A stretch of DNA of 64,000 bases from an uncultured Bacteroidales bacterium (GTDB lineage: Bacteria > Bacteroidota > Bacteroidia > Bacteroidales > Coprobacteraceae): contig CASFRL010000046.1 in NCBI GenBank assembly GCA_949297285.1, forward strand, positions 1-64,000, read 5' to 3'. The position numbers were made by a program, and so were the translations under genes. Positions 1 through 64,000 of the stretch are shown piece after piece; the stretch's first letter is position 1, and each line of letters starts with the position of its first letter. The notes below the pieces were generated by a model. It searched no databases. It had not been told where the DNA came from and saw only the letters and a program-made list of their open reading frames with translations.

Positions 1-1020
1 GATACTGATCAGAATAGCCTCGATCAAGAACTGGCTCAAGATATCGATACCCCTTGCACCTACGCTCATGCGCAGCCCTATTTCTCGAGTTCGTTCGGTA
101 ACCGACACATACATGATATTCATGATTCCGATACCTCCTACGACCAACGATATTCCGGCGATGCAGGCAAGGAGTGTGGTCATTAGGTCGGTAGTCGTAT
201 TCAACATGGTACTCAGTTCTTGCTGAGATCTGATTTTAAAATCGTCTTCGTCCGTTGCTTTCAATTTGTGGTTCCGTCTTAAAATTGTAGCAATTTCATC
301 CGTAGCATAATCGGTCATATCTTCTGTTAGGGCCGAAGCAAAAATTCCTTGCAGATATGTCACGGCCAATAACCTTTTCATAACGGTAGTATAAGGCGCA
401 AGGACGACATCGTCTTGGTCCATACCCATACTGTTATATCCTTTAGATTCCAATACACCTACAACTTTAAACGGAATCTGGTTGAATCGAATGATTTTCC
501 CGATAGGATCACCTCCGTTCGGGAAAAGGTTATCGACGATTGTTTTTCCGATTACGCATACTTTGGCCGAACTTTGTACATCGGCATCAGTAAACATCGT
601 CCCGTTTTCTATCGCAAGTTGCCGTATTTCGAGATATTCGGGATTAACTCCGGTTACAGAGGATGGATAATTATTGGCTCCGCTTATTAATTGCCCTGAT
701 GAAGATACATTCGGGCTTACAGCGGCCAAAAAAGTCGTTTCATCGTGTAGCGCTTTGTAATCCTCAAGTTTCAAGGTTTGCATGGCCGAGGGGTCTTGCC
801 GTACGCCTCCTCGCATTTCTGCCCCGGGATGTATCATGATCATGTTAGAACCCATTTCAGAAATTTGCGTTTGAATGCTTTTTTTCGATCCTTGTCCGAT
901 GGCAAGCATTGTGATAACCGATGCAACACCGATAATAATACCCAGCATGGTAAGAAATGCCCGCAATTTATTGTTGGCAAGTGCACGCAAGGCTATTTTT
1001 AGCAGATTGGTTCCATTCAT
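1..1020 (-). CDS. MacB-type ABC transporter permease (FtsX family), partial at left edge
   Basis: This is the membrane subunit of a MacB/LolCE-like mechanotransmitting ABC exporter. Read from ATG at 1020, the frame stays open for 340 codons to the window edge, so the C-terminus is missing. The N-terminus has a short cytoplasmic stretch and a first membrane segment (LTMLGIIIGVASVITML, about residues 23-39), followed by a periplasmic domain of MacB_PCD type. The second membrane segment begins near residue 280 (LVVGGIGIMNIMYVSVTERT), and its ERTREIGLR motif is the classical FtsX signature. The ATPase is a separate gene (1046-1792), so this is the split form rather than the fused E. coli MacB. 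It is the last visible gene of the operon TolC, MacA, ATPase, permease. The substrate cannot be read from the sequence; macrolides, peptides or lipoproteins are possible. Confidence 0.9.
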   Translation of the reverse strand, partial: MNGTNLLKIALRALANNKLRAFLTMLGIIIGVASVITMLAIGQGSKKSIQTQISEMGSNMIMIHPGAEMRGGVRQDPSAMQTLKLEDYKALHDETTFLAAVSPNVSSSGQLISGANNYPSSVTGVNPEYLEIRQLAIENGTMFTDADVQSSAKVCVIGKTIVDNLFPNGGDPIGKIIRFNQIPFKVVGVLESKGYNSMGMDQDDVVLAPYTTVMKRLLAVTYLQGIFASALTEDMTDYATDEIATILRRNHKLKATDEDDFKIRSQQELSTMLNTTTDLMTTLLACIAGISLVVGGIGIMNIMYVSVTERTREIGLRMSVGARGIDILSQFLIEAILISI

Positions 1021-1045
1021 TGTTTTCGTAAATTAGAGATTATGC

Positions 1046-1792
1046 CTATTCTTCATCTTCTGGTTTAGGCATGGCAGCTAATGCTTCTGCTGCCGACATG
1101 ATATTTTTATTTATAGAATCTTCTATGATTTTACCATCCCGCAATCGGATGTTCCGACTACTGTATTGGATCAGTTCCGGGTTGTGCGTAACAAATATAA
1201 TGGTACGACCCTCGGCATGTAACTTCTGGAACAAGACAAGAATCTCGAAAGAGGTCCTTGAATCCAGGTTCCCGGTTGCTTCGTCGGCAAGAATTACTGC
1301 CGGATTATTTACCAAGGCACGGGCAATGGCCACACGTTGCATTTGCCCTCCCGACATTTGGTTCGATTTGTGTTCAAGCCGATTTCCTAATCCGACGTCT
1401 TGCAGAGCTTTTATGGCTCTTCTTTTTCGCTCGGCACTATTTATGTTGGGATTATACATCAATGGCAATTCTACATTTTCGACAGCGGTTGTTTTGGGCA
1501 ACAAATTGTAATTTTGGAATACAAATCCGATTTTTCTGTTTCTGAGTATCGCACGAGCCGGCTTGCTCATGGTACGCACAGAAATTCCGTCCAGATAATA
1601 TTCCCCGCTGGTAGGCGTGTCAAGACACCCTAATGTGTTCAATAATGTTGATTTACCAGATCCCGATGTTCCCATGATCGTTACGAATTCTCCTTCATAG
1701 ATCGTAAACGATATATCGCGTAGAGCATGGACAATTTCGTCTCCGACTTGAAAATTCCTTCTGATATTTTGCAGTTCAATAACCTTTTTCAT
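1046..1792 (-). CDS. MacB/LolD-type ABC transporter ATP-binding protein
   Basis: This 248-aa nucleotide-binding subunit powers the permease encoded 25 bp downstream. Walker A is GTSGSGKST (residues 41-49), the signature is MSGGQMQRVAIARAL (about 146-160), and Walker B is VILADEATGNLD, followed by the H-loop in FVTHNPEL. Family matches are to MacB N-terminal domains and LolD. There is a short extra C-terminal tail (SAAEALAAMPKPEDEE) that is acidic and not part of the fold. It lies between the periplasmic adaptor gene (41 bp upstream) and the permease, all on the minus strand, so one transcript is expected. The family assignment is secure; the exported substrate is unknown. Confidence 0.95.
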   Translation of the reverse strand: MKKVIELQNIRRNFQVGDEIVHALRDISFTIYEGEFVTIMGTSGSGKSTLLNTLGCLDTPTSGEYYLDGISVRTMSKPARAILRNRKIGFVFQNYNLLPKTTAVENVELPLMYNPNINSAERKRRAIKALQDVGLGNRLEHKSNQMSGGQMQRVAIARALVNNPAVILADEATGNLDSRTSFEILVLFQKLHAEGRTIIFVTHNPELIQYSSRNIRLRDGKIIEDSINKNIMSAAEALAAMPKPEDEE

Positions 1793-1833
1793 ATAAGTTA
1801 TTTATAGATTTGACAACATTTTATGGAACAATC

Positions 1834-3057
1834 TTATTTTTTGTTTTTGTTATTTCTTCCCGGAGGTCCTGGCATAAACGGGTTTTGTTCTTGAGGTTCG
1901 CCCTCAGTAATTTCCGGATTGTTATGTTGTCCTATTGTTGCTTCTGTAATAATTTTCATACCTTCTGTGACACCATCTAAAATTTCGGTATAAATATCGT
2001 TCGTAATGCCGACCTTTACCGGATAGGCCTTAAATGTATTTCCCTCAAGCGTCCATACCTTATGTTCTGCTTGGCAATCTTCGATTTTGTTGTCTTTATT
2101 AATAAACGGAGCTTCAGGCGTAAAACGCAAGGCTTTGGCCGGAACGCTCAATACGTCTTTTTTGTCGAGGATATAAATTGTCACATTTGCCGTCAATCTT
2201 GGTTTTAGTTTATATTCCGGGTTTTGAGCTGAAATAACGACTTCATAGGTAACAACGGTCGATGTAGAGGTACTGCTGCTGCTACTCGAACTGCTTTCAT
2301 CTCCTAACCGTATTTGTGTGACTTTTCCTTCGAATGTGTCGTTAGGGTATGCATCTACCGTGAAACTTACCCGTTGTCCCTCTTTCACGCCCCCTATATC
2401 GGCTTCATCGACATCTGCGACAACTTGCATTTGCGTCAAGTCTGCTGCAATAGTGAAAAGGGTAGGTGTTTCAAATCCTGCAGCTACGGTTTGTCCCTCT
2501 TCAACATCCCGACTTATAACGACACCGTCGATAGGAGATGTAATGGTTGCATAAGCAAGATTACGTTTTGCTTTTTCGAGTTCTGCCTTTTGGCTATAAT
2601 AAGTACTTTTAGCTTTTTCGTAATTATAGACAGATTCTTCGTACTCGGTATCGCTGATCAATTTTTTTTCATATAAAGTTTTGTTGCGGGCATATTTTTT
2701 TTGTTGATATTCATATTCGGCTTTACTCCCGTCATAAGCTGCTTGCTTCGAATCCAGTTCGCTTTGCAATGTAACCTTGTCCATTTCGGCAATTAATTGA
2801 CCTTTGGTTACGTTCGAATTGTAATCGACATATAATTTGTCGATAATTCCGGATACTTGTGTACCTACTTCTACTTTGGTTACCGGTTCGATACTTCCGG
2901 TTGCCGTTACCGAATTAGATATATCTTGTTTGGTGACGATGGCTGTTTCGAATGCGATCTCGTTTTTCTTAGACGGACGGCTAAAAATCCATATAACTAT
3001 TCCTATGATTACGATAATCGAAGATGTCAGGACGATTTTCTTTTTTGTTAATTTCAT
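1834..3057 (-). CDS. Periplasmic adaptor (MacA-like, HlyD/RND MFP family)
   Basis: This 407-aa membrane-fusion protein should link the MacB-like pump to the TolC-like channel encoded upstream. A signal-anchor helix lies at about residues 9-25. It is followed by the first half of a lipoyl-like domain (VEVGTQVSGIIDKLYV, 63-78), an alpha-hairpin of about residues 95-165, the second lipoyl half (ATITSPIDGVVISRDV, 170-185), then beta-barrel and membrane-proximal domains. An unusual run of serines and threonines occupies about residues 255-267 inside the beta-barrel domain and looks like a flexible low-complexity insert. The tail is Pro/Gly/Asn/Lys-rich. It starts 21 bp after the TolC-family gene. 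Confidence 0.93.
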   Translation of the reverse strand: MKLTKKKIVLTSSIIVIIGIVIWIFSRPSKKNEIAFETAIVTKQDISNSVTATGSIEPVTKVEVGTQVSGIIDKLYVDYNSNVTKGQLIAEMDKVTLQSELDSKQAAYDGSKAEYEYQQKKYARNKTLYEKKLISDTEYEESVYNYEKAKSTYYSQKAELEKAKRNLAYATITSPIDGVVISRDVEEGQTVAAGFETPTLFTIAADLTQMQVVADVDEADIGGVKEGQRVSFTVDAYPNDTFEGKVTQIRLGDESSSSSSSSTSTSTVVTYEVVISAQNPEYKLKPRLTANVTIYILDKKDVLSVPAKALRFTPEAPFINKDNKIEDCQAEHKVWTLEGNTFKAYPVKVGITNDIYTEILDGVTEGMKIITEATIGQHNNPEITEGEPQEQNPFMPGPPGRNNKNKK

Positions 3058-3078
3058 TGTATATCAGTTTTATTTTTA

Positions 3079-4437
3079 TTACAACGTTATTTCTTTGCCT
3101 TGATAGAATCTTAGTAGTTGGGCATTTAATATCGCCATATATTTGGCTTGTAACATTTCTTGTTGAGCCGAAAGAAAATTATTTTTCTCCGTCAGCAGTT
3201 CTACCGTATTTTTCATCCCTAAGTTGAACTGTTCTTGAGCTAAGTCATAACTGGTTTTCGATGCTTTTACCTGTTCTATCGCTGCCGCATATTGGGCTTG
3301 GGACGAAGTGGCCTCTAAATAAATATTCTCTATGGTATTCTGAAGCTCTTTTTGTACATTTTGGTATTCCAGTTCGGCTTCGGTAATTTGTAATTTTGCT
3401 TTTTCCACTGCCGATTTATTTTCACGGTTACTAAAGATCGGAATACTCAAAGTGAGGCCGATACTTTCATTCAATTTATTTTTCATTTGTTGGCCGAAAT
3501 TCGATTCCGTACCCGAGATATGGCCGGTTCCTACGCTTGCCGATAAATCTAATGTAGGATAATAACCGGCTTTCGCATTTTTGTGCTCTAATTTAGCAAT
3601 ATCGATTCCGAGTTTTCCGCTTTGAATACTGGGGATGAAACTTAATGCCGATTGATATACCTCTTCTTTTCTCGGCAGAGGAGTCAATACGTCATGAGTT
3701 TCGAGTGACGGCGTAGCGATGTTGAGAGATTCTGTCATGTCCATCTCCAACAGTTGTTTTAGAGCCTGAATGTTCCCTTCCAATGTCGTTTGGGAGAGTA
3801 CGAGTTGGTATTTGTCCGCACTGTATTGTGATTCCAATTGAGCATAATCGCTTTGAGAAATCGATCCCGCCTCTAACAAAGCCTTTCCTCGTTCACATTG
3901 CAGTTTTGACAGAGCGACAGTCTCTTCATTGATTTTAACAGATTCTTGGGCATAGAGTATTTGTAAAAAATTTTCAGTAATAGACGTTTCTATATTGTCG
4001 ATCTCTTCTTCGACCGAGTATTGTTGTACCTGTTCTTGCAGTTCTGACGATTTAATATTGTTCCGCAATTTCCCTCCGTTATACAGAGTCATTGACGACC
4101 GCAAGGAGTAATTGCCTGTGTAAGAATTTTTACTGCTACCTTTACTCCCGGTAATAACATAGTTGTCCAAACTGTTTCCTTCGGGGAAAGGCGTATTTAT
4201 ATACTGCTGAGAAGATCCGAAAGAGAGAGACGGGAACAACTTAGCCCGTGCCGACAGTTTATCTATTTTGCTGCTCTCCAATGCGATCTTGCTTTTTTTG
4301 AGTTGTATGTTTTGTGTCAGTGCATAGTCGATACAATTTTTTAAAGTCCACTCCTGCGGTTTTTCTTGAGCAGACAATAACGATAGACCTCCTGTACAGA
4401 AACAAAACCCGAAAATCATGATACGATGATACTTCAT
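3079..4437 (-). CDS. TolC-family outer membrane efflux protein
   Basis: This 452-aa outer-membrane channel subunit is the first gene of the MacAB-TolC operon. It has a signal peptide (residues 1-23, ending at LSAQ) and two OEP repeats rich in Gln/Ala/Leu coiled-coil heptads. The family hallmark NFLSAQQEMLQAKYMAILNA lies close to the C-terminus, where TolC proteins carry the equatorial helices. The length is normal for the family. The minus-strand promoter at 4459-4466 sits just upstream. It lacks the N-terminal lipobox seen in the NodT-type channels encoded with the two RND pumps, in keeping with a MacAB partner rather than an RND partner. Confidence 0.93.
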   Translation of the reverse strand: MKYHRIMIFGFCFCTGGLSLLSAQEKPQEWTLKNCIDYALTQNIQLKKSKIALESSKIDKLSARAKLFPSLSFGSSQQYINTPFPEGNSLDNYVITGSKGSSKNSYTGNYSLRSSMTLYNGGKLRNNIKSSELQEQVQQYSVEEEIDNIETSITENFLQILYAQESVKINEETVALSKLQCERGKALLEAGSISQSDYAQLESQYSADKYQLVLSQTTLEGNIQALKQLLEMDMTESLNIATPSLETHDVLTPLPRKEEVYQSALSFIPSIQSGKLGIDIAKLEHKNAKAGYYPTLDLSASVGTGHISGTESNFGQQMKNKLNESIGLTLSIPIFSNRENKSAVEKAKLQITEAELEYQNVQKELQNTIENIYLEATSSQAQYAAAIEQVKASKTSYDLAQEQFNLGMKNTVELLTEKNNFLSAQQEMLQAKYMAILNAQLLRFYQGKEITL

Positions 4438-4458
4438 AAGTCTTTTTTTTAATTTTTA

Positions 4459-4466
4459 CAAAGTTA
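4459..4466 (-). promoter_or_regulatory. -7 box TAACTTTG of the MacAB-TolC operon
   Basis: On the minus strand TAACTTTG matches the Bacteroidota -7 consensus TAnnTTTG. A weak -33 element (ATTG) lies 20 bp further upstream (4487-4490). Its position, 22 bp before the start codon of the TolC-family gene, is suitable for the operon promoter. Confidence 0.6.
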
Positions 4467-4631
4467 AATTTGTCTTTTTTCATAGCCAATCTAAATATAA
4501 ATAGAGAAGATTTTCACCGACAAATCTTCTTTTTTTACGGATAAAATAAAAAATAAAAAGAAATCGGTTTAACTTTATCGATAAATGAGCATCTAACGAT
4601 AAAATAAGTTGAAAAATAGCCGTTGTTTTTT

Positions 4632-5183
4632 ATGCCGGAAGATACAGAGCAGGATATTATCTTAAAGTTGAATGACCCGAAAACTCGCAATGACGGGTTT
4701 AAACAGTTGGTCATTGCATATCGGGAGGCTCTGTATTGGCACATACGGCGATTGGTTGTGTCTAATGAAGATGCTGAAGATGTTTTGCAGGAAACCTTGA
4801 TAAAGGTATATCGTTCTTTAGACGAATTTAGGGGCGAGAGCCGTTTGTTCACGTGGATTTATCGGATCGCAACGAATGAAAGTCTGCAATTTTTACGTCG
4901 AAAGCAATTGCCTTTTACACCGTATGAAGAGATAAGCAATATGTTGGTGCAGACACTTTATGCGGAGAATGACATAGATGCCGACGAGCTGCTGTTAAAA
5001 TTTCAAGAAGCAATTCTTCGTTTACCTGAAAAACAGCGTATCGTGTTTAATTTGAGGTATTATGATGAATTGAGTTATGAGGAGATAAGCCGTATTACCG
5101 GGCAATCGGTTGCTACGTTGAAAACGGGTTATCATTATGCGGTGGAGAAAGTAAAAAAGTATATGCTAACAAATCAAATATGA
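4632..5183 (+). CDS. ECF-type RNA polymerase sigma factor
   Basis: This sigma-70 family protein of about 183 aa should direct RNA polymerase to a small regulon. Region 2 is seen in DAEDVLQETLIKVYRSLDEF and the following FTWIYRIATNESLQFLRR. Region 4 is seen in LPEKQRIVFNLRYYDELSYEE followed by an HTH (ISRITGQSVATLKTGYHYA). An in-frame TTG lies 9 bp upstream, but ATG at 4632 gives a normal N-terminus. The stop overlaps the next start by 4 bp (ATGA), so it is translationally coupled to the putative anti-sigma factor. It is divergent from the MacAB-TolC operon, which could be a target, though that is only inference. Confidence 0.93.
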   Translation: MPEDTEQDIILKLNDPKTRNDGFKQLVIAYREALYWHIRRLVVSNEDAEDVLQETLIKVYRSLDEFRGESRLFTWIYRIATNESLQFLRRKQLPFTPYEEISNMLVQTLYAENDIDADELLLKFQEAILRLPEKQRIVFNLRYYDELSYEEISRITGQSVATLKTGYHYAVEKVKKYMLTNQI

Positions 5184-5710
5184 AAGAGAAAGATTTTGAC
5201 TTCGGCCGAGTTGGCAAACGGTTGCCTTACCGGATGGATGAGGAGAGTTTGGAAAAAGTGACTCGTCACGTGTTTGAAATTTGTGATCGAGAAGAGCATT
5301 CCCGAAAGGCCGAGTTGCGGAAATCTCATTCCCGTAAACATTATTTGTATTATGTTGCAGGAGCTGTTGCTGCAGTTCTTTTTCTGTTCATTTATATAGG
5401 GGTCGATCATAAGGAGAGTGTCTCGACTCGTTTCGATACCGCCAGTATTTCGGTTGCCGATTCAGACAATTCCGACTTATTATTCTCTGATCGTTATGTA
5501 GAAAATGTTTTCGATGAGGTCTCTCAGAAAGATTCGGGAACAGATATTTCATCTTTTGAGAATACCGGGATTAATACCGATGATGTCAATTTTATATATG
5601 CCGACAGAAATATGCCGACAGACCAGTTGATAGATGAATTGAGTGATGAGGATCTATTTTTTCTTGCCGAAATTACGGGTGGAACGGTTGCCGAACCATG
5701 GTATAATTAG
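5180..5710 (+). CDS. Putative single-pass anti-sigma factor
   Basis: This 176-aa protein has a cytosolic N-terminal region of about 50 residues (GKRLPYRMDEESLEKVTRHV), a single membrane helix (YLYYVAGAVAAVLFLFIYIG, about residues 54-73) and an acidic periplasmic tail. That layout, plus 4-bp overlap with an ECF sigma gene, is how Bacteroidota anti-sigma factors are commonly arranged. No zinc-binding ZAS motif (HxxxCxxC) is visible, so the fold cannot be named. The function as anti-sigma factor comes from the context and topology rather than from a recognised domain. Confidence 0.7.
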   Translation: MKEKDFDFGRVGKRLPYRMDEESLEKVTRHVFEICDREEHSRKAELRKSHSRKHYLYYVAGAVAAVLFLFIYIGVDHKESVSTRFDTASISVADSDNSDLLFSDRYVENVFDEVSQKDSGTDISSFENTGINTDDVNFIYADRNMPTDQLIDELSDEDLFFLAEITGGTVAEPWYN

Positions 5711-5741
5711 TTTATCGTAAAGTACAAAAAACATAACAGAT

Positions 5742-6206
5742 ATGAACAAAATATTAATGTTGCTTTTTTTCTGTATGCCCATAGCGTTGTGGGCACAAAG
5801 ACCGCTTCCTCAAGAACGTCAACGAGAGTTGCAGATGCAGATGACAGAGGCCTCTCTTTCAGAAATGCGCATGCGTCTGAACCTTACCGATGAGCAAATG
5901 TCACGGTTGCGTCCTGTGTATAAACAATATCAAAAAAAAGTTGCTCATTTAAATATGTTAAACCATCGGCTGTTTAATCGTGTAAATGCCGATACATTAT
6001 CTGACGAACAAGCTCGAACGCTGCTTAAAGGATACATCGACAGAGAGCAAAAACTGTATAATCTGAATAAGCGGTATATGAATGACCTGCTGCAAATACT
6101 CACACCGCAACAGGTTATCGGGTTATATCAATCCGACTCTTTTATCAAATGGAAGATCCGGAAAGAATACCTTCGCCGTGCCGAACGTCCGCGAAAGAGC
6201 AAATAA
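5742..6206 (+). CDS. Spy/CpxP-like periplasmic protein
   Basis: This 154-aa secreted helical protein has a signal peptide MNKILMLLFFCMPIALWAQ, then repeated long helices rich in Met, Gln, Arg and Leu. The segment MRLNLTDEQMSRLRPVYKQY resembles the LTxxQ motif region of the Spy/CpxP/Zra family of periplasmic stress chaperones or sensors, and a second one (DLLQILTPQQVIGLYQSD) follows near residues 117-134. It is 31 bp downstream of the putative anti-sigma gene and ahead of a strong terminator, so the three genes probably form one operon. A link to envelope stress sensing is a reasonable inference from family and context, not proven. Confidence 0.7.
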   Translation: MNKILMLLFFCMPIALWAQRPLPQERQRELQMQMTEASLSEMRMRLNLTDEQMSRLRPVYKQYQKKVAHLNMLNHRLFNRVNADTLSDEQARTLLKGYIDREQKLYNLNKRYMNDLLQILTPQQVIGLYQSDSFIKWKIRKEYLRRAERPRKSK

Positions 6207-6281
6207 CGGAGGCCGCGTTGAATATTTCACGCAGTCTTAATTGCAGGTCGGAGGCTATAGTTTAGACAAACAACCGCAAAA

Positions 6282-6340
6282 ATGACGGTCAAGAACTTTC
6301 GAAAAAGAAGAAACTCTTGACCGTCATCTATTTTTTTATT
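6282..6340 (+). terminator. Rho-independent terminator after the sigma/anti-sigma operon
   Basis: A perfect 13-bp inverted repeat (ATGACGGTCAAGA at 6282-6294, complement at 6315-6327) is followed by CTA and a run of seven T. It lies between converging genes and could also serve the regulator gene on the minus strand, although the T-run favours the plus strand. Confidence 0.9.
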
Positions 6341-6363
6341 TCAATAGGATTTGCTCAACAGCC

Positions 6364-9300
6364 TTAAGAAGGCTGTTCTTCAGGCGTAAATTTGTGGTTG
6401 TTTCTATACTCTTTGGGCGAAAGGTTGTAAAGAGCCATAAATTCACGATGAAAATACGATTTGTTGTTAAATCCACATCTGTACATAATCTCTTTTACAT
6501 TTAAATCGGTTTGCAACAGCAGTTTCCCGGCTTGTTGCAATCTGATGCTTCTGATCAATTCACTTGGAGTTTTGTTGGCAATATCTTTAATGCGGCGATA
6601 AAGAGTAATCTTACTGATATTCAATTCATCGCATATCGTATTAGGATCTAACGATTCATCCTCGATACGAGTTTCTATAATTTTAATTACATTAGACAAG
6701 AACTCTTGATTTTTATTTACAGGAGTAACATTATTATTAGGTTTCGGAGACAGAATGCGTTTAATATCTTCTTGTCTTTTTAATACAGAGTCGACAGCCG
6801 CTTTAAGGCGGATAGGATGGAAAGGTTTTGTAATATATATTTCCGATCCTATTTGCGTCGTCATGATTTTATACTCTTCATCGCTTTTAGCCGACAGAAA
6901 TATAATAGGCAAATGTTTGGTGAAGATATTCTCTTTAAGCTCACGGGCAAAAGTTAAACCATCCATTTGCGGCATAAATAAGTCGGTGATAATCAGATCG
7001 ACATGCTGGTGAGTTAGTAATTCTAATGCTTCTATTCCATTAGATGCCTGCAGAATATGGATTGTTTCCGATTTTATGACATCACATATAAAATTTCGGA
7101 TTTCAGGCTCATCGTCAACGATCAATATGTTGTAGTGGTTTTTACCCAATACGGTAGAAATGGTTGGTTTATAATTAGAAATAATAGAGTCTCTTATTTC
7201 TTCTTCCGTTTCGTTTGCCGTGTCTGATTGTTGCAATAGCGGCAATGTTACAGTAAAACGCACATATTCATTGATCTCACTGTTTACATCGATTTGTCCC
7301 CCTAAAAGAGTGGTTAAACTTTTGCAAAGAGCCAAACCTATTCCATTTTGGCGAACCGATTTTATGTTTAGTTTGTCGGTTTCCAATATTGTAAACCGAT
7401 CGAATATCCCGACCAATTCTTCAGCATTTAATCCGACTCCGCTATTGGTAACCTCGATGATAAGTTTTTCGTTTTCTATGTTACAATGAAGAGAGATCGA
7501 CCCATATTGTGGTGTATATTTAAATGCGTTCGAAAGTAGGTTGAAGATTATTTTTTCCATGCAATCCCGATCACTGATCCATTGTTGTTCAGGACAAGAG
7601 AGTTCGAAGTTTATTCGATTCTCTTCAATAATTCCGGTAAAATTATCCACAATACATCTCATGAGCTCCATTAAATTGACCGATGTAAGTTTCAATTCGG
7701 TATGTCCCGTAGAAGCCTTTCTGAAATCCATGAGCTCATCGATTAGTTTTCTCATTCTATCGGTGTTGGCTCTGATTATACGCAAGTATTTTTTTACAGA
7801 TTGATCGATATGGGGCAGTCCCATAAGTTGTTCGCAAGGGCCATAGATCAAGGATATCGGGGTACAAAATTCATGTGCAATATTGGTGAAAAATTGCAGT
7901 TTTGCCTCTTGTATGCGTTCTTGTTCTTGTTTTTCAAGTTGAAGTATTATTTTATTCTGTTTTCGGATAGAGAGGTTTCGTATGTATTTATAAACACAAA
8001 ACATTATTATGATACCGATCAGTGCATATAATGCGTATGCCCACCAAGTAGCCCACCAAGGTGGACGTATGATTATTTCCATAGTTTTGATGGGTTCGCT
8101 CCAGATTTTATCATTATTGGTGTATTTGACCATGAGTTTGTATTTACCGTGAGGTATATTCGAAAATGACCAAACGTTATTATTCCCACAGTTGACCCAG
8201 TTTTTGTCAAACCCGATTAATTGATAGGCATATTCACAATTTTCGTTGTTGATATAGTCGAGAACGCCAAAGTTTAGAGAAATAAAGTTCTCGTTGTGAT
8301 TTAACGTAAGTATCGGCTCTCCGTTTTTGTAGTTTAATTTTTGAGGACTGATCGGCGTATTGAACAGTTTAATATTGTCGATATGATACAACGGCATAAA
8401 ATTGTTTTGGGTGATCGAGTCCGGATTTATTATGTTGTAGCCATGTGTCCCACCAAAGACCAACTCTTTTGTAGAAGATAAAAAGTAATAGGCTCCATCA
8501 GAGAATTCGTTTCCTTGCAGGCCATCCCGTTCATAGAATGTCCTTATTTCGTTTGTCTTTTTGTTTAGTCTTACCAGCCCGTTATTGGTACTGATCCACA
8601 TATTCCCTCTTTTGTCGTCAACTATTCCGTGGATGGTATTGTTGGGCATTCCGTTTTTTTGAGTAAAATGTGACGCTTCCCATTCGTCTTCTTTACTTTT
8701 TTTCAATATCGATAACCCTGCGCTGGTCCCTACCCAAAGTTGCTTTTGCTCATCGATATAAAGAGACAAAACATCATTACTGCATAACAGATCATTCCCT
8801 TCATTTTGATGCTGAAAAATCTCGAACGATTCGTTCGCCGGATTAAACAGTACTACGCCGCTGCCTCTGGTGGCAAGCCAGAGTTTTTTATCGTCTGAAG
8901 GAAGAATCTTGAAAATTCTGTTCATCGGGTATGTTTTCGAAAGCCGACTTACATATTGTTGGGCACCGGTAATGATATATTGGCCATTGCCGTTTTCTTT
9001 TAGGTTCAGTTTGAACAGCCCATTTCCATTGGTCCCTACCCATAGGGTATTGTCTTGATTTTGAAATACTAAGGAGTATACTGCGCTCAACTCGTTGAAT
9101 GCAATTTTTACATTGGGATCGGCCTGTAAAGTGAATAGGCCTTTAGATGTAATTATGTTTATACCTTTGCCATCTCCTCCGATAAAGATATCTCCCTTTT
9201 TGTTTTTGGCGAGAGCCAAAATGTTGTTGTGCAAGAGCCCGTTTTTAGTATTGTACAATGTATATTTTTTGAGCGATCCGTTGAGCGAGCTTTTATATAA

Positions 9301-9483
9301 TCCACTACCTTTGGTTGCAATAAAGAGGTTTCCGTTGTTATCTTCGATAAACGCCCGTATCGGCCTTCTGGGATTATATTCGATAGATTGTCTGAACAGT
9401 TGATTCTTATGCCGATAGTTGATTACCCCATTCCCGTCGGTTCCCAGCCACAATATATGCTGAGAACTTTGATAAGTACACAA
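6364..9483 (-). CDS. Hybrid two-component system regulator, C-terminal fragment (frameshifted)
   Basis: This is the large downstream piece (1039 codons) of a split hybrid two-component system (HTCS) protein, the usual local regulator of Bacteroidota polysaccharide loci. In order it carries the remaining propeller (Reg_prop) repeats such as HILWLGTDGNGVINY, a Y_Y_Y domain, a membrane helix (about 475-500), HisKA with phospho-acceptor His in FFTNIAHEFCTPISLI, HATPase_c with NLLSNAFKYTP and VTNSGVGL, a receiver (NILIVDDEPEIRNF; phospho-Asp in LIITDLFMPQMDG; Lys in YITKPF) and an AraC-type DNA-binding domain. The first codon here is only a TTG. The same frame is open upstream to the frameshift near 9557 and gives good family sequence (RINGAKAVKDYNFPEL), so this is not an independent gene start. 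Confidence 0.9.
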   Translation of the reverse strand: MCTYQSSQHILWLGTDGNGVINYRHKNQLFRQSIEYNPRRPIRAFIEDNNGNLFIATKGSGLYKSSLNGSLKKYTLYNTKNGLLHNNILALAKNKKGDIFIGGDGKGINIITSKGLFTLQADPNVKIAFNELSAVYSLVFQNQDNTLWVGTNGNGLFKLNLKENGNGQYIITGAQQYVSRLSKTYPMNRIFKILPSDDKKLWLATRGSGVVLFNPANESFEIFQHQNEGNDLLCSNDVLSLYIDEQKQLWVGTSAGLSILKKSKEDEWEASHFTQKNGMPNNTIHGIVDDKRGNMWISTNNGLVRLNKKTNEIRTFYERDGLQGNEFSDGAYYFLSSTKELVFGGTHGYNIINPDSITQNNFMPLYHIDNIKLFNTPISPQKLNYKNGEPILTLNHNENFISLNFGVLDYINNENCEYAYQLIGFDKNWVNCGNNNVWSFSNIPHGKYKLMVKYTNNDKIWSEPIKTMEIIIRPPWWATWWAYALYALIGIIIMFCVYKYIRNLSIRKQNKIILQLEKQEQERIQEAKLQFFTNIAHEFCTPISLIYGPCEQLMGLPHIDQSVKKYLRIIRANTDRMRKLIDELMDFRKASTGHTELKLTSVNLMELMRCIVDNFTGIIEENRINFELSCPEQQWISDRDCMEKIIFNLLSNAFKYTPQYGSISLHCNIENEKLIIEVTNSGVGLNAEELVGIFDRFTILETDKLNIKSVRQNGIGLALCKSLTTLLGGQIDVNSEINEYVRFTVTLPLLQQSDTANETEEEIRDSIISNYKPTISTVLGKNHYNILIVDDEPEIRNFICDVIKSETIHILQASNGIEALELLTHQHVDLIITDLFMPQMDGLTFARELKENIFTKHLPIIFLSAKSDEEYKIMTTQIGSEIYITKPFHPIRLKAAVDSVLKRQEDIKRILSPKPNNNVTPVNKNQEFLSNVIKIIETRIEDESLDPNTICDELNISKITLYRRIKDIANKTPSELIRSIRLQQAGKLLLQTDLNVKEIMYRCGFNNKSYFHREFMALYNLSPKEYRNNHKFTPEEQPS

Positions 9484-9539
9484 AATCGAATTGTTGCTTA
9501 ACTCCGGGAAGTTATAGTCTTTAACGGCTTTTGCCCCGT

Positions 9540-10442
9540 TTATTCTATAACATTCGCCCCCGATGTACCTAAAGAGAGATAGAGTATATTGTCATAATAA
9601 CTCGCCGATGTGAGTTTCCCCTGAAGCTGGATAGGCCTTTCCAATATAGATCTTATATTTTCATTAGATATGTTGTATAGTTGCAATTGGTTGCTGGTAT
9701 TTAAGAGAGCCATGTAATTGGGGAGAGCATATAAATCGCGAACACCCGATCCGATTAAGACATCTTTTGCCGATTTAATTTCGACGGACATATTTTCTTC
9801 TGCAATCTTCAATACGGTAATATTACCGTCTGTATGCAATATCCATAAATTATCTTGATTGTCAAACGCTATTTTCTGAATATTCTGAGTCTTGATCAAC
9901 GGAGAAATTATGGGCTCGAAACTATTTGTACTTTCACAATAATATGCTAATCCCCATAGTAATGATGATGCAATAACCGTCCCTTGGCTATTGATCGATA
10001 ACGAGAAAGAATTTTCCCTACCCGGTTGCAACGCTTCATATCCTAACCAAAAAGGGGTAAATTCCATCGTACGAGTATCTAATCTGTTTACGCCATGATC
10101 GGTCGTAACCCAAAGAATATGTTTATATTGTTCATCTATGGCTCTGATAATATTATGGCTTATGCTGTGTGCGTTTCCGGCCTCCGGGAAAAAACTTTTG
10201 ACATAACGTCCATTGTACAGGTTGAGTCCATCCCACGTTCCAAACCACATTAATTGATCCGAATCTTGAAATATACATGTTATGGAACTATTCGATAACC
10301 CTTTGACATAAGAACTTATTCTGTGATTTGAGTTTTCGGAATAGCCTTCGAAAGAAATTGTTATAGCATATAGGATGAATACCCAAAAGAAAAATGACTT
10401 TTTACGGATTGCCGGTTTTGTCAATAGATTTATATTTTTCAT
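9540..10442 (-). CDS. Hybrid two-component system regulator, N-terminal fragment (frameshifted)
   Basis: This is the 300-codon N-terminal piece of the HTCS protein. A signal peptide or anchor (FFFWVFILYAITISFEGYS, about 17-35) is followed by periplasmic Reg_prop repeats, e.g. SSITCIFQDSDQLMWFGTWDG and IIRAIDEQYKHILWVTTDHG. The frame ends in GTSGANVIE and a stop. One extra G in the G5 tract (9557-9561 on the plus strand, read as C5) would give SGGECYRINGAKAV and join the two pieces into about 1,360 aa, the normal length of an HTCS. Alone it would be a secreted half-propeller without signalling parts. It is divergent from the GH130 gene it presumably once controlled. Confidence 0.88.
   Translation of the reverse strand: MKNINLLTKPAIRKKSFFFWVFILYAITISFEGYSENSNHRISSYVKGLSNSSITCIFQDSDQLMWFGTWDGLNLYNGRYVKSFFPEAGNAHSISHNIIRAIDEQYKHILWVTTDHGVNRLDTRTMEFTPFWLGYEALQPGRENSFSLSINSQGTVIASSLLWGLAYYCESTNSFEPIISPLIKTQNIQKIAFDNQDNLWILHTDGNITVLKIAEENMSVEIKSAKDVLIGSGVRDLYALPNYMALLNTSNQLQLYNISNENIRSILERPIQLQGKLTSASYYDNILYLSLGTSGANVIE
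9557..9561 (-). other. G5 homopolymer at the frameshift point of the HTCS gene
   Basis: On the coding (minus) strand the tract reads TCGGGGGCG. With five G the N-terminal frame stops 12 bp later (GAATAA); with six G it runs on into the downstream fragment with matching Reg_prop sequence. A short homopolymer is where replication slippage or a sequencing/assembly indel would be expected. Confidence 0.8.
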
Positions 10443-10789
10443 AATTGCTATAAAAAGGTTAACAAATTGCCATTAAAAATTATTCGCTTTAAATCTACAT
10501 AAAAATAGATATTCTTTACACACGATAAGTATACTATATTTTCAAAAGAGTATATATCTACTAAAAATAATTGCCTAAAACAGCTTTTTCAAAAATCGAT
10601 TAATCCCTTGTCGTAAAATTGATTAATAATCGGATATGTGACCGTATATGGGCAATTTTTAGCCATTTGTAAATAGTATATACTTGTTTGGAATTATAGT
10701 ACACCTTTTTTAAGATTACTAAAAATAACTTTGTCAAAAACAAAAAGAAAACCCTTTCTCTGACAAGATATCACAAAATACGACATAAT
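10443..10789. promoter_or_regulatory. Divergent intergenic region between HTCS and GH130 genes
   Basis: This is 347 bp of AT-rich DNA without a credible gene. A -7 box TAACTTTG at 10726-10733 probably serves the plus-strand GH130 gene, leaving a leader of about 50 nt. Two copies of GATTAAT lie at 10598-10604 and 10621-10627 (23 bp apart) and could be part of an operator for the HTCS DNA-binding domain, which is a guess based on position. Confidence 0.45.
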
Positions 10790-11836
10790 ATGGAAAATTT
10801 ATTTGAACGATTCTCTGTTAATCCGATTTTAAGGCCGACGTCTATTTGCCCGAGTCGAAATGACCTTAAAATCGAATGCTTGCTGAATCCGGGGGTGTTT
10901 CGTTATCGAGATAAAATCGGTCTGCTCCTTCGGGTGGCAGAACGTCCGAAACAGAAAGAGGGCTATCTTTCTTTTCCCAAGTTGAATGATAAGGGAGTTA
11001 TTGAAATTATGGAAATACCCAAAGATAGCCCCGATTTGGATTTGTCGGATGTACGTGTGGTAAACTATCAGGGAGAAGATTATTTAACGACGATGTCTCA
11101 TTTGCGACTCGTATGGAGTACAGATGGCGTTCATTTTTCTGAAGATAAAAACTATCCGGCTATATTTGCGCATGATGCTTATACGGCCTATGGCATTGAA
11201 GATTGTCGGGTTTCGCAAATCGGAGATACATATTATCTTACTTTTTCGGCAGTTTCTTCCAATGGGGTCGTAGTGGGGATGAAGAGTACCAAAGATTGGT
11301 TGACTTATCAAGACTATGGGCCTATTTTCCCTCCGCACAATAAGGATTGTGCAATTTTTGAGCGTAAAATAAATGGCCGATATTATGCTTTACACCGTCC
11401 CAGTAGTCCCGAAATAGGTGGTAATTATATGTGGATTTCCGAATCTCCCGATTTGATCCATTGGGGAAATCATCGTTGTATTGCTCGCACACGAAAAGAT
11501 CATTTTGACAGCAGCCGTCTTGGTGCCGGAGCGTCTCCGATCCCAACCGAATATGGCTGGTTGTCGATATACCATGGCGCAACAGAAAATAATCGGTATT
11601 GTTTAGGAGCACTTTTGCTTGATTTGAATGATCCGACTAAAGTGATAGCACGTTCTCAGACACCTATCATGGAACCTGAAGAAACTTATGAAATAGAAGG
11701 TTTTTTCGGAGAAGTCATCTTTACCAACGGACATATTGTACGTGGTGACGAACTTGTCATTTATTATGGTGCGGCCGATGAAGTGATTTGCGGAGCAAAG
11801 GCTTCTATTCGTGCAATTTTATCTACGCTTGTTTAA
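10790..11836 (+). CDS. Glycoside hydrolase family 130 enzyme (beta-mannoside phosphorylase-like)
   Basis: This 348-aa cytosolic GH130 protein has a five-bladed propeller fold without a signal peptide. Family landmarks are NPGVFRYRDKIGLLLRVAER near the N-terminus, the catalytic-Asp motif YGIEDCRVSQIGDTYYLTFS (about residues 126-145), the substrate-loop segments FPPHNKDCAIFERKINGRYY and YHGATENNRYCLGALLLD, and YYGAADEVICGAKASI near the end. Members phosphorolyse beta-1,4-mannosyl-N-acetylglucosamine, mannosylglucose or mannobiose, or hydrolyse beta-1,2-mannosides; which one applies is not decidable by eye. In Bacteroidales such genes are commonly followed by an MFS sugar transporter, and here a 41-codon stub of one remains. 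The gene itself looks intact although its regulator and transporter are broken. Confidence 0.9.
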   Translation: MENLFERFSVNPILRPTSICPSRNDLKIECLLNPGVFRYRDKIGLLLRVAERPKQKEGYLSFPKLNDKGVIEIMEIPKDSPDLDLSDVRVVNYQGEDYLTTMSHLRLVWSTDGVHFSEDKNYPAIFAHDAYTAYGIEDCRVSQIGDTYYLTFSAVSSNGVVVGMKSTKDWLTYQDYGPIFPPHNKDCAIFERKINGRYYALHRPSSPEIGGNYMWISESPDLIHWGNHRCIARTRKDHFDSSRLGAGASPIPTEYGWLSIYHGATENNRYCLGALLLDLNDPTKVIARSQTPIMEPEETYEIEGFFGEVIFTNGHIVRGDELVIYYGAADEVICGAKASIRAILSTLV

Positions 11837-11885
11837 CGTCAGAAAGACTTCGTCTTTATTTATATAAATTTTAAATTTAATATAC

Positions 11886-12011
11886 ATGAATGAAATAAGG
11901 CTATTTTTATCGCAACCCAGAAATACAAAAATCCTACTTTTGACCTCCTTGCTTTATGCTTTGGTTTTACCTGTCGTCGATATATTTGTAGCAGCTTATA
12001 TTATGAATTAG
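11886..12011 (+). pseudogene. Truncated MFS sugar transporter (first 41 codons only)
   Basis: From ATG at 11886 a 41-residue peptide begins with a polar cytosolic lead (MNEIRLFLSQPRNTK) and one membrane helix (ILLLTSLLYALVLPVVDIFV), then AAYIMN and a stop. This reads like the very start of the MFS transporters that accompany GH130 genes. No further transporter sequence follows: the terminator starts 24 bp later. The likely event is an internal deletion removing some 400 codons. It lies 49 bp after the GH130 stop in operon orientation. The alternative of a genuine small one-helix protein is less likely. Confidence 0.65.
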
Positions 12012-12034
12012 ATTGATAAGAATTATTAATTATG

Positions 12035-12074
12035 ACAGAGGCTGTCTCATGTACACCTTTGAGACAGCCTCTGT
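12035..12074. terminator. Strong hairpin between converging genes
   Basis: A perfect 15-bp inverted repeat (ACAGAGGCTGTCTCA at 12035-12049; complement at 12060-12074) with a 10-nt loop lies between the plus-strand GH130 unit and the minus-strand transporter gene. T-runs are weak on both sides, so it is best called a bidirectional terminator by position and stem strength. Confidence 0.75.
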
Positions 12075-12116
12075 TATTTAGGGATAAAGATAATTTGTCT
12101 TCTATATTTACTATAT

Positions 12117-13799
12117 TTAGCAGAACAGCAAAATCAGTAATTGTGCCGTGAGCACCCGTAAGAACATTGTCAATGGATATACCGTCGAGTATGCAACAGA
12201 CGGGGCATCGGTCGAAGTCGTCTTATTGGCATAGGCCAATGCTGGCGGATCGGTATTACTGCCGGCAATGAGACCGATAAGTGTGAAATAATTGATTTTG
12301 TAATAACCTCGGGCAATCGATCCGATGATCAGCAGCGGTATGATTGTGATTAAGAATCCCCACAATACCCAAAGCAAACCGTCTCCGGTAAATACCGTCT
12401 CTGCAAATGTGCCTCCGGCCGAAATTCCGATGCTAGCCAAGAAGAGGCAGATTCCTATTTCCCGAAGCATTAAACTGGCACTGGTTGAGGTATAAGTGAC
12501 CAGTTTCATTTTATATCCGAAACGGCCTATCAATATGGCTACTACCAACGGACCTCCGGCCAGACCTAATTTCATCGACGAAGACATGCCCGGGATAGCC
12601 AAGGGGATACTTCCTAAGATAATCCCTAAGAATATACCCACGAAAAGCGTGATCATATTAGGTTCGTTAAGACGCTTCATTGAGTTTCCAAGACGTTCAG
12701 CCAATCGGTTTATGTCTTCCAATTTTCCTACGACTGTAAGTCTATCTCCGATTTGCAGAGTCAGGTTCGGGTTTGCAAGCAGATCGACTCCTGCACGATT
12801 GACTCGGGTTGCGTTTAACCGATACCCCATCGGCAGTCGGAGAGATCCTATGGTTCTTCCGTTAAATTCCGATTTTGTTACCAATATGCGGCGCGATACC
12901 ACAGGTGCCGGAATTGCTTTCCAATCCATTTCTACCGGACTTCCGATAAAGGCTTTCAGAGCATCTTCATCTTGAACCGAAAGGACAATTAGTAATAAGT
13001 CTCCTTCTTCTATTATTGTTGTAGATAAAGGAATAATTACCTCATCGTTATTTTTTTTGATTCGTGATACGACAAAATTTCTGTCGATAAGATTCATCAA
13101 TTCTCCTAAAGGTTTCCCGAAGATCAATTGATTCTCTACCTTATAAGTGACCACGTGCGGTTTTAGTACACTGGCTGCCGTTTCTTCCTCTATCTGATGT
13201 TCCTCTTTATCTAATTTTATTTTAAAGAGAGCCCGTAGGATAAGCATCGATAAAATAATTCCGATAACCCCCAACGGATAGGCAGCGGCATAACCGGAAG
13301 CAATTTCAGGAACAACATCCAGTTTCCCGTCGAAATGCAGTTGGGAAAGAGTCTGTTGAGCAGCTCCTAATCCGGGAGTATTTGTTACGGCTCCCGATAA
13401 AATACCTACCATTATAGGCATTTCTACTTTTCCGTTAGCTAAAAAATAGATAGTGCAAGCTACGGCAACGTTGAGTACTACGATCCCCGATGCCAATAAG
13501 TTTAAGGTCATTCCGCCTTTTTTAAAGGATGAAAAAAATCCGGGACCAACTTGCAACCCAATGGAATAAACGAAAAGAATAAGTCCGAACTCTTGCAAAA
13601 AGTGCATGATATTGGCTTCTCCTATAAATCCGAAATGTCCGGCCAATAATCCAACGAAAAGAACGAATGTGACACCTAATGATATGCCGAAAACTTTCAT
13701 CTTTCCCAGATATACACCCACTGCGATTACAAAAGAATAAAGTAACACTGTATGTGCAACCGAGGAGGGGGTAAATAGCAAATTCTCAATCCAAGACAT
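12117..13799 (-). CDS. AspT/YidE-type transporter with two TrkA-C (RCK_C) domains
   Basis: This 560-aa inner-membrane protein belongs to the aspartate:alanine exchanger (AAE) family. About five N-terminal membrane helices (from [20 protein letters not shown]) contain the family motif [16 protein letters not shown], and [15 protein letters not shown] follows near residue 140. Two cytosolic TrkA-C domains occupy about residues 205-375 ([10 protein letters not shown]-type strands; EGDLLLIV and IGDRLTVVG). Five or six more helices follow, with the second half-site motif [12 protein letters not shown] near the C-terminus. The two homologous membrane halves and central RCK_C pair are the complete family architecture. 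The substrate is unassigned in most members. It is monocistronic, with a terminator at its 3' side and a promoter about 120 bp upstream. Confidence 0.92.
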
Positions 13800-14111
13800 G
13801 GTTTGTATATAAAAATGTATATATTAATAAGTAAAAATCGTTTTATGTCCTTTTTGCATCTTTATGCGTGTATTTCTTGTTGCAAAAGCAAAAAATAATA
13901 CATTGCTTTAAGAAGTTGCAAAGGTAAAGATATTTAATCAATGCGGCAATAAATAAACAATTTATTGTCACTAAAATTATTTTTATTTTAAATGCATTTC
14001 GCCAATATTCTAAATTAAATTAATGAACCATTTGAGAAGTCGAATAGTTCGTTCAGTTTCAGAATTATTTGTATTTTTGCTGAATATTACACAATTCTGT
14101 ACCTTTAAAAT
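13800..14111. promoter_or_regulatory. Divergent promoter region of the AspT-type and phosphoesterase genes
   Basis: This 312 bp holds no gene. On the minus strand TACCTTTG (13919-13926) with an ATTG -33 element 20 bp upstream suits the transporter gene, giving an approximately 110-nt leader. On the plus strand TATTTTTG (14072-14079) suits the metallophosphoesterase gene, with a leader of about 25 nt. Confidence 0.55.
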
Positions 14112-15302
14112 ATGAGATTACAACTGGTAGCTTTTTTTGTATTGGTCTGCGTTAATTTTGCAATAGACATCTATATATATTTTCGAATAGTCAAAAGAAC
14201 CGGTCGATATAAGTGGCTGAATATTTTGTATTGGGTTGTCAATTTTTTATTGTTGGGTGCATTTTTATTCGCTTACAATCTGATCCGGAATCATCAAGAT
14301 GCTGATAATCGCACGGTATTGACGTGGTTTATGTTTATCTACTTTTTGATTTATTCTCCTAAGATTATCTATTTTCTGTTTTCTGTATGGGATTATGTCG
14401 CCTGTCTGTTTCGAAAAAAAAGGCTTAAGATCTTTCACTATATCGGGATTGTCGTTGCATTGACGGTTCTGGGTTTTATGGTTTGCGGAATGGTTAACAG
14501 AACTCGTTTGGTTACGCGTGACGTGTGTGTTGCCTCTGCCCGGTTACCGCAGGGATTCGATGACTATAAAATTGTTCAAATATCGGATATCCATTTGGAA
14601 AGTTTTGCATCGGATACGTCATTTATTTCTGAAATGGTTCAGGAAATCAATAATCTGCATCCCGACCTGATTGTTTTTACCGGCGATTTGGTAACCTTGC
14701 ATAGCGTAGAACTGAATCCGTTTTTCCCCGTACTTTCGGCATTGAAAGCAAAAGACGGAGTCTATTCGATTTTGGGTAATCATGATTATGGCGATTATAT
14801 TTCGTGGAAGAGCTTGTCGGAGAAAAAGGCCGATCAAGAGCATCTCAAGAGCCGGGAAAAAGAGATGGGGTGGAAGATGCTGAATAATGAGTCGGTATTT
14901 ATACACCATAATAACGACTCGATAGTGTTGATCGGTGTTGAAAATTGGGGAGAAGCTCCTTTCCCGAAATACGGCAATCTTAAAGCCGCATATTCCGGTT
15001 TGAACGATGACCATTTTAAAATCTTGTTGACTCATAATCCGATGCACTGGGATAGTGAAGTCGTACCGGAGACAAATATCGATTTGTCGCTTTCCGGACA
15101 TACGCACGCCATGCAGATTAAATTGCAGTTTGGCGATTGGCGCTATTCTCCGGCAGAGATACGCTATCCACGTTGGAGCGGACTTTATAAAGAGGGCGAT
15201 CAATATTTGTATGTCAATGAAGGTATTGGCTGCGTATTCATTCCGATGAGGGTGGGGGCAACACCCGAAATAACAGTAATTCGACTTAAATGTATATCGT
15301 AA
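14112..15302 (+). CDS. Membrane-anchored metallophosphoesterase
   Basis: This 396-aa protein has four predicted membrane helices in its first 145 residues, then a calcineurin-like phosphoesterase domain facing the cytosol or periplasm. All metal-ligand motifs are present: DIHLE (first Asp/His), GDLVTLHS, GNHDYGDY, THNPMHWD and GHTHAMQ. This is the YkuE/YaeI-like architecture; that group hydrolyses phosphodiesters, including UDP-diacylglucosamine relatives, but the substrate here is not evident. The stop overlaps the start of the next gene by 13 bp, which suggests cotranscription with the ABC importer genes. Confidence 0.9.
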   Translation: MRLQLVAFFVLVCVNFAIDIYIYFRIVKRTGRYKWLNILYWVVNFLLLGAFLFAYNLIRNHQDADNRTVLTWFMFIYFLIYSPKIIYFLFSVWDYVACLFRKKRLKIFHYIGIVVALTVLGFMVCGMVNRTRLVTRDVCVASARLPQGFDDYKIVQISDIHLESFASDTSFISEMVQEINNLHPDLIVFTGDLVTLHSVELNPFFPVLSALKAKDGVYSILGNHDYGDYISWKSLSEKKADQEHLKSREKEMGWKMLNNESVFIHHNNDSIVLIGVENWGEAPFPKYGNLKAAYSGLNDDHFKILLTHNPMHWDSEVVPETNIDLSLSGHTHAMQIKLQFGDWRYSPAEIRYPRWSGLYKEGDQYLYVNEGIGCVFIPMRVGATPEITVIRLKCIS

Positions 15303-16240
15303 GAATCATACCTTGTATTCTCCTTTTGATGGTCGGTTTTTCTTGCAGAAAAACTTCGCCCGATTCGCATACTGTTCGTTTGGCGCTGTTAAAGGGACCT
15401 TCGGCCATTGCTTTTTCCGGATTGTTGGATTCGGTAAAGACTATCCGAGACGAAAAATTTGAGACGGTTTTGTATGATGACCCGTCGAAAGTACAGGCTT
15501 TGATGATACAAAAGAGAGTCGATGTTGCCGTTCTTCCGTTCTCTTCGGCTGTGAACTTATATAATAAAAACAGCGGCTATTCTTTTTTGGCATCCCCTGT
15601 TTGGGGTAATCTGTTTTGGGTATCATCCGTAGCTGAAAAAGATGATAAAAAACCATTTCCTCTTTTCCTGTCCGGACAAGGAACAACGCCGGATGTCGTA
15701 GTGAAATATTTGCGGAGTATTTCGAGTCTTCCCGGTTTTCCAGATTGCTATCCGGACTATCGATATTCCTCACCGCAAGATTTGTATAGAGCTTTGCTGG
15801 GCCGACAAGTATCAGATGCTGTATTGCCCGAGCCGTTTGTCTCCATGGCTCTGCAAAAAGACTCGACCCTCTTTATCCGTTATGATTTGGCAAAAGAGTT
15901 CAATCCGGAAGGCTTTCCGCAAACAGCAGTGGTTGTCAGTGACAAAATAATACAAAATAAGGTTTTGCTTAATACCGTCGATTCATTATTGGCAGCATCG
16001 GTAAAAGAGAGCTCTCCAGAAAATCCGGCAACAGCAGAACGTTTGATACGACACAAAATCTTGCCTCGAAAAATCGATTTGCAAAAAGTTTATGACCGTT
16101 GTCGCATAACGTATCGTTCGCGTGAAACGGTCAGAGCCGCAGCCGATAGCTTATTGCGTGTCATTTTGAAATATGATCCGAGATCGATAGGCAATAAGAT
16201 TCCTGACGATCGATTTTTCATATCCGAAAGTTCATTATAG
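15290..16240 (+). CDS. ABC transporter substrate-binding lipoprotein (NitT/TauT-like)
   Basis: This 316-aa lipoprotein has a lipobox in MVGFSC with Cys19 as the lipidated residue. The mature part has the periplasmic-binding-protein type 2 pattern of the NMT1/TauA/SsuA group: VRLALLKGPSAIAF at the first strand, a DVAVLPFSSAVNLY segment, and DAVLPEPFVSMAL. These proteins bind small ligands such as sulfonates, nitrate, pyrimidine precursors of thiamine or riboflavin; the ligand is not shown here. It lies 14 bp before the fused permease-ATPase gene, so the two genes form a complete import system. Overlap with the upstream phosphoesterase gene is 13 bp. Confidence 0.88.
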   Translation: MYIVRIIPCILLLMVGFSCRKTSPDSHTVRLALLKGPSAIAFSGLLDSVKTIRDEKFETVLYDDPSKVQALMIQKRVDVAVLPFSSAVNLYNKNSGYSFLASPVWGNLFWVSSVAEKDDKKPFPLFLSGQGTTPDVVVKYLRSISSLPGFPDCYPDYRYSSPQDLYRALLGRQVSDAVLPEPFVSMALQKDSTLFIRYDLAKEFNPEGFPQTAVVVSDKIIQNKVLLNTVDSLLAASVKESSPENPATAERLIRHKILPRKIDLQKVYDRCRITYRSRETVRAAADSLLRVILKYDPRSIGNKIPDDRFFISESSL

Positions 16241-16254
16241 CTTTATAGACTAAT

Positions 16255-17634
16255 ATGGAGAAGCGAAAGAAATATATTTATGTAGCCTTTGCCTGGATAT
16301 CCGTGTTGCTGTGTTGGCAACTGCTTTCGCTTTATATCCGGAATGATAACATTTTTCCCGGCGTACTCCATCTCATTACGGCATTTTTCAGTCTGTTCTC
16401 CGATACCTCTTTTATCGCGGCAATTGCATCGACTCTGTTGCGGGGAATATCCGGAATGATCTTTTCGCTTCTGTTGGCTATGCTGTTGGCACGACAAGCT
16501 GCTCGGTCCGAAGCATTTCGGGTGTATATTCATCCTTTTTTAACAATGCTCCGTTCCGTTCCCGTTATATCTTTTTTGTTCCTGTTTTTGATATGGTTTA
16601 CTCCGGAATACATTCCTTGGGCGATGGCATTGATCACCATGATTCCGATATTGACCGAGAACCTCACGGCTGGTTTCCGGAATGTCGATCATTCTTTGTT
16701 GGAAATGTCTCAAGTCTATGCTTTTTCTTTCAAACAGAGAATAAAGCATATTCTCTATCCGGCCATATCGCCTTACCTTTTTAGCGGGTTGATTTCGACC
16801 GTCGGATTGGGGTGGAAAGCTATCATTATGGGTGAAGCGCTGGCACAACCTGCCAATGGTATCGGAGTTATGATTCGTGAAGCTCATGGCTTTATAGAAA
16901 TTCCCCGTTTGCTGGCTTGGACACTTATCGCTGTTATTTTATCGTATGGCTTTGAAGTGTTTTTGAAAAAAATCGAGACATATCGTTTCCCGGTTTCTTT
17001 TCCCAAAAAAGATAATCTGGAGAAAAATGTTCCGAGCTTTCCGGATACTTTAAAAATAGAAGGAATCCGGAAAAAATATGGAGATAAAGAGATATTGTCC
17101 GAGTTGCAGTTGTCTCTTTCGAAAGAGAAAATTACCTGTTTAATGGCGGTATCGGGATACGGGAAAACGACATTGATGCGTCTCTTGTCAGGACTCGAAC
17201 GTGCAGAGACGGGAGATGTTGCGCTGAACAAAAAATACCGGATTGCACTTCTTTTTCAAGAGCACAGGCTTTTGCCCCATCTGACAGTATATGAAAATAT
17301 AGCATTGCCCTGCTCTGCTTATATTACCGAAGAGACCGCACGCAAGCAGGTCTCTGGAATAATGGCACACTTGGATATGCAAAATGATATAGACCGTTAT
17401 CCGGCAACTTTGAGCGGAGGCGAATGCCAGCGTGTTGCGTTGGCACGCATGATGCTTTTCCCTGCATCCTTATATTTAATGGATGAACCTTTTAAGGGGC
17501 TCGATTTTGATCTGAAACAGAAAGTAATGGATTATTTGCGACGCTGGCAATTACAAGGTGCCAAAACTCTTTTATATGTCACCCATCAAGACGATGAGAC
17601 GAGAATAGCAGATAAAATAGTGAAAATTCAATAA
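16255..17634 (+). CDS. ABC importer permease fused to its ATPase
   Basis: This 459-aa protein combines both inner-membrane parts of a NitT/TauT-type importer. Residues 1-240 form a BPD_transp_1 permease with five to six helices and the EAA loop region around MSQVYAFSFKQRIKHILYPAI. After a linker (about 245-265) comes the nucleotide-binding domain, with Walker A AVSGYGKTTLM, Q-loop FQEHRLLPHLTVYEN, signature LSGGECQRVALAR, Walker B LYLMDEPFKGLD and H-loop YVTHQDDE. Usually permease and ATPase are separate genes (ssuC/ssuB, tauC/tauB). The NBD is short, about 190 residues, and Walker A has Ala-Val in place of the usual first Gly. No stop or frameshift separates the halves, so it is a true fusion. 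Confidence 0.9.
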   Translation: MEKRKKYIYVAFAWISVLLCWQLLSLYIRNDNIFPGVLHLITAFFSLFSDTSFIAAIASTLLRGISGMIFSLLLAMLLARQAARSEAFRVYIHPFLTMLRSVPVISFLFLFLIWFTPEYIPWAMALITMIPILTENLTAGFRNVDHSLLEMSQVYAFSFKQRIKHILYPAISPYLFSGLISTVGLGWKAIIMGEALAQPANGIGVMIREAHGFIEIPRLLAWTLIAVILSYGFEVFLKKIETYRFPVSFPKKDNLEKNVPSFPDTLKIEGIRKKYGDKEILSELQLSLSKEKITCLMAVSGYGKTTLMRLLSGLERAETGDVALNKKYRIALLFQEHRLLPHLTVYENIALPCSAYITEETARKQVSGIMAHLDMQNDIDRYPATLSGGECQRVALARMMLFPASLYLMDEPFKGLDFDLKQKVMDYLRRWQLQGAKTLLYVTHQDDETRIADKIVKIQ

Positions 17635-17651
17635 ACCTATTATATTTAAGA

Positions 17652-19778
17652 ATGAACAAGATATTTCCTCAACTGATCTCAAAGGTTTTAGGTATCGAAC
17701 CCGGTCAAATTTCGAATACGATAACCTTACTTGACGACGGAGCTACAATTCCGTTTATAAGTCGTTATCGGAAAGAAATGACCGGAGCTTTGAATGAAGT
17801 GCAGATTGCCGATATAAAAAACCAATACGATAAATTGTGTGAGATAGAAAAACGTAAACAAACTATATTATCGACAATCGAAGAACAGGGAAAATTATCT
17901 TCGGAATTAAAAGACCGTATAGAATCTTCTTGGGATATGACCACGCTCGAAGATATTTATTTGCCATATAAACCAAAGCGTCGGACTCGTGCCGAGATTG
18001 CCCGGGAGAGAGGACTCGAACCTTTGGCCAAGTGGTTGATGATACAACAAGCCGGTGATCCCGAACTTAAAGCCTCGGCGTTTGTCAAAGGGGATATCAA
18101 TGACAGCGAAGAAGCTTTGAAAGGTGCTTGTGATATTATAGCCGAATGGGTTTCTGAAAACGAAAGGGCAAGAAATACGGTACGGGCATTGTTTAGAAGA
18201 GAGGCGGTGATATCGTCGCGTGTCGTAAAAACAAAAATAGAGGAAGCCGTAAAATACAGAGATTATTTCGAATGGTCTGAGCCGTTGAGCCGATGCTCCT
18301 CTCATCGTTTGCTGGCAATGCGGAGAGGCGAGGCCGAAGGTTTTTTAAAAGTCTCTATATCTCCTGAAGATGAGCTTTGTATCGATCGGCTCGAGGGGCA
18401 GTTTATAAAAAATGCTACCGCAGCAGCGGCACGTGTATCCGATGCGGTGCGCGACGGATATAAAAGGTTGCTGAAGCCTACGATAGAGACCGAATTTGCC
18501 GCATTGTCCAAAGAGAAGGCCGATGATGAGGCGATTCGAGTTTTTTCCGAAAACTTAAAACAATTACTGTTGGCACCTCCTTTAGGACAGAAACGTGTAT
18601 TGGGCATCGATCCCGGATTTCGTACCGGCTGCAAGGTCGTTTGTTTAGATGCCCAAGGCAATTTGTTGCATAATGAGACGATATTCCCGCATCCTCCTCG
18701 TCAGGATGTCTCCGGTTCTGCACGGAAAATAACGCATTTGGTCGAGGTTTATGATATTCAGGCAATTGCCATCGGAAATGGTACGGCAAGCCGAGAAACC
18801 GAAAATTTTATCACAAATTTGCGTTACGACAGAAAAGTGCAAGTATTTGTCGTTAGTGAGAATGGAGCCTCTATCTACTCTGCCTCAAAAATAGCCAGAG
18901 AAGAATTTCCCGATTATGATGTGACGGTAAGAGGTGCCGTGTCTATCGGCCGAAGATTAATGGATCCGCTTGCCGAGTTGGTGAAAATCGATCCGAAATC
19001 TATCGGAGTAGGGCAATATCAGCATGATGTAGATCAAAGTAAACTCAAGAAGTCTTTGGATCAGACGGTAGAAAATTGTGTAAATTCAGTCGGCGTAGAT
19101 ATAAATACGGCAAGCAAGCATTTATTGGTCTATGTTTCCGGTTTAGGACCTCAACTGGCACAAAATATTATAGAGTATCGTAAAGAAAACGGACCTTTCC
19201 ATTCCCGAAAAGAGTTGATGAAAGTTCCTCGTATGGGAGATAAGGCTTTTGAACAGTCGGCGGGTTTTTTGCGGATCGCATCGGCCGAAAATCCCTTGGA
19301 TAATTCAGCCGTTCATCCCGAACGTTATGCTTTAGTGGAAAAAATGGCCGAAGATTTGGGTTGTACCGTAAAAGAGTTGATTGCCGATAAAGAGCTCAAG
19401 AAGAAACTTGTATTGGAAAATTATCTCTCCGATGAGGTGGGAATGCCTACCTTGAAAGATATTTTGGATGAACTCGATAAACCGGGAAGAGATCCTCGTC
19501 AGACCATTAAGGTATTCGAATTTGATGCTTCGGTAAAGACAATCGATGACTTGAAAGAGGGAATGTTGCTCCCCGGAATAGTAACCAATATCACCAATTT
19601 CGGATGTTTTGTAGATATCGGTATTAAAGAAAACGGATTGGTACATATTTCTCAATTAGCAGATAGATATGTATCGGACCCTACGGAGATCGTATCGATA
19701 CATCAGCAAATTACCGTAAGGGTGATCGGAATAGATAAAGAACGGAAACGAGTGCAGTTATCAATGAAAGATATATAG
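17652..19778 (+). CDS. tex: Tex family RNA-binding transcription accessory protein
   Basis: This 708-aa protein has the full Tex architecture. The N-terminal Tex helices include DDGATIPFISRYRKEMTGAL. A YqgF-like RNase H fold follows (VLGIDPGFRTGCKVVCLD, about residues 317-334), then helix-hairpin-helix modules (GLGPQLAQNIIEYRKENGPF, KVPRMGDKAFEQSAGFL) and a C-terminal S1 domain (PGIVTNITNFGCFVDIGIKE). Tex binds structured nucleic acid and acts on transcription and RNA in bacteria; its precise role is not settled. It begins 17 bp after the ABC fusion gene, and the folK-like gene follows at 10 bp. The length and all motifs are normal. Confidence 0.96.
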   Translation: MNKIFPQLISKVLGIEPGQISNTITLLDDGATIPFISRYRKEMTGALNEVQIADIKNQYDKLCEIEKRKQTILSTIEEQGKLSSELKDRIESSWDMTTLEDIYLPYKPKRRTRAEIARERGLEPLAKWLMIQQAGDPELKASAFVKGDINDSEEALKGACDIIAEWVSENERARNTVRALFRREAVISSRVVKTKIEEAVKYRDYFEWSEPLSRCSSHRLLAMRRGEAEGFLKVSISPEDELCIDRLEGQFIKNATAAAARVSDAVRDGYKRLLKPTIETEFAALSKEKADDEAIRVFSENLKQLLLAPPLGQKRVLGIDPGFRTGCKVVCLDAQGNLLHNETIFPHPPRQDVSGSARKITHLVEVYDIQAIAIGNGTASRETENFITNLRYDRKVQVFVVSENGASIYSASKIAREEFPDYDVTVRGAVSIGRRLMDPLAELVKIDPKSIGVGQYQHDVDQSKLKKSLDQTVENCVNSVGVDINTASKHLLVYVSGLGPQLAQNIIEYRKENGPFHSRKELMKVPRMGDKAFEQSAGFLRIASAENPLDNSAVHPERYALVEKMAEDLGCTVKELIADKELKKKLVLENYLSDEVGMPTLKDILDELDKPGRDPRQTIKVFEFDASVKTIDDLKEGMLLPGIVTNITNFGCFVDIGIKENGLVHISQLADRYVSDPTEIVSIHQQITVRVIGIDKERKRVQLSMKDI

Positions 19779-19788
19779 TTATAGTATC

Positions 19789-20184
19789 ATGAACAGGGCT
19801 ATTGTATGTTTGGGATCGAATGTTCCCGGTGGAAAGTTATTAGTGAAAAAAACGTGTGTAGAAATTAAGGAATTGGTACATTCCGCGAAATTCTCCTCTT
19901 GTTATGAAACCGTTCCGGTGAGTAGTATCCCTCAACCGAATTATCACAATTGCGTCGGGATATTGGAGACCGAAATGGCGTATGAAGATCTGTTCCGGGT
20001 TTTTAAAGAAATGGAAAAGGCTGCAGGGCGTACTCCCGGTGGAAAAAAAGTCGGAATAGTGCCCTTAGATCTGGATATAGCAGTGTGGAATGATGAAATA
20101 AAAAAACCGAGAGATATGATGCAGGATTATATGCAGATCGGATTGATGGAATTGAATGATCCTTTTTGCCGTTTGGTGAAATAG
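19789..20184 (+). CDS. HPPK-like protein (FolK family), short and divergent
   Basis: This 131-aa protein resembles 6-hydroxymethyl-7,8-dihydropterin pyrophosphokinase, the enzyme before dihydropteroate synthase in folate synthesis. The N-terminal CLGSNVPGG matches the family start (xGSNxG), and VPLDLDIAVWN matches the metal-binding DLDI motif. It differs from standard FolK in two ways: it is about 25-30 residues shorter, and the conserved Arg just before the LDLD segment (PRTLDLD in classical enzymes) is replaced, giving IVPLDLD. It may be a reduced but active HPPK or a paralogue with altered function. No other folate gene adjoins it; folE is at 46419 and metF at 60654. Confidence 0.75.
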   Translation: MNRAIVCLGSNVPGGKLLVKKTCVEIKELVHSAKFSSCYETVPVSSIPQPNYHNCVGILETEMAYEDLFRVFKEMEKAAGRTPGGKKVGIVPLDLDIAVWNDEIKKPRDMMQDYMQIGLMELNDPFCRLVK

Positions 20185-20248
20185 TAGAGTAAACAATATT
20201 TTGGATTGGACTGTTTATGATTTGTTTAATAATATGGAGGATTGATAA

Positions 20249-20998
20249 ATGAAAGTTATAGAAGATATTTTGTTGAAGAGAACGTCGGTGCGGCGTTACG
20301 AAAGGGATAAGATAGAACCGGAAAAGCTCGATCTCATTTATCGGGCAATTGCAAATACCCCAACAAGTTATAATGGACAACAATATTCGGTTATTGCCAT
20401 AGAAGATCAATCGAAAAAAGAGTTGTTGTATGAGATCATAGGTCAGAAACAGATCAAGACATCGGCTGTCTTTTTGGTTTTTTGTGTCGATTTTAATAAG
20501 GTGTCGGTATTGGCAAAGGCCAAAAAACTTGATGTCCCTCGCATTCAGGATAAAATGGATGGCGTGATGATCGGATTGATTGATGCGGCTTTGGCGATGC
20601 AAAATGCTGTAACCGCGGCACAGTCTCTGGGGCTGGGAAGTTGCTGTATAGGATATACCCGGACTGCGAATCCGGCACGTGTAGCGGAAATCTTGCAACT
20701 TCCAGAAGGCGTATTCGTCGCTTGTGGGCTCTCGATCGGGTATCCTCGGGAAACTCCTGATTTGAAACCGAAACAGCCGTTGTCGTTATTGATCCATAAA
20801 GAGCATTATCGTACCGACGATATGACAAAGGAATTGGAAGAATATGATCGTGCAATCCATGAATATAACAGTTGTAGGACGGGAACAAAAACCGATAATG
20901 ATTGGTGTGCCCACATGCTCGATTATTACCGAGAGGCTTTGAAGTATGATATGGAGGGTTATTTAAAGGCTCAAGGGTTTAATCTGAAAATAGAATAA
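20249..20998 (+). CDS. Nitroreductase family NAD(P)H:flavin oxidoreductase
   Basis: This 249-aa FMN-dependent oxidoreductase is related to NfsA/FRP. The start LLKRTSVRRYERDKIEPEKL carries the family RxSxRxY/F motif that binds the FMN phosphate. TPTSYNGQQYSVIAIEDQ is the second FMN segment, and AVTAAQSLGLGSCCIGYTR is the third conserved region. GLSIGYPRETPDLKPKQPL is typical of the NfsA subgroup. Likely substrates are quinones, nitroaromatics or flavins; the physiological one is unknown. A weak AGGATTG ribosome-site-like stretch precedes ATG. It lies 64 bp after the folK-like gene, so cotranscription is possible. Confidence 0.9.
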   Translation: MKVIEDILLKRTSVRRYERDKIEPEKLDLIYRAIANTPTSYNGQQYSVIAIEDQSKKELLYEIIGQKQIKTSAVFLVFCVDFNKVSVLAKAKKLDVPRIQDKMDGVMIGLIDAALAMQNAVTAAQSLGLGSCCIGYTRTANPARVAEILQLPEGVFVACGLSIGYPRETPDLKPKQPLSLLIHKEHYRTDDMTKELEEYDRAIHEYNSCRTGTKTDNDWCAHMLDYYREALKYDMEGYLKAQGFNLKIE

Positions 20999-21150
20999 TA
21001 CGTGCTCGAAAGTACACGAAAGGAAAAAAATCGACATTTTTTTATTTTTTTTCGGAACAGAAAGAAAATTCCAGAATCTTTTCAGAATTCTCCCCGTTCT
21101 TTGTATCAGAAAAGAAAAAAAATAATAATAACCTCTTAAAATTTTAGATT

Positions 21151-21594
21151 ATGAAAAAGTTGATTTTTTTATTCGTGTGTGTATTTTCTATTCAAGTAGC
21201 GTTGGCCGATAATGACAAGCCGATTAGTTTTAACCAGTTGCCTCAGGCTGCACAAAAATTTGTAAAGCAACATTTCCCGAAGGCTAAAGTCGCTTTTGTA
21301 AAAATGGATACCGAGTTGTTTGACAAATCTTATGATCTGATGTTTAACAACGGAGACAAACTCGAATTCGATAAAAACGGCGCATGGACTGAGGTGAATT
21401 GTAAAGCGACGGCTGTTCCCGATAAAGTTATTCCGGAAGCTATAAAAAAATATGTAAAAACAAATTATCCTGAAGCAAAAGTATTAAGTATAGAAAGAGA
21501 CCGTTACGATTATGAAATAAAACTGTCTAACTTCTGGGAAATTAAATTCGATTTGAATTTCAACGTGATTGATATGGATAATGACCGTGACTGA
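21151..21594 (+). CDS. Secreted PepSY-like (DUF2874) protein
   Basis: This 147-aa periplasmic protein has a signal peptide ending at QVALA (residues 1-19). It carries two tandem PepSY-like units: LPQAAQKFVKQHFPKAKVAF with KMDTELFDKSYDLMF, and then VIPEAIKKYVKTNYPEAKVL with ERDRYDYEIKLSN. The paired helix-strand units with FPKAKV / YPEAKV are the hallmark of this BLIP-fold family, which is abundant in Bacteroidota and has no firmly established role (inhibitor-like or ligand-binding). It is preceded by 150 bp of AT-rich leader and stands alone. Confidence 0.85.
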   Translation: MKKLIFLFVCVFSIQVALADNDKPISFNQLPQAAQKFVKQHFPKAKVAFVKMDTELFDKSYDLMFNNGDKLEFDKNGAWTEVNCKATAVPDKVIPEAIKKYVKTNYPEAKVLSIERDRYDYEIKLSNFWEIKFDLNFNVIDMDNDRD

Positions 21595-21712
21595 TGTAAG
21601 TCAGACCGATCGACCGAATCTGCGCAGTTGCCTCGACAGGTAACTGCGCAATTTTTATATTGCATTGTAGGAAATTGTGTCTTTTTTCTCTGAAACTCGG
21701 TGGCCTGTAACT

Positions 21713-21742
21713 TTTGTATTGCTGTCGAAAAGCGTATCTTTG
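21713..21742 (+). promoter_or_regulatory. Promoter TTTG-N18-TATCTTTG of the yigZ-like gene
   Basis: TTTG (21713-21716) and TATCTTTG (21735-21742) are 18 bp apart, near the Bacteroidota sigma consensus. The ATG at 21747 is only four bases further, so the transcript must start at or very near the start codon. The same signal rules out the in-frame upstream start at 21714, which would lie inside the promoter. Confidence 0.65.
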
Positions 21743-21746
21743 CGTT

Positions 21747-22346
21747 ATGGATGATACATACAAAACGATAGCACGCACTTCGGAGGGGTTGTATAAAGAG
21801 AAAATGAGTAAGTTCATCTCTTTTGCGATTCCGGTTTCTTCGTTGGATGAGGTCAAAGAGAATCTTGAAAAATATCAAAAAGAATATTATGATGCCCGAC
21901 ACGTTTGCTGGGCCTATATGTTGGGACATCGACGTGTCGATTTCCGTTCGAATGATAACGGCGAACCTTCGGGAACAGCCGGAAAGCCTATACTCGGACA
22001 GATCAATTCATTCGGATTGACGAACATACTGATTGTTGTAATTCGTTATTTTGGCGGAATAAAGTTAGGAACAAGCGGATTGATCGTTGCATACCGTGAA
22101 GCAGCGGCAGAAGCTATACGGAACAATGAGATAATCGAATGTCTTGTCGAAGACGATGTGCGCATTGCATTTGAGTACCCCTTTTTGAATGATGTCATGC
22201 GCATTGTAAAGGAAGACAATGTTACGATCATTTCCCAATATTTCAATTTAGATTGCGATATGACTCTTCGTATGCGTCGTTCGTCGATCGATCATCTTCG
22301 GGCTCGCCTTGCCAAAGTAGAAAGTCTCCGTTTTGTAGAGGAATAA
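21747..22346 (+). CDS. yigZ: YigZ/IMPACT family protein
   Basis: This protein of about 199 aa has the UPF0029/IMPACT fold at its N-terminus, with the family block HVCWAYMLGHRRVDFRSNDN followed by GEPSGTAGKPIL and YFGGIKLGTSGLIVAYREAA, and a C-terminal DUF1949 domain. Bacterial members are linked to translation or to proline dipeptidase-related functions but lack a settled role. The start is placed at ATG 21747 rather than at an upstream TTG (21714), because a promoter occupies that stretch. It is monocistronic on the plus strand, convergent with mfd and the broken ORF beyond it. Confidence 0.92.
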   Translation: MDDTYKTIARTSEGLYKEKMSKFISFAIPVSSLDEVKENLEKYQKEYYDARHVCWAYMLGHRRVDFRSNDNGEPSGTAGKPILGQINSFGLTNILIVVIRYFGGIKLGTSGLIVAYREAAAEAIRNNEIIECLVEDDVRIAFEYPFLNDVMRIVKEDNVTIISQYFNLDCDMTLRMRRSSIDHLRARLAKVESLRFVEE

Positions 22347-22446
22347 AAAAAGGCTTTTCCCATGTAAATAATAAAAAGGGCTAATGCGGATGTTGAAATC
22401 AGCATTCCGGTTTTGACTTCCCATATTCTTTCAATTCTCGGCGCTT

Positions 22447-22711
22447 TTAGTTGGTGAGCAGATTGATGAAAACCGCAAAAGACAATAATCCCGGAATATG
22501 TCTCTTTTTGTAGAGCCGTAATTCAAGAGCAACCGGAATTAACGGGAAAAGTGCAATAACATCGGTAAGTGGTAAAATTGCGTATTTATGATCGTAAAAG
22601 AGGAGAATGTATAATGATCGACGGCAACATCCCGACACGAGCAATCTGCAAGCCTATTACTCCTGACAATAAAGATCCTGCAAAAATGTCACTATTTTTG
22701 TATCTTTTCAT
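22447..22711 (-). pseudogene. Decayed small membrane protein downstream of mfd
   Basis: Two overlapping minus-strand frames look like parts of one hydrophobic protein. The first starts with ATG at 22711, 19 bp after the mfd stop, and reads MKRYKNSDIFAGSLLSGVIG with a further hydrophobic helix before stopping at 22586. The second (from about 22610 to 22447) gives YAILPLTDVIALFPLIPVAL and GLLSFAVFINLLTN. A third frame (22440 to about 22345) continues with MLISTSALALFIIYMGKAFF. Each piece has coding character, and at least two frame changes would be needed to join them. No family is recognised. It could be a remnant gene or chance AT-rich hydrophobic frames; the region otherwise holds nothing. 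Confidence 0.4.
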
Positions 22712-22729
22712 GGGATATAGACTCTTTCT

Positions 22730-25700
22730 TTATATTTCTTCCTGTTCCAGTATGTTTTGTAACGTAAGTACAGCCTCTTCTACGGTCTTTATGTGAGCGA
22801 TAGAAATCGATCTTTTTCCCTTGATCTCTCTCAACTGACACTGCCGGGGATTTTTCTGCAAGAAGCTCAAGACTTTTCCGAATGCAGGAGATTGGAAATA
22901 ACGGACATTATTGTCCGAAACGAAAAACAAGTTCATCTTTTCTTGTTTCAACACCACCTTTTCCATTCCCAGTTGTTTGGCCAGTTGTCTGAGGGTTACG
23001 ATTCTTATGAGTTCTTTTCCTTCGTGAGGAATACGTCCGAATCGGTCTTCCAGTTTTGCGGTAAAAGCCTGAATTTCAGAGGCGCGTTCCATGTTGTCCA
23101 ATTCTTGGTAAAGAGATATTCTTTCCGAATCGTTCGGAATATAATTACTGGGAAATAACAGTTCCATATCCGACTCTATGGTGCAATCGTTGACAAAGGT
23201 TTCTCGTTCGCCGGGTAGGGTGGTCTCATCATTATAAACATCCGTAAATTCTTCATTCTTCAATTCCTCTACGGCTTCTTTCAATATTTTTTGATAGGTC
23301 TCATATCCCAAATCGGCGATAAATCCGCTTTGTTCGGCACCCAAAAGATTTCCGGCTCCCCGAATGTCCAGATCTTGCATGGCGATATGAATGCCACTGC
23401 CAAGTTCCGAAAAACTTTCTATGGCCTGTAATCGGCGACGGGCATCTACACTCAACTCTTTGAAGGGAGGAGTGAGCAGGTAACAAAATGCCTTTTTGTT
23501 GCTTCTGCCTACACGTCCCCGCAGCTGGTGCAACTCGCTCAACCCGAAATTTTGGGCATTATTGATGATAATCGTGTTGGTATTGGGCATATCGATTCCC
23601 GATTCTATAATCGTGGTAGCAATTAGCACGTCATAATCGTAATTGGTAAAATCGATGATTGCCTGTTCAAGTTTTTCCGGTTCCATTTGTCCGTGACCGA
23701 CTACCGTTCTGGCATCGGGAACAAGGCGGTGTACAAGATCTTCCAGTTCATACAATTGGTTTACCCGGTTATTGATGATAAATACCTGCCCGTTTCGACT
23801 CATCTCGAAATTGATAGCTTCCTTGATGATCTCTTCGTTGAACCCGTGCACTTCGGTTTGTATCGGGTATCGGTTGGGTGGGGGAGTCGTTATTGCAGAC
23901 AGATCTCGTGCACCCATTAAAGAGAATTGTAACGTCCGTGGAATCGGGGTTGCAGACATGGTCAGGGTGTCTACATTCGTTTTCATCTGCTTCAATTTTT
24001 CTTTGACAGCAACTCCGAATTTTTGCTCTTCATCGATAATGAGCAATCCCAGGTCCTTAAATTTTACATCTTTGCCGATGATCCGGTGTGTACCGATCAG
24101 AATATCGATTTTCCCGTCTGCCAGATTTTTCAGAATGGCCCGGATTTCGGCCGAACTTCTCGCCCGGCTCAGATAATCTACTTTGACCGGGAAGTCCTTG
24201 AGCCGTTCATTAAATGTTTTGTAATGTTGAAATGCCAATACGGTTGTCGGTACGAGTACCGCTACCTGTTTATTGTCGCAAGCTGCCTTAAAAGCGGCGC
24301 GAATGGCTATTTCTGTTTTCCCGAATCCCACATCTCCGCAAATCAGGCGGTCCATCGGCCGTTCCTTTTCCATGTCAGCTTTTACCTCAGCTGTCGATTT
24401 CAGTTGATCGGGCGTGTCTTCATAAATAAAAGAGGCTTCAAGCTCTTGTTGCATGAACGTGTCGTGGGAAAAAGCAAAGCCTTTTTCTTCTTTTCTTTTC
24501 GCATACAGTTTGATCAGGTCACGAGCAATATCTTTCATTTTGCTCTTGGTCTTTTCCTTCATCCGTTCCCATGCACCTGTCCCTAATTTGTTGATGCGGG
24601 GAGCTTCTCCCTCTTTGGCCCGGTATTTGGCCAATTTGTGAAGGGCATGTATGCTGACAAAAAGAATATCGTCATTTTGATAGATGAGTTTGATGACCTC
24701 CTGCATTTTTCCGTTGATTTCCGTTCGAATCAGACCTCCGAATTTCCCTACGCCATGATCGATATGTACGATATAATCTCCGATCTCGATCTGTTGCAAC
24801 TCTTTGAGCGAAAGCGCTAACTTTCCCGAGCGTGCTTTATCGCTTTTCAAGTTATATTTGTGGAATCGGTCGAACAGTTGATGGTCTGTAAAAAAGCAGG
24901 CTTTCAGTTCCCGGTCTATAAACCCTTCGTGCAGCGTTTTCTGTATCGGCGTGAATGTGATGTTCTCGCCTTTATCTTCAAAAATGCTTTGAATGCGCTG
25001 TATCTGTTTTTCGCTGTCACTTAAGATATAGAGTGTATAACCCTCTTTCAGGAAAGAGGTAAACGACTCAGATACCAATTCAAAATTTTTGTGGTAAATC
25101 GGTTGAGGCGAACACTCTATTTTTAAAATGGCGGCATTGGGAGATAGACTTTTGCTTCCGTAATCGATGCGTTTAAATTCAAATATTTTTTTACGGAATA
25201 TATCCGGGTCTATGATTTTTTCTCTGGCATTGAGATCGCCCTCTTCTGAGATCAGCAGCTGGTCTGACAACGTTTCTCCGGTAATACCTTCGATTCGCTC
25301 TATGCACCAAGCCAAATCTTTGAATCCGAAAATCGTATCCGGATCGATGAATTCGAGAAGAGAAATACCGTTGTTTTTATTGTTCGTCATATTCGGAATG
25401 ATGAATATCTCATCAAACTGATTATTGGACAGTTGCGATTCTATATCGAAAGAGCGGATACTTTCAATATCGTCTCCGAAAAAGTCTATACGGTAAGGTT
25501 GGTCGAAAGAGAAAGAATAAACATCGAGAATACTTCCTCTCACGGCATATTGCCCGGGTTCATAAACATAATCGACCCGTTCGAAACCGTAGCTGAAAAG
25601 AAGATCTGCGATTTGCGTAATATCGGCTTTGCCGTTTTTGGCCAGATGAATTGTCTTTTCGGACAAGGTAGTTCCCTTGACGACTTTTTCGGCCAAAGCT

Positions 25701-26077
25701 TCAGGATAAGTGACGACAATCAAGGATTTGTCGTTTTGTTTCAGGCGGTTTAACGTTTCGGTTCGTAATATCTCGTTTGCCGCATCGATTTGTCCGTATT
25801 TGATGGCCCGTTTATATCCGGAAGGGAAAAAATTGATGTTCTCTTCTCCGGAAATCTGAACAAGGTCGTGGTAAAGATATCCGGCCTCTTCCATATCATT
25901 TGCAACCAAAATAACCGGTTTGTGGCAAGATGACAAAGAGGCAAGTATCAATGCCGGAGCCGAACCTTGCAATCCTGTTATGTGAATAGTCTTTGTCTGG
26001 CTGTCTGCAATAAGTTTTTGTAAGGCCTTTTGTCGGGCAGGCGTATTGAAGAGCGTATATAGCGAATCGATTTTCAT
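22730..26077 (-). CDS. mfd: Transcription-repair coupling factor
   Basis: Mfd removes stalled RNA polymerase at lesions and recruits UvrA. This 1115-aa protein has the UvrB-like N-terminal module (GLQGSAPALILASLSS, GYKRAIKYGQIDAA, YEPGQYAVRGSILDVYSF), the RNA-polymerase-interacting CarD-like domain (IEIGDYIVHIDHGVGKFGGL), then the RecG-type translocase with Walker A GDVGFGKTEIAIRAAFKA, DEEQ box IIDEEQKFGV, TMSATPIPRTL and QLRGRVGRSNKKAF (motif VI), and a C-terminal TRCF domain (LFPSNYIPNDSERISLYQEL). ATG at 26077 (MKIDSLYTLF) is preferred over an in-frame TTG at 26107, because TATTTTTG, a -7-like box, lies at 26105-26112 on the same strand. The length is normal. Confidence 0.96.
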   Translation of the reverse strand: MKIDSLYTLFNTPARQKALQKLIADSQTKTIHITGLQGSAPALILASLSSCHKPVILVANDMEEAGYLYHDLVQISGEENINFFPSGYKRAIKYGQIDAANEILRTETLNRLKQNDKSLIVVTYPEALAEKVVKGTTLSEKTIHLAKNGKADITQIADLLFSYGFERVDYVYEPGQYAVRGSILDVYSFSFDQPYRIDFFGDDIESIRSFDIESQLSNNQFDEIFIIPNMTNNKNNGISLLEFIDPDTIFGFKDLAWCIERIEGITGETLSDQLLISEEGDLNAREKIIDPDIFRKKIFEFKRIDYGSKSLSPNAAILKIECSPQPIYHKNFELVSESFTSFLKEGYTLYILSDSEKQIQRIQSIFEDKGENITFTPIQKTLHEGFIDRELKACFFTDHQLFDRFHKYNLKSDKARSGKLALSLKELQQIEIGDYIVHIDHGVGKFGGLIRTEINGKMQEVIKLIYQNDDILFVSIHALHKLAKYRAKEGEAPRINKLGTGAWERMKEKTKSKMKDIARDLIKLYAKRKEEKGFAFSHDTFMQQELEASFIYEDTPDQLKSTAEVKADMEKERPMDRLICGDVGFGKTEIAIRAAFKAACDNKQVAVLVPTTVLAFQHYKTFNERLKDFPVKVDYLSRARSSAEIRAILKNLADGKIDILIGTHRIIGKDVKFKDLGLLIIDEEQKFGVAVKEKLKQMKTNVDTLTMSATPIPRTLQFSLMGARDLSAITTPPPNRYPIQTEVHGFNEEIIKEAINFEMSRNGQVFIINNRVNQLYELEDLVHRLVPDARTVVGHGQMEPEKLEQAIIDFTNYDYDVLIATTIIESGIDMPNTNTIIINNAQNFGLSELHQLRGRVGRSNKKAFCYLLTPPFKELSVDARRRLQAIESFSELGSGIHIAMQDLDIRGAGNLLGAEQSGFIADLGYETYQKILKEAVEELKNEEFTDVYNDETTLPGERETFVNDCTIESDMELLFPSNYIPNDSERISLYQELDNMERASEIQAFTAKLEDRFGRIPHEGKELIRIVTLRQLAKQLGMEKVVLKQEKMNLFFVSDNNVRYFQSPAFGKVLSFLQKNPRQCQLREIKGKRSISIAHIKTVEEAVLTLQNILEQEEI

Positions 26078-26197
26078 TTTATAGGAATCATCAGTAAAGT
26101 TTGGCAAAAATACATTTTTTAATCAAACTGTGAGGTATAAATTGCCGTATGTTAATCATTATTTACGATTCATTTTAGATAGTTTTTCAATTTATAG

Positions 26198-26205
26198 TAT
26201 CTTTG
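26198..26205 (+). promoter_or_regulatory. -7 box TATCTTTG for the glycosyltransferase-pyrC-crcB unit
   Basis: TATCTTTG lies 44 bp before the chosen ATG at 26249, with TTTA as a weak -33 element 20 bp upstream (26174-26177). It is divergent from mfd. Confidence 0.55.
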
Positions 26206-26248
26206 TTGCATTGATTTTTTGATAAATAAACGATTTGTCGATAGCCTC

Positions 26249-27016
26249 ATGAATGCGAATGTAAAATCGGACGGGGTCGTAATTATCCCGACTTATAATG
26301 AGAAAGAGAATATAAAAAATATCATTTGCAAAGTTTTTTCTTTAGATCATGCATTTGATATTTTGGTGATTGATGATGGTTCGCCAGACGGAACAGCCGA
26401 TATCGTAAAGCATCTGATGAAAGAATTTTCGGGACGTCTGTTTATAATCGAGCGTTCCGGAAAACAGGGGCTTGGCACCGCTTACATAACCGGTTTTAAA
26501 TGGGCACTCGCTCACGATTATGAGTATATTTTTGAAATGGATGCCGATTTTTCCCATAATCCTGACGATTTGTTGCGATTGTGGGACGCTTGTGCCAATG
26601 GCGGTGCCGATGTAGCTATCGGGTCTCGTTACATAACGGGCGTAAATGTTGTAAACTGGCCTATGGGACGGGTAATCATGTCTTACTTTGCATCGAAGTA
26701 TGTGCGATTTGTTACCGGAATGAACATTGCTGATACGACCGCCGGATTTATATGCTATCGTCGTGAGGTTTTAAAAACGATCGATTTGGATAATATCCGC
26801 TTCAAAGGGTATGCTTTCCAGATCGAAATGAAGTTTACGGCTTACAAATGCGGTTTCAATTTGGTCGAAGTCCCTATTATTTTTATCAACCGGGTATTGG
26901 GTACCAGTAAAATGAATAGCAGTATTTTCGGAGAAGCCGTATTTGGGGTGATTAAGTTGAAATACGACAGTTGGTTTAAGAAATACCCTTGTAAAAAGAA
27001 AAACGTTGCCTCATGA
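26249..27016 (+). CDS. Dolichol/polyprenol-phosphate mannosyltransferase-like GT2
   Basis: This GT2 protein of about 255 aa is similar to DPM1, which transfers a sugar from a nucleotide donor to a polyprenyl phosphate at the inner face of the membrane. The N-terminal [17 protein letters not shown] and [15 protein letters not shown] form the nucleotide-binding region, and [14 protein letters not shown] carries the metal-binding Dx[22 protein letters not shown] and the terminal ...[10 protein letters not shown] segment are diagnostic of DPM1-type enzymes. It lacks the C-terminal membrane domain seen in ArnC-like proteins. ATG at 26249 is preferred over a TTG at 26219. Its stop overlaps pyrC by 4 bp, so they are cotranscribed. 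Confidence 0.9.
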
Positions 27017-28359
27017 AACGGACATTGATAAAAAATGCCACATTAATAAATGAGGGGTATGCCGGGATTGCTTCGGTACTTATCGAAGGGGACAAGATCG
27101 CGGCTGTATATCAGGGAGAATGTGTAGCCGAAACAGAAGCCTCGGCCGATAAAGTTGTCGATGCTTCCGGGAAATGGCTGTTTCCCGGGGTGATCGATGA
27201 TCAAGTGCATTTCAGAGAACCCGGCTTGACATATAAGGCTGATATTCATTCCGAGTCGATTGCCGCCGTTGCCGGCGGTGTGACATCTTACATGGATATG
27301 CCTAATACAAAACCTCAGACAACTACAAAAGAAGCTCTCGATTCGAAGTTTGACCGGGCAGCAGAAACCTCTGTCGCCAATTATTCTTTTTATATCGGGG
27401 CTACGAATGACAACATAGCGGAACTTCATAAAATCGACCATCGTCACGTTTGCGGTGTAAAATTATTTATGGGTTCTTCCACAGGAAATATGTTGGTCGA
27501 CCGACCCGAGGCTCTGGAAAAAATTTTTGCAGAGATTCCGGCGTTGATTGCCGTGCATTGTGAAAAAGAAGAGATTATCCGGGCAAATAAGGAGTATTAC
27601 ACAACACGCTTCGGAGAAGACCTGCCCGTATATTTTCATCCTTTGATACGAAGCGCAGAGGCTTGTTATGCCTCATCTTCGCAAGCCGTCGATCTGGCAA
27701 TGCGGCATAATGCCCGGTTGCATCTGTTGCATCTCTCTACGGCAAGAGAACTCTCTTTGTTGAATGATTCTCCTTTGTCAGAGAAAAGAATAACGGGAGA
27801 AGTGTGTGTGCATCATCTTTTTTTTGATGACAATGACTATGCCGCATATGGCAATAAAATTAAATGGAACCCGGCAATCAAGACTTGCGCCGACCGTTTG
27901 GCTTTGACCGAAGCGGTAAGAACCGGACGTATCGATGTGGTGGCTACCGACCATGCCCCCCATCTGTGGAGCGAGAAGCAGGGTTCTTGTCTGAAAGCAG
28001 CCTCCGGAGGCCCGTTGGTGCAACACTCTCTATTGGTGATGCTGGATAAGGTAAAGAAAGGAGATTTTACGCTCGATCAGGTAGTCAGACGAATGTGCCA
28101 TGCACCGGCCGATCTGTTTCATATAGAGAAACGGGGATATATCCGTCCCGGATATTTTGCCGATATGGTGCTGGTCGATCCGAACCGTACATATACGGTA
28201 ACCGCAGAGAATATCCTTTCAAAATGTGGCTGGTCGCCTTTTATGGGATATACATTTCCCGCAACCGTTGAACAAACCTACGTAAATGGAGTCCTTGCCT
28301 ATGACAAGGGAATAGTAGATACATCTTGTCGGGGTATGGCGTTGACTTTTAACAATTGA
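27013..28359 (+). CDS. pyrC: Dihydroorotase
   Basis: This 448-aa class I amidohydrolase carries out the third step of UMP synthesis (carbamoyl-aspartate to dihydroorotate). The family blocks are [20 protein letters not shown] (about residues 57-76), [31 protein letters not shown] (the usual carbamylated Lys), [16 protein letters not shown] and [10 protein letters not shown] with catalytic Asp. One detail is notable: the first metal motif reads DQVH instead of the usual HxH, so one zinc ligand is Gln. I recall the same DDQVHFR form in other Bacteroidota dihydroorotases, which would make it a lineage trait rather than damage. It overlaps the upstream gene by 4 bp. Confidence 0.93.
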
Positions 28360-28368
28360 TCGGGATTT

Positions 28369-28758
28369 ATGAATATAAAATTGGCTCTTTGTGTAGGAGC
28401 AGGCGGCTTTATCGGCAGCATCGCCCGTTATCTGTTATCCAAGTATATTTTCAATCAGGTCGGTAATACCTTCCCATGGGCTACATTGTCGGTAAATTTG
28501 GTCGGATGTTTCCTTATCGGGCTATTGATAGGTTGGTTTGCCCGGAGCGAAACGCTGTCGGCAGAAATCCGGATGTTCCTGATGGTCGGCTTTTGTGGAG
28601 GATTTACTACATTTTCGACTTTCGCCAGTGAATCTTTACAATTGCTTAGAAGCGGAGAAGGGTTTAGTTTCTTTATGTATGCCGCTATAAGTGTTGTCTG
28701 TGGAATTGCTCTGACAGCTTTAGGGTCATATATTACATTGTATTCGCGAAACGGATGA
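28369..28758 (+). CDS. crcB: Fluoride ion channel CrcB/Fluc
   Basis: This 129-aa protein has four membrane helices and works as a dual-topology dimer that exports fluoride. The family blocks are GGFIGSIARYLLSKYIF near the N-terminus, FPWATLSVNLVGCFLIGLLIGW, and GFCGGFTTFSTFASE with the pore Phe-box and the central Na+ site region. It is 9 bp after pyrC, so it is probably read from the same transcript. I see no fluoride riboswitch in the short gap, and so no visible fluoride-specific control. A bidirectional terminator follows. Confidence 0.95.
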   Translation: MNIKLALCVGAGGFIGSIARYLLSKYIFNQVGNTFPWATLSVNLVGCFLIGLLIGWFARSETLSAEIRMFLMVGFCGGFTTFSTFASESLQLLRSGEGFSFFMYAAISVVCGIALTALGSYITLYSRNG

Positions 28759-28794
28759 TTTTTGCGTGACCATTTTATGAAATAAAATAGAAGA

Positions 28795-28841
28795 GGGAAG
28801 ATCGTAGAATATTTTCGAAAAAGAGAATATCCGATCTTCCC
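28795..28841. terminator. Bidirectional terminator between crcB and the alcohol dehydrogenase gene
   Basis: GGGAAGATCG (28795-28804) pairs with CGATCTTCCC (28832-28841), and the inner arms pair partly (GAATATT with GAATATC). AT-rich stretches flank it on both sides, and the two genes converge here. Confidence 0.75.
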
Positions 28842-28871
28842 TTATAATTTACCGCAGATTTGATTGTCGGT

Positions 28872-30026
28872 TTATAGACTCCCGGCAAAGATCTCTTTTG
28901 CCACTTCGGCCGTCACATTTTTATTTTCTCCGTATGTGACGTTGCTGGCTTTGAGACGGTTATAGATGATTTCGACCGACTCTGCCGGAATTCCGTATTC
29001 GCTCATCCGGGTACGCAATCCCATTTGGCGGAAGAAGTTTTCGGTTTTTTCGATGGCTTTGTCAGCTTTTTCTTCTATACTTCCTGAGGTTATATTCCAT
29101 ACCCTTTCGGCATATTGAGCCAGTTTCTCCATTTTTTGTTTTTTCAATACACGAAGCAATGACGGATATATAACGGCAAGCGTCTCGGCATGGTCGAGTC
29201 CGTAAAGTATGGTAAGTTCATAACCTATACGGTGTGTGGCCCAATCTTGAGGTACACCCATACCGACAAAATCATTCAGAGCCATGGACGCACACAGCAT
29301 AAAATTAGCCATCGTGTCATAATCTTTGTGGTTCTCAAGAACTTTAGGCCCGATTTCAATAAGAGACAGCAGTACTCCTTCAGCCCAGCGATCCATTAAA
29401 ATTCCATTTCCCGGAGTCGTCATATATTGCTCCATGATGTGCATATAAGCATCGACAATCCCGTTCGAAAGTTGTTTTTGGGGTAAGGTAAATGTAACTT
29501 CCGGATCAAGAATTGAGAATTGAGGAAAAGATTTGGGAGTGATAAATGAAACTTTTTCCTGTGTACGCCGACGAGAAAGTACCCCTCTGCAATTCATTTC
29601 AGAACCGGTTGCCGGTAGGGTAAGGACCGTTGCCAAAGGTGTTGTCTTTACGATTTTCTCAGTATGTATCGCCAATTCCCAAGCATCTTCTCCTGTATAG
29701 GGAATTGCGTGAGCAATAAATTTTGTGCCGTCAATTACCGATCCGCCACCGACAGCGACAAGATAATTTATCTGATTGTCACGGGCTAACGCGACAGCTT
29801 TCATGACCGTATCATAGTCGGGGTTGGGTTCTATTCCCCAGAACTCGATATGAAAATGGGATGATAATGCATTTTTTACTTGTTCATAAACTCCGTTTTT
29901 TTTGGCACTACCTCCGCCAAAGCATATCATGATGCGTTTGTCGGCGGGGATTTCTGTCCTTAATTTGGCGATAGATCCTTTCCCGAAAATAAGTCGGGTC
30001 GGGTTGTGAAAATCGAAATTATTCAT
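28872..30026 (-). CDS. Iron-containing alcohol dehydrogenase, YqhD/BdhA type
   Basis: This 384-aa NAD(P)H-dependent aldehyde reductase belongs to Fe-ADH. The start MNNFDFHNPTRLIFGKGSIA and the FGGGSAKKNGVYEQV segment are very close to the YqhD pattern. GGGSVIDGTKFIAHA binds the cofactor, and metal ligands lie in GIVDAYMHIMEQY and in the two His of GYELTILYGLDHAETLAVIYP. YqhD-type enzymes reduce a range of short aldehydes including lipid-peroxidation products. It is 19 bp downstream of an aldehyde dehydrogenase gene on the same strand, which suggests a two-gene aldehyde-handling unit. Confidence 0.93.
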   Translation of the reverse strand: MNNFDFHNPTRLIFGKGSIAKLRTEIPADKRIMICFGGGSAKKNGVYEQVKNALSSHFHIEFWGIEPNPDYDTVMKAVALARDNQINYLVAVGGGSVIDGTKFIAHAIPYTGEDAWELAIHTEKIVKTTPLATVLTLPATGSEMNCRGVLSRRRTQEKVSFITPKSFPQFSILDPEVTFTLPQKQLSNGIVDAYMHIMEQYMTTPGNGILMDRWAEGVLLSLIEIGPKVLENHKDYDTMANFMLCASMALNDFVGMGVPQDWATHRIGYELTILYGLDHAETLAVIYPSLLRVLKKQKMEKLAQYAERVWNITSGSIEEKADKAIEKTENFFRQMGLRTRMSEYGIPAESVEIIYNRLKASNVTYGENKNVTAEVAKEIFAGSL

Positions 30027-30045
30027 TGCAAAAACAAATTAAAAA

Positions 30046-31428
30046 CTATTTCATAAAACGTTTCAATAGAGATAACTTTCCTTGGTATGGTGCAAATTTT
30101 ATCCCCGGATTGATTCGGGTACTTGTAGCAAGAACCGCTCTCTTATGGCTGAATGTATAAAAACTGTCGAGGCCATGATAACTTCCCATGCCGCTATTTC
30201 CTACACCGCCGAATGGCAGATTTGGATTGGCAAGATGAGTTATAGTATCGTTTATGCAAACTCCACCGGAAGAGGTCTCTTTTAGGATTTTCTGAATACT
30301 CTTTTTATCTTTTCCAAAATAATATAGCGCTAAAGGTTTTTCCTGGCTATTGATATAATGAATAGCCTCGTCTAAATTTAGAAAAGTCATGACCGGTAAA
30401 ATAGGACCGAAGATTTCTTCATTCATGATTCGGTTTTCTGGGGTAATTCCCGAGATGACAGTGGGAGCAATATACAAGTCGTTTTCATCGTATTTCCCAC
30501 CGATTTCTATTTTCCCTTGTTTCAGTAGCAACATTAAATTGTAAAAACGACCCGAATGTATGATGCGCGGATAGTCTGGACTTTTTTGCGGATCATTCCC
30601 ATATTGGCGGACTATTTCTTCTTTTAACTTATGAATTAAGTCCTCTTTTATATCCTGATGGACAAAAATATAGTCGGGAGCGACACACGTTTGTCCACAA
30701 TTTAAGAATTTTCCCCAGACAATGCGTCTGGCGGCAATATTGAGGTCGCAGTTTTTATCGACAATACAAGGGCTTTTCCCTCCCAATTCGAGTGTGACAG
30801 GAGTTAAGTGCTTAGATGCCGCCTCCATAATTCGTTTTCCGTATTTTACACCTCCGGTATAAAAGATATAATCATATCGGTATTGTAGCAAAAGATCGGT
30901 TTCAAAACTATCGGCTTCTATTAATGTTACATGTTGAGGATCAAACGCCTCTGCGATAATTTTTTTGCTGATGGCGGTTGTATGCGGTGACGCCGGAGAC
31001 GGTTTCAATATGATACAATTACCGGCAGCTATGGCTCCTATTAGTGGCGCAAACAAGAGCTGAAAAGGATAATTCCAAGGAGACAATATTAATACAATGC
31101 CATAAGGCTCATATTGTATTTGGCTTTTAGACCCCAAAAGGAACAAGGGCGTTTTTACTTTTTGCGGAGAAGCCCAATGCTTTAGCTTTTTTATTGTCTG
31201 GTTAATCTCAGTTAAGACAAATCCGGTTTCAGTAATGTAACTTTCGAATGTAGATTTCCTTAAATCGTCCCAAAGGGCTTTTTCTATATCCGCTTCATAT
31301 TTTTTTATAGTTTCCTTTAGGCGTAATAATGATGCTTTCCTAAAAGATATCGGTTTGGTTATCTGGCTACTGAAATATGCCCGTTGAGCATTTATCTGAT
31401 CTGAAATATTCATTCTTTTTTCGAGCAA
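30046..31428 (-). CDS. Aldehyde dehydrogenase (class 3-like)
   Basis: This 460-aa NAD(P)-dependent aldehyde dehydrogenase is of the ALDH3/coniferyl-aldehyde type, judged by its length and the features ILSPWNYPFQLLFAPLIGAI, ELGGKSPCIV (general-base Glu) and GQTCVAPDYIF (nucleophilic Cys). EIFGPILPVMTF and NPNLPFGGVGNSGMGSYHGL are further family blocks. The C-terminal tail is basic and hydrophobic (KFAPYQGKLSLLKRFMK), which could mediate membrane contact as in fatty aldehyde dehydrogenases; that is inference. It is the first gene of the pair with the YqhD-type reductase and divergent from RND operon 1. Confidence 0.92.
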   Translation of the reverse strand: MLEKRMNISDQINAQRAYFSSQITKPISFRKASLLRLKETIKKYEADIEKALWDDLRKSTFESYITETGFVLTEINQTIKKLKHWASPQKVKTPLFLLGSKSQIQYEPYGIVLILSPWNYPFQLLFAPLIGAIAAGNCIILKPSPASPHTTAISKKIIAEAFDPQHVTLIEADSFETDLLLQYRYDYIFYTGGVKYGKRIMEAASKHLTPVTLELGGKSPCIVDKNCDLNIAARRIVWGKFLNCGQTCVAPDYIFVHQDIKEDLIHKLKEEIVRQYGNDPQKSPDYPRIIHSGRFYNLMLLLKQGKIEIGGKYDENDLYIAPTVISGITPENRIMNEEIFGPILPVMTFLNLDEAIHYINSQEKPLALYYFGKDKKSIQKILKETSSGGVCINDTITHLANPNLPFGGVGNSGMGSYHGLDSFYTFSHKRAVLATSTRINPGIKFAPYQGKLSLLKRFMK

Positions 31429-31554
31429 TAAGTTATATTGTTGCAGGCATCAAAGGTAATCATTTTTTATACAATAGCTCATGTTTCTGCCTCCCTTTTC
31501 AGCAAACAAATAATAAAATAGTTTGTTATATCTCTAAAAAACGAAGTAAGGAAA

Positions 31555-32979
31555 ATGGTAAAGAAAATCATACTCTTATCGTTGATATGTATAGCTCTAT
31601 CGAATGTATGGCTATATGCTCAGGATAAACGAGATATAAATCAAAAATACTTGGCACGTCCTTTACCGCAGGATTGGGCGGCCGATACGCTATTTTTGCA
31701 ACAACAGCCGGTGGAGGAAAAGTGGTGGACCGAGTTGCAAGACCAGCAACTGGATTCGATTATCGGGTTGGCGTTACAAAACAATCAAGATTTGCTCGTT
31801 GCTGCAGACCGTATTCGGGCAGCTCGTGCTGCATTAAGCATACAACAGGGATATTATTATCCGAATTTAAATCTTTCTGCCGGTTGGATAAAATCTCAAA
31901 GCAGCAGACAAACGGGTAGGGAATTCAATAATTCTCCGGCTGTCGGCCAACAATATGCTACCGGAGAACTCTCTACCAATTGGGAGTTTGATTTGTTCGG
32001 CTCTATCCGCAACCGTGTAAAATCGTCGAAAGAACAGTTTCGGGCTACACAAGAAGAATATAATGCTGTTCGGGTATCTTTAACCGCTCAAGTTGCAACG
32101 GCTTATGCCGATCTGAGAACTTTACAGCAAGAACTGCTGGTGGCACAAAAAAATATGGCTTCTCAACAAGCTATTTTACATATTACAGAAGTCCGTTATA
32201 ATACAGGACTTGCTTCCCAGTTGGATGTGTCTCAGGCAAAATCGGTTTTTTATAGTACAAAGGCTTCTATCCCTTCGATCGAAGCGGCGATTCGACAACA
32301 GATAAATGCATTGGCGGTTTTGTCCGGATTATATCCTTCCGATTTATATGCCACATTGAAAGATCCTCGGCCTATCCCGGATTATATGAAAATCGTTAAT
32401 ATCGGAATTCCTGCCAATTTGTTGCGGCAACGTCCCGATATACGTAGTGCCGAGCGTGCTGTCGCTGCGGCAGCGGCTTCGGTCGGCGCTGCCAAATCGG
32501 ATTATTTCCCCAAATTTTATTTGAAAGGAAGTATCGGTTTTGCTGCAAGGGATATGGATAAATTTTTTGATCATAATAGTCTGACCTATCAAATTGCACC
32601 GACTATGTCGTGGACTCTTTTTCAAGGGCGGCAACTGACACAGGCAACCCAAGAAGCAAAAGCTGTTTTAGATGAAAACATCAGACAATATAATCAAACC
32701 GTTCTGACAGCTGTTCAGGAAGTAGATAATGCCATGGCCTCATATAGTAACGCCATTAAGCAGGTCGTTGCCTTGCGGGAATTGGTAATACAGGGTGAGA
32801 TTACCCTTAAACTTTCTTTAGATTTATATAAGCGAGGATTAGCGACATTCCAGAATGTTTTAGATGCCCAACGCTCTTTGTTGAGTTATCAAAATTCTTT
32901 GGTTTCGGCACAAGGCGGAGCTCTCTCGTCTTTGATAGAATTGTATCGGGCTGTCGGTGGCGGTTGGCAAATGGATTAA
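31555..32979 (+). CDS. RND efflux outer-membrane channel (OprM/NodT family), system 1
   Basis: This 474-aa outer-membrane factor is the first gene of RND efflux operon 1 (channel, adaptor, pump). It has a signal peptide (1-22, ending LYAQ) without a clear lipobox, then two OEP domains. The family marks are EKWWTELQDQQLDSIIGLAL, NWEFDLFGSIRNRVKSSKEQ, LRQRPDIRSAERAVAAAAAS and DAQRSLLSYQNSLVSAQGGA. Length and repeats are normal. It is divergent from the aldehyde dehydrogenase gene, with 126 bp between. No regulator gene adjoins this operon, unlike system 2. Confidence 0.93.
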   Translation: MVKKIILLSLICIALSNVWLYAQDKRDINQKYLARPLPQDWAADTLFLQQQPVEEKWWTELQDQQLDSIIGLALQNNQDLLVAADRIRAARAALSIQQGYYYPNLNLSAGWIKSQSSRQTGREFNNSPAVGQQYATGELSTNWEFDLFGSIRNRVKSSKEQFRATQEEYNAVRVSLTAQVATAYADLRTLQQELLVAQKNMASQQAILHITEVRYNTGLASQLDVSQAKSVFYSTKASIPSIEAAIRQQINALAVLSGLYPSDLYATLKDPRPIPDYMKIVNIGIPANLLRQRPDIRSAERAVAAAAASVGAAKSDYFPKFYLKGSIGFAARDMDKFFDHNSLTYQIAPTMSWTLFQGRQLTQATQEAKAVLDENIRQYNQTVLTAVQEVDNAMASYSNAIKQVVALRELVIQGEITLKLSLDLYKRGLATFQNVLDAQRSLLSYQNSLVSAQGGALSSLIELYRAVGGGWQMD

Positions 32980-33014
32980 TGGATTAGATAAAAAACGAAT
33001 AATAATAGAATCCC

Positions 33015-34148
33015 ATGATAAAAAATGTTTTAAAAAAGAGACTCCCCATTTTGGTAATAATCGGATTTGTATTTTTTTCTTGTACGTCGAAGAAATCTGA
33101 CCAGAAAATGTCTGCCCCGGAAATATCGGTTGCATATCCGATTGTGAAATCGGTGATATTGCACAAAACATATCCCGGTTATTTATCGTCGGCAAATACT
33201 GTCGATCTGGTGTCGCGTGTCAATGGTTATTTGCAAAGTTCTTCGTTTACTGCTGGAGCAATGGTCAAAAAAGGTCAATTATTGTTTGTGATAGAACCCA
33301 CCTTATATGAAGATGCTGTGAAAAGAGCCGAAGCCGGATTGAAGAATGCTCAGGCAAGTCTCGATTACGCTGAAAATAATTATGTGCGTATGAAAGAAGC
33401 TTCTCGGAGCGATGCTATCAGCGAAATCGATTTGATTAAGTCGGCTACTCAGTTGATTAGTGCCAGATCAAGTGTAAAAGATGCTGAAGCTCAACTGGAA
33501 ACGGCAAAAACCAACTTGGGATATTGCTATATACGTGCTCCTTTTTCAGGTCATATATCGAAGGGAATGTATAGTGTTGGTAGCTATATCGGAGGGGAAG
33601 GACAGGCAACGAAATTGGCAACGATTTATCAAGATGATAAAATGAATGCCTATTTTAATATCGAAGATAATCAGTATTTGCAGATGTTGGCATTTTCTTC
33701 TAAAAAAAATGACCAGGAACGTTTACCCGATGAAGTAGAGATTATTTTCCAATCGCCGTTATCCCGACCCTATATAGGAAAATTGAATTATCTATCTCCG
33801 AATATTGATCTATCTACCGGAACATTAAATATTCGGGCCGAGATTGAAAATCCGGATAATGAGTTGAAAGATGGCCTGTATGTAAATATACGTTTGCCCT
33901 ATGCTAAACAAGATAGTGCTATTTTGGTAAAAGATGCTTCTATTGGTACCGATCAGTTGGGTAAATTCCTTTATGTCGTAAATGATTCAAACCGTATAGC
34001 TTATCGCCATATCGTGACGGGCGAATTATTTTCGGATACTCTTCGATTGGTAAAATCCGGATTGAATCCAAACGATCGCTATGTGACGAAAGCCTTGTTG
34101 AAAGTACGGGAAGGTATGGAAATAAAGCCTTTGTTAGAGAAAGATTAA
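33015..34148 (+). CDS. RND efflux periplasmic adaptor, system 1
   Basis: This 377-aa membrane-fusion lipoprotein has a lipobox in GFVFFSC (Cys about residue 23). The lipoyl halves appear as TVDLVSRVNGYLQ and LGYCYIRAPFSGHIS, separated by a short helical hairpin (about 95-160), then a beta-barrel domain with the STGTLNIRAEIENPDNELKD block. It couples the pump (34182) to the channel (31555). It lies 35 bp after the channel gene and 33 bp before the pump gene. Confidence 0.93.
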   Translation: MIKNVLKKRLPILVIIGFVFFSCTSKKSDQKMSAPEISVAYPIVKSVILHKTYPGYLSSANTVDLVSRVNGYLQSSSFTAGAMVKKGQLLFVIEPTLYEDAVKRAEAGLKNAQASLDYAENNYVRMKEASRSDAISEIDLIKSATQLISARSSVKDAEAQLETAKTNLGYCYIRAPFSGHISKGMYSVGSYIGGEGQATKLATIYQDDKMNAYFNIEDNQYLQMLAFSSKKNDQERLPDEVEIIFQSPLSRPYIGKLNYLSPNIDLSTGTLNIRAEIENPDNELKDGLYVNIRLPYAKQDSAILVKDASIGTDQLGKFLYVVNDSNRIAYRHIVTGELFSDTLRLVKSGLNPNDRYVTKALLKVREGMEIKPLLEKD

Positions 34149-34181
34149 TTGCATATATAGATCGAATAAAAAACAAAAAGC

Positions 34182-37100
34182 ATGATATCTAAATTTTTTA
34201 TAAACCGTCCGATTTTTGCCACTGTATTAGCTTTGCTTATGGTATTAGCGGGAATTGTAGCTCTCGAATCGCTACCGGTTGCCCAATTCCCGGATATAAC
34301 TCCTCCGACTGTGCAGGTTTCTGCTGTATATCCCGGAGCAAGTGCTGAAACGGTGGCTCGCACAGTTGGTACACCGATCGAGGAACAAGTCAACGGGGTG
34401 GATGGCATGATTTATATGAGTTCTTCTTCTTCCAGTTCGGGACAATATACGTTGACGGTTACTTTTGAGGTAGGTACAGATGTCGATATGGCGGCTGTCT
34501 TGGTACAGAATAGAGTCAATATTGCGCAGGGAAATCTTCCGGAAGCAGTAATACAACAAGGAATTGTTACCAAAAAGCAATCTACAAATATCGTGATGTT
34601 TTTATCGCTTCAGTCAGATGATCCGATGTATAATGGATTATATCTGTCGAATTATGCAAGTCTTAATCTGACCGACCAGCTTTCTCGATTGCCGGGGGTT
34701 GGTGCAGTGACCGTATTCGGTACGGGCGATTATAGCATGCGTGTGTGGCTCGATCCGGAGATTATGCGTATCCGGAAATTAACGCCGTCCGACGTATATA
34801 GTGCCATACAATCTCAGAATATGGAAGTCTCTGCCGGAACAGTCGGTGAACCGCCTTTGGATAAAAAAGAGGCTTTTCAGTTTACATTGACGGCAAGAGG
34901 ACGATTGACAACTCCCGAAGAATTTGGCAATATTGTCATTAAAGTTTTACCCGATGGACGGTATCTGCGATTGCGGGATATTGCCCGTATCGATAGAGGA
35001 AGTGCTTCCTATAACGTTACTTCGACACAAAACGGGAAACAAGCGGCAGCAATCGCTATTTATCAATTACCGGGATCTAATTCTCTCGATGTGGCCAAAA
35101 ATGTCAGAGAAAAGATGAAAGATCTCGAAAAATACTTGCCGGAAGGTGTCCATTACGAAGTCGTGTTAGATACAACCGAATTTGTAACGGCCTCGATCGA
35201 TGAGGTTTTGGTTACTTTTGCCGAAACTACATTATTGGTAGTGCTCGTCATCCTGCTTTTTTTACAGAGTTTCAGAGCTGTGATTATTCCTTCTTTGACA
35301 ATACCTGTTTCTCTTATCTGTACGTTTGCCGTGATGCATCTGTTCGGATTTTCGATAAATACATTGACCCTTTTCGGTTTGGTATTGGCAATTGCCATAG
35401 TGGTAGATGATGCCATTGTCGTGGTCGAAAATTCATCGCGTCTTCTTGATACGGGTAAATATACCAATAAAGAGGCGGTGACATTAGCTATGGAAGAGAT
35501 TACTGGCCCTGTGATAGGTGTGGTACTTGTATTATTGGCCGTGTTTATTCCTACTGCTTTTATTAGTGGAATTACAGGCGAACTTTACAAACAGTTTGCA
35601 TTGACTATTGCAACCGCTACGGTTTTTAGCGGAATTAATTCTTTGTCATTGACTCCGGCATTATGTGCCCTGTTTCTGAAGCCGGCTAAAGTTCCTAAAT
35701 TTTTCTTATATAAAGGGTTTAATAAGATATACGATAAAACTCTCGGGGCTTATGTAAAAACGATAACCTATTTCCTTCGTAAGCCGTTATTTACAATGAC
35801 TGTTTTTGTTTTGTTGTCTATTGGGGCGATTTGGTTGTTTTTGCGTTGGCCTACCTCTTTTATTCCTCAAGAAGACCAAGGTTATTTTGTCGTGTCGGTA
35901 CAGTTGCCGAATGCCGCAAGTTTGCAACGGACCGAAGCGGTTTCCCATAAGGTTATGGAAATTCTAAATTCTTTCCCTGAAGTGCGCACCTATTTGTGTA
36001 TCAATGGATTTTCTATGATGCAAGGAGCAAGTGCTTCGAACAGTGCAACTTTTTTTGTCATGCTTAAAAATTGGAATGACCGGAAAACCAAAGATGAAAG
36101 TGTATTTGCTGTCGTAAATAGATTGAATGCCGAAGCTTCATCTATTCAGGAAGCTGTTATTTTTGCAGTTAATCCGCCTGCAATATCGGGTATGGGGGTG
36201 AGTGGAGGTTTGCAATTTGAATTGGAAGATAGAAATAATTTGGGAACTACGGCACTCCAGAATGCTCTTTCTGCTTTATTGGAACAAGTTAGAACCGAAC
36301 CTGCCATACTGACTGTTAATTCGATGTTTCAAGGCAATACCCCTCAATATTTTTTAAATATAGATCGAGATAAGGTCAAGATGCAGGGATTGACGTTGAG
36401 TGATGTTTTTTCGACGCTTTCATACTATATGGGTTCGGCCTATGTAAATGATTTTGTCCAATTCGGGCGTGTTTATCAGGTTAAATTGGGCGCAGATGCC
36501 GATAGCCGTACGGTAATAGGAGATGTACTGAAATTAAGTGTCCGCAATCAGAATGGAGATATGGTACCGTTTTCAGCATTTACGACATTGGAAGAACAAT
36601 TAGGGCTCAATTTGGTGAATAGGTATAATATGTACTCTTCGGCTTCTATTACAGCCATTACGACGCCGGGATTCAGTTCGCAGCAAGGAATTCAGGGAAT
36701 GGAGAATTTGACAGAGCGGGTATTGGGCGATTCATTTGGTTATGATTGGACGGGTGAAGCTTTTCAGGAAACACAGTCGAGCTCTTCTGTCTCTTTAATT
36801 TTTATCTTGGCTATTATCGTTGTTATTTTAGTATTGGCTGCTCAGTATGAGAGTTGGACAAGTCCTATTGCGGTTATTCTCGGATTGCCATTTGCCTTAT
36901 TGGGTGCGGTCCTTGGTTGCATATTGTTCGGTTTGCCTATCAGTATTTACAGCCAGATTGGTATTATCCTTTTAATAGCTTTGTCTGCAAAAAATGCTAT
37001 CCTGATTGTTGAGTTTGCGATCGATTACCGGAAAAAGGGTGAATCGATTACAGAGGCGTCGATAGAAGCCGGCCGGGTACGTTTGCGCCCGATTTTAATG

Positions 37101-37325
37101 ACATCGTTTGCCTTTATATTGGGGGTAATGCCGCTTATATTTGCAACCGGAGCAGGAGCGTCGAGCCGAATATCATTAGGTACGGCAGTCGTTTTCGGTA
37201 TGGCGGTAAATACCTTATTAGGGACATTGTTTATTCCTAATTTTTATCATCTGATGCAAACCATTCAGGAGAAATTTAAAAAGAGATCCTGCTCATCTCA
37301 AGATGTGGCTGAAAATAAGAGATAA
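34182..37325 (+). CDS. RND efflux pump, HAE1 (AcrB-like) family, system 1
   Basis: This 1047-aa proton-driven inner-membrane pump has the canonical start [20 protein letters not shown], a first periplasmic pore domain with [19 protein letters not shown], and TM4 with the proton-relay Asp pair in [20 protein letters not shown]. The second half begins around residue 520 ([19 protein letters not shown]) and ends with [20 protein letters not shown]. All twelve helices and the Asp pair are present, so it looks functional. Substrates are probably hydrophobic drugs, detergents or bile acids; the sequence does not say which. Its stop is followed at once by a 44-bp palindromic terminator. Confidence 0.95.
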
Positions 37326-37368
37326 ATATCAAAAACGGGAAGTAAATTTACTTCCCGTTTTTGATATT
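37325..37368. terminator. 44-bp perfect palindrome, bidirectional terminator
   Basis: The sequence from 37325 to 37368 is a perfect inverted repeat centred at 37346/37347, with A-run and T-run flanks (AAAAACGGGAAGTAAA and its complement). It therefore carries a T-rich tail in both directions and serves the RND pump gene and the converging lipoprotein gene. Confidence 0.9.
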
Positions 37369-37377
37369 CAATTCTTT

Positions 37378-38046
37378 TTATTGTTCGATAGGAATCTGTG
37401 CAGCTCCTAATTTAGAAGATACATACGTCGCATTTCCCGTTTCGGGGATTGCTCTCACATATATATAATAAGAATAACCGCTTACAGAAGAGAGCTTCGC
37501 TGTAAAAGAAGTTTCTGTGACGGTTCGGTTTTCTTTGAGTAAGATATCGTTATTTATTCTTTCAAACGTAACATCGTACTTAACGGCATTTGCAACAGCA
37601 TTCCATGTAACAGTCACTGTTGAATTGTCCAACATTTTGTATTGGAAATTCGTAGGTGTATCGAGCAATGTTTTATCGGTAAAGATAAACGAGTAGCTCG
37701 CCGATGCAGAATTTTCCCATTGAGTATTTACCGGAGCAATAGCTTGTACGGTAATTGTCATCCATTGGTCATTCTCTATTGAGTTCAAATCGATGTAGTT
37801 GTGAGAAACCGATCCATAATTGAAAATGCCGATAACCCATGAATAACTTTCAGCATTTTCGACTTTATCCCAACTGATGCGTTTATTATCCGAATCGGTC
37901 ATGAAATTGCTTGGAGTTGGTAAAGCTGTTTTTTCTCCGGCGTAGATTTCATTATCATCATCTTTCTCGTTGCATGAAAATAGAAGGGAAGATATGAAAA
38001 TTATGGTCGCAATTTTTAAGGTTGTGGAAATTTTGTGATATGGCAT
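37378..38046 (-). CDS. Lipoprotein with fibronectin type III-like repeats
   Basis: This 222-aa exported lipoprotein has a lipobox in SSLLFSC (Cys about residue 25), followed by an acidic sorting-type start EKDDDNE, which in Bacteroidota favours surface export. Two FN3-like units follow, each with the pattern PT-NF- and a W at the strand B position: TPSNFMTDSDNKRISWDKVE and TPTNFQYKMLDNSTVTVTWN, and the second has the typical ending YVRAIPETG. No enzyme domain is present. It may be an adhesion or glycan-binding surface protein; this is inference. It is separated from the S46 peptidase gene by a terminator. Confidence 0.8.
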   Translation of the reverse strand: MPYHKISTTLKIATIIFISSLLFSCNEKDDDNEIYAGEKTALPTPSNFMTDSDNKRISWDKVENAESYSWVIGIFNYGSVSHNYIDLNSIENDQWMTITVQAIAPVNTQWENSASASYSFIFTDKTLLDTPTNFQYKMLDNSTVTVTWNAVANAVKYDVTFERINNDILLKENRTVTETSFTAKLSSVSGYSYYIYVRAIPETGNATYVSSKLGAAQIPIEQ

Positions 38047-38079
38047 GGTAATAAATGATGATTAGGTTAAACATGGAAA

Positions 38080-38122
38080 ATCACAAAGAAGAATTTGAAA
38101 TAAAATAATTCTTCTTTGTGAT
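38080..38122 (-). terminator. Terminator of the receptor/S46 peptidase unit
   Basis: A perfect 16-bp inverted repeat has arms at 38080-38095 and 38107-38122 around an 11-nt loop. On the minus strand it lies 13 bp after the peptidase stop and is followed by TTTTCC. Confidence 0.85.
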
Positions 38123-38135
38123 ATGTTTCTTCCTC

Positions 38136-40295
38136 TTACTTAATGATGTTCATTTCGTCGATCAGGTTTTGGGCGCCTGCAAACTTATCGATGATAAACA
38201 AAATATAGCGAATATCAACGCTGATTGTCCGTTGAAGAGCTTCTTCGAATACAATATCGCCGCTCATGGCTTCCCAGTTACCGTCAAAAGCCGTTCCGAT
38301 GAGTTCTCCGTTTGCATTGAATACGGGGCTACCCGAATTACCTCCGGTAATATCGTTATTTGAAAGGAAGTTTACCGGCATCTCTCCGTTGGGCATGGCA
38401 TAAGGGCCAAAATCTTTATTCTTATACAATTCTTTCAACTTTTCCGGAACAACAAATTCCCAATTGTCAGGGTCTTCTTTTTCCATAACCCCTTTCAACG
38501 TCGTGTAGTAATGATAGTCGATAGCATCTGCCGGTGAATAAGGGAGTATCTGGCCGTAAGTGGCACGGATGGTAAAGTTGGCATCCGGATATGCCGGTTT
38601 GCCGGCGTTCATTTCAAGCAATCCTTTAATATAGGTCTGTTTTGCCAAATAGAACTTTTCGCTTATCGGTTTTAGCTCTTTACGCAAATCTGCCATTTTT
38701 TGAGAAACAGATTGGGCATATTGTATCATTAAATCCGATTTTAGAGCTTTGACAGTCGGTTTTTTCAAGAACTTGTTGAAGTTTTCGTCACTACCGAAAA
38801 TCGAAGTCTTAAATGCTTCATCGACAAAGCGATCGACATCTCCGTTGAATTTTTTCTTGATAAGCGTAAAAATCTCGGGATAATTATCCTGATCAACCTC
38901 TTTCATGTAAGCTTTCAACATGACTTTGGCTACCCGTCGATCGACTTTCCGATTATAGTCTTTGTCTGCAAATTCAAGATAAGCATCTTTTAAATCGGAC
39001 AATTCCGATTCGATCGTAGAATCGTTTTTCTGTTCAAGTGCTTCGATCAATTTTTGATTTGACGTAGGAACTTTCGAGAATTCTATTCCCTGATACAATG
39101 CCTCCAATAGCATATAGTACTGATATTTTATATCATTCATTTCTAAAGTGGCATCTCGCATTTCATTCAATGCCTGGATGTATTCTGGATGGTTGTTGTC
39201 ATCTGCCCATACCTTGAATCGGGCTTCGTCCAATTCTTTATTTTCGATCACTTTTAGTTTGTCGATGCCTCGGTTCATTCCGATAGAATTTTTCCAGTAA
39301 TTGCTCGACCGGGCATATTTACTGGCATATTGAATCCTTGTTTTCGGGTCGGCAAGCATTTCGTCCAACAGCTCTTTTTGGCGGATTCCCCGCATGTTGA
39401 TGCGTATTGTATTATCCACATCACGGCGTTGTTTTACCTCCCATGATGTATAATAACGGTTGGTCGATCCGGGAAATCCCATGATCATGGCAAAATCATT
39501 CTCTTTTATCCCTTTGAGCGAAATGCTGAAGTACTTTTTCGGATGCATGGGAATATTGTCTTCAGAATATTCTGCCGGGTTTCCTTGAGCATCGGTATAG
39601 ACCCGGAATAGAGAAAAGTCACCGGTATGGCGCGGCCACATCCAATTGTCGGTGTCAGCCCCGAATTTTCCGATAGAAGAGGGGGGCGCTCCTACAAAAC
39701 GAATATCTTTATATACTTTCATGGTAAACATAAAAAACCGATTTCCGCCAAAAAACGGTTTGATGCTTATCTCGATGAAAGGATTTTCTTCCAAGAATTT
39801 TTCTCCGACTTTCTTTTCTGCCATTTTGTCGAGAAATGCCGGATCAAAAGCCTTTAACGGATCTCCCGATTTGCTGACCGTATCTTGAATAAAGTCTGTG
39901 ACTTCTTCGATCTTGTCGATAAATCGGACTTCAAGTCCGGGTGTAGGCAGTTCGTCTTTCTTTTCCATTGCCCAAAAGCCATCACTCAGATAATCATGTT
40001 CGACAGAGCTATGTTGCTGTATCGCGCTATATCCGCAGTGGTGGTTTGTAAGAATTAATCCTTCCGGAGAGATGATTTCTCCGGTACATCCTCCTCCGAA
40101 AATAACGATAGCATCTTTCAAAGAGGTCTGTTCCGGATTATAGATGTCATCGACATCAAGTTTTAACCCTAATTTTTTCAGTTGTTCCAGATTTTGTTGT
40201 TTCAAAAACGGAAGCAACCACATCCCTTCATCTGCTTTTATCGGTGCACATAGTGTCACAAAAGCCAAGGGTAACAACATCTTTTTTAGTTTCAT
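38136..40295 (-). CDS. S46 family dipeptidyl peptidase (DPP7/DPP11 type)
   Basis: This 719-aa periplasmic serine exopeptidase removes dipeptides from oligopeptide N-termini; it is central to amino-acid feeding in asaccharolytic Bacteroidota. A signal peptide ends near residue 21 (APIKA). The catalytic residues can be placed: His in ILTNHHCG (about residue 86), Asp in FGADTDNWMWPRHTGDFSLF (about 224), Ser in TGGNSGSPVFN (about 655). The S1-pocket segment reads GTAFDGNWEAMSGD; a Gly after FD fits the hydrophobic-P1 DPP7 group more than the Asp/Glu-specific DPP11, which I recall having Arg there. It is encoded 10 bp after a TonB-dependent receptor gene, suggesting a peptide uptake unit. Confidence 0.93.
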   Translation of the reverse strand: MKLKKMLLPLAFVTLCAPIKADEGMWLLPFLKQQNLEQLKKLGLKLDVDDIYNPEQTSLKDAIVIFGGGCTGEIISPEGLILTNHHCGYSAIQQHSSVEHDYLSDGFWAMEKKDELPTPGLEVRFIDKIEEVTDFIQDTVSKSGDPLKAFDPAFLDKMAEKKVGEKFLEENPFIEISIKPFFGGNRFFMFTMKVYKDIRFVGAPPSSIGKFGADTDNWMWPRHTGDFSLFRVYTDAQGNPAEYSEDNIPMHPKKYFSISLKGIKENDFAMIMGFPGSTNRYYTSWEVKQRRDVDNTIRINMRGIRQKELLDEMLADPKTRIQYASKYARSSNYWKNSIGMNRGIDKLKVIENKELDEARFKVWADDNNHPEYIQALNEMRDATLEMNDIKYQYYMLLEALYQGIEFSKVPTSNQKLIEALEQKNDSTIESELSDLKDAYLEFADKDYNRKVDRRVAKVMLKAYMKEVDQDNYPEIFTLIKKKFNGDVDRFVDEAFKTSIFGSDENFNKFLKKPTVKALKSDLMIQYAQSVSQKMADLRKELKPISEKFYLAKQTYIKGLLEMNAGKPAYPDANFTIRATYGQILPYSPADAIDYHYYTTLKGVMEKEDPDNWEFVVPEKLKELYKNKDFGPYAMPNGEMPVNFLSNNDITGGNSGSPVFNANGELIGTAFDGNWEAMSGDIVFEEALQRTISVDIRYILFIIDKFAGAQNLIDEMNIIK

Positions 40296-40305
40296 AATGT
40301 TAAGT

Positions 40306-42351
40306 TTAGCTTATTGTTTTGTTTATATTGAAATTCCATACGATTCCTAACCATATCGCGCGGTTATCCCCACGTTTTTCGGTGCGTTTATACAATGTTG
40401 GCGTATCGATGATTGTAATTTCTTTTGTCGATTTACACCAGTCATTTACTTGTAAAGTGATCTCTCCTTTGCCGGAAAATATTTGTTGTTTTATTCCGGT
40501 ATCTATTCGGCAACGAGATCTTATTTCCCCTTGTACTGTCTGAATATCGGATATATAGTGTCCGTTACATTGTAAAACCGTTGTAGGGGTAAGTCTAAAT
40601 GATATGACTCCATTGGCGTTCCAAGCCCAATCATGTCGCTTATTCCCCTCTTTGTCAGCTTGTATTTCATCATAATAGATCGTACTGTTTATGCGTATGT
40701 CCATCCATTTTACCGGAAAAATAAATGTGCTGAGTTCGATTCCTGCCGATTGGTTATGATATAAGTTATCATAAGTGACAACCATATCTTCTTTCATAAT
40801 TTGGGCGATAGCCTGTTCTCTGATTCTGTAAAATAGTGCAGGCGTAAAAATAAATTTTTTATGCGTATAGCTATACCCCGATGATATATTATGGCTGATT
40901 TCCGGTTTCAAATAAGGATTTCCCTGAATAATCTCTTGAGGGTCACTTTGATTAAGAAAAGGATTTAGTTCCGAAAATACGGGGCGGTTGATCCGTTGTC
41001 GGTATGAAATTTGCCAAGAATGTCCGTATTGTTGGTTATTGTAGGATAACTGAAATGCCGGGAACACATTCCAATAATCTTGTTTTATTCGATCGTTCCC
41101 CTCTGCCGTATAAACCGATTGATGAGTATATTCACCTCTTACACCTGCATATATAAACCATTTTTGCCATTGCTTCTCATATTGTAAAAAGAGAGCGTGG
41201 ATATAGCGGTTTAAATCCAGGTTAAACGTCTCATCGGGAGCTTTAGAGAAGGCATTGTCTTTGAATATCTCTTTTAAGTTTGTATTGTTCGAAGTTGTAA
41301 GCCATGCATTATATCCGCTTTTAAAATCTCCGAATCTTCCCGTCAAATTCAGCTCATATTCGTTATTTTTCTGATTTATGAAAAGCCTATCCTGTATCAA
41401 ATTCGTTTGTGGGCGTAAGACGTTACGTCGATAGTCGTTGTCTTCATCATATATTGCTTGCCGGTAATTTATATCTACTGATATGGATGTCTGTTCGTTA
41501 TGCTTGTATCGATAGAACGCGTTTGCACTATATTGCCGATTTTTTTGTTCATTATCCCGTACAACCCTCAACTCTTTTTTCGTTTCGGTATTATGGATAT
41601 TGCCTGTACGGTCAAACCACATTTGGATAAATGAAAAATTTGTGCTGAAAGTATGTTTGTCCTTGTTCATTTCACTGCCTAAAGTTCCTATGACGGTTTG
41701 AGGATGCGCAACAGCCGAATTGTCTTGAATTTGTTCGTTTGTGACAATCCCGTTTTCGCGTGAGGCGATAGTGTTCAGAAAAGAACGTTTGCGGTATTCC
41801 CGCTTATAATCAATACCGGCATTAAACTGCCAGTATGGCGAAAGAGAATATCCCAAATGTGTTCCGGCCATATATCGGTCGTTATTGGCACCACTTAAAT
41901 ATACCTGTCCTTGCCGCATTTTCTTTAATGAGAGATCGATTGTCCCGGCCGAACCTTCCGCTGGTCGACTTACGTCCGGAGCATAGTCGATTTTTATCTG
42001 TCCGATGGCTGAGCCCGGCAATTGTATCATCATCTCACTTCGATAATCACCGAATAACGATGTCGGTTTCCCGTCGATAAGAAAAGTTATTTTTTCAGAC
42101 CCCCGTAATCGAATGTTGCCCTCCATATCATTTTCTAAAGATGGGAAAAACAATAAAATATCATTTAAAGAATTCCCTTGTTGTACAAGCTTGTCGGGGA
42201 ATAAGGAAACCGATTCGTTTTTAGCCTTTATTTTAGAAACAGTTATTGTTTTCAATTGTTTTTGTACGGCGATTGAGTCGTTATTTGCCCGAATGTATAT
42301 GAATGATATATTACAAAAAACAAAAAGTATGATTCGATAATAAAGATTCAT
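40306..42351 (-). CDS. TonB-dependent outer-membrane receptor
   Basis: This 681-aa outer-membrane beta-barrel receptor has a signal peptide of about 22 residues, then a plug domain (QQGNSLNDILLFFPSLEN, GNIRLRGSEKITFLIDGKPT, PGSAIGQIKIDYAPDVSRPA) and a barrel with alternating aromatic strands, e.g. GYSYTHKKFIFTPALFYRIR and the terminal GIVWNFNINK. It is short, without the N-terminal carboxypeptidase-like domain of SusC proteins and with no SusD partner, so it is of the general 'outer membrane beta-barrel family' type that imports small ligands such as peptides or siderophores. It lies 10 bp upstream of the S46 peptidase gene, so cotranscription is likely. A TATCTTTG box on the minus strand at 42384-42391 would drive both. 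Confidence 0.88.
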   Translation of the reverse strand: MNLYYRIILFVFCNISFIYIRANNDSIAVQKQLKTITVSKIKAKNESVSLFPDKLVQQGNSLNDILLFFPSLENDMEGNIRLRGSEKITFLIDGKPTSLFGDYRSEMMIQLPGSAIGQIKIDYAPDVSRPAEGSAGTIDLSLKKMRQGQVYLSGANNDRYMAGTHLGYSLSPYWQFNAGIDYKREYRKRSFLNTIASRENGIVTNEQIQDNSAVAHPQTVIGTLGSEMNKDKHTFSTNFSFIQMWFDRTGNIHNTETKKELRVVRDNEQKNRQYSANAFYRYKHNEQTSISVDINYRQAIYDEDNDYRRNVLRPQTNLIQDRLFINQKNNEYELNLTGRFGDFKSGYNAWLTTSNNTNLKEIFKDNAFSKAPDETFNLDLNRYIHALFLQYEKQWQKWFIYAGVRGEYTHQSVYTAEGNDRIKQDYWNVFPAFQLSYNNQQYGHSWQISYRQRINRPVFSELNPFLNQSDPQEIIQGNPYLKPEISHNISSGYSYTHKKFIFTPALFYRIREQAIAQIMKEDMVVTYDNLYHNQSAGIELSTFIFPVKWMDIRINSTIYYDEIQADKEGNKRHDWAWNANGVISFRLTPTTVLQCNGHYISDIQTVQGEIRSRCRIDTGIKQQIFSGKGEITLQVNDWCKSTKEITIIDTPTLYKRTEKRGDNRAIWLGIVWNFNINKTIS

Positions 42352-42383
42352 TCTTGATAAGGGTGAATTCTGTTTATAGCCGT

Positions 42384-42391
42384 CAAAGATA
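42384..42391 (-). promoter_or_regulatory. -7 box TATCTTTG of the TonB receptor/S46 operon
   Basis: On the minus strand TATCTTTG lies 33 bp upstream of the receptor start codon. No good -33 TTTG is seen at the expected distance. Confidence 0.45.
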
Positions 42392-42557
42392 GTTATTTTT
42401 GCTCTGAGGTAGAAAGAGAGGACAGAAAGAATCTCTGTTTTTTATAAATTTTATTTATATGTGGTTGTAAATCAAATGTCTAATATTATTTATAATATAT
42501 GAGTTAAAGTGAACTTAAAATATTACAGTAAGATTAAAAATACCCTTTTAATTATGT

Positions 42558-42565
42558 TATCTTTG
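42558..42565 (+). promoter_or_regulatory. -7 box TATCTTTG of the DUF695 gene
   Basis: TATCTTTG matches the Bacteroidota -7 consensus and lies 26 bp before ATG. The -33 region is AT-rich and lacks a clear TTTG. Confidence 0.5.
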
Positions 42566-42591
42566 TGTCTTGAAAACCTAAAACAAAGAAA

Positions 42592-43047
42592 ATGAAACTG
42601 TCTAATAATTGGTTTACAACCGTTTCGGAATACGAAAACGGAGCTATGGTAATAGTTTGTGGGCGAGAGGATATGGAAACATATATGCATTCGGGAAAAT
42701 TTAAAGAACGAGCCGAAATTTATTGGCGATATAAAGGCGATGATAGAGGTATGCCGTCCGATTCGGAAGCTCGATTAATGGAACCCGTGCAGGAAGCGTT
42801 ACAGAAAGCAATGGAAAAGGATAAATTGGCGATATTGACAGGAATATACACAGGAGACAATCAACGGACATGGATATTCTACACACGTAACGTCTCGGCT
42901 TTTGGCGAAATGCTCAATAAGGCATTGGCATCGTTCGAACGATTACCGATAGAAATCTATACAGAGAAAGACCCGGATTGGAATGAATATTGTGAGATGT
43001 CTGAGTTGCGTCAGGAAGCTGCCGAAGATATCTTGGAAGAAGAATAA
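42592..43047 (+). CDS. DUF695 domain protein
   Basis: This 151-aa soluble protein has no signal peptide. The pattern RAEIYWRYKGDDRGMPSDSE, LMEPVQEALQKAMEKDKLAIL, TGIYTGDNQRTWIFYTRNV and RLPIEIYTEKDPDWNEY covers the DUF695 domain. This family is small and often found in Bacteroidota and Gammaproteobacteria, and no biochemical role is known. The C-terminus is acidic (AAEDILEEE). It stands alone between divergent and downstream promoters; 108 bp separate it from the DUF1599 gene, and a TACTTTTG box (43130-43137) starts a new unit there. Confidence 0.85.
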   Translation: MKLSNNWFTTVSEYENGAMVIVCGREDMETYMHSGKFKERAEIYWRYKGDDRGMPSDSEARLMEPVQEALQKAMEKDKLAILTGIYTGDNQRTWIFYTRNVSAFGEMLNKALASFERLPIEIYTEKDPDWNEYCEMSELRQEAAEDILEEE

Positions 43048-43155
43048 TTTTGTGTGTAGATTAGACGTTAAATTTTATTGGATATTAGAAAAACTCTATT
43101 TTTATAAAGTCGAATATTATTGTTTTTTGTACTTTTGTGAGCAAAAATATTTTTT

Positions 43156-43698
43156 ATGACAGATACGGTTTCACAATTTGAACATGTTATAAGCATTTGT
43201 CGTGATTTGTATGCCAAAAAGTTAAAAGATTATGGTCCGTCATGGCGTATAATGCGTCCACAATCGATAACAGATCAGATATTTATTAAAGCCAACAGAA
43301 TTCGCAATCTCGAAATCAAAGGAGAAAGTAAAGTCGATGAAGATATCTATTCAGAACTGATTGGAATAGTCAATTACGGAATTATCGGACTTATACAATT
43401 AAATTTGGGCTATTCTGATGGAAAAGATATTTCGGCAGAAAAAGCACTTGAGTTGTATGATAAATATATGGATGAGACTAAAAATCTGATGTATGCTAAA
43501 AATCATGACTATGATGAAGCGTGGCGCAGTATGCGGACAAGTTCTTATACAGACCTTATTCTCATGAAAATATGTCGTACTAAGGAAATCGAGGATAATA
43601 ACGGCAAAACACTGGTATCGGAAGGCATCGATGCCAATTATATGGATATGATTAATTATTCTCTTTTTGGATTGATAAAATTGGAGTATGGAGAATAA
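43156..43698 (+). CDS. DUF1599 protein with two tandem domain copies
   Basis: This 180-aa cytosolic protein is built of two homologous halves. Half 1 has LYAKKLKDYGPSWRIMRPQS, TDQIFIKANRIRNLE and IVNYGIIGLIQLNLG; half 2 has LMYAKNHDYDEAWRSMRTSS, TDLILMKICRTKEIE and [15 protein letters not shown]. Shared positions are AK..DY...WR.MR..S.TD.I..K..R...IE and INY...GLI.L..G. DUF1599 has been grouped with nucleotide-modification-associated domains, but no activity is established here. It is followed with an 11-bp overlap by the DoxX-type gene and then tpiA, a gene order I recall as common in Bacteroidales. Confidence 0.85.
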   Translation: MTDTVSQFEHVISICRDLYAKKLKDYGPSWRIMRPQSITDQIFIKANRIRNLEIKGESKVDEDIYSELIGIVNYGIIGLIQLNLGYSDGKDISAEKALELYDKYMDETKNLMYAKNHDYDEAWRSMRTSSYTDLILMKICRTKEIEDNNGKTLVSEGIDANYMDMINYSLFGLIKLEYGE

Positions 43699-45052
43699 CC
43701 CGGAAATAAAAAGTTCGTCGGTAAGGAACCGGATTTTAAAACTACTGGTTGTAGTTTCCCGGTTGATTGTCGGTGCGACTTTTATCTTTTCTGGTTTTGT
43801 AAAAGCCGTAGACCCCACGGGATCGGCAATTAAATTCGAAGAGTATTTTGTTGCCTTAGGCATAGATTTCTTGTCGCCTCTATCTCTCTTTTTTGGCGTA
43901 ATATTAGCTGCATTTGAGTTTTTGTTGGGAATTAACACCCTGTTGGGCTCTTACCGCCGATTGACTTCATGGCTGGTATTGTTGACCATGTGTTTTATGA
44001 CTCCCTTGACCCTTTATTTGGCAATAGCCAATCCTGTAAGCGACTGCGGATGTTTTGGCGATGCGCTTATATTAACCAATTGGGAGACTTTTTTCAAGAA
44101 CCTTTTTCTCTTGATTCCCGTATTAATTCTTGTCCGTTACAGCAGTTTGGTCGTCGGCGTATATAATAAGCCGGTACAGTGGCTTACGGTATTATACTCT
44201 CTCTTATTTACCCTTGCAGTGGCTTGGTTTGGCATCTATTACCAACCCATACTGGATTTTCGTCCATATAAAGTCGGTATGAATCTTTTGGATGCCATGC
44301 CGAAAGAAAATGTCAATGCCGGAGAAGACTACCTTTTTATTTATGAAAAAGAGGGTGTGAGAAAAGAATTCTCATTGGAGGACTCTCCGATGGACGATAC
44401 GACGTGGGTATTTATAGATCGAATAAAGAAAGAGTCAGCATCGAAAGACGAAAAGAAACCTTTGATAGAAGATTTTATCATTCGTTCCGATGAAGATGAT
44501 ATGAATATAACCCAGGACATCCTCGAAGATTCTCAATATACTTTTTTACTGCTTACTCCTTCTTTAGAAAAAGCCGATGAGAGTGAAATCGATAAAATAA
44601 ACGATCTGTATGACTATGCTTTGGCCTATGGATATAATTTTTATTGCATAACGGCATCCTCCGACTCGGCAATCGCCGTTTGGCAAGATAACACAGGTGC
44701 CGATTATCCATTTTATAAGATGGATGAAACCACTATAAAAACAATTATTCGAGGAAATCCGGGAGTTATGCTTTTGCATAAAGGTACAATTGTCTGGAAG
44801 CGGTTGCCATCCCATTTACCGGATGAAACCCGATTGAATGACAAAATCGAAAATCTTCCGATAGGGAGAGTTTGGAAGTATGACGGCTCAAAAAATTTGG
44901 GCATATTGATATTAATTTACGTATTTCCCATGTCGGTATTGTTACTGACCGAAAAAACCGTAGCCGCTGTTATTGCAAAGGTCAGGGAAGCACGGAAAAA
45001 AAAGCGAGAGAAACAAAATTCCGTTCTGGCGGAAAGTAAAGAAAAACAATAA
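43688..45052 (+). CDS. DoxX/MauE-type membrane protein with C-terminal thioredoxin-like region (BT_3928-like)
   Basis: This 454-aa inner-membrane protein has four or five N-terminal helices in DoxX style ([40 protein letters not shown]) and the motif [11 protein letters not shown], where paired cysteines at a membrane face mark MauE/DoxX redox-associated proteins. A globular region of about 220 residues follows, ending in [20 protein letters not shown], which looks like the last strands of a thioredoxin/TlpA fold but without a CxxC pair. One more helix ([17 protein letters not shown]) and a basic tail close the protein. A role in disulfide or quinone redox is an inference. It overlaps the DUF1599 gene by 11 bp and precedes tpiA by 35 bp. 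Confidence 0.8.
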
Positions 45053-45087
45053 ATTTTTTTTATATAACCACACAATTAATATTTGTT

Positions 45088-45843
45088 ATGAGAAAAAACA
45101 TTGTTGCAGGTAACTGGAAAATGAACAAGACCCTTCAAGAAGGTCTTGAATTGGCTAAAGGTATAGAAACTGCATTGGCAGGAAAAACCCCTAATTGCGA
45201 TGTGATTATCGGTACGCCGTTTATTCATCTGGCATCCGTTGTAAATACTATCGATACCAATAAAATCGGTGTCGCAGCTGAAAATTGTGCTGACAAAGCA
45301 GCCGGTGCTTATACCGGAGAAGTTTCGGCTCAGATGGTAGCTTCTACCGGAGCAAAATATGTAATTCTCGGACACTCTGAACGTCGAGCTTATTATCATG
45401 AAACTCCGGAAATCTTAAAAGAAAAAACAATTCTGGCTTTAGCTAACGGCCTGAAACCTATTTTCTGCATTGGCGAAGTCCTCGAAGAAAGAGAAGCCGG
45501 AAAACATTTTGATGTAGTGAAAGCACAAATTGAAGAATCTCTGTTTAACTTGTCGGCAGAAGACTTTGGTAAAATTATATTGGCTTACGAGCCGGTATGG
45601 GCTATCGGTACCGGAAAAACTGCTACTGCAGAACAAGCACAAGAAATGCATGCATTCATTCGTAAGACAATTGCCAATAAATATGGAAATGAAGTAGCCG
45701 AAAACTGCTCGATCCTTTATGGTGGAAGTTGTAAACCTTCGAATGCAAAAGAATTGTTTGCCAATAAAGATGTTGATGGCGGTCTTATCGGTGGAGCTGC
45801 CCTCGAAGTAGATTCATTTATGGGTATTATCAACGCATTTTAA
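45088..45843 (+). CDS. tpiA: Triosephosphate isomerase
   Basis: This 251-aa glycolytic enzyme interconverts dihydroxyacetone phosphate and glyceraldehyde-3-phosphate. The complete catalytic set is visible: NWKMN with Lys11 at the start, ILGHSERR with the electrophilic His (about residue 96), [20 protein letters not shown] with catalytic Glu and the mobile loop 6, and [11 protein letters not shown] plus [13 protein letters not shown] at the phosphate site. The length is normal. Downstream is a 14-bp hairpin, after which the SPOR-domain gene begins. Confidence 0.97.
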
Positions 45844-45862
45844 ATAATTAAACAGATTATAG

Positions 45863-45905
45863 GCTGCAAAAGTAAGATAGAATGCTTACTTTTGCAGCTT
45901 TCTTA
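45863..45905 (+). terminator. Hairpin after tpiA
   Basis: A perfect 14-bp inverted repeat (GCTGCAAAAGTAAG at 45863-45876; complement at 45885-45898) is followed by TTTCTTAT. The right arm contains TACTTTTG (45887-45894), a -7-like box, so termination of tpiA and a weak start for the SPOR-folE unit may share this element. Confidence 0.75.
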
Positions 45906-45910
45906 TCTGT

Positions 45911-46408
45911 ATGAGCTTTATGAAAAAAAATATCTCATTTGCAGTCGTGTTTCTGATGATTTCTTGTCTCGGAATCTCTGCGCAGGTACAAATTGCAGAT
46001 ACTTCGATTGTACAGTCATTGGAACGAATAACCGGAACCGCACGTGTAAGGCTGTTTCAAGATAGTCGTCTTACCGATCGTCTGGCACGAAATGCCGGAA
46101 ATAGTGCCTCGTTCGGAACGCCGTCTCATATGACCGTTCGTGGATATAGAATACAGGTTTTTTCGGATAATAACCAGAGACACTCTAAAGATGAAGCCTA
46201 TCAAAAAGCCTCTGTCATAAAAAATCTATTTCCCGATATGTCTACTTATGTGACATTTACTTCACCCTTTTGGCGTTTGAGGGTAGGAGATTTCCGCTCG
46301 TACGAAGAGGCCAATGCTAAATTGGTCGAATTAAAGGAAGCGTTCCCGAGATTCAGGGAAATGCGCATTGTTAAAGATATGATTCGGCTGGGACGGACTG
46401 CTGAATAA
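45911..46408 (+). CDS. SPOR-domain envelope protein
   Basis: This 165-aa exported protein has a signal peptide (about 1-25, ending GISAQ) and a C-terminal SPOR domain with VRGYRIQVFSDNNQRHSKDE, FPDMSTYVTFTSPFWRLRVG and DFRSYEEANAKLVELKEAFP. SPOR domains bind denuded peptidoglycan at division sites. An alternative in-frame ATG lies 9 bp downstream (45920), giving the same signal peptide. It sits between tpiA and folE, 10 bp ahead of the latter. Confidence 0.88.
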   Translation: MSFMKKNISFAVVFLMISCLGISAQVQIADTSIVQSLERITGTARVRLFQDSRLTDRLARNAGNSASFGTPSHMTVRGYRIQVFSDNNQRHSKDEAYQKASVIKNLFPDMSTYVTFTSPFWRLRVGDFRSYEEANAKLVELKEAFPRFREMRIVKDMIRLGRTAE

Positions 46409-46418
46409 AATATAGAAA

Positions 46419-47033
46419 ATGGATATTGATAATATGCAAAAGGTGCAAACTCGGTTATCGGATCAAGAAAAAGAAGAACGAATAGCCGAACATTATAAAA
46501 ATATATTGGAGTTACTGGGAGAGGATATAGACCGTGAAGGTTTGAAAAAAACACCCTTACGGGTAGCTCGTGCTATGAAATTTTTGACAAGTGGTTATCA
46601 CCAGTCTCCGGAAGCAATCTTGCGTTCAGCTATATTTCATGAAAATTATGGAGACCCTCGACGGATCGTGATCGTAAAAGATATAGAATTTTATTCTCTA
46701 TGCGAACACCACATGCTCCCCTTCTTCGGCAAAGTACATATAGGCTATCTCCCGGGAGACAAAATTGTCGGCCTAAGCAAGACCGCCCGTCTTGTAGAAA
46801 CTTTTGCCCGTAGGCTCCAGGTTCAAGAACGTATGACACGCGAAATATTAGATTGTTTCGATTCCATAGTCGAACCGCATGGAACGATTGTTTTGATAGA
46901 AGCCCGTCATCTGTGCATGCAAATGCGAGGTGTAGAAAAACAAGGCGCATCGACGACAACTTGCTTATATTCGGGCAATTTTAAAGACCGGGAATTAAGG
47001 GATGAGTTTTTTTCTATGTTGCGCAATCGTTGA
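46419..47033 (+). CDS. folE: GTP cyclohydrolase I
   Basis: This 204-aa enzyme converts GTP to dihydroneopterin triphosphate, the entry to folate/pterin synthesis. The zinc site and catalytic region are seen in LCEHHMLPFFGKVHIGYLPG and the second Cys/His block in RHLCMQMRGVEKQGASTTT. GLKKTPLRVARAMKFLTSGY is the N-terminal family block, and VGLSKTARLVETFARRLQVQ is the core helix. An alternative ATG lies five codons downstream (46434). It is probably cotranscribed with the SPOR gene. Confidence 0.96.
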   Translation: MDIDNMQKVQTRLSDQEKEERIAEHYKNILELLGEDIDREGLKKTPLRVARAMKFLTSGYHQSPEAILRSAIFHENYGDPRRIVIVKDIEFYSLCEHHMLPFFGKVHIGYLPGDKIVGLSKTARLVETFARRLQVQERMTREILDCFDSIVEPHGTIVLIEARHLCMQMRGVEKQGASTTTCLYSGNFKDRELRDEFFSMLRNR

Positions 47034-47131
47034 CGAAATACCCTGTTTTGATATTTCCTCAAGAGTTAAATGTTGATATTCAATAGATAATGCAGCAACA
47101 CCAGAAAAAGCTAAAAAAATAATATTTAGCA

Positions 47132-47163
47132 TTTGCACAACTCAAAATAACAATTTATATTTG
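47132..47163 (+). promoter_or_regulatory. Promoter of the tRNA cluster
   Basis: TTTG (47132-47135) and TATATTTG (47156-47163) are 20 bp apart, an exact Bacteroidota spacing. The first tRNA starts 11 bp after the -7 box. Confidence 0.75.
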
Positions 47164-47174
47164 CACTCGCAATT

Positions 47175-47247
47175 GCGAAAGTAGCTCAGTTGGTAGAGCA
47201 TAACCTTGCCAAGGTTAGGGTCGCGGGTTCGAGTCCCGTCTTTCGCT
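47175..47247 (+). tRNA. tRNA-Gly (anticodon GCC)
   Basis: This is a 73-nt cloverleaf. The acceptor arms GCGAAAG (47175-47181) and CTTTCGC (47240-47246) pair fully, the T arm contains GGTTCGAGTCC, and the anticodon loop reads TTGCCAA with GCC at its centre. The CCA end is not encoded. Confidence 0.95.
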
Positions 47248-47294
47248 CTCATAGTTTCTAAAGCGATAGAAACTTTTTTTTGAATATATGTTTT

Positions 47295-47367
47295 GCGAAA
47301 GTAGCTCAGTTGGTAGAGCATAACCTTGCCAAGGTTAGGGTCGCGGGTTCGAGTCCCGTCTTTCGCT
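47295..47367 (+). tRNA. tRNA-Gly (anticodon GCC), second identical copy
   Basis: The sequence is identical over 73 nt to the copy 120 bp upstream, with the same acceptor arms and GCC anticodon. The spacer between the copies is not repeated, so it is a tandem gene duplication limited to the tRNA body and its first flanking bases. Confidence 0.95.
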
Positions 47368-47393
47368 CCACCGTTTCCCCGTGTGTAGAATAA

Positions 47394-47478
47394 GCCCAAA
47401 TGGCGGAATTGGTAGACGCGCTAGTTTCAGGGACTAGTGTTCATTACGAACGTGCAGGTTCGAGTCCTGTTTTGGGCA
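47394..47478 (+). tRNA. tRNA-Leu (anticodon CAG)
   Basis: This is an 85-nt class II tRNA with a long variable arm. The acceptor arms GCCCAAA (47394-47400) and TTTGGGC (47471-47477) pair. The anticodon stem CTAGT/ACTAG encloses TTCAGGG, giving CAG. Confidence 0.95.
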
Positions 47479-47496
47479 CGCTTCAAAAACAAAGAT

Positions 47497-47580
47497 GTCC
47501 GAGTGGTGGAATTGGTAGACACGCTACTTTGAGGGGGTAGTGATCGTTGGATCGTGTGAGTTCGAATCTCATCTCGGACA
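47497..47580 (+). tRNA. tRNA-Leu (anticodon GAG)
   Basis: This is an 84-nt class II tRNA. The acceptor arms GTCCGAG (47497-47503) and CTCGGAC (47573-47579) pair. The anticodon loop TTGAGGG gives GAG. Confidence 0.95.
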
Positions 47581-47585
47581 CAAAG

Positions 47586-47628
47586 ACGGAGGCCTTGCAT
47601 ACATAGCAAAGCCTCCGTTTTTATTTTT
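47586..47628 (+). terminator. Terminator of the tRNA cluster
   Basis: ACGGAGGCCTTGC (47586-47598) pairs with GCAAAGCCTCCGT (47606-47618) with one mismatch and is followed by TTTTATTTTT. Confidence 0.88.
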
Positions 47629-47784
47629 GAAAAACGGTCATGCGGATTTCCCCCTAAATTTATATGTTAAAACATAAGAATACCCCTTTAGTTGTTGCAT
47701 TTTCGGAATTAACGACTACCTTTGTCTGTATATATCGATAGATTGATGTAAATCTATAATTCTCTGTAACCAATTGTACCATTT

Positions 47785-48510
47785 ATGTTGAGAGTGCTAT
47801 TCTTTTTTTACCAATGGTTTATTGCAGTACCTATCTTGTTGGTATTGACTATACTGGCAGCATTAATAACAATTGTTGGTTGTTTTGTCGGTGACAGTCG
47901 CTTTTGGGGATATTATCCGGGATCTATCTGGTCTCGACTCTTTTGTTGGATTTCATTTGTTCGTGTCAAAGTAAACGGAAGAGAAAACATCGATAAAAAA
48001 ACATCCTATGTTTTTGTCGCAAATCATCAAGGTGCGTATGACATTTTCTTGATATACGGTTTTTTAGGACACAATTTTAAATGGATGATGAAGAAAAGCC
48101 TTAGACGCATCCCCTTTGTCGGCAAAGCCTGTGCAGCTGCCGGACATATATTTGTAGATCGTTCGGGGCCTAAAAGTATTCGAGAAACATTAGACATAGC
48201 CGAACAGACATTAAGGCATGGGATGTCATTGGTCGTTTTTCCCGAAGGATCGCGGACATGGGACGGAAAGTTACAACGTTTTAAAAAAGGAGCATATCAA
48301 TTGGCTATCGATTTAAATTTGCCGGTAGTGCCATTGACCATTGACGGTTCGTTTGCAATACTGCCCCGCTCATCATATCAGATAAAACCCGGGAAAATGA
48401 TTTTAACAATTCATGAGCCGATATTCCCTGATCCTGCTTCCGGGCATGATATAGATAAACTTATGGAAGAATCATATAAAGCCGTTGCTTCTGCATTACC
48501 AAAAGATTAA
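47785..48510 (+). CDS. plsC: 1-acyl-sn-glycerol-3-phosphate acyltransferase (PlsC family)
   Basis: This 241-aa inner-membrane acyltransferase makes phosphatidic acid from lysophosphatidic acid. An N-terminal membrane helix (LLVLTILAALITIVGCFVG) precedes the catalytic HX4D motif NHQGAYD (His81, Asp86), the second block FVDRSGPKSIRETL, and the acceptor-binding VFPEGSRTWDGKL. PVVPLTIDGSFAILPRSS is the fourth block. The family is certain; the precise acceptor (LPA or ornithine lipid) is inferred. The stop codon lies inside a 16-bp palindrome (48501-48516). Confidence 0.93.
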   Translation: MLRVLFFFYQWFIAVPILLVLTILAALITIVGCFVGDSRFWGYYPGSIWSRLFCWISFVRVKVNGRENIDKKTSYVFVANHQGAYDIFLIYGFLGHNFKWMMKKSLRRIPFVGKACAAAGHIFVDRSGPKSIRETLDIAEQTLRHGMSLVVFPEGSRTWDGKLQRFKKGAYQLAIDLNLPVVPLTIDGSFAILPRSSYQIKPGKMILTIHEPIFPDPASGHDIDKLMEESYKAVASALPKD

Positions 48511-48607
48511 TCTTTTCTTGTAAAAAAAACTTAATCGAGAATAAAAAACGTCACTACGGTTTTGCAATAGTAAAATAAATTTGCACCTTTGCAGCGCAAT
48601 AAAAAAT

Positions 48608-48678
48608 TGTCCTGTGGTGTAACGGTAGCACATCGGATTCTGGTTCCGCTTGTGAGGGTTCGAATCCTTCCAGGACAA
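48608..48678 (+). tRNA. tRNA-Gln (anticodon CTG)
   Basis: This is a 71-nt cloverleaf. The acceptor arms TGTCCTG (48608-48614) and CAGGACA (48671-48677) pair fully, including the U1-A72 pair typical of tRNA-Gln. The anticodon loop TTCTGGT gives CTG, and the T arm has GGTTCGAATCC. Confidence 0.92.
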
Positions 48679-48692
48679 CAAAATTTATTTTG

Positions 48693-48731
48693 AAAGCGTT
48701 TATAATCGATGTATTATAAACGCTTTTTATT
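48693..48731 (+). terminator. Terminator after tRNA-Gln
   Basis: A perfect 14-bp inverted repeat (AAAGCGTTTATAAT at 48693-48706; complement at 48713-48726) with a 6-nt loop is followed by TTATTTTA. Confidence 0.85.
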
Positions 48732-49093
48732 TTAGGAGGGACCAAAATAGGGGATAACCTATTAATTGGGATCAACAAAAAGCGGATCAATGAAAAACTG
48801 AGGAATTTGTATTTTAAATAAAATATTAGCCGGTCTGAACAGACGCACACTTTTTTTTAACTTCTTTGAATTGAGAACTGAAATCTTTGATTTTGCTATT
48901 GAATAATTGTCTTTTGAGGTATCGCCAGAGAATTACTTCAGAGTTTTTTTTATTATTATATAAATCGATGGGCAGCTATCTCTCGATCTCTTTGACCAGA
49001 TTCCCCGTAAGAGTTTTTAGCCTTATAGAATATCAAAGGTCCATCTTTATTATAAGGGAATGATTGTTTTTTTATTTATTTAGGGGTGTCGGA
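48732..49093. other. Gene-free stretch with a possible minus-strand coding remnant
   Basis: No intact gene is seen here. On the minus strand the frame that ends at 48826 is open for about 50 codons and reads like a basic helical protein tail (VILWRYLKRQLFNSKIKDFS), and the same frame further upstream, past two stops, gives SIRLKTLTGNLVKEIER. This may be a degraded gene. The evidence is weak and no family is recognised. Confidence 0.25.
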
Positions 49094-49813
49094 TTATTCA
49101 TTACGGGTTAAAAATTCGTATATTTCTTTTGCATATCGTCTGCCTATGGGGATAGGATATAATGACCCTTTCAGCCATATTTCTTGTTTTGTGAACTTTT
49201 GTATTTGATGTATGGGTACAAGAAATGAGCGGTGTACTCTTAAAAACGTATTTTCTGGAAGCATTTTGTGGATCGTTTTGATGTTGAGTCTTGAGATTAC
49301 GCTATTTCCGTTTGTCCGATATATTTTGCAGTAATTCTCTAAAGCCTCGATATAGAAAATATCGGATAGATGTATGTTTATATTATTATATTCTTGCTTG
49401 ACGACAATGGTTCCTTGACTGTTTCCCGAAATTGTCGCTTTGTTCAATGTCGAAATGTGTCGCATTGCTTTTTCGATAGCTCGTTCAAAACGGTCATAAG
49501 CGATAGGTTTGTGAAGAAAGTCTACCGCATCAAGGTCAAATCCGTTAAGAGCATATTGGGCGTGTGCCGTAGTGAAAATTAAACAACATTTATCCGGAAG
49601 CTGTTTAGCAATTTCCAATCCGTTCAAGCCATTCATTTCAATATCGAGAAACACAATATCCGGTTTATTGTCTTTTATTTCTTCGAGGCCTATACGAGGT
49701 TCGCAGAATGTTTTCAATTCAATATTCCCTTTCCTCTCGCAAAATTGTTTAATGACCAATAATGCAATAGGTTCGTCATCGATAGCAATACAATTAATTT
49801 TTCTCATAGTCAA
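49094..49813 (-). CDS. LytTR-family response regulator
   Basis: This 239-aa regulator has an N-terminal receiver domain: the acidic pocket in AIDDEPIALLVIKQF, phospho-Asp in DIVFLDIEMNGLNGLEIAK (about residue 56), and Lys in DFLHKPIAYDRF. The C-terminal LytTR DNA-binding domain (about residues 135-239) includes IHLSDIFYIEALENYCKIYR and FLRVHRSFLVPIHQI. It overlaps the sensor kinase gene by 4 bp. LytTR proteins bind pairs of 9-10-bp direct repeats about 21 bp apart, and exactly such a repeat lies upstream of this operon at 50945-50985, between it and RND operon 2, so the pump operon is the probable target. Confidence 0.94.
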   Translation of the reverse strand: MTMRKINCIAIDDEPIALLVIKQFCERKGNIELKTFCEPRIGLEEIKDNKPDIVFLDIEMNGLNGLEIAKQLPDKCCLIFTTAHAQYALNGFDLDAVDFLHKPIAYDRFERAIEKAMRHISTLNKATISGNSQGTIVVKQEYNNINIHLSDIFYIEALENYCKIYRTNGNSVISRLNIKTIHKMLPENTFLRVHRSFLVPIHQIQKFTKQEIWLKGSLYPIPIGRRYAKEIYEFLTRNE

Positions 49814-50865
49814 GATAATTGTATAGTAAGTCGGGTTAGAAACTCATTTTTGTAGTTATCTCTTTCGGTAATAAGCGTAAAAAGTCCGGGATAGAGTAGT
49901 TGTAACCGTTTGCGGCAATTTTCGATACCGATAGAAGATTCTCCACTTTTTTTCTCTTTCATAATCGAGTTTTGAGTTTTAAAGAGTAAAGTACCATCTT
50001 CTACTATAATACGGATAAGGATTGTGCAGTCTTCTGAAGATGATGAGCCGTATTTAAAAGCATTTTCTACAAACGTAATCAGTATCATCGGAGGAATAAG
50101 AACATGTTCTTTATCTGTGCGGCTTTCAAAAATCACTTTTGTATGGTGATTTAACCGGAGTTTTTGCAATTCTACATACTGTTGGATATATTCGATTTCG
50201 CTGTTTATGTCAATTTTATCTATTGAAGTATTGTCATACATATATTTCAGTATGTTTGAGAATTTTATGAATGCCGATTCGGTTTGATCCGATTTTGTAA
50301 TAACCAGGCCATATAGCGTGTTGAGCGTATTGAATAAAAAGTGAGGATTTATCTGAGCTTTATATACTGCTAATTGAGCTTTGTTTTTTTCGGCTTCTAT
50401 TTCCTGCTTTTGTAAGATCTGGCGGAATAGCTCAAATGCCACTTCGATTGCCAAACTTAGGCCTGATACGATCAAGAAATAGAACCATACGGTTTGGGCG
50501 TGTAAATGCCTTCGAAGACCTATCGGCAACTTTGATCCGATTTGGTCGGATATAGGAAAATGTGTAAGCAATATTGTAATCAGTATCAATAAGGCAAGCA
50601 GGATGGCAATATGACCGTATTTTTTTCGTAAAAAGAGAGAGGGTATGTTCGATTTTCTATAAATGAAATAGAGCATATAGAGGTAAACGATAAAAGTCAC
50701 GGAAAGAAACGGTTGAACTTTGATCCATTTGTCGATAGGTATCAATAAAATAATCAAAGGTAAAATGATCAGGCAAAAAAGCAAATCTACATAACGGATA
50801 ATTTGTGGATATTGGGTAAATGTGTGGTGAATGGTATTTTTATTTTTGTTTTTTTTTAACAGCAT
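49810..50865 (-). CDS. LytS/YehU-type sensor histidine kinase
   Basis: This 351-aa membrane kinase has four predicted helices in the first 165 residues (e.g. LLFCLIILPLIILLIPID, IAILLALLILITILL), a coiled linker, and the His_kinase domain with phospho-acceptor His in INPHFLFNTLNTLYGLV. The ATP-binding region follows (LIPPMILITFVENAFKYGSS; the G box reads SSIGIENCRKRLQLLYPG). The extracytoplasmic loops are short, so it probably senses a ligand in or at the membrane. It is paired with the LytTR regulator, with ATGA overlap. The promoter is at 50905-50935. Confidence 0.93.
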   Translation of the reverse strand: MLLKKNKNKNTIHHTFTQYPQIIRYVDLLFCLIILPLIILLIPIDKWIKVQPFLSVTFIVYLYMLYFIYRKSNIPSLFLRKKYGHIAILLALLILITILLTHFPISDQIGSKLPIGLRRHLHAQTVWFYFLIVSGLSLAIEVAFELFRQILQKQEIEAEKNKAQLAVYKAQINPHFLFNTLNTLYGLVITKSDQTESAFIKFSNILKYMYDNTSIDKIDINSEIEYIQQYVELQKLRLNHHTKVIFESRTDKEHVLIPPMILITFVENAFKYGSSSSEDCTILIRIIVEDGTLLFKTQNSIMKEKKSGESSIGIENCRKRLQLLYPGLFTLITERDNYKNEFLTRLTIQLS

Positions 50866-50904
50866 TAGAATTGATATATTTAATGAAATGTTAAATGTAT
50901 TTCA

Positions 50905-50935
50905 CAAAGATATATATTTGACGGTATATTGCAAA
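50905..50935 (-). promoter_or_regulatory. Promoter of the LytTR two-component operon
   Basis: On the minus strand TTTG (50935-50932) and TATCTTTG (50912-50905) are 19 bp apart, a near-perfect Bacteroidota promoter. The direct repeat at 50945-50985 starts 9 bp upstream of its -33 box. Confidence 0.75.
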
Positions 50936-50944
50936 AAAAGAAAG

Positions 50945-50985
50945 TTGCCGTTTGTCAACACATTCTTGTCGTTTGTCAACACATT
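50945..50985. promoter_or_regulatory. Paired 20-bp direct repeats, candidate LytTR operator
   Basis: The two copies are 50945-50964 and 50966-50985, identical in 19 of 20 positions, with a period of exactly 21 bp. Each holds CGTTTGTCAACACATT. The core GTTTGT preceded by CC or TC fits the published LytTR half-site form closely (AgrA/ComE-type sites). The pair ends right at the -33 position of the plus-strand promoter (TATTTTTG, 51009-51016) and starts 9 bp upstream of the minus-strand promoter, so it could control both the kinase/regulator operon and the RND operon. Confidence 0.7.
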
Positions 50986-51008
50986 TATCGTATATAGTAA
51001 AATCCTTT

Positions 51009-51016
51009 TATTTTTG
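51009..51016 (+). promoter_or_regulatory. -7 box of RND operon 2
   Basis: TATTTTTG fits TAnnTTTG, with TTTA (50984-50987) as a weak -33 box 21 bp upstream. A poor -33 element next to an activator-type repeat is what an activated promoter would look like. Confidence 0.5.
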
Positions 51017-51074
51017 TCACGATTTGTTTTTGTCTTATATCAAAAATATCATAATAATAATCAACCAACTACCG

Positions 51075-52181
51075 ATGAAATACGTCATTATTCCCATCTT
51101 GTCAGCTCTTGTGCTACTTGCTTCGTGTAAATCGCAATCGAAGGAACAAACCGGTGCTAAGTATAAAACATTGCGCGTGGAATTTAGTAATCAGACTCTG
51201 AAAAGAGATTATACGGCAAAACTTCAGGGACGTCAATATGTTGAAATACGTCCTCAAGTGAGCGGTATAATTACGAACATCTGCTTGAATGAAGGTGATC
51301 TTGTTCATAAAGGACAAGTACTTTTTATTATCGATCAAGTTCCTTACAAAGCCGCCCTCGAAACCGCTGTTGCTAATGTAAAGAGTGCCGAATCTAAATT
51401 GGCTACGGCAAAACTAACCGCCGAAAGTAAAGAGGAATTGTTTAAGGAAAATGTCGTTTCAGAATTTGATTTGCAAACGGCTCGTAATAATCTTGCCGAA
51501 GCTCGGGCTGCTCTTGCCTTGGCTCGGGCCGAAGAGATCAATGCCCGCAATAATCTCTCTTATACTGAAGTAAAAAGTCCGGTGGATGGAGTTGCCAGTA
51601 TGATCCCTTATCGTGTGGGTGCTCTTGTTAACAGTAGCATTACCAAACCCTTGGTTACTGTTTCTGATGATAGTGAGATATATGCATATTTTTCGTTAGA
51701 TGAAAACCAGATATTAGATCTTATACAGCAATACGGTTCGTTGCAGAAAACTATGGAACAAATGCCGAATGTAGAGTTGATCCTTAGTAACGGAAAGGTG
51801 TATAAATATCCCGGAAAAATCGACGCAATCAGTGGAACTATCGAAGAGAGTACGGGAGTAGTAAGCATTAGGGCATCATTTAAAAATCCAGACGGGTTAT
51901 TGCGCAACGGTGGTAGTGGGAGAGTGGTCATCCCTACTTCTCTTGACAACGTGATCGTTATTCCGCAAGCCGCCACTTCTGAATTGCAAAACCGTATTTT
52001 TGTATATAAAGTGGTTGATGGTATAGCCAAGTCTACCCCGGTTGAAGTGTATCGTTTGAATAACGGTACGGAATATGTCGTTGAGACAGGGCTGGTTCCC
52101 GGTGATATTATCATTGCCGAGGGTGCAGGCCTTATGCGTGAAGGGACAGTGATCGATACCAATGCTTCAACTAATGAATAA
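51075..52181 (+). CDS. RND efflux periplasmic adaptor, system 2
   Basis: This adaptor lipoprotein of about 368 aa starts at ATG 51075 (MKYVIIPILSALVLLASC, Cys18 lipobox). An in-frame upstream ATG (50952) is rejected because it would lie inside the operator and promoter. The lipoyl halves are RQYVEIRPQVSGIITNICL and LSYTEVKSPVDGVASMI around a helical hairpin with LFKENVVSEFDLQTARNNLAE; the beta-barrel block is EESTGVVSIRASFKNPDGLL. It is the first gene of operon 2, 8 bp before the pump gene. The order adaptor, pump, channel differs from operon 1 (channel, adaptor, pump). Confidence 0.93.
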   Translation: MKYVIIPILSALVLLASCKSQSKEQTGAKYKTLRVEFSNQTLKRDYTAKLQGRQYVEIRPQVSGIITNICLNEGDLVHKGQVLFIIDQVPYKAALETAVANVKSAESKLATAKLTAESKEELFKENVVSEFDLQTARNNLAEARAALALARAEEINARNNLSYTEVKSPVDGVASMIPYRVGALVNSSITKPLVTVSDDSEIYAYFSLDENQILDLIQQYGSLQKTMEQMPNVELILSNGKVYKYPGKIDAISGTIEESTGVVSIRASFKNPDGLLRNGGSGRVVIPTSLDNVIVIPQAATSELQNRIFVYKVVDGIAKSTPVEVYRLNNGTEYVVETGLVPGDIIIAEGAGLMREGTVIDTNASTNE

Positions 52182-52189
52182 TCCGTATT

Positions 52190-55100
52190 ATGAAAATTAA
52201 AACATTTATTGACCGACCTATTTTATCGGTCGTTATATCCGTCCTTATTTTTATTGTCGGATTGATAGGGCTTTCGCAATTGCCTATCGAGCAATTTCCC
52301 GAAATTGCCCCTCCAACAGTTAGTGTTTCTGCTACCTATACCGGAGCAAATGCCGAAACCGTACAAAAGAGTGTTGTCGTTCCTCTCGAAGAAGCGCTAA
52401 ACGGCGTTGAAAATATGATGTATATGACTTCTTCTGCTACCAACTCTGGATCGGCAAGAATTACCATTTATTTCCGACAAGGTACCGATCCCGATATGGC
52501 AACAGTGAATGTTCAAAACCGTATCGCTACGGCACAAGGTTTGCTGCCGGCAGAGGTAACCCGAAGCGGTATCAATGTGCGGAAACGTCAAACCAGTAAC
52601 ATAAAGGCATTGGCACTTTATAGCCCGGATAATTCGTTCGATGAACGATTCTTGAACAATTATCTGAAAATTAACATTGAACCTCGTTTATCGCGTATTG
52701 CCGGGGTAGGAGAGGTCAATGTAATGGGGGCCGACTATTCGTTGCGTATTTGGCTCGATCCGGGTAAAATGGCTAAGTACAATTTGATACCTTCCGATAT
52801 TACGACCGTGCTTAGTGAACAAAATTTAGAGACCTCTACGGGTACATTGGGAGCCGAATCTAAAAATACATTTCAATATGTTTTGAAGTATCGCGGACGT
52901 TATGAAGAAGAAAAAGATTATGAAAATCTGGTCATTCGTTCGTTGGAAGGCGGTGAAGTGCTTCGCCTGAAAGATGTGGCCCGTGTCGAATTGGGATCGA
53001 GTTCTTATACTTATATCGGAGAAGTAAACGGACATCCGGGATCTAACTGTATGATTGCTCAAACTTCAGGTTCCAATGCTAATGAAATTATAGAAGAGAT
53101 CGACAAGGTTGTTGCCGAAATTTCGGAAAATCTGCCTAAAGGTATGGAGCTGGTCGACTTGATGAGTTCAAAAGAGTTTCTCGACGCTTCTATCCAAAAT
53201 GTTGTCAAGACGCTTGTCGAGGCAATTATATTGGTAATTCTGGTAGTTTATGTCTTCTTGCAAAGTATGCGTTCAACCTTTATTCCGGCAGTTTCTATCA
53301 TCGTTTCTCTGGTGGGAACATTTGCATTCTTGTATGCGATGGGATTTAGTTTGAATATGTTGACTCTATTTGCATTGGTTTTGGTGATCGGTACGGTGGT
53401 CGATGATGCCATTGTCGTGGTCGAAGCCGTTCAAGCCAAGTTTGATGAAGGTTATAAATCATCCTATCGGGCAACAGTCGATGCAATGGGGGGAATAACT
53501 TCTGCGTTGGTCACAACGACATTCGTCTTTATGGCCGTTTTTATTCCTGTTAGTTTTATGGGAGGTACGACAGGTACTTTCTATACACAGTTCGGATTGA
53601 CGATGGCTGTTGCTGTGGCAATTTCTTTGGTTAATGCTTTGACATTAAGTCCGGCACTTTGTGCGCTGATCATGACGCCGCACGAAGTCTCTTCAGATGG
53701 AAAGAAAATGAGTTTTTCTTCTCGTTTCCATATTGCATTCGACAGTGCGTTCCAACGATTGGTATTGAAATATAAAACCGGCGTTTTCTTTATGTTGAAA
53801 CGAAAATGGTTGGCCTTAGTATTGTTGTTGGTTGCCTTTGTCGGTTTATTCCTGTTGATGAAAACAACCAAGACCGGGCTTGTTCCGCAAGAAGATATGG
53901 GAACGATCTTTGTTGATATACGCACCTCTCCGGGAAATACATTGGAAGAAACGAAAACTATTGTAGATGAGGTAGATAAACGTATAAGCACAATTCCTCA
54001 GATTAGAATGTTTTCAAAAATAACCGGTAACGGAATGATTAGTGGACAGGGATCTTCGAATGGTATGTTTATCGTTCGGTTGAAACAGTGGGACGAACGG
54101 AAAGGAAAAGAAAACGAAATAAATGCTGTTATCGATGAAATATACCGTCGGACAGATGATATATCTTCGGCTCAGATCATGGCATTTGCCCAGCCTATGA
54201 TTCCGGGATATGGAGTAAGTAGCGGTTTTGAAATTTATGTGCAAGACCAGAAAGGTGGTTCGATAGAAGATTTGTTGAAATATACCCGGCAGATGATCGA
54301 AAAATTGAATGCACGCCCCGAAATCGGAAGAGCGACAACATCGTTCGATACGAAATTCCCACAATATAAGGTCGAAGTCGATGCTGCACGATGCAAACGT
54401 AACGGCGTTTCTCCGACAGATGTATTGACAACGTTGTCTATCTATGTGGGTGGTAATTATGCTTCGAATATGAACCGTTTCTCGAAACTTTACCGGGTAA
54501 TGGTACAAGCATCTCCCGAATTCCGTTTGGATACGGAGGCGCTGAACAATATATTCGTTCGAAACTCAGACGGAGAAATGTCACCCATCAGCCAATATCT
54601 GACCTTGACCCGTGTGTACGGTTCGGAAACCTTGACTCGTTTTAATCTTTTCTCGGCAATATCCGTGAACGGTGCGCCGGCAACAGGATATAGTTCTGGA
54701 CAAGCTATTCAGGCCGTGCGTGAAGTGGCAGAAGAAACATTGCCTGTCGGTTATGGTTTCGAATTTGGAGGTATGTCCCGGGAAGAATCTTCGACAGGAA
54801 ACACGACCGTTTTGATATTTGTAATATGTGTAGTATTCATCTATTTGATATTGTGTGCTCTTTATGAGAGCCTCTTTATACCTTTGGCCGTTATCTTGTC
54901 CGTGCCTTTCGGATTGGCCGGAAGTTTCCTTTTTGCCAAGATGTTCGGACTGGAAAACAATATCTATTTGCAGACCGGGTTGATCATGTTGATCGGGTTA
55001 TTGTCTAAAACAGCAATCTTGTTGACAGAGTATGCCTCTGAACGTCGTCATCAAGGTATGAGTATAACACAAGCCGCCGTATCGGCAGCCGAAGTACGTT

Positions 55101-55330
55101 TGCGCCCGATCTTGATGACATCGTTGACGATGATTTTCGGTATGTTGCCGTTGATGTTTGCTTCGGGTGTAGGAGCTAACGGAAATATTTCTATCGGTGT
55201 CGGAACTGTCGGTGGTATGTTGATCGGTACTATTGCCCTGTTGTTTATTGTGCCGGTTTTGTTTATCGTCTTCCAGTATATTCAAGAGAAAGTCATGCCG
55301 CAACGTAAAATATCGAAATTAGAAGAATAG
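52190..55330 (+). CDS. RND efflux pump, HAE1 (AcrB-like) family, system 2
   Basis: This 1046-aa proton-driven pump starts with MKIKTFIDRPILSVVISVLI and has the pore-domain motif SATYTGANAETVQKSVVVPL. TM4 holds the Asp-Asp pair in [20 protein letters not shown]. The second half includes LFLLMKTTKTGLVPQEDMGT and the terminal [20 protein letters not shown]. All expected helices are present. It is a distinct paralogue of the pump at 34182, as seen from the pore residues and the EENLPKG-type loop. Cotranscribed with adaptor and channel, it is the likely effector of the LytTR system. Confidence 0.95.
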   Translation: MKIKTFIDRPILSVVISVLIFIVGLIGLSQLPIEQFPEIAPPTVSVSATYTGANAETVQKSVVVPLEEALNGVENMMYMTSSATNSGSARITIYFRQGTDPDMATVNVQNRIATAQGLLPAEVTRSGINVRKRQTSNIKALALYSPDNSFDERFLNNYLKINIEPRLSRIAGVGEVNVMGADYSLRIWLDPGKMAKYNLIPSDITTVLSEQNLETSTGTLGAESKNTFQYVLKYRGRYEEEKDYENLVIRSLEGGEVLRLKDVARVELGSSSYTYIGEVNGHPGSNCMIAQTSGSNANEIIEEIDKVVAEISENLPKGMELVDLMSSKEFLDASIQNVVKTLVEAIILVILVVYVFLQSMRSTFIPAVSIIVSLVGTFAFLYAMGFSLNMLTLFALVLVIGTVVDDAIVVVEAVQAKFDEGYKSSYRATVDAMGGITSALVTTTFVFMAVFIPVSFMGGTTGTFYTQFGLTMAVAVAISLVNALTLSPALCALIMTPHEVSSDGKKMSFSSRFHIAFDSAFQRLVLKYKTGVFFMLKRKWLALVLLLVAFVGLFLLMKTTKTGLVPQEDMGTIFVDIRTSPGNTLEETKTIVDEVDKRISTIPQIRMFSKITGNGMISGQGSSNGMFIVRLKQWDERKGKENEINAVIDEIYRRTDDISSAQIMAFAQPMIPGYGVSSGFEIYVQDQKGGSIEDLLKYTRQMIEKLNARPEIGRATTSFDTKFPQYKVEVDAARCKRNGVSPTDVLTTLSIYVGGNYASNMNRFSKLYRVMVQASPEFRLDTEALNNIFVRNSDGEMSPISQYLTLTRVYGSETLTRFNLFSAISVNGAPATGYSSGQAIQAVREVAEETLPVGYGFEFGGMSREESSTGNTTVLIFVICVVFIYLILCALYESLFIPLAVILSVPFGLAGSFLFAKMFGLENNIYLQTGLIMLIGLLSKTAILLTEYASERRHQGMSITQAAVSAAEVRLRPILMTSLTMIFGMLPLMFASGVGANGNISIGVGTVGGMLIGTIALLFIVPVLFIVFQYIQEKVMPQRKISKLEE

Positions 55331-55353
55331 AACTAACTGAAAAGGAAATTCGT

Positions 55354-56721
55354 ATGAAAAAAATAATTATATGTATATCGATAGCGGTAGGAATAAGCGG
55401 ATGTTCAATATATCGCACTTATAAACAGCCCGATATGTCAGCCGTTACAGATAATCTTTACCGCCAATCTTCAGAACAGTCCGATACGACATCTATGGCA
55501 ACTCTTTCGTGGAGAGAAATATTCACGGATTCGTATTTGCAGCAACTTATCGATACCGGATTGAAGAATAATACCGATCTGAATATTGCCCGGTTAAAAG
55601 TGAAAGAAGCAGAAGCTTTGCTTATGACTTCCCGGCTTTCTTATTTGCCATCCATATCGTTCACTCCGCAAGGCACATTAAGCAAAGCTGAAAAATCCAG
55701 TCTTAACAAAACGTATGATCTGGCCCTTTCTGCAAATTGGGAGGTTGATATATTCGGACGCATAACCAATGCGAAAAGAGAAGCTAAAGCTGCATTGGAA
55801 CAGAGTGATGCGTATCGTCAAGCCGTACAGACTCAATTGATTGCAACCATTGCCAACAGTTATTATACGTTGTTAATGCTCGACGACCAGCTTGAAATCA
55901 GCCGATATACGGCCGAAAACTGGAGCGAAAATCTACGTGTAATGAAAGCGTTGAAAAAAGCGGGTCAGACAACCGATATGGCGGTCGCTCAAACCGAAGC
56001 GAGCAAACTCTCGGTAGATGCATCGTTACTTTTAATAGAGCAACAGATTGCCGAGACAGAAAATGCTCTTTCTGCATTATTAGGGTCTGTTCCGGGGGCA
56101 ATACCTCGCTCAACATTAAAACAACAAGAGTTTCCCGAATCACTCGCAGTAGGAGTCCCATTACAGTTGTTGCAACGTCGTCCCGATGTCCGCCAAAGCG
56201 AGGCTGCTTTAGCCGCAGCATTCTATGTTACGAATCAGGCACATTCGGCATTTTATCCTTCGATTACATTAAGTGGATCTGCCGGATGGACCAATGCTGC
56301 AGGGGCTGTTGTGACAAACCCCGGTCAGTGGCTCTTTTCAGCCGTTGGTTCATTGGTTCAGCCTCTCTTTAATAAAGGACAGAATATTGCTAATTTAAAA
56401 GTTGCAAAGGCTCAGCAAGAAGAAGCCTTGCTCTCTTTCCGTCAAAGTTTATTGGATGCAGGTACCGAAGTGAACGATGCGTTGTTACAATGGCAGACAG
56501 CCCGTGAACGTCTTACGTTGAATCAGCAGCAAATTGCGTCGTTAGAATCGGCCGTTCGCAGTTCAGAATTACTGATGCGTTACAGCTCGCAAAATTATCT
56601 TGAAGTCTTGACGGCACGACAGACATTGCTGCAAGCCGAATTAGATGCTGTATCTGCCCGGTTCGACGAAATACAAGGTGTCATTAACCTTTATCATGCC
56701 TTGGGAGGTGGCGCAAATTAA
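55354..56721 (+). CDS. RND efflux outer-membrane channel (OprM/NodT family), system 2
   Basis: This 455-aa outer-membrane lipoprotein channel has a lipobox in AVGISGC (Cys17). The OEP family blocks are TLSWREIFTDSYLQQLIDTG, NWEVDIFGRITNAKREAKAA, LLQRRPDVRQSEAALAAAFY and VLTARQTLLQAELDAVSARF, ending with NLYHALGGG, the usual NodT C-terminus. It starts 23 bp after the pump stop. A terminator follows at 56751. Confidence 0.93.
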   Translation: MKKIIICISIAVGISGCSIYRTYKQPDMSAVTDNLYRQSSEQSDTTSMATLSWREIFTDSYLQQLIDTGLKNNTDLNIARLKVKEAEALLMTSRLSYLPSISFTPQGTLSKAEKSSLNKTYDLALSANWEVDIFGRITNAKREAKAALEQSDAYRQAVQTQLIATIANSYYTLLMLDDQLEISRYTAENWSENLRVMKALKKAGQTTDMAVAQTEASKLSVDASLLLIEQQIAETENALSALLGSVPGAIPRSTLKQQEFPESLAVGVPLQLLQRRPDVRQSEAALAAAFYVTNQAHSAFYPSITLSGSAGWTNAAGAVVTNPGQWLFSAVGSLVQPLFNKGQNIANLKVAKAQQEEALLSFRQSLLDAGTEVNDALLQWQTARERLTLNQQQIASLESAVRSSELLMRYSSQNYLEVLTARQTLLQAELDAVSARFDEIQGVINLYHALGGGAN

Positions 56722-56750
56722 TGAGCACATGATGCATAGAATAGAAAAAG

Positions 56751-56792
56751 ACGTGTATGGAGAGATTTTATGAACCATACACGTTTTTTTTA
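56751..56792 (+). terminator. Terminator of RND operon 2
   Basis: ACGTGTATGG (56751-56760) pairs with CCATACACGT (56775-56784), followed by a run of T. Confidence 0.88.
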
Positions 56793-56890
56793 TTTATTCC
56801 TATTTGCTCGAAAAAACTTTCCTTCGGCAAGTTGAATCATTCATAGATATTCAAAAACGAAAAGCAGGAAACCTGTCCGAAAAAATCGAT

Positions 56891-56922
56891 ATTGGTGAAA
56901 ACGTCAAGAAAAATTATCTTTG
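56891..56922 (+). promoter_or_regulatory. Promoter of the FetAB-type operon
   Basis: ATTG (56891-56894) and TATCTTTG (56915-56922) are 20 bp apart. The position shows that translation begins at ATG 56943 and not at the in-frame GTG at 56892. Confidence 0.65.
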
Positions 56923-56942
56923 CAGACGTAAAAAAAGGAAAA

Positions 56943-57575
56943 ATGCCAATGGTCGTATTTAAGGATATCACATTTATTTATGACGGAAAACCTTTGTTAA
57001 CCGATTTCTCGGAAACCATATCTTCTGGCGAGAAAGTAGTCATTTGCGGAGCTTCCGGAACCGGTAAAAGCACCTTATTGAGCAGTATTGCCGGATTGGT
57101 ACAACCCGATAAAGGCGAAATTTGGGTCGGAGGAAAACTCCTCACCTCTGATTCCGTTGCCGATATCCGTCGGTTGACGGCATGGGTCCCTCAAGAATTC
57201 TCATTACCGTATGAATATGTAAAAGAATGTATGTCAGCTCCTTTCAAACTTCGTCAAAACCGAAGTAAAATGCCTTCGGAAGAGACCATTTTAAATACAT
57301 TCGAACGTTTGGGCCTCGAAAAGGAGATTTACAGTAAGCGTCTCACCGATATTTCGGGAGGACAACGTCAACGTATTATGATTGTCATAGCGGTATTGTT
57401 GGACAAACCCCTTTTATTGTTGGACGAACCCACATCGGCGTTAGACCCCGATTCGATCGAGAAACTGATTACATTTTTAAAATCGTACGAGAATATGACC
57501 ATGATTGCCGTATCGCACGACAGCCGGTTTATTCAAGCATTCGACCGTAATATAAATATAGGAAATGAAAAATGA
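56943..57575 (+). CDS. ABC transporter ATP-binding protein, FetA/YbbL-like
   Basis: This ATPase of about 210 aa belongs to the FetAB (YbbLM) type, linked in E. coli to iron export and peroxide resistance. Walker A is CGASGTGKSTLLSSI, the Q-loop is WVPQEFSLPYEYVKE, the signature is DISGGQRQRIMIVIAVL, and Walker B is LLLLDEPTSALD, with the His switch in AVSHDSR. An ATG two codons further (56949) is equally usable. The stop overlaps the permease start by 4 bp. Confidence 0.9.
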   Translation: MPMVVFKDITFIYDGKPLLTDFSETISSGEKVVICGASGTGKSTLLSSIAGLVQPDKGEIWVGGKLLTSDSVADIRRLTAWVPQEFSLPYEYVKECMSAPFKLRQNRSKMPSEETILNTFERLGLEKEIYSKRLTDISGGQRQRIMIVIAVLLDKPLLLLDEPTSALDPDSIEKLITFLKSYENMTMIAVSHDSRFIQAFDRNINIGNEK

Positions 57576-58348
57576 ACGCAACTGTTGACATCACTTGGGG
57601 TAATATGTGCCTCGGATTTTTATTGTTGTTAATCCCGGTAACGGCATTGGCCTATTACCGTACAGGATTGGTAAAAGATACCCTTATTGCGGCAGGGCGT
57701 ATGACTTTACAATTGTTTCTGATCGGTTTTTATTTAGAATATTTGTTCGCATGGAACTCATCTTGGATCAATCTGTTATGGGTACTTATCATGATCGGCG
57801 TAGCCTCATGGACTGTTTTAGGGCGTACAAAACTCCCTGTAAAACAACTTTTTATTCCGGTTGTAATAGCTTTCTTCTGTTCTATATGCATTATCGATCT
57901 CTATTTCTTGGGTATAATCATAAAATTAGATCATCTGTTCGAAGCACGTTACTTTGTCCCTATCAGTGGTATGATTCTTGGCAATATGCTTTCGGCCAAT
58001 GTAATAGCCTTGAATGCCTTTTATGGCAGTCTTGAAAGGGAGCGTCAGTTATATTTTTATCTGTTGGCAAACGGAGCTACACGAGGCGAATCTACAGCCC
58101 CGTTTATGCGAGAAGCCTTGATAAAGTCGTTTAATCCCACCATTGCCTCGATGGCCGTTATGGGGCTGGTTGCTCTGCCGGGTACCATGACCGGGCAGAT
58201 ATTGGGAGGAAGCAGTCCCAATGTTGCGATCAAGTATCAGATCATGCTTATGATCACCATTTTTTCATCATCCTTAATATCCGTCTTATTGACGCTTTGG
58301 GCAGCAAAACGCCGCTCATTCGACAATTTTGGGATGAAAAGATTCTGA
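57572..58348 (+). CDS. ABC transporter permease, FetB/YbbM (UPF0014) family
   Basis: This 258-aa inner-membrane protein has six to seven helices. The family blocks are YYRTGLVKDTLIAAGRMTLQ, FEARYFVPISGMILGNMLSA and MGLVALPGTMTGQILGGSSP, the latter being the most diagnostic stretch of UPF0014. In E. coli the family acts with FetA in iron homeostasis. It overlaps its ATPase gene by 4 bp, and the pair is complete without a binding protein, as expected for an exporter. Metal specificity here is by homology only. Confidence 0.92.
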   Translation: MNATVDITWGNMCLGFLLLLIPVTALAYYRTGLVKDTLIAAGRMTLQLFLIGFYLEYLFAWNSSWINLLWVLIMIGVASWTVLGRTKLPVKQLFIPVVIAFFCSICIIDLYFLGIIIKLDHLFEARYFVPISGMILGNMLSANVIALNAFYGSLERERQLYFYLLANGATRGESTAPFMREALIKSFNPTIASMAVMGLVALPGTMTGQILGGSSPNVAIKYQIMLMITIFSSSLISVLLTLWAAKRRSFDNFGMKRF

Positions 58349-58463
58349 GAATATCTTCTCATAGGGTCTCAAAAAATCTATATTTCATGAGAGGTATATG
58401 GGTTGGCAAGTAGAAGTACAGGTGATTGACGTTGTTTTGTAAGTATTCTATTTATAAATAATA

Positions 58464-58886
58464 CTAATCATCGTTGTCCATATCATTATCCTGATAATCG
58501 TAATTGTCTTGGTAATAATCGTAATTGTCTTGGAAATAGTCGTAATTGTCCTCTTGATAGAAATTTTCCTCATTTTGAAAATAATAGTCCTTTTCATTTA
58601 GATAATCGTCTTCCTCTTCTTGAAAATAATCATCATTTTCTTCTTGATCTATTTCTTCTTCTTGAAGATAATAATAATAATCTTCTTCTTCCTCTTTTTC
58701 CTCTTCCTCTTCCCTATGTCGATGCGTTCTCACTCTTTGAGATAAATATTCATTTTCCATATAATCATCTTCGTCAGATGGATAGCCCATAAAATGGTTG
58801 AATACTTGATGCACACGGGGATTATTATTATAGGCTATTTTCATAACTAAAAATAATATAGATCCTATTAAGATACCCCAAAACAT
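58464..58886 (-). CDS. Membrane-anchored, extremely acidic Tyr/Asn-rich protein
   Basis: This 140-codon frame has a convincing N-terminal membrane anchor (MFWGILIGSILFLVMKIAYN), a short conserved-looking stretch (RVHQVFNHFMGYPSDEDDYM), and then about 85 residues made almost wholly of Glu, Asp, Tyr, Asn and Gln, with repeats such as DNYDYYQ, DNYDYFQ and EEEDYYYY. Codon-level repeats (GATAATTACGATTA-type units) show expansion by slippage. No family is recognised. The anchor and clean start argue for a real gene. Composition suggests a disordered, metal- or basic-protein-binding cytosolic tail, which is inference. It is transcribed toward fetB and lies downstream of ssrA on the same strand. Confidence 0.6.
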   Translation of the reverse strand: MFWGILIGSILFLVMKIAYNNNPRVHQVFNHFMGYPSDEDDYMENEYLSQRVRTHRHREEEEEKEEEEDYYYYLQEEEIDQEENDDYFQEEEDDYLNEKDYYFQNEENFYQEDNYDYFQDNYDYYQDNYDYQDNDMDNDD

Positions 58887-59026
58887 ATTATTGGTTTTTT
58901 AGTTTGTTATTATGGTATATATAGAGAATAAGATTATTTTTTATTTTTGATTTTAAGGCTATTGGGTATTTTTTATATAGGAGCAAAATAAAATAACGTA
59001 TTACATTATTATTTTGTGGAGCTGGA

Positions 59027-59412
59027 GGGATTCGAACCCTCGTCCAAACGAGGAACTAATGAGCTTTCTACATGCTTATCTTCGCTTTGATTGTCGGGTA
59101 TGAACAAGACCGAAGCCACCAATTCATACCTTAGCCTTTAAAAACTTCATGGGCAGCACAAGGCCGACTTCCCACTATTTCCGATATTATTGCACCACCG
59201 TTTCGGAACGCTTCGGAACAACAGCAACCGGGTGATGTCTTGTCTCCGCAACTGTTGCGGAGATTAAGCTAATCTACTGTACTTCGATTAAGCAGCAAGA
59301 GCGTAGTTATTTTCGCCAGTTAAATTTTTGATGTCTGAGATTATAGAGCAAGCCATCCACGCTCTGCATGCTTACACACCATTTCTACCCGCTGTCAAAA
59401 CCGGTCAGCCCC
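59027..59412 (-). ncRNA. ssrA: Transfer-messenger RNA (tmRNA)
   Basis: This is a tmRNA of about 386 nt for ribosome rescue. The 5' end GGGGCTGACCGG (59412 downward) and the 3' arm CAGCTCC (59034-59028) form the tRNA-like acceptor with one G-U pair. The T arm has GGTTCGAATCC. The tag reading frame is at 59317-59288 and encodes GENNYALAA before TAA, the tag type known from Bacteroides. No CCA is encoded. The last pseudoknot regions lie between 59040 and 59280 and include a strong GC hairpin (CTCCGCAAC/GTTGCGGAG). Confidence 0.95.
59288..59317 (-). other. tmRNA proteolysis-tag reading frame (GENNYALAA-stop)
   Basis: The codons GGC GAA AAT AAC TAC GCT CTT GCT GCT TAA are read within ssrA. The ALAA end is the usual degradation signal. 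Confidence 0.9.
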
Positions 59413-59458
59413 GTAGATTTGTGTTTCTGTAAAAATACCGCTGTTTTTTTACAGACTA

Positions 59459-59466
59459 CAAAGATA
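59459..59466 (-). promoter_or_regulatory. -7 box TATCTTTG of ssrA
   Basis: On the minus strand it lies 47 bp upstream of the mature tmRNA 5' end, leaving room for a 5' leader removed by RNase P. Confidence 0.55.
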
Positions 59467-59503
59467 TGTTTTTTTGCAATAGTAGCGAACAGTGTCTTTA
59501 TTT

Positions 59504-60628
59504 TTAACTTTTCAACAGCATTATCATTTTTATTGCCAGATCAAAGAATACGATCTTCCCGTTCGCATTTTGCGATATATCCGATTCAGCCTTGCTCAAC
59601 TCGTTCATTAACGGAATGATGTTGCGTTCGTGGATAAATGGGGCAAATCGGGTTGAAAATTGTTCTTCTTGACTATTTAAATAGTTGATTTCCGGAATAT
59701 GGAAATTATAGATATAATTCTCTCGCAACATCCGCTGGCTGTATGCAAGAAAACGTTTCTCTTTTTCTCTTCCCATTTCGGCAGCCTCTTCGCTCCAGGC
59801 CTTTAGTTCTTTAATTTTCCTTCCATAAGCCAGACGCATAAGGCGGACAAAAAGGTCGAAAAAAAGATTGTTTTCGTCAGACAACCGTATGTTTTCCAAG
59901 GCTTTGATATAATTCCCATTAGAAATATGAGCGATTGCGTCGGCGTCTTTGGGCTCTAATGCATATTGGCGTTGTAAAGTTTCGGATATTTTTTCTGAAG
60001 GGAGCGATTGCATATTGATGCGTTGCGATCGGGAAAGTATAGTTCCCAAAATTTTGTCCGGTTGGTTGCTGACCAATAGGAAAACGGTTTTTTCATAAGG
60101 CTCTTCCAATATCTTCAACAGTTTATTGGCGCATACGGCGTTCATGAGTTCCGGCAACCAGATAATCATGACTTTATAATCCGATTCGTATGTTTTAAGG
60201 CTTATTTTGCGGATGATTTCTTTACTTTCTTCGGCATAAATGCTGACTTGGGCATTTTCTGCATCGATGTAGGACAACCAGTGTTCCAATGTAAAATATT
60301 CATTTTCCGAGAGGCATTTTCGCCATTCATCCATATAATCGGCGCACAATCGTTTTTTCTTTTTTTCATTTTTGTATATCGGAAATACAAAATGCACATC
60401 AGGGTGCATGATCGAGCTGAACTGTTTGCACGAAGGGCACTTCCCGCAAGCATCGTTTTCCCCTTTATTCGTACATTGTATATACCGGGCATAGGCAAGG
60501 GCTAACGGCAGTTTCCCGATTCCTTCCGGGCCACAGAACAACTGGGCATGCGCTATCTGTCCCGATTTTACCGAGTGTATCAACCTTTTTTTTATCTCTT
60601 CTTGACCGATAATATCTTTGAAAAACAC
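59504..60628 (-). CDS. holB: DNA polymerase III delta' subunit (HolB-like)
   Basis: This 374-aa clamp-loader AAA+ protein starts with MFFKDIIGQEEIKKRLIHSV, the usual opening, then a P-loop-like GPEGIGKLPLALAYARYI, a zinc finger with Cys residues in CTNKGENDACGKCPSCKQF, and sensor-type VMIIWLPELMNAVCANKLLK and LLVSNQPDKILGTILSRSQR (SRS motif as SRSQR). The C-terminal part is helical and variable. The P-loop carries Leu-Pro in place of Ser/Thr after GK, consistent with a delta' subunit that does not hydrolyse ATP. It is 25 bp downstream of metF on the same strand. Confidence 0.9.
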   Translation of the reverse strand: MFFKDIIGQEEIKKRLIHSVKSGQIAHAQLFCGPEGIGKLPLALAYARYIQCTNKGENDACGKCPSCKQFSSIMHPDVHFVFPIYKNEKKKKRLCADYMDEWRKCLSENEYFTLEHWLSYIDAENAQVSIYAEESKEIIRKISLKTYESDYKVMIIWLPELMNAVCANKLLKILEEPYEKTVFLLVSNQPDKILGTILSRSQRINMQSLPSEKISETLQRQYALEPKDADAIAHISNGNYIKALENIRLSDENNLFFDLFVRLMRLAYGRKIKELKAWSEEAAEMGREKEKRFLAYSQRMLRENYIYNFHIPEINYLNSQEEQFSTRFAPFIHERNIIPLMNELSKAESDISQNANGKIVFFDLAIKMIMLLKS

Positions 60629-60653
60629 GATTGTCCTTTTTGATATAGTTTTT

Positions 60654-61604
60654 TTAATATACTTGTTGGGCTACCCGTTTTACACTCTCGGTAGCCATCA
60701 TCGAATAGAAATGTATGCTCGGCACACCTTCCTTTTTTAATTCTTTGGCTTGCAGCGTACACCATTCGATTCCAACCTCTTTTGCTTCTTCATCTGTTTT
60801 ACATTTTCTTAATTCTGCTGCCAGAGCCTCGGGAAGATCTACATGAAAAACTTTAGGTAAGACGGTAAGTTGGTTCAGGAAATTGATGGGTTTGATACCC
60901 GGAATAATCGGGACATTGATGCCCTCTTTCCGACAACGGTCGACAAATGAAAAGTATTTTTGGTTATCAAAGAACATTTGCGTTACGACATATTCGGCTC
61001 CAGCTTTTACTTTTTCTTTAAGCCAGAATATGTCCGATTCCGGGTTCGGGGCTTCATCGTGTTTCTCCGGATATCCGGCTACACCGTAAGAAAACGGGGT
61101 GTTCAGCGACATTTTGCTTCCGTCCAAAAAGAATCCTTCATTGAATCGGTTTACTTGTCTTTGCAAGTCTATGGCATGGGCATGTCCTTCCGGTGTCGGT
61201 GTGAATCGGGGTTCATGTTTGGCCTTGTCACCTCTTAAAATCAACAAGTCGCATATTCCGAGAAAGTTCAGATCGATTAAGGCATATTCCGTCTCGCTTT
61301 GCGTGAATCCGCTGCATATCAAATGAGGCACAGCCGGAATTTGATATTTGTTTTGAATAGCTGCAGCTACAGCAACTGTCCCCGGACGGGTACGCACAGC
61401 TACTCGTTTGTATAATCCTCCCTCCATATCTTTATATAAAAACTCGCTTCGGTGCGTCGTAATATTGATATATTTAGGGTCGAATTCACGTAATGTATCT
61501 ATTGTATTGAAAACTTTTTCGATACTATTTCCTTTTAACGGGGGAAGCACTTCAAAAGAAAATGCCGTAGTAGGGCTGTTCTTTATTAAATCTATAACTT
61601 TCAT
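60654..61604 (-). CDS. metF: Methylenetetrahydrofolate reductase
   Basis: This 316-aa FAD enzyme reduces 5,10-methylene-THF to 5-methyl-THF for methionine synthesis. AFSFEVLPPLKGNSIEKVF is the catalytic-Glu region (usual form FEFFPP), ITTHRSEFLYKDMEGG follows, and PHLICSGFTQSETEYALIDL with LLILRGDKAKHEP are the FAD and folate blocks. AGAEYVVTQMFFDNQKYFSF and PIIPGIKPINFLNQL are the later ones. The length is typical for the bacterial form. It is the first gene of the metF-holB pair; 615 bp of non-coding DNA lie upstream. Confidence 0.95.
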   Translation of the reverse strand: MKVIDLIKNSPTTAFSFEVLPPLKGNSIEKVFNTIDTLREFDPKYINITTHRSEFLYKDMEGGLYKRVAVRTRPGTVAVAAAIQNKYQIPAVPHLICSGFTQSETEYALIDLNFLGICDLLILRGDKAKHEPRFTPTPEGHAHAIDLQRQVNRFNEGFFLDGSKMSLNTPFSYGVAGYPEKHDEAPNPESDIFWLKEKVKAGAEYVVTQMFFDNQKYFSFVDRCRKEGINVPIIPGIKPINFLNQLTVLPKVFHVDLPEALAAELRKCKTDEEAKEVGIEWCTLQAKELKKEGVPSIHFYSMMATESVKRVAQQVY

Positions 61605-61777
61605 CGATTTGTCTTTTGTTTTTACAAAAGTAATATTTTTGACAATATTGTCTATCTAAAAGTATAGAATATCGATCTGAAAAATAGCGAATTTGTAAAA
61701 TTTTGTTTCTATTGAGCCTTGAATAAGATTGGATATGTAAATTTTGTTAATACGCTATCAATTATTTATTGTTTTTG

Positions 61778-61878
61778 TTTGATAATGAAAAATAGTTCGT
61801 ACATTTGCATCGTGTTTTTCATGGTATTAGATTTAAGGTTAACGAAGATTGGTTGTCGGGATGACAACCATTTTTTTT
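61778..61878 (+). ncRNA. Candidate short structured RNA or orphan 5' leader
   Basis: A promoter (TTTG 61778-61781, TACATTTG 61800-61807, spacer 18) is followed by about 40 nt beginning TTTTTCATGGTATTAG, containing TTAAGGTTAACGAAGATTGG, and then a terminator hairpin GGTTGTC-GGGAT-GACAACC (61851-61869) with eight T. The product would be about 65 nt. I associate very similar leaders with cold-shock or RNA-binding protein genes in Bacteroidales, from memory and unverified. No such gene follows here, so it is either an independent small RNA or a left-over leader. Confidence 0.5.
61851..61878 (+). terminator. Hairpin with T8 tail of the small RNA candidate
   Basis: Arms GGTTGTC (61851-61857) and GACAACC (61863-61869) with a 5-nt loop are followed by A and eight T: a compact intrinsic terminator. 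Confidence 0.8.
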
Positions 61879-62241
61879 GTCTTCTTTTTTGTGGGAATAT
61901 ATTTTATTGATTATCTGAAATAGGAACACGATTTTTCCCCATATTTATAATACTTCTATTATTGGATATATTTTTAATGTCATTCATTAATATATGAATG
62001 ATGATTCGTTATGATTTAGCCCTTTAAAATTTCATTATTTGAAAAATAAAATGCTATAAAGAATCCCCTATATTCTTAAAAATTTTTTTAACCCGTTTTT
62101 AATTATTTACTAATACAAATAACTTATAAAAATTAATACCCTTTCTTGTCCTTTGTATTTCGTAGAAAAACAACATTAGATCAATTTTTATAGTTGACCG
62201 GAAAGAATCTGATGTTTAATTATAATATAAATCGAAATGAC
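61879..62241. other. AT-rich gene-free region before the heparinase-type gene
   Basis: About 360 bp without a convincing gene. TGTCCTTTGTA near 62147-62157 is a possible weak promoter element for the downstream enzyme. Short frames here have no coding character. Confidence 0.4.
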
Positions 62242-64000
62242 ATGAAAAAGAAATTGCAGGTAGTATTGCTTGTTTTTGCTGCTATTATGGGTGTTTCTTC
62301 CGCAGAGGAAGGCAATGCGGCAAATAACGGCTCTTTCGAAAAGACATACCGTTTTTTTACCGATGAAGATTTGAAAAATGTTGAAGCATCTGCCAAAACT
62401 GAATGGGGTGCTAAAATTGTAGATAGATTAAAAGAAAAAGTCGACAAACGTGTGCGTTATGGTTTTAATATCCCTGATAAATCGACCGGGCGCAGCCAGA
62501 ACTATATTTGTCCTGTGCATAAGAAACTGTTTAAATTCGAACTTGACAAGCCTCATGATCACTATTGTCCCGATTGTGGAAAATTTTATAGAAATGATTT
62601 TTTCGATGCCTGTTGGCGCAATATATACCAGCATGATATGCAATATTTTATTGTCGATTGTGGTTATTTATATTTGGCCACGAAAGACAAAAAATATTTT
62701 GATTACCTAAAAGAAATCTTTTTGGAATATGCCGATAAATATCCGCAATATCCGGTCTATACCAAAGAACAAGTCGATAAGTCTTATTATTTGGGTAGAA
62801 TGTTTGAACAATGGCTCGAAGATGCCATGTGGTTTTCCGATGTCTGTCCGATTTATGAAATCATAAGAGACGAGTTGACACCGCAAGAGAGAAATAAAAT
62901 TGAGAAAAATCTGTTTCAAGAAGCTGCCGATATGATTACCAACCGCCGCGGGCAACATAATTGGCAGGCTTGGAACAATGCCATGCGGACATCGTTGGCC
63001 GTAACATTGAAAAATGATGAGATGATGGACTATGCCATAAACAGCAGCATCGGCTATATAGAAGAATTTAAAAAAATGGTTTATGATGATGGCTGGTACA
63101 AAGAAGCCTCGCCCGGTTATCACTATTTCCCGCTCAAAGCTCTTATGCAAACGGCAAATGCGGCGAGAGCATGCGGCATAAATCTTTATGACGAGAAGTT
63201 AAAAAGTATGCTCACGGGTGTTGTTAAGGCAATGTATCCGAACATGACTTTCCCGGCCCATAATGACGGAGGATATATGTATGATATTTTAAATCAGGAT
63301 TTCTTATATGAAATGGGGTATTCCCGTTTCAAAGATCCTTTTATCTTACAAATTCTGGCAAAAGTTTATGCGGTTAAAGAGAGAAACTCTGCATTGGCAT
63401 TGCTTACGAATGTCGATATTAAACCGGATAAAACTCCGTTAAAACAAGATAGTTATCTGTTTGATGATACGGGAATTGCAATTTTGCGTTCAGGAGATAA
63501 TACATTGGTTTTCCGTTATGGTTTTAGTGACGGAGGACACAGTCATCCCGACCGGCTTTCGGTTACGTTACACAATGGAGAGAGAGAAATTCTTACCGAT
63601 TGCGGGACATATAGTTATGCACAACCGGCCTATTTGGGATGGCAAAAACGGGGTCTTTCGCATAACCTTGTGTTGGTCGACGGACAAGATATGCAGATCA
63701 GGGGGGCTAAAACTGCCGGTCGATTATTATCGTTCGATCCCGATAAAAACGGGGGAGTTGCTTCCGCTGTATTGGATAATAACGGTTATCCGGGAGTGAA
63801 GCTGACTCGTACGGTGCAACTTGACCGCAACAAATTCATAGATCGGTTCGAAGCGCAGTCTGACGATGAACACACCTATGATTATGTTCTGGCTCTGTCC
63901 GACAAACCCGAGCTCGGAAACGGTTTTGCAGATGCTCGTCTCGAGGGAAAATCTCCGGCCTATGAATTTATAAAAGACGTAAAATCTAAAATTTACAAGA
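62242..64000 (+). CDS. Heparinase II/III family polysaccharide lyase-like protein, partial at right edge
   Basis: This secreted enzyme has a signal peptide MKKKLQVVLLVFAAIMGVSSA, 586 codons visible, and its C-terminus lies beyond the window. An N-terminal toroid region has HNWQAWNNAMRTSLAVTL and YKEASPGYHYFPLKAL, which carry the Asn/His/Tyr candidates for catalysis in heparinase II/III folds. A Heparinase_II_III-like beta-sandwich follows, with FRYGFSDGGHSHPDRLSVTL and LTDCGTYSYAQPAYLGWQKR. A Cys-rich insert (YICPVHKKLF with YCPDCGKFY) near residues 88-115 looks like a small zinc ribbon. Targets may be alginate, heparinoids or other uronates; not decidable. An in-frame ATG at 62212 is an alternative start that would bury the signal peptide ten residues in. 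Confidence 0.85.
   Translation, partial: MKKKLQVVLLVFAAIMGVSSAEEGNAANNGSFEKTYRFFTDEDLKNVEASAKTEWGAKIVDRLKEKVDKRVRYGFNIPDKSTGRSQNYICPVHKKLFKFELDKPHDHYCPDCGKFYRNDFFDACWRNIYQHDMQYFIVDCGYLYLATKDKKYFDYLKEIFLEYADKYPQYPVYTKEQVDKSYYLGRMFEQWLEDAMWFSDVCPIYEIIRDELTPQERNKIEKNLFQEAADMITNRRGQHNWQAWNNAMRTSLAVTLKNDEMMDYAINSSIGYIEEFKKMVYDDGWYKEASPGYHYFPLKALMQTANAARACGINLYDEKLKSMLTGVVKAMYPNMTFPAHNDGGYMYDILNQDFLYEMGYSRFKDPFILQILAKVYAVKERNSALALLTNVDIKPDKTPLKQDSYLFDDTGIAILRSGDNTLVFRYGFSDGGHSHPDRLSVTLHNGEREILTDCGTYSYAQPAYLGWQKRGLSHNLVLVDGQDMQIRGAKTAGRLLSFDPDKNGGVASAVLDNNGYPGVKLTRTVQLDRNKFIDRFEAQSDDEHTYDYVLALSDKPELGNGFADARLEGKSPAYEFIKDVKSKIYK

Follow-up and report, generated by a model that had tools for sequence, protein, structure and literature searches.

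A conserved 21-bp-period direct repeat, very probably a LytTR-type operator, between a kinase-regulator pair and a divergent RND efflux operon in Bacteroidales

Analysis of a 64-kb stretch of DNA (64,000 nucleotides, here called the window) revealed a direct repeat at positions 50945-50985, located in a 0.2-kb gap between a kinase-regulator pair and a divergent adaptor-permease-channel operon. On the basis of its sequence and genomic context, this repeat is very probably the operator of the adjacent LytTR regulator, which would activate the efflux promoter and probably also regulate its own synthesis. Features of the locus are as follows:

49094..49807, minus strand: LytTR response regulator (Response_reg plus LytTR DNA-binding domain; profile search)
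49810..50865, minus strand: LytS/YehU-type sensor histidine kinase (PF06580; profile search)
50905..50935, minus strand: kinase-regulator promoter, -33 box TTTG at 50935-50932, 19 bp, -7 box TATCTTTG at 50912-50905
50947..50964, plus strand: putative LytTR-type half-site 1, GCCGTTTGTCAACACATT (profile from 34 orthologous intergenic regions)
50968..50985, plus strand: putative LytTR-type half-site 2, GTCGTTTGTCAACACATT, 21 bp downstream of half-site 1 (same 34-region profile)
50986..51016, plus strand: efflux operon promoter, TATC at 50986-50989 in the -33 position, 19-bp spacing, -7 box TATTTTTG at 51009-51016
51075..52181, plus strand: RND efflux periplasmic adaptor with lipoprotein-like N-terminus MKYVIIPILSALVLLASC (TIGR01730, 248.7 bits)
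52190..55330, plus strand: RND efflux permease, HAE1/AcrB-like (PF00873, E 5.5e-300; TIGR00915 above cut-off)
55354..56721, plus strand: outer-membrane efflux channel, NodT/OEP family (TIGR01845 above cut-off; PF02321)

Direct reading bore out an earlier note, which had described two 20-bp copies with one mismatch at 21-bp spacing: ttgccgtttgtcaacacatt (50945-50964) and ttgtcgtttgtcaacacatt (50966-50985) are identical at 19 of 20 positions, with a start-to-start distance of 21. Such a 19/20 match at period 21 occurs at two places in the window, the second being a coding heptad repeat at about 58492-58498, and 50945-50985 is therefore the sole non-coding repeat of this kind. When periods from 15 to 40 other than 21 were examined over the whole 64 kb, none exceeded 16/20. 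The core kept across species amounts to 18 bp per copy (50947-50964 and 50968-50985), and the exact half-site pair with no mismatches is found once in the window. In leave-one-out scoring the pair reached 53 bits versus a shuffled maximum of 12.5, and the sequence model matched the window at 50946-50986 with an E-value of 3.2e-13. The other period-21 DNA repeat of the window stems from a minus-strand reading frame (58464-58886) with acidic and tyrosine-rich heptads (DNYDYFQ).

Conservation upstream of orthologous operons, on which the earlier note had staked its reading, was observed. Eighty relatives of the regulator were drawn from a bacterial and archaeal genome collection by protein similarity of the regulator alone, and in about half of them the adjoining kinase diverges from an adaptor-permease-channel operon homologous to that of the window. 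The pattern GYCGTTYRTCANCACWTT was present twice at period 21 in 34 of the 36 pump-adjacent intergenic regions, and 21 was the best spacing in 34/37 pump-adjacent loci when scored by leave-one-out. When each locus was compared with 100 dinucleotide shuffles of itself, 62 of 81 outscored the best shuffle, with all 62 sites in the same orientation. Similarly, a motif-free count gave period 21 as the sole peak, with 14 loci showing at least 11/14 matches versus 0-4 at other periods. The double site between divergent HK-RR and MFP-RND operons is thus present across Bacteroidales families, many gut bacteria having it at this position, and the pair is retained in orthologues whose regulators are 53-70% identical, whereas the remaining intergenic DNA is poorly conserved. 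Within Coprobacter, no other part of the gap is as well kept as the repeat, even though the regulators are down to about 62% identity.

No site is seen in about one locus in four, mostly in loci that are distant or lack a divergent pump. Three pump-adjacent loci of one regulator clade (L094, L133 and L136) have no clear pair at 21; two of the three score best at a spacing of 20, a natural spacing variant. Among viral contigs, only two remote relatives of the regulator were found. Three loci labelled Lachnospiraceae, Roseburia or Bacillota (L093, L099 and L102) nevertheless have Bacteroidales-like HK-RR loci and are probably mislabelled or contaminated metagenome bins. In the regulator tree, the window groups with 27 other rows, and 27 of these 28 adjoin a divergent adaptor gene, the grouping having modest support (87/84). 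In this tree, the copies from Coprobacter are not nearest to one another, which hints at a transfer of the locus between lineages.

The conserved half-site contains two blocks, CGTT and CANCAC, about one helical turn apart. With 18 bp it exceeds the usual 9-11 bp, a length that would be explained if each monomer contacted two successive major grooves. The broad 9-bp LytTR consensus is [TA][AC][CA]GTTN[AG][TG], to which GCCGTTTGT fits by eye at 8/9 and GTCGTTTGT at 7/9 positions, a partial fit that is usual for a family without a strict consensus. The lack of a strict shared consensus among LytTR sites has been pointed out before (PMC4847170), and as a general rule LytTR operators consist of 9-11 bp direct repeats with 11-13 bp between them (PMC4847170), often located 10 bp upstream of the -35 box (PMC6193735, PMC4847170). 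In agreement with the repeat rule, the putative operator of the window has direct orientation and a period of 21 that is kept across loci. The opening nine bases of the copies (GYCGTTYRT) leave a gap of 12 bp between them, with a further 9 bp from the second to the efflux -33 position; if GYCGTTYRT represents the classic half-site, spacing and promoter distance are those of the published LytTR geometry. At both promoters the site occupies the LytTR position just upstream of the -35/-33 box, and this placement is fixed in orthologues.

The kinase promoter is a perfect Bacteroidota-type promoter (TTTG-19 bp-TATCTTTG), and the conserved half-site lies 11 bp from its -33 box. Counted from the start of the 20-bp repeat at 50945, the distance to TTTG at 50935-50932 is 9 bp, just as the earlier note had it. 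Also correct was its placement of the repeat's end at the efflux -33 position, where TATC directly abuts the repeat and no TTTG is found. Its description of this -33 box as weak holds for the window (TATC) and only moderately for the orthologues: among their efflux promoters, 2/19 have a perfect TTTG, while 14/19 keep at least 3 of the 4 letters. Compared with these efflux promoters, kinase promoters more often have a perfect TTTG (7/21), the difference being modest. Among the 34 orthologous regions, 17 have an efflux -7 box TAnnTTTG that ends 31-32 bp downstream of the operator, and 18 have the kinase -7 box 42-43 bp away on its upstream side. When redundancy was removed, 12 of 22 loci had the efflux -7 box TAnnTTTG at 30-33 bp, versus 0.08 expected from shuffles. 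In six loci (L071, L073, L084, L090, L112 and L123) the efflux -7 box was located at 42, 43 or 52 bp and not at 31-32 bp, that is about one or two helical turns further out, and at some of these loci the operator itself scores weakly.

The regulator contains a PF00072 (E 2.6e-18) and a PF04397 domain (E 8.9e-18), both above curated cut-offs. Its residues 187-193 read FLRVHRS, of which F, R, H, R and S are invariant in four species, and fit the FhRhHRS motif implicated in DNA contact by LytTR proteins (PMC4227749). Together with the conserved double site and a geometry of the published type, these properties support the interpretation of the repeat as a LytTR-type operator that the earlier note had put forward. 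The best NCBIfam match of the regulator was BtsR (NF008677) with 105.7 bits and an E-value of 2.4e-30; with an equivalog cut-off of 246 this score falls far short, and an assignment as BtsR was rejected. For the kinase, about four membrane helices are predicted within the first 148 residues, and no sensor domain was recognised. On the other side of the gap, TIGR01730, TIGR00915 and TIGR01845 all scored above cut-off in one operon, indicating a HAE1-type RND tripartite system. The window has one more tripartite RND operon, at 31555-37325 (channel, adaptor and permease genes), without operator and without an adjoining LytTR regulator.

The specificity of the site was studied with a sequence-only model. 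In all four Coprobacter genomes with a gene for the regulator it gave a single strong match of 37-46 bits, always at the locus described here, and no further match in a Coprobacter genome exceeded 19 bits; a fifth, smaller Coprobacter genome (G003, 2.2 Mb) lacks the regulator and gave no strong match. None of 393 Bacteroidales genomes had more than one match. Between HK-RR and adaptor gene lie the 12 top-scoring matches and a weaker one; the remaining seven (20-26 bits) lie elsewhere. At least five of these genomes (G105, G392, G202, G108 and G177) overlap with the training of the profile, which was built on related sequences, whereas G276, G335, G184 and G089 are not among the contigs that supplied profile sequences. 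The window's own genome encodes eight RND permeases and two LytTR proteins and has one operator, which argues that the site belongs to this kinase-regulator pair rather than being a common feature of RND pumps or of LytTR proteins. Also, several HK-RR loci without an adjoining pump (e.g., L104, L124 and L134) keep the site, and it therefore goes with the regulator and not with the pump. A multi-gene regulon was rejected at the present sensitivity, as the trained model finds only one strong site, and a degenerate pattern with up to 3 mismatches was genome-wide no commoner than its reversed control (25/28 versus 25/24). Within the sensitivity of the search, the circuit is dedicated, with one operator per genome, which lends support to the self-contained circuit that the earlier note had proposed.

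Some relatives of the locus differ in what adjoins them. In three loci of 5.2-5.8 kb (L125, L129 and L134) a related HK-RR pair with a similar operator diverges from a gene for a small secreted protein (QIPDQRHPMQPRDN...) that resembles stress proteins of the periplasm, a hint that further targets may lie in the envelope. A large putative outer-membrane protein is encoded divergently from the HK-RR pair of L104. In L075 (4389-5942), two flavodoxin-like genes lie between adaptor gene and kinase; the double site, in degraded form, remains next to the pump genes, and the kinase side has only a GTCGTTTA remnant.

How the locus might work can be outlined as follows. The kinase, a membrane protein with four helices, would sense an envelope or chemical signal and phosphorylate the regulator; gene order and domains were observed and from them we infer the phosphotransfer. 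Period, orientation and conservation of the repeat suggest that each of the 18-bp direct half-sites would be occupied by one regulator monomer; with two helical turns from one half-site to the next, both monomers would sit on the same face of the helix. The bound regulator would then touch RNA polymerase at the efflux promoter and turn on the adaptor-permease-channel operon. Activation is predicted since this promoter combines a good -7 box with a -33 position that abuts the operator and lacks TTTG, the sign of regulation being read from promoter geometry only. As the same operator also precedes the -33 box of the kinase-regulator promoter, by 11 bp, autoregulation is probable and would most likely be positive. 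The sensor would most likely switch on just this one pump and perhaps itself too.

The same regulator and operator might instead repress the efflux operon, or repress their own promoter while the pump is activated, and we consider this unlikely. The right edge of the operator does touch the efflux -33 position, where a bound protein could block polymerase, and AgrA represses one promoter from a site downstream of that promoter (PMC4227749). However, published LytTR direct repeats near promoters mostly activate, from a few to about 10 bp upstream of the -35 box (PMC6193735), and in the window the nine-base segment of half-site 2 stops 9 bp short of the efflux -33 position. Neither -7 box is overlapped by the operator, and the poor efflux -33 box is what would be expected of an activated promoter.

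RND pumps are often under the control of TetR repressors, and each copy might accordingly be a binding site for a helix-turn-helix dimer, for example a TetR-type repressor encoded elsewhere; GTTTGTCAAC looks palindromic, and both window copies contain GTT-N4-AAC. Across species, however, the right arm is unconstrained at its middle letter (A 0.44, C 0.28, T 0.25), and the profile lacks self-complementarity (best 0.35 versus self 0.59), indicating that conservation is directional and arguing against a palindromic site. As the operator in addition stays with the HK-RR genes where no pump adjoins, we regard a dimer site as very improbable. Still harder to defend, with hardly any probability left to it, is a chance occurrence or a recent functionless 21-bp tandem duplication. 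The window copies are nearly identical, and within-locus identity was slightly elevated (11.9 versus 11.3 of 18 after permutation; 285 of 10000), a covariation such as recent duplication or conversion could give; concerted change of the half-sites is striking by eye in four Coprobacter species and weakly significant over 22 loci. In contrast, retention of the pair beside regulators only 53-70% identical, at a fixed distance to both promoters, is conservation that already refutes a functionless duplication. An operator that is bound by the adjacent LytTR regulator and activates the efflux promoter is the reading we prefer.

In Escherichia coli, the target of YpdB is an MFS transporter that is not encoded beside its regulator. 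The YpdA/YpdB system and the window have in common a LytS-type kinase, a LytTR regulator, a repeat with a period of about 21 bp and a single transporter target. YpdB recognises the direct repeat GGCATTTCAT with a period of about 21 bp, and yhjX is its single target (PMC4847170); its half-site differs from that of the window, where one shared intergenic operator lies between divergent operons. In BtsS/BtsR, also from E. coli, BtsR provides the best curated model for the window regulator, but its target differs. Streptococcus mutans HdrR/BrsR operators consist of 9-bp direct repeats 12 bp apart (period 21) upstream of the promoter and mediate autoregulation (PMC6193735). Direct repeats at period 21 just upstream of a promoter are therefore common to HdrR/BrsR and the window, whereas HdrR/BrsR employs a membrane inhibitor and another half-site sequence and the window has a histidine kinase, an 18-bp half-site and a divergent RND pump. 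In Staphylococcus aureus, AgrA acts on direct repeats upstream of the divergent promoters P2 and P3, which have suboptimal promoter geometry (PMC4227749). LytTR direct repeats at two divergent promoters are shared with the window; however, Agr has separate repeat pairs for P2 and P3 and a peptide signal, while the window has one pair between both promoters and no peptide signal system. In the Bacteroides examples of LytTR sites, the repeats are 11 bp long, are spaced by 11 bp and lie 11 bp upstream of TGTA-19 bp-TATCTTTG (PMC6193735).

Our literature search found no report of this site, nor any of an RND pump under LytTR control in Bacteroidota. In Flavobacterium johnsoniae, a LytTR mutation was seen beside tolC mutations and its contribution was called unknown (PMC10197871). 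For an intrinsic multidrug-type pump of gut Bacteroidales, the locus offers a candidate DNA site together with a candidate regulator and target, and the conserved profile makes the site recognisable in other genomes. More broadly, and with about equal weight for and against, the locus may represent a widespread Bacteroidales module in which one operator with 18-bp half-sites, phased to two divergent promoters and the sole genomic site of its regulator, induces an RND pump together with its own sensor, moves between families as a unit and has been re-wired to other envelope genes in some lineages. The natural variants, with a spacing of 20 or with the -7 box one helical turn further out, bear on the contact between LytTR regulators and RNA polymerase at the unusual Bacteroidota promoter.
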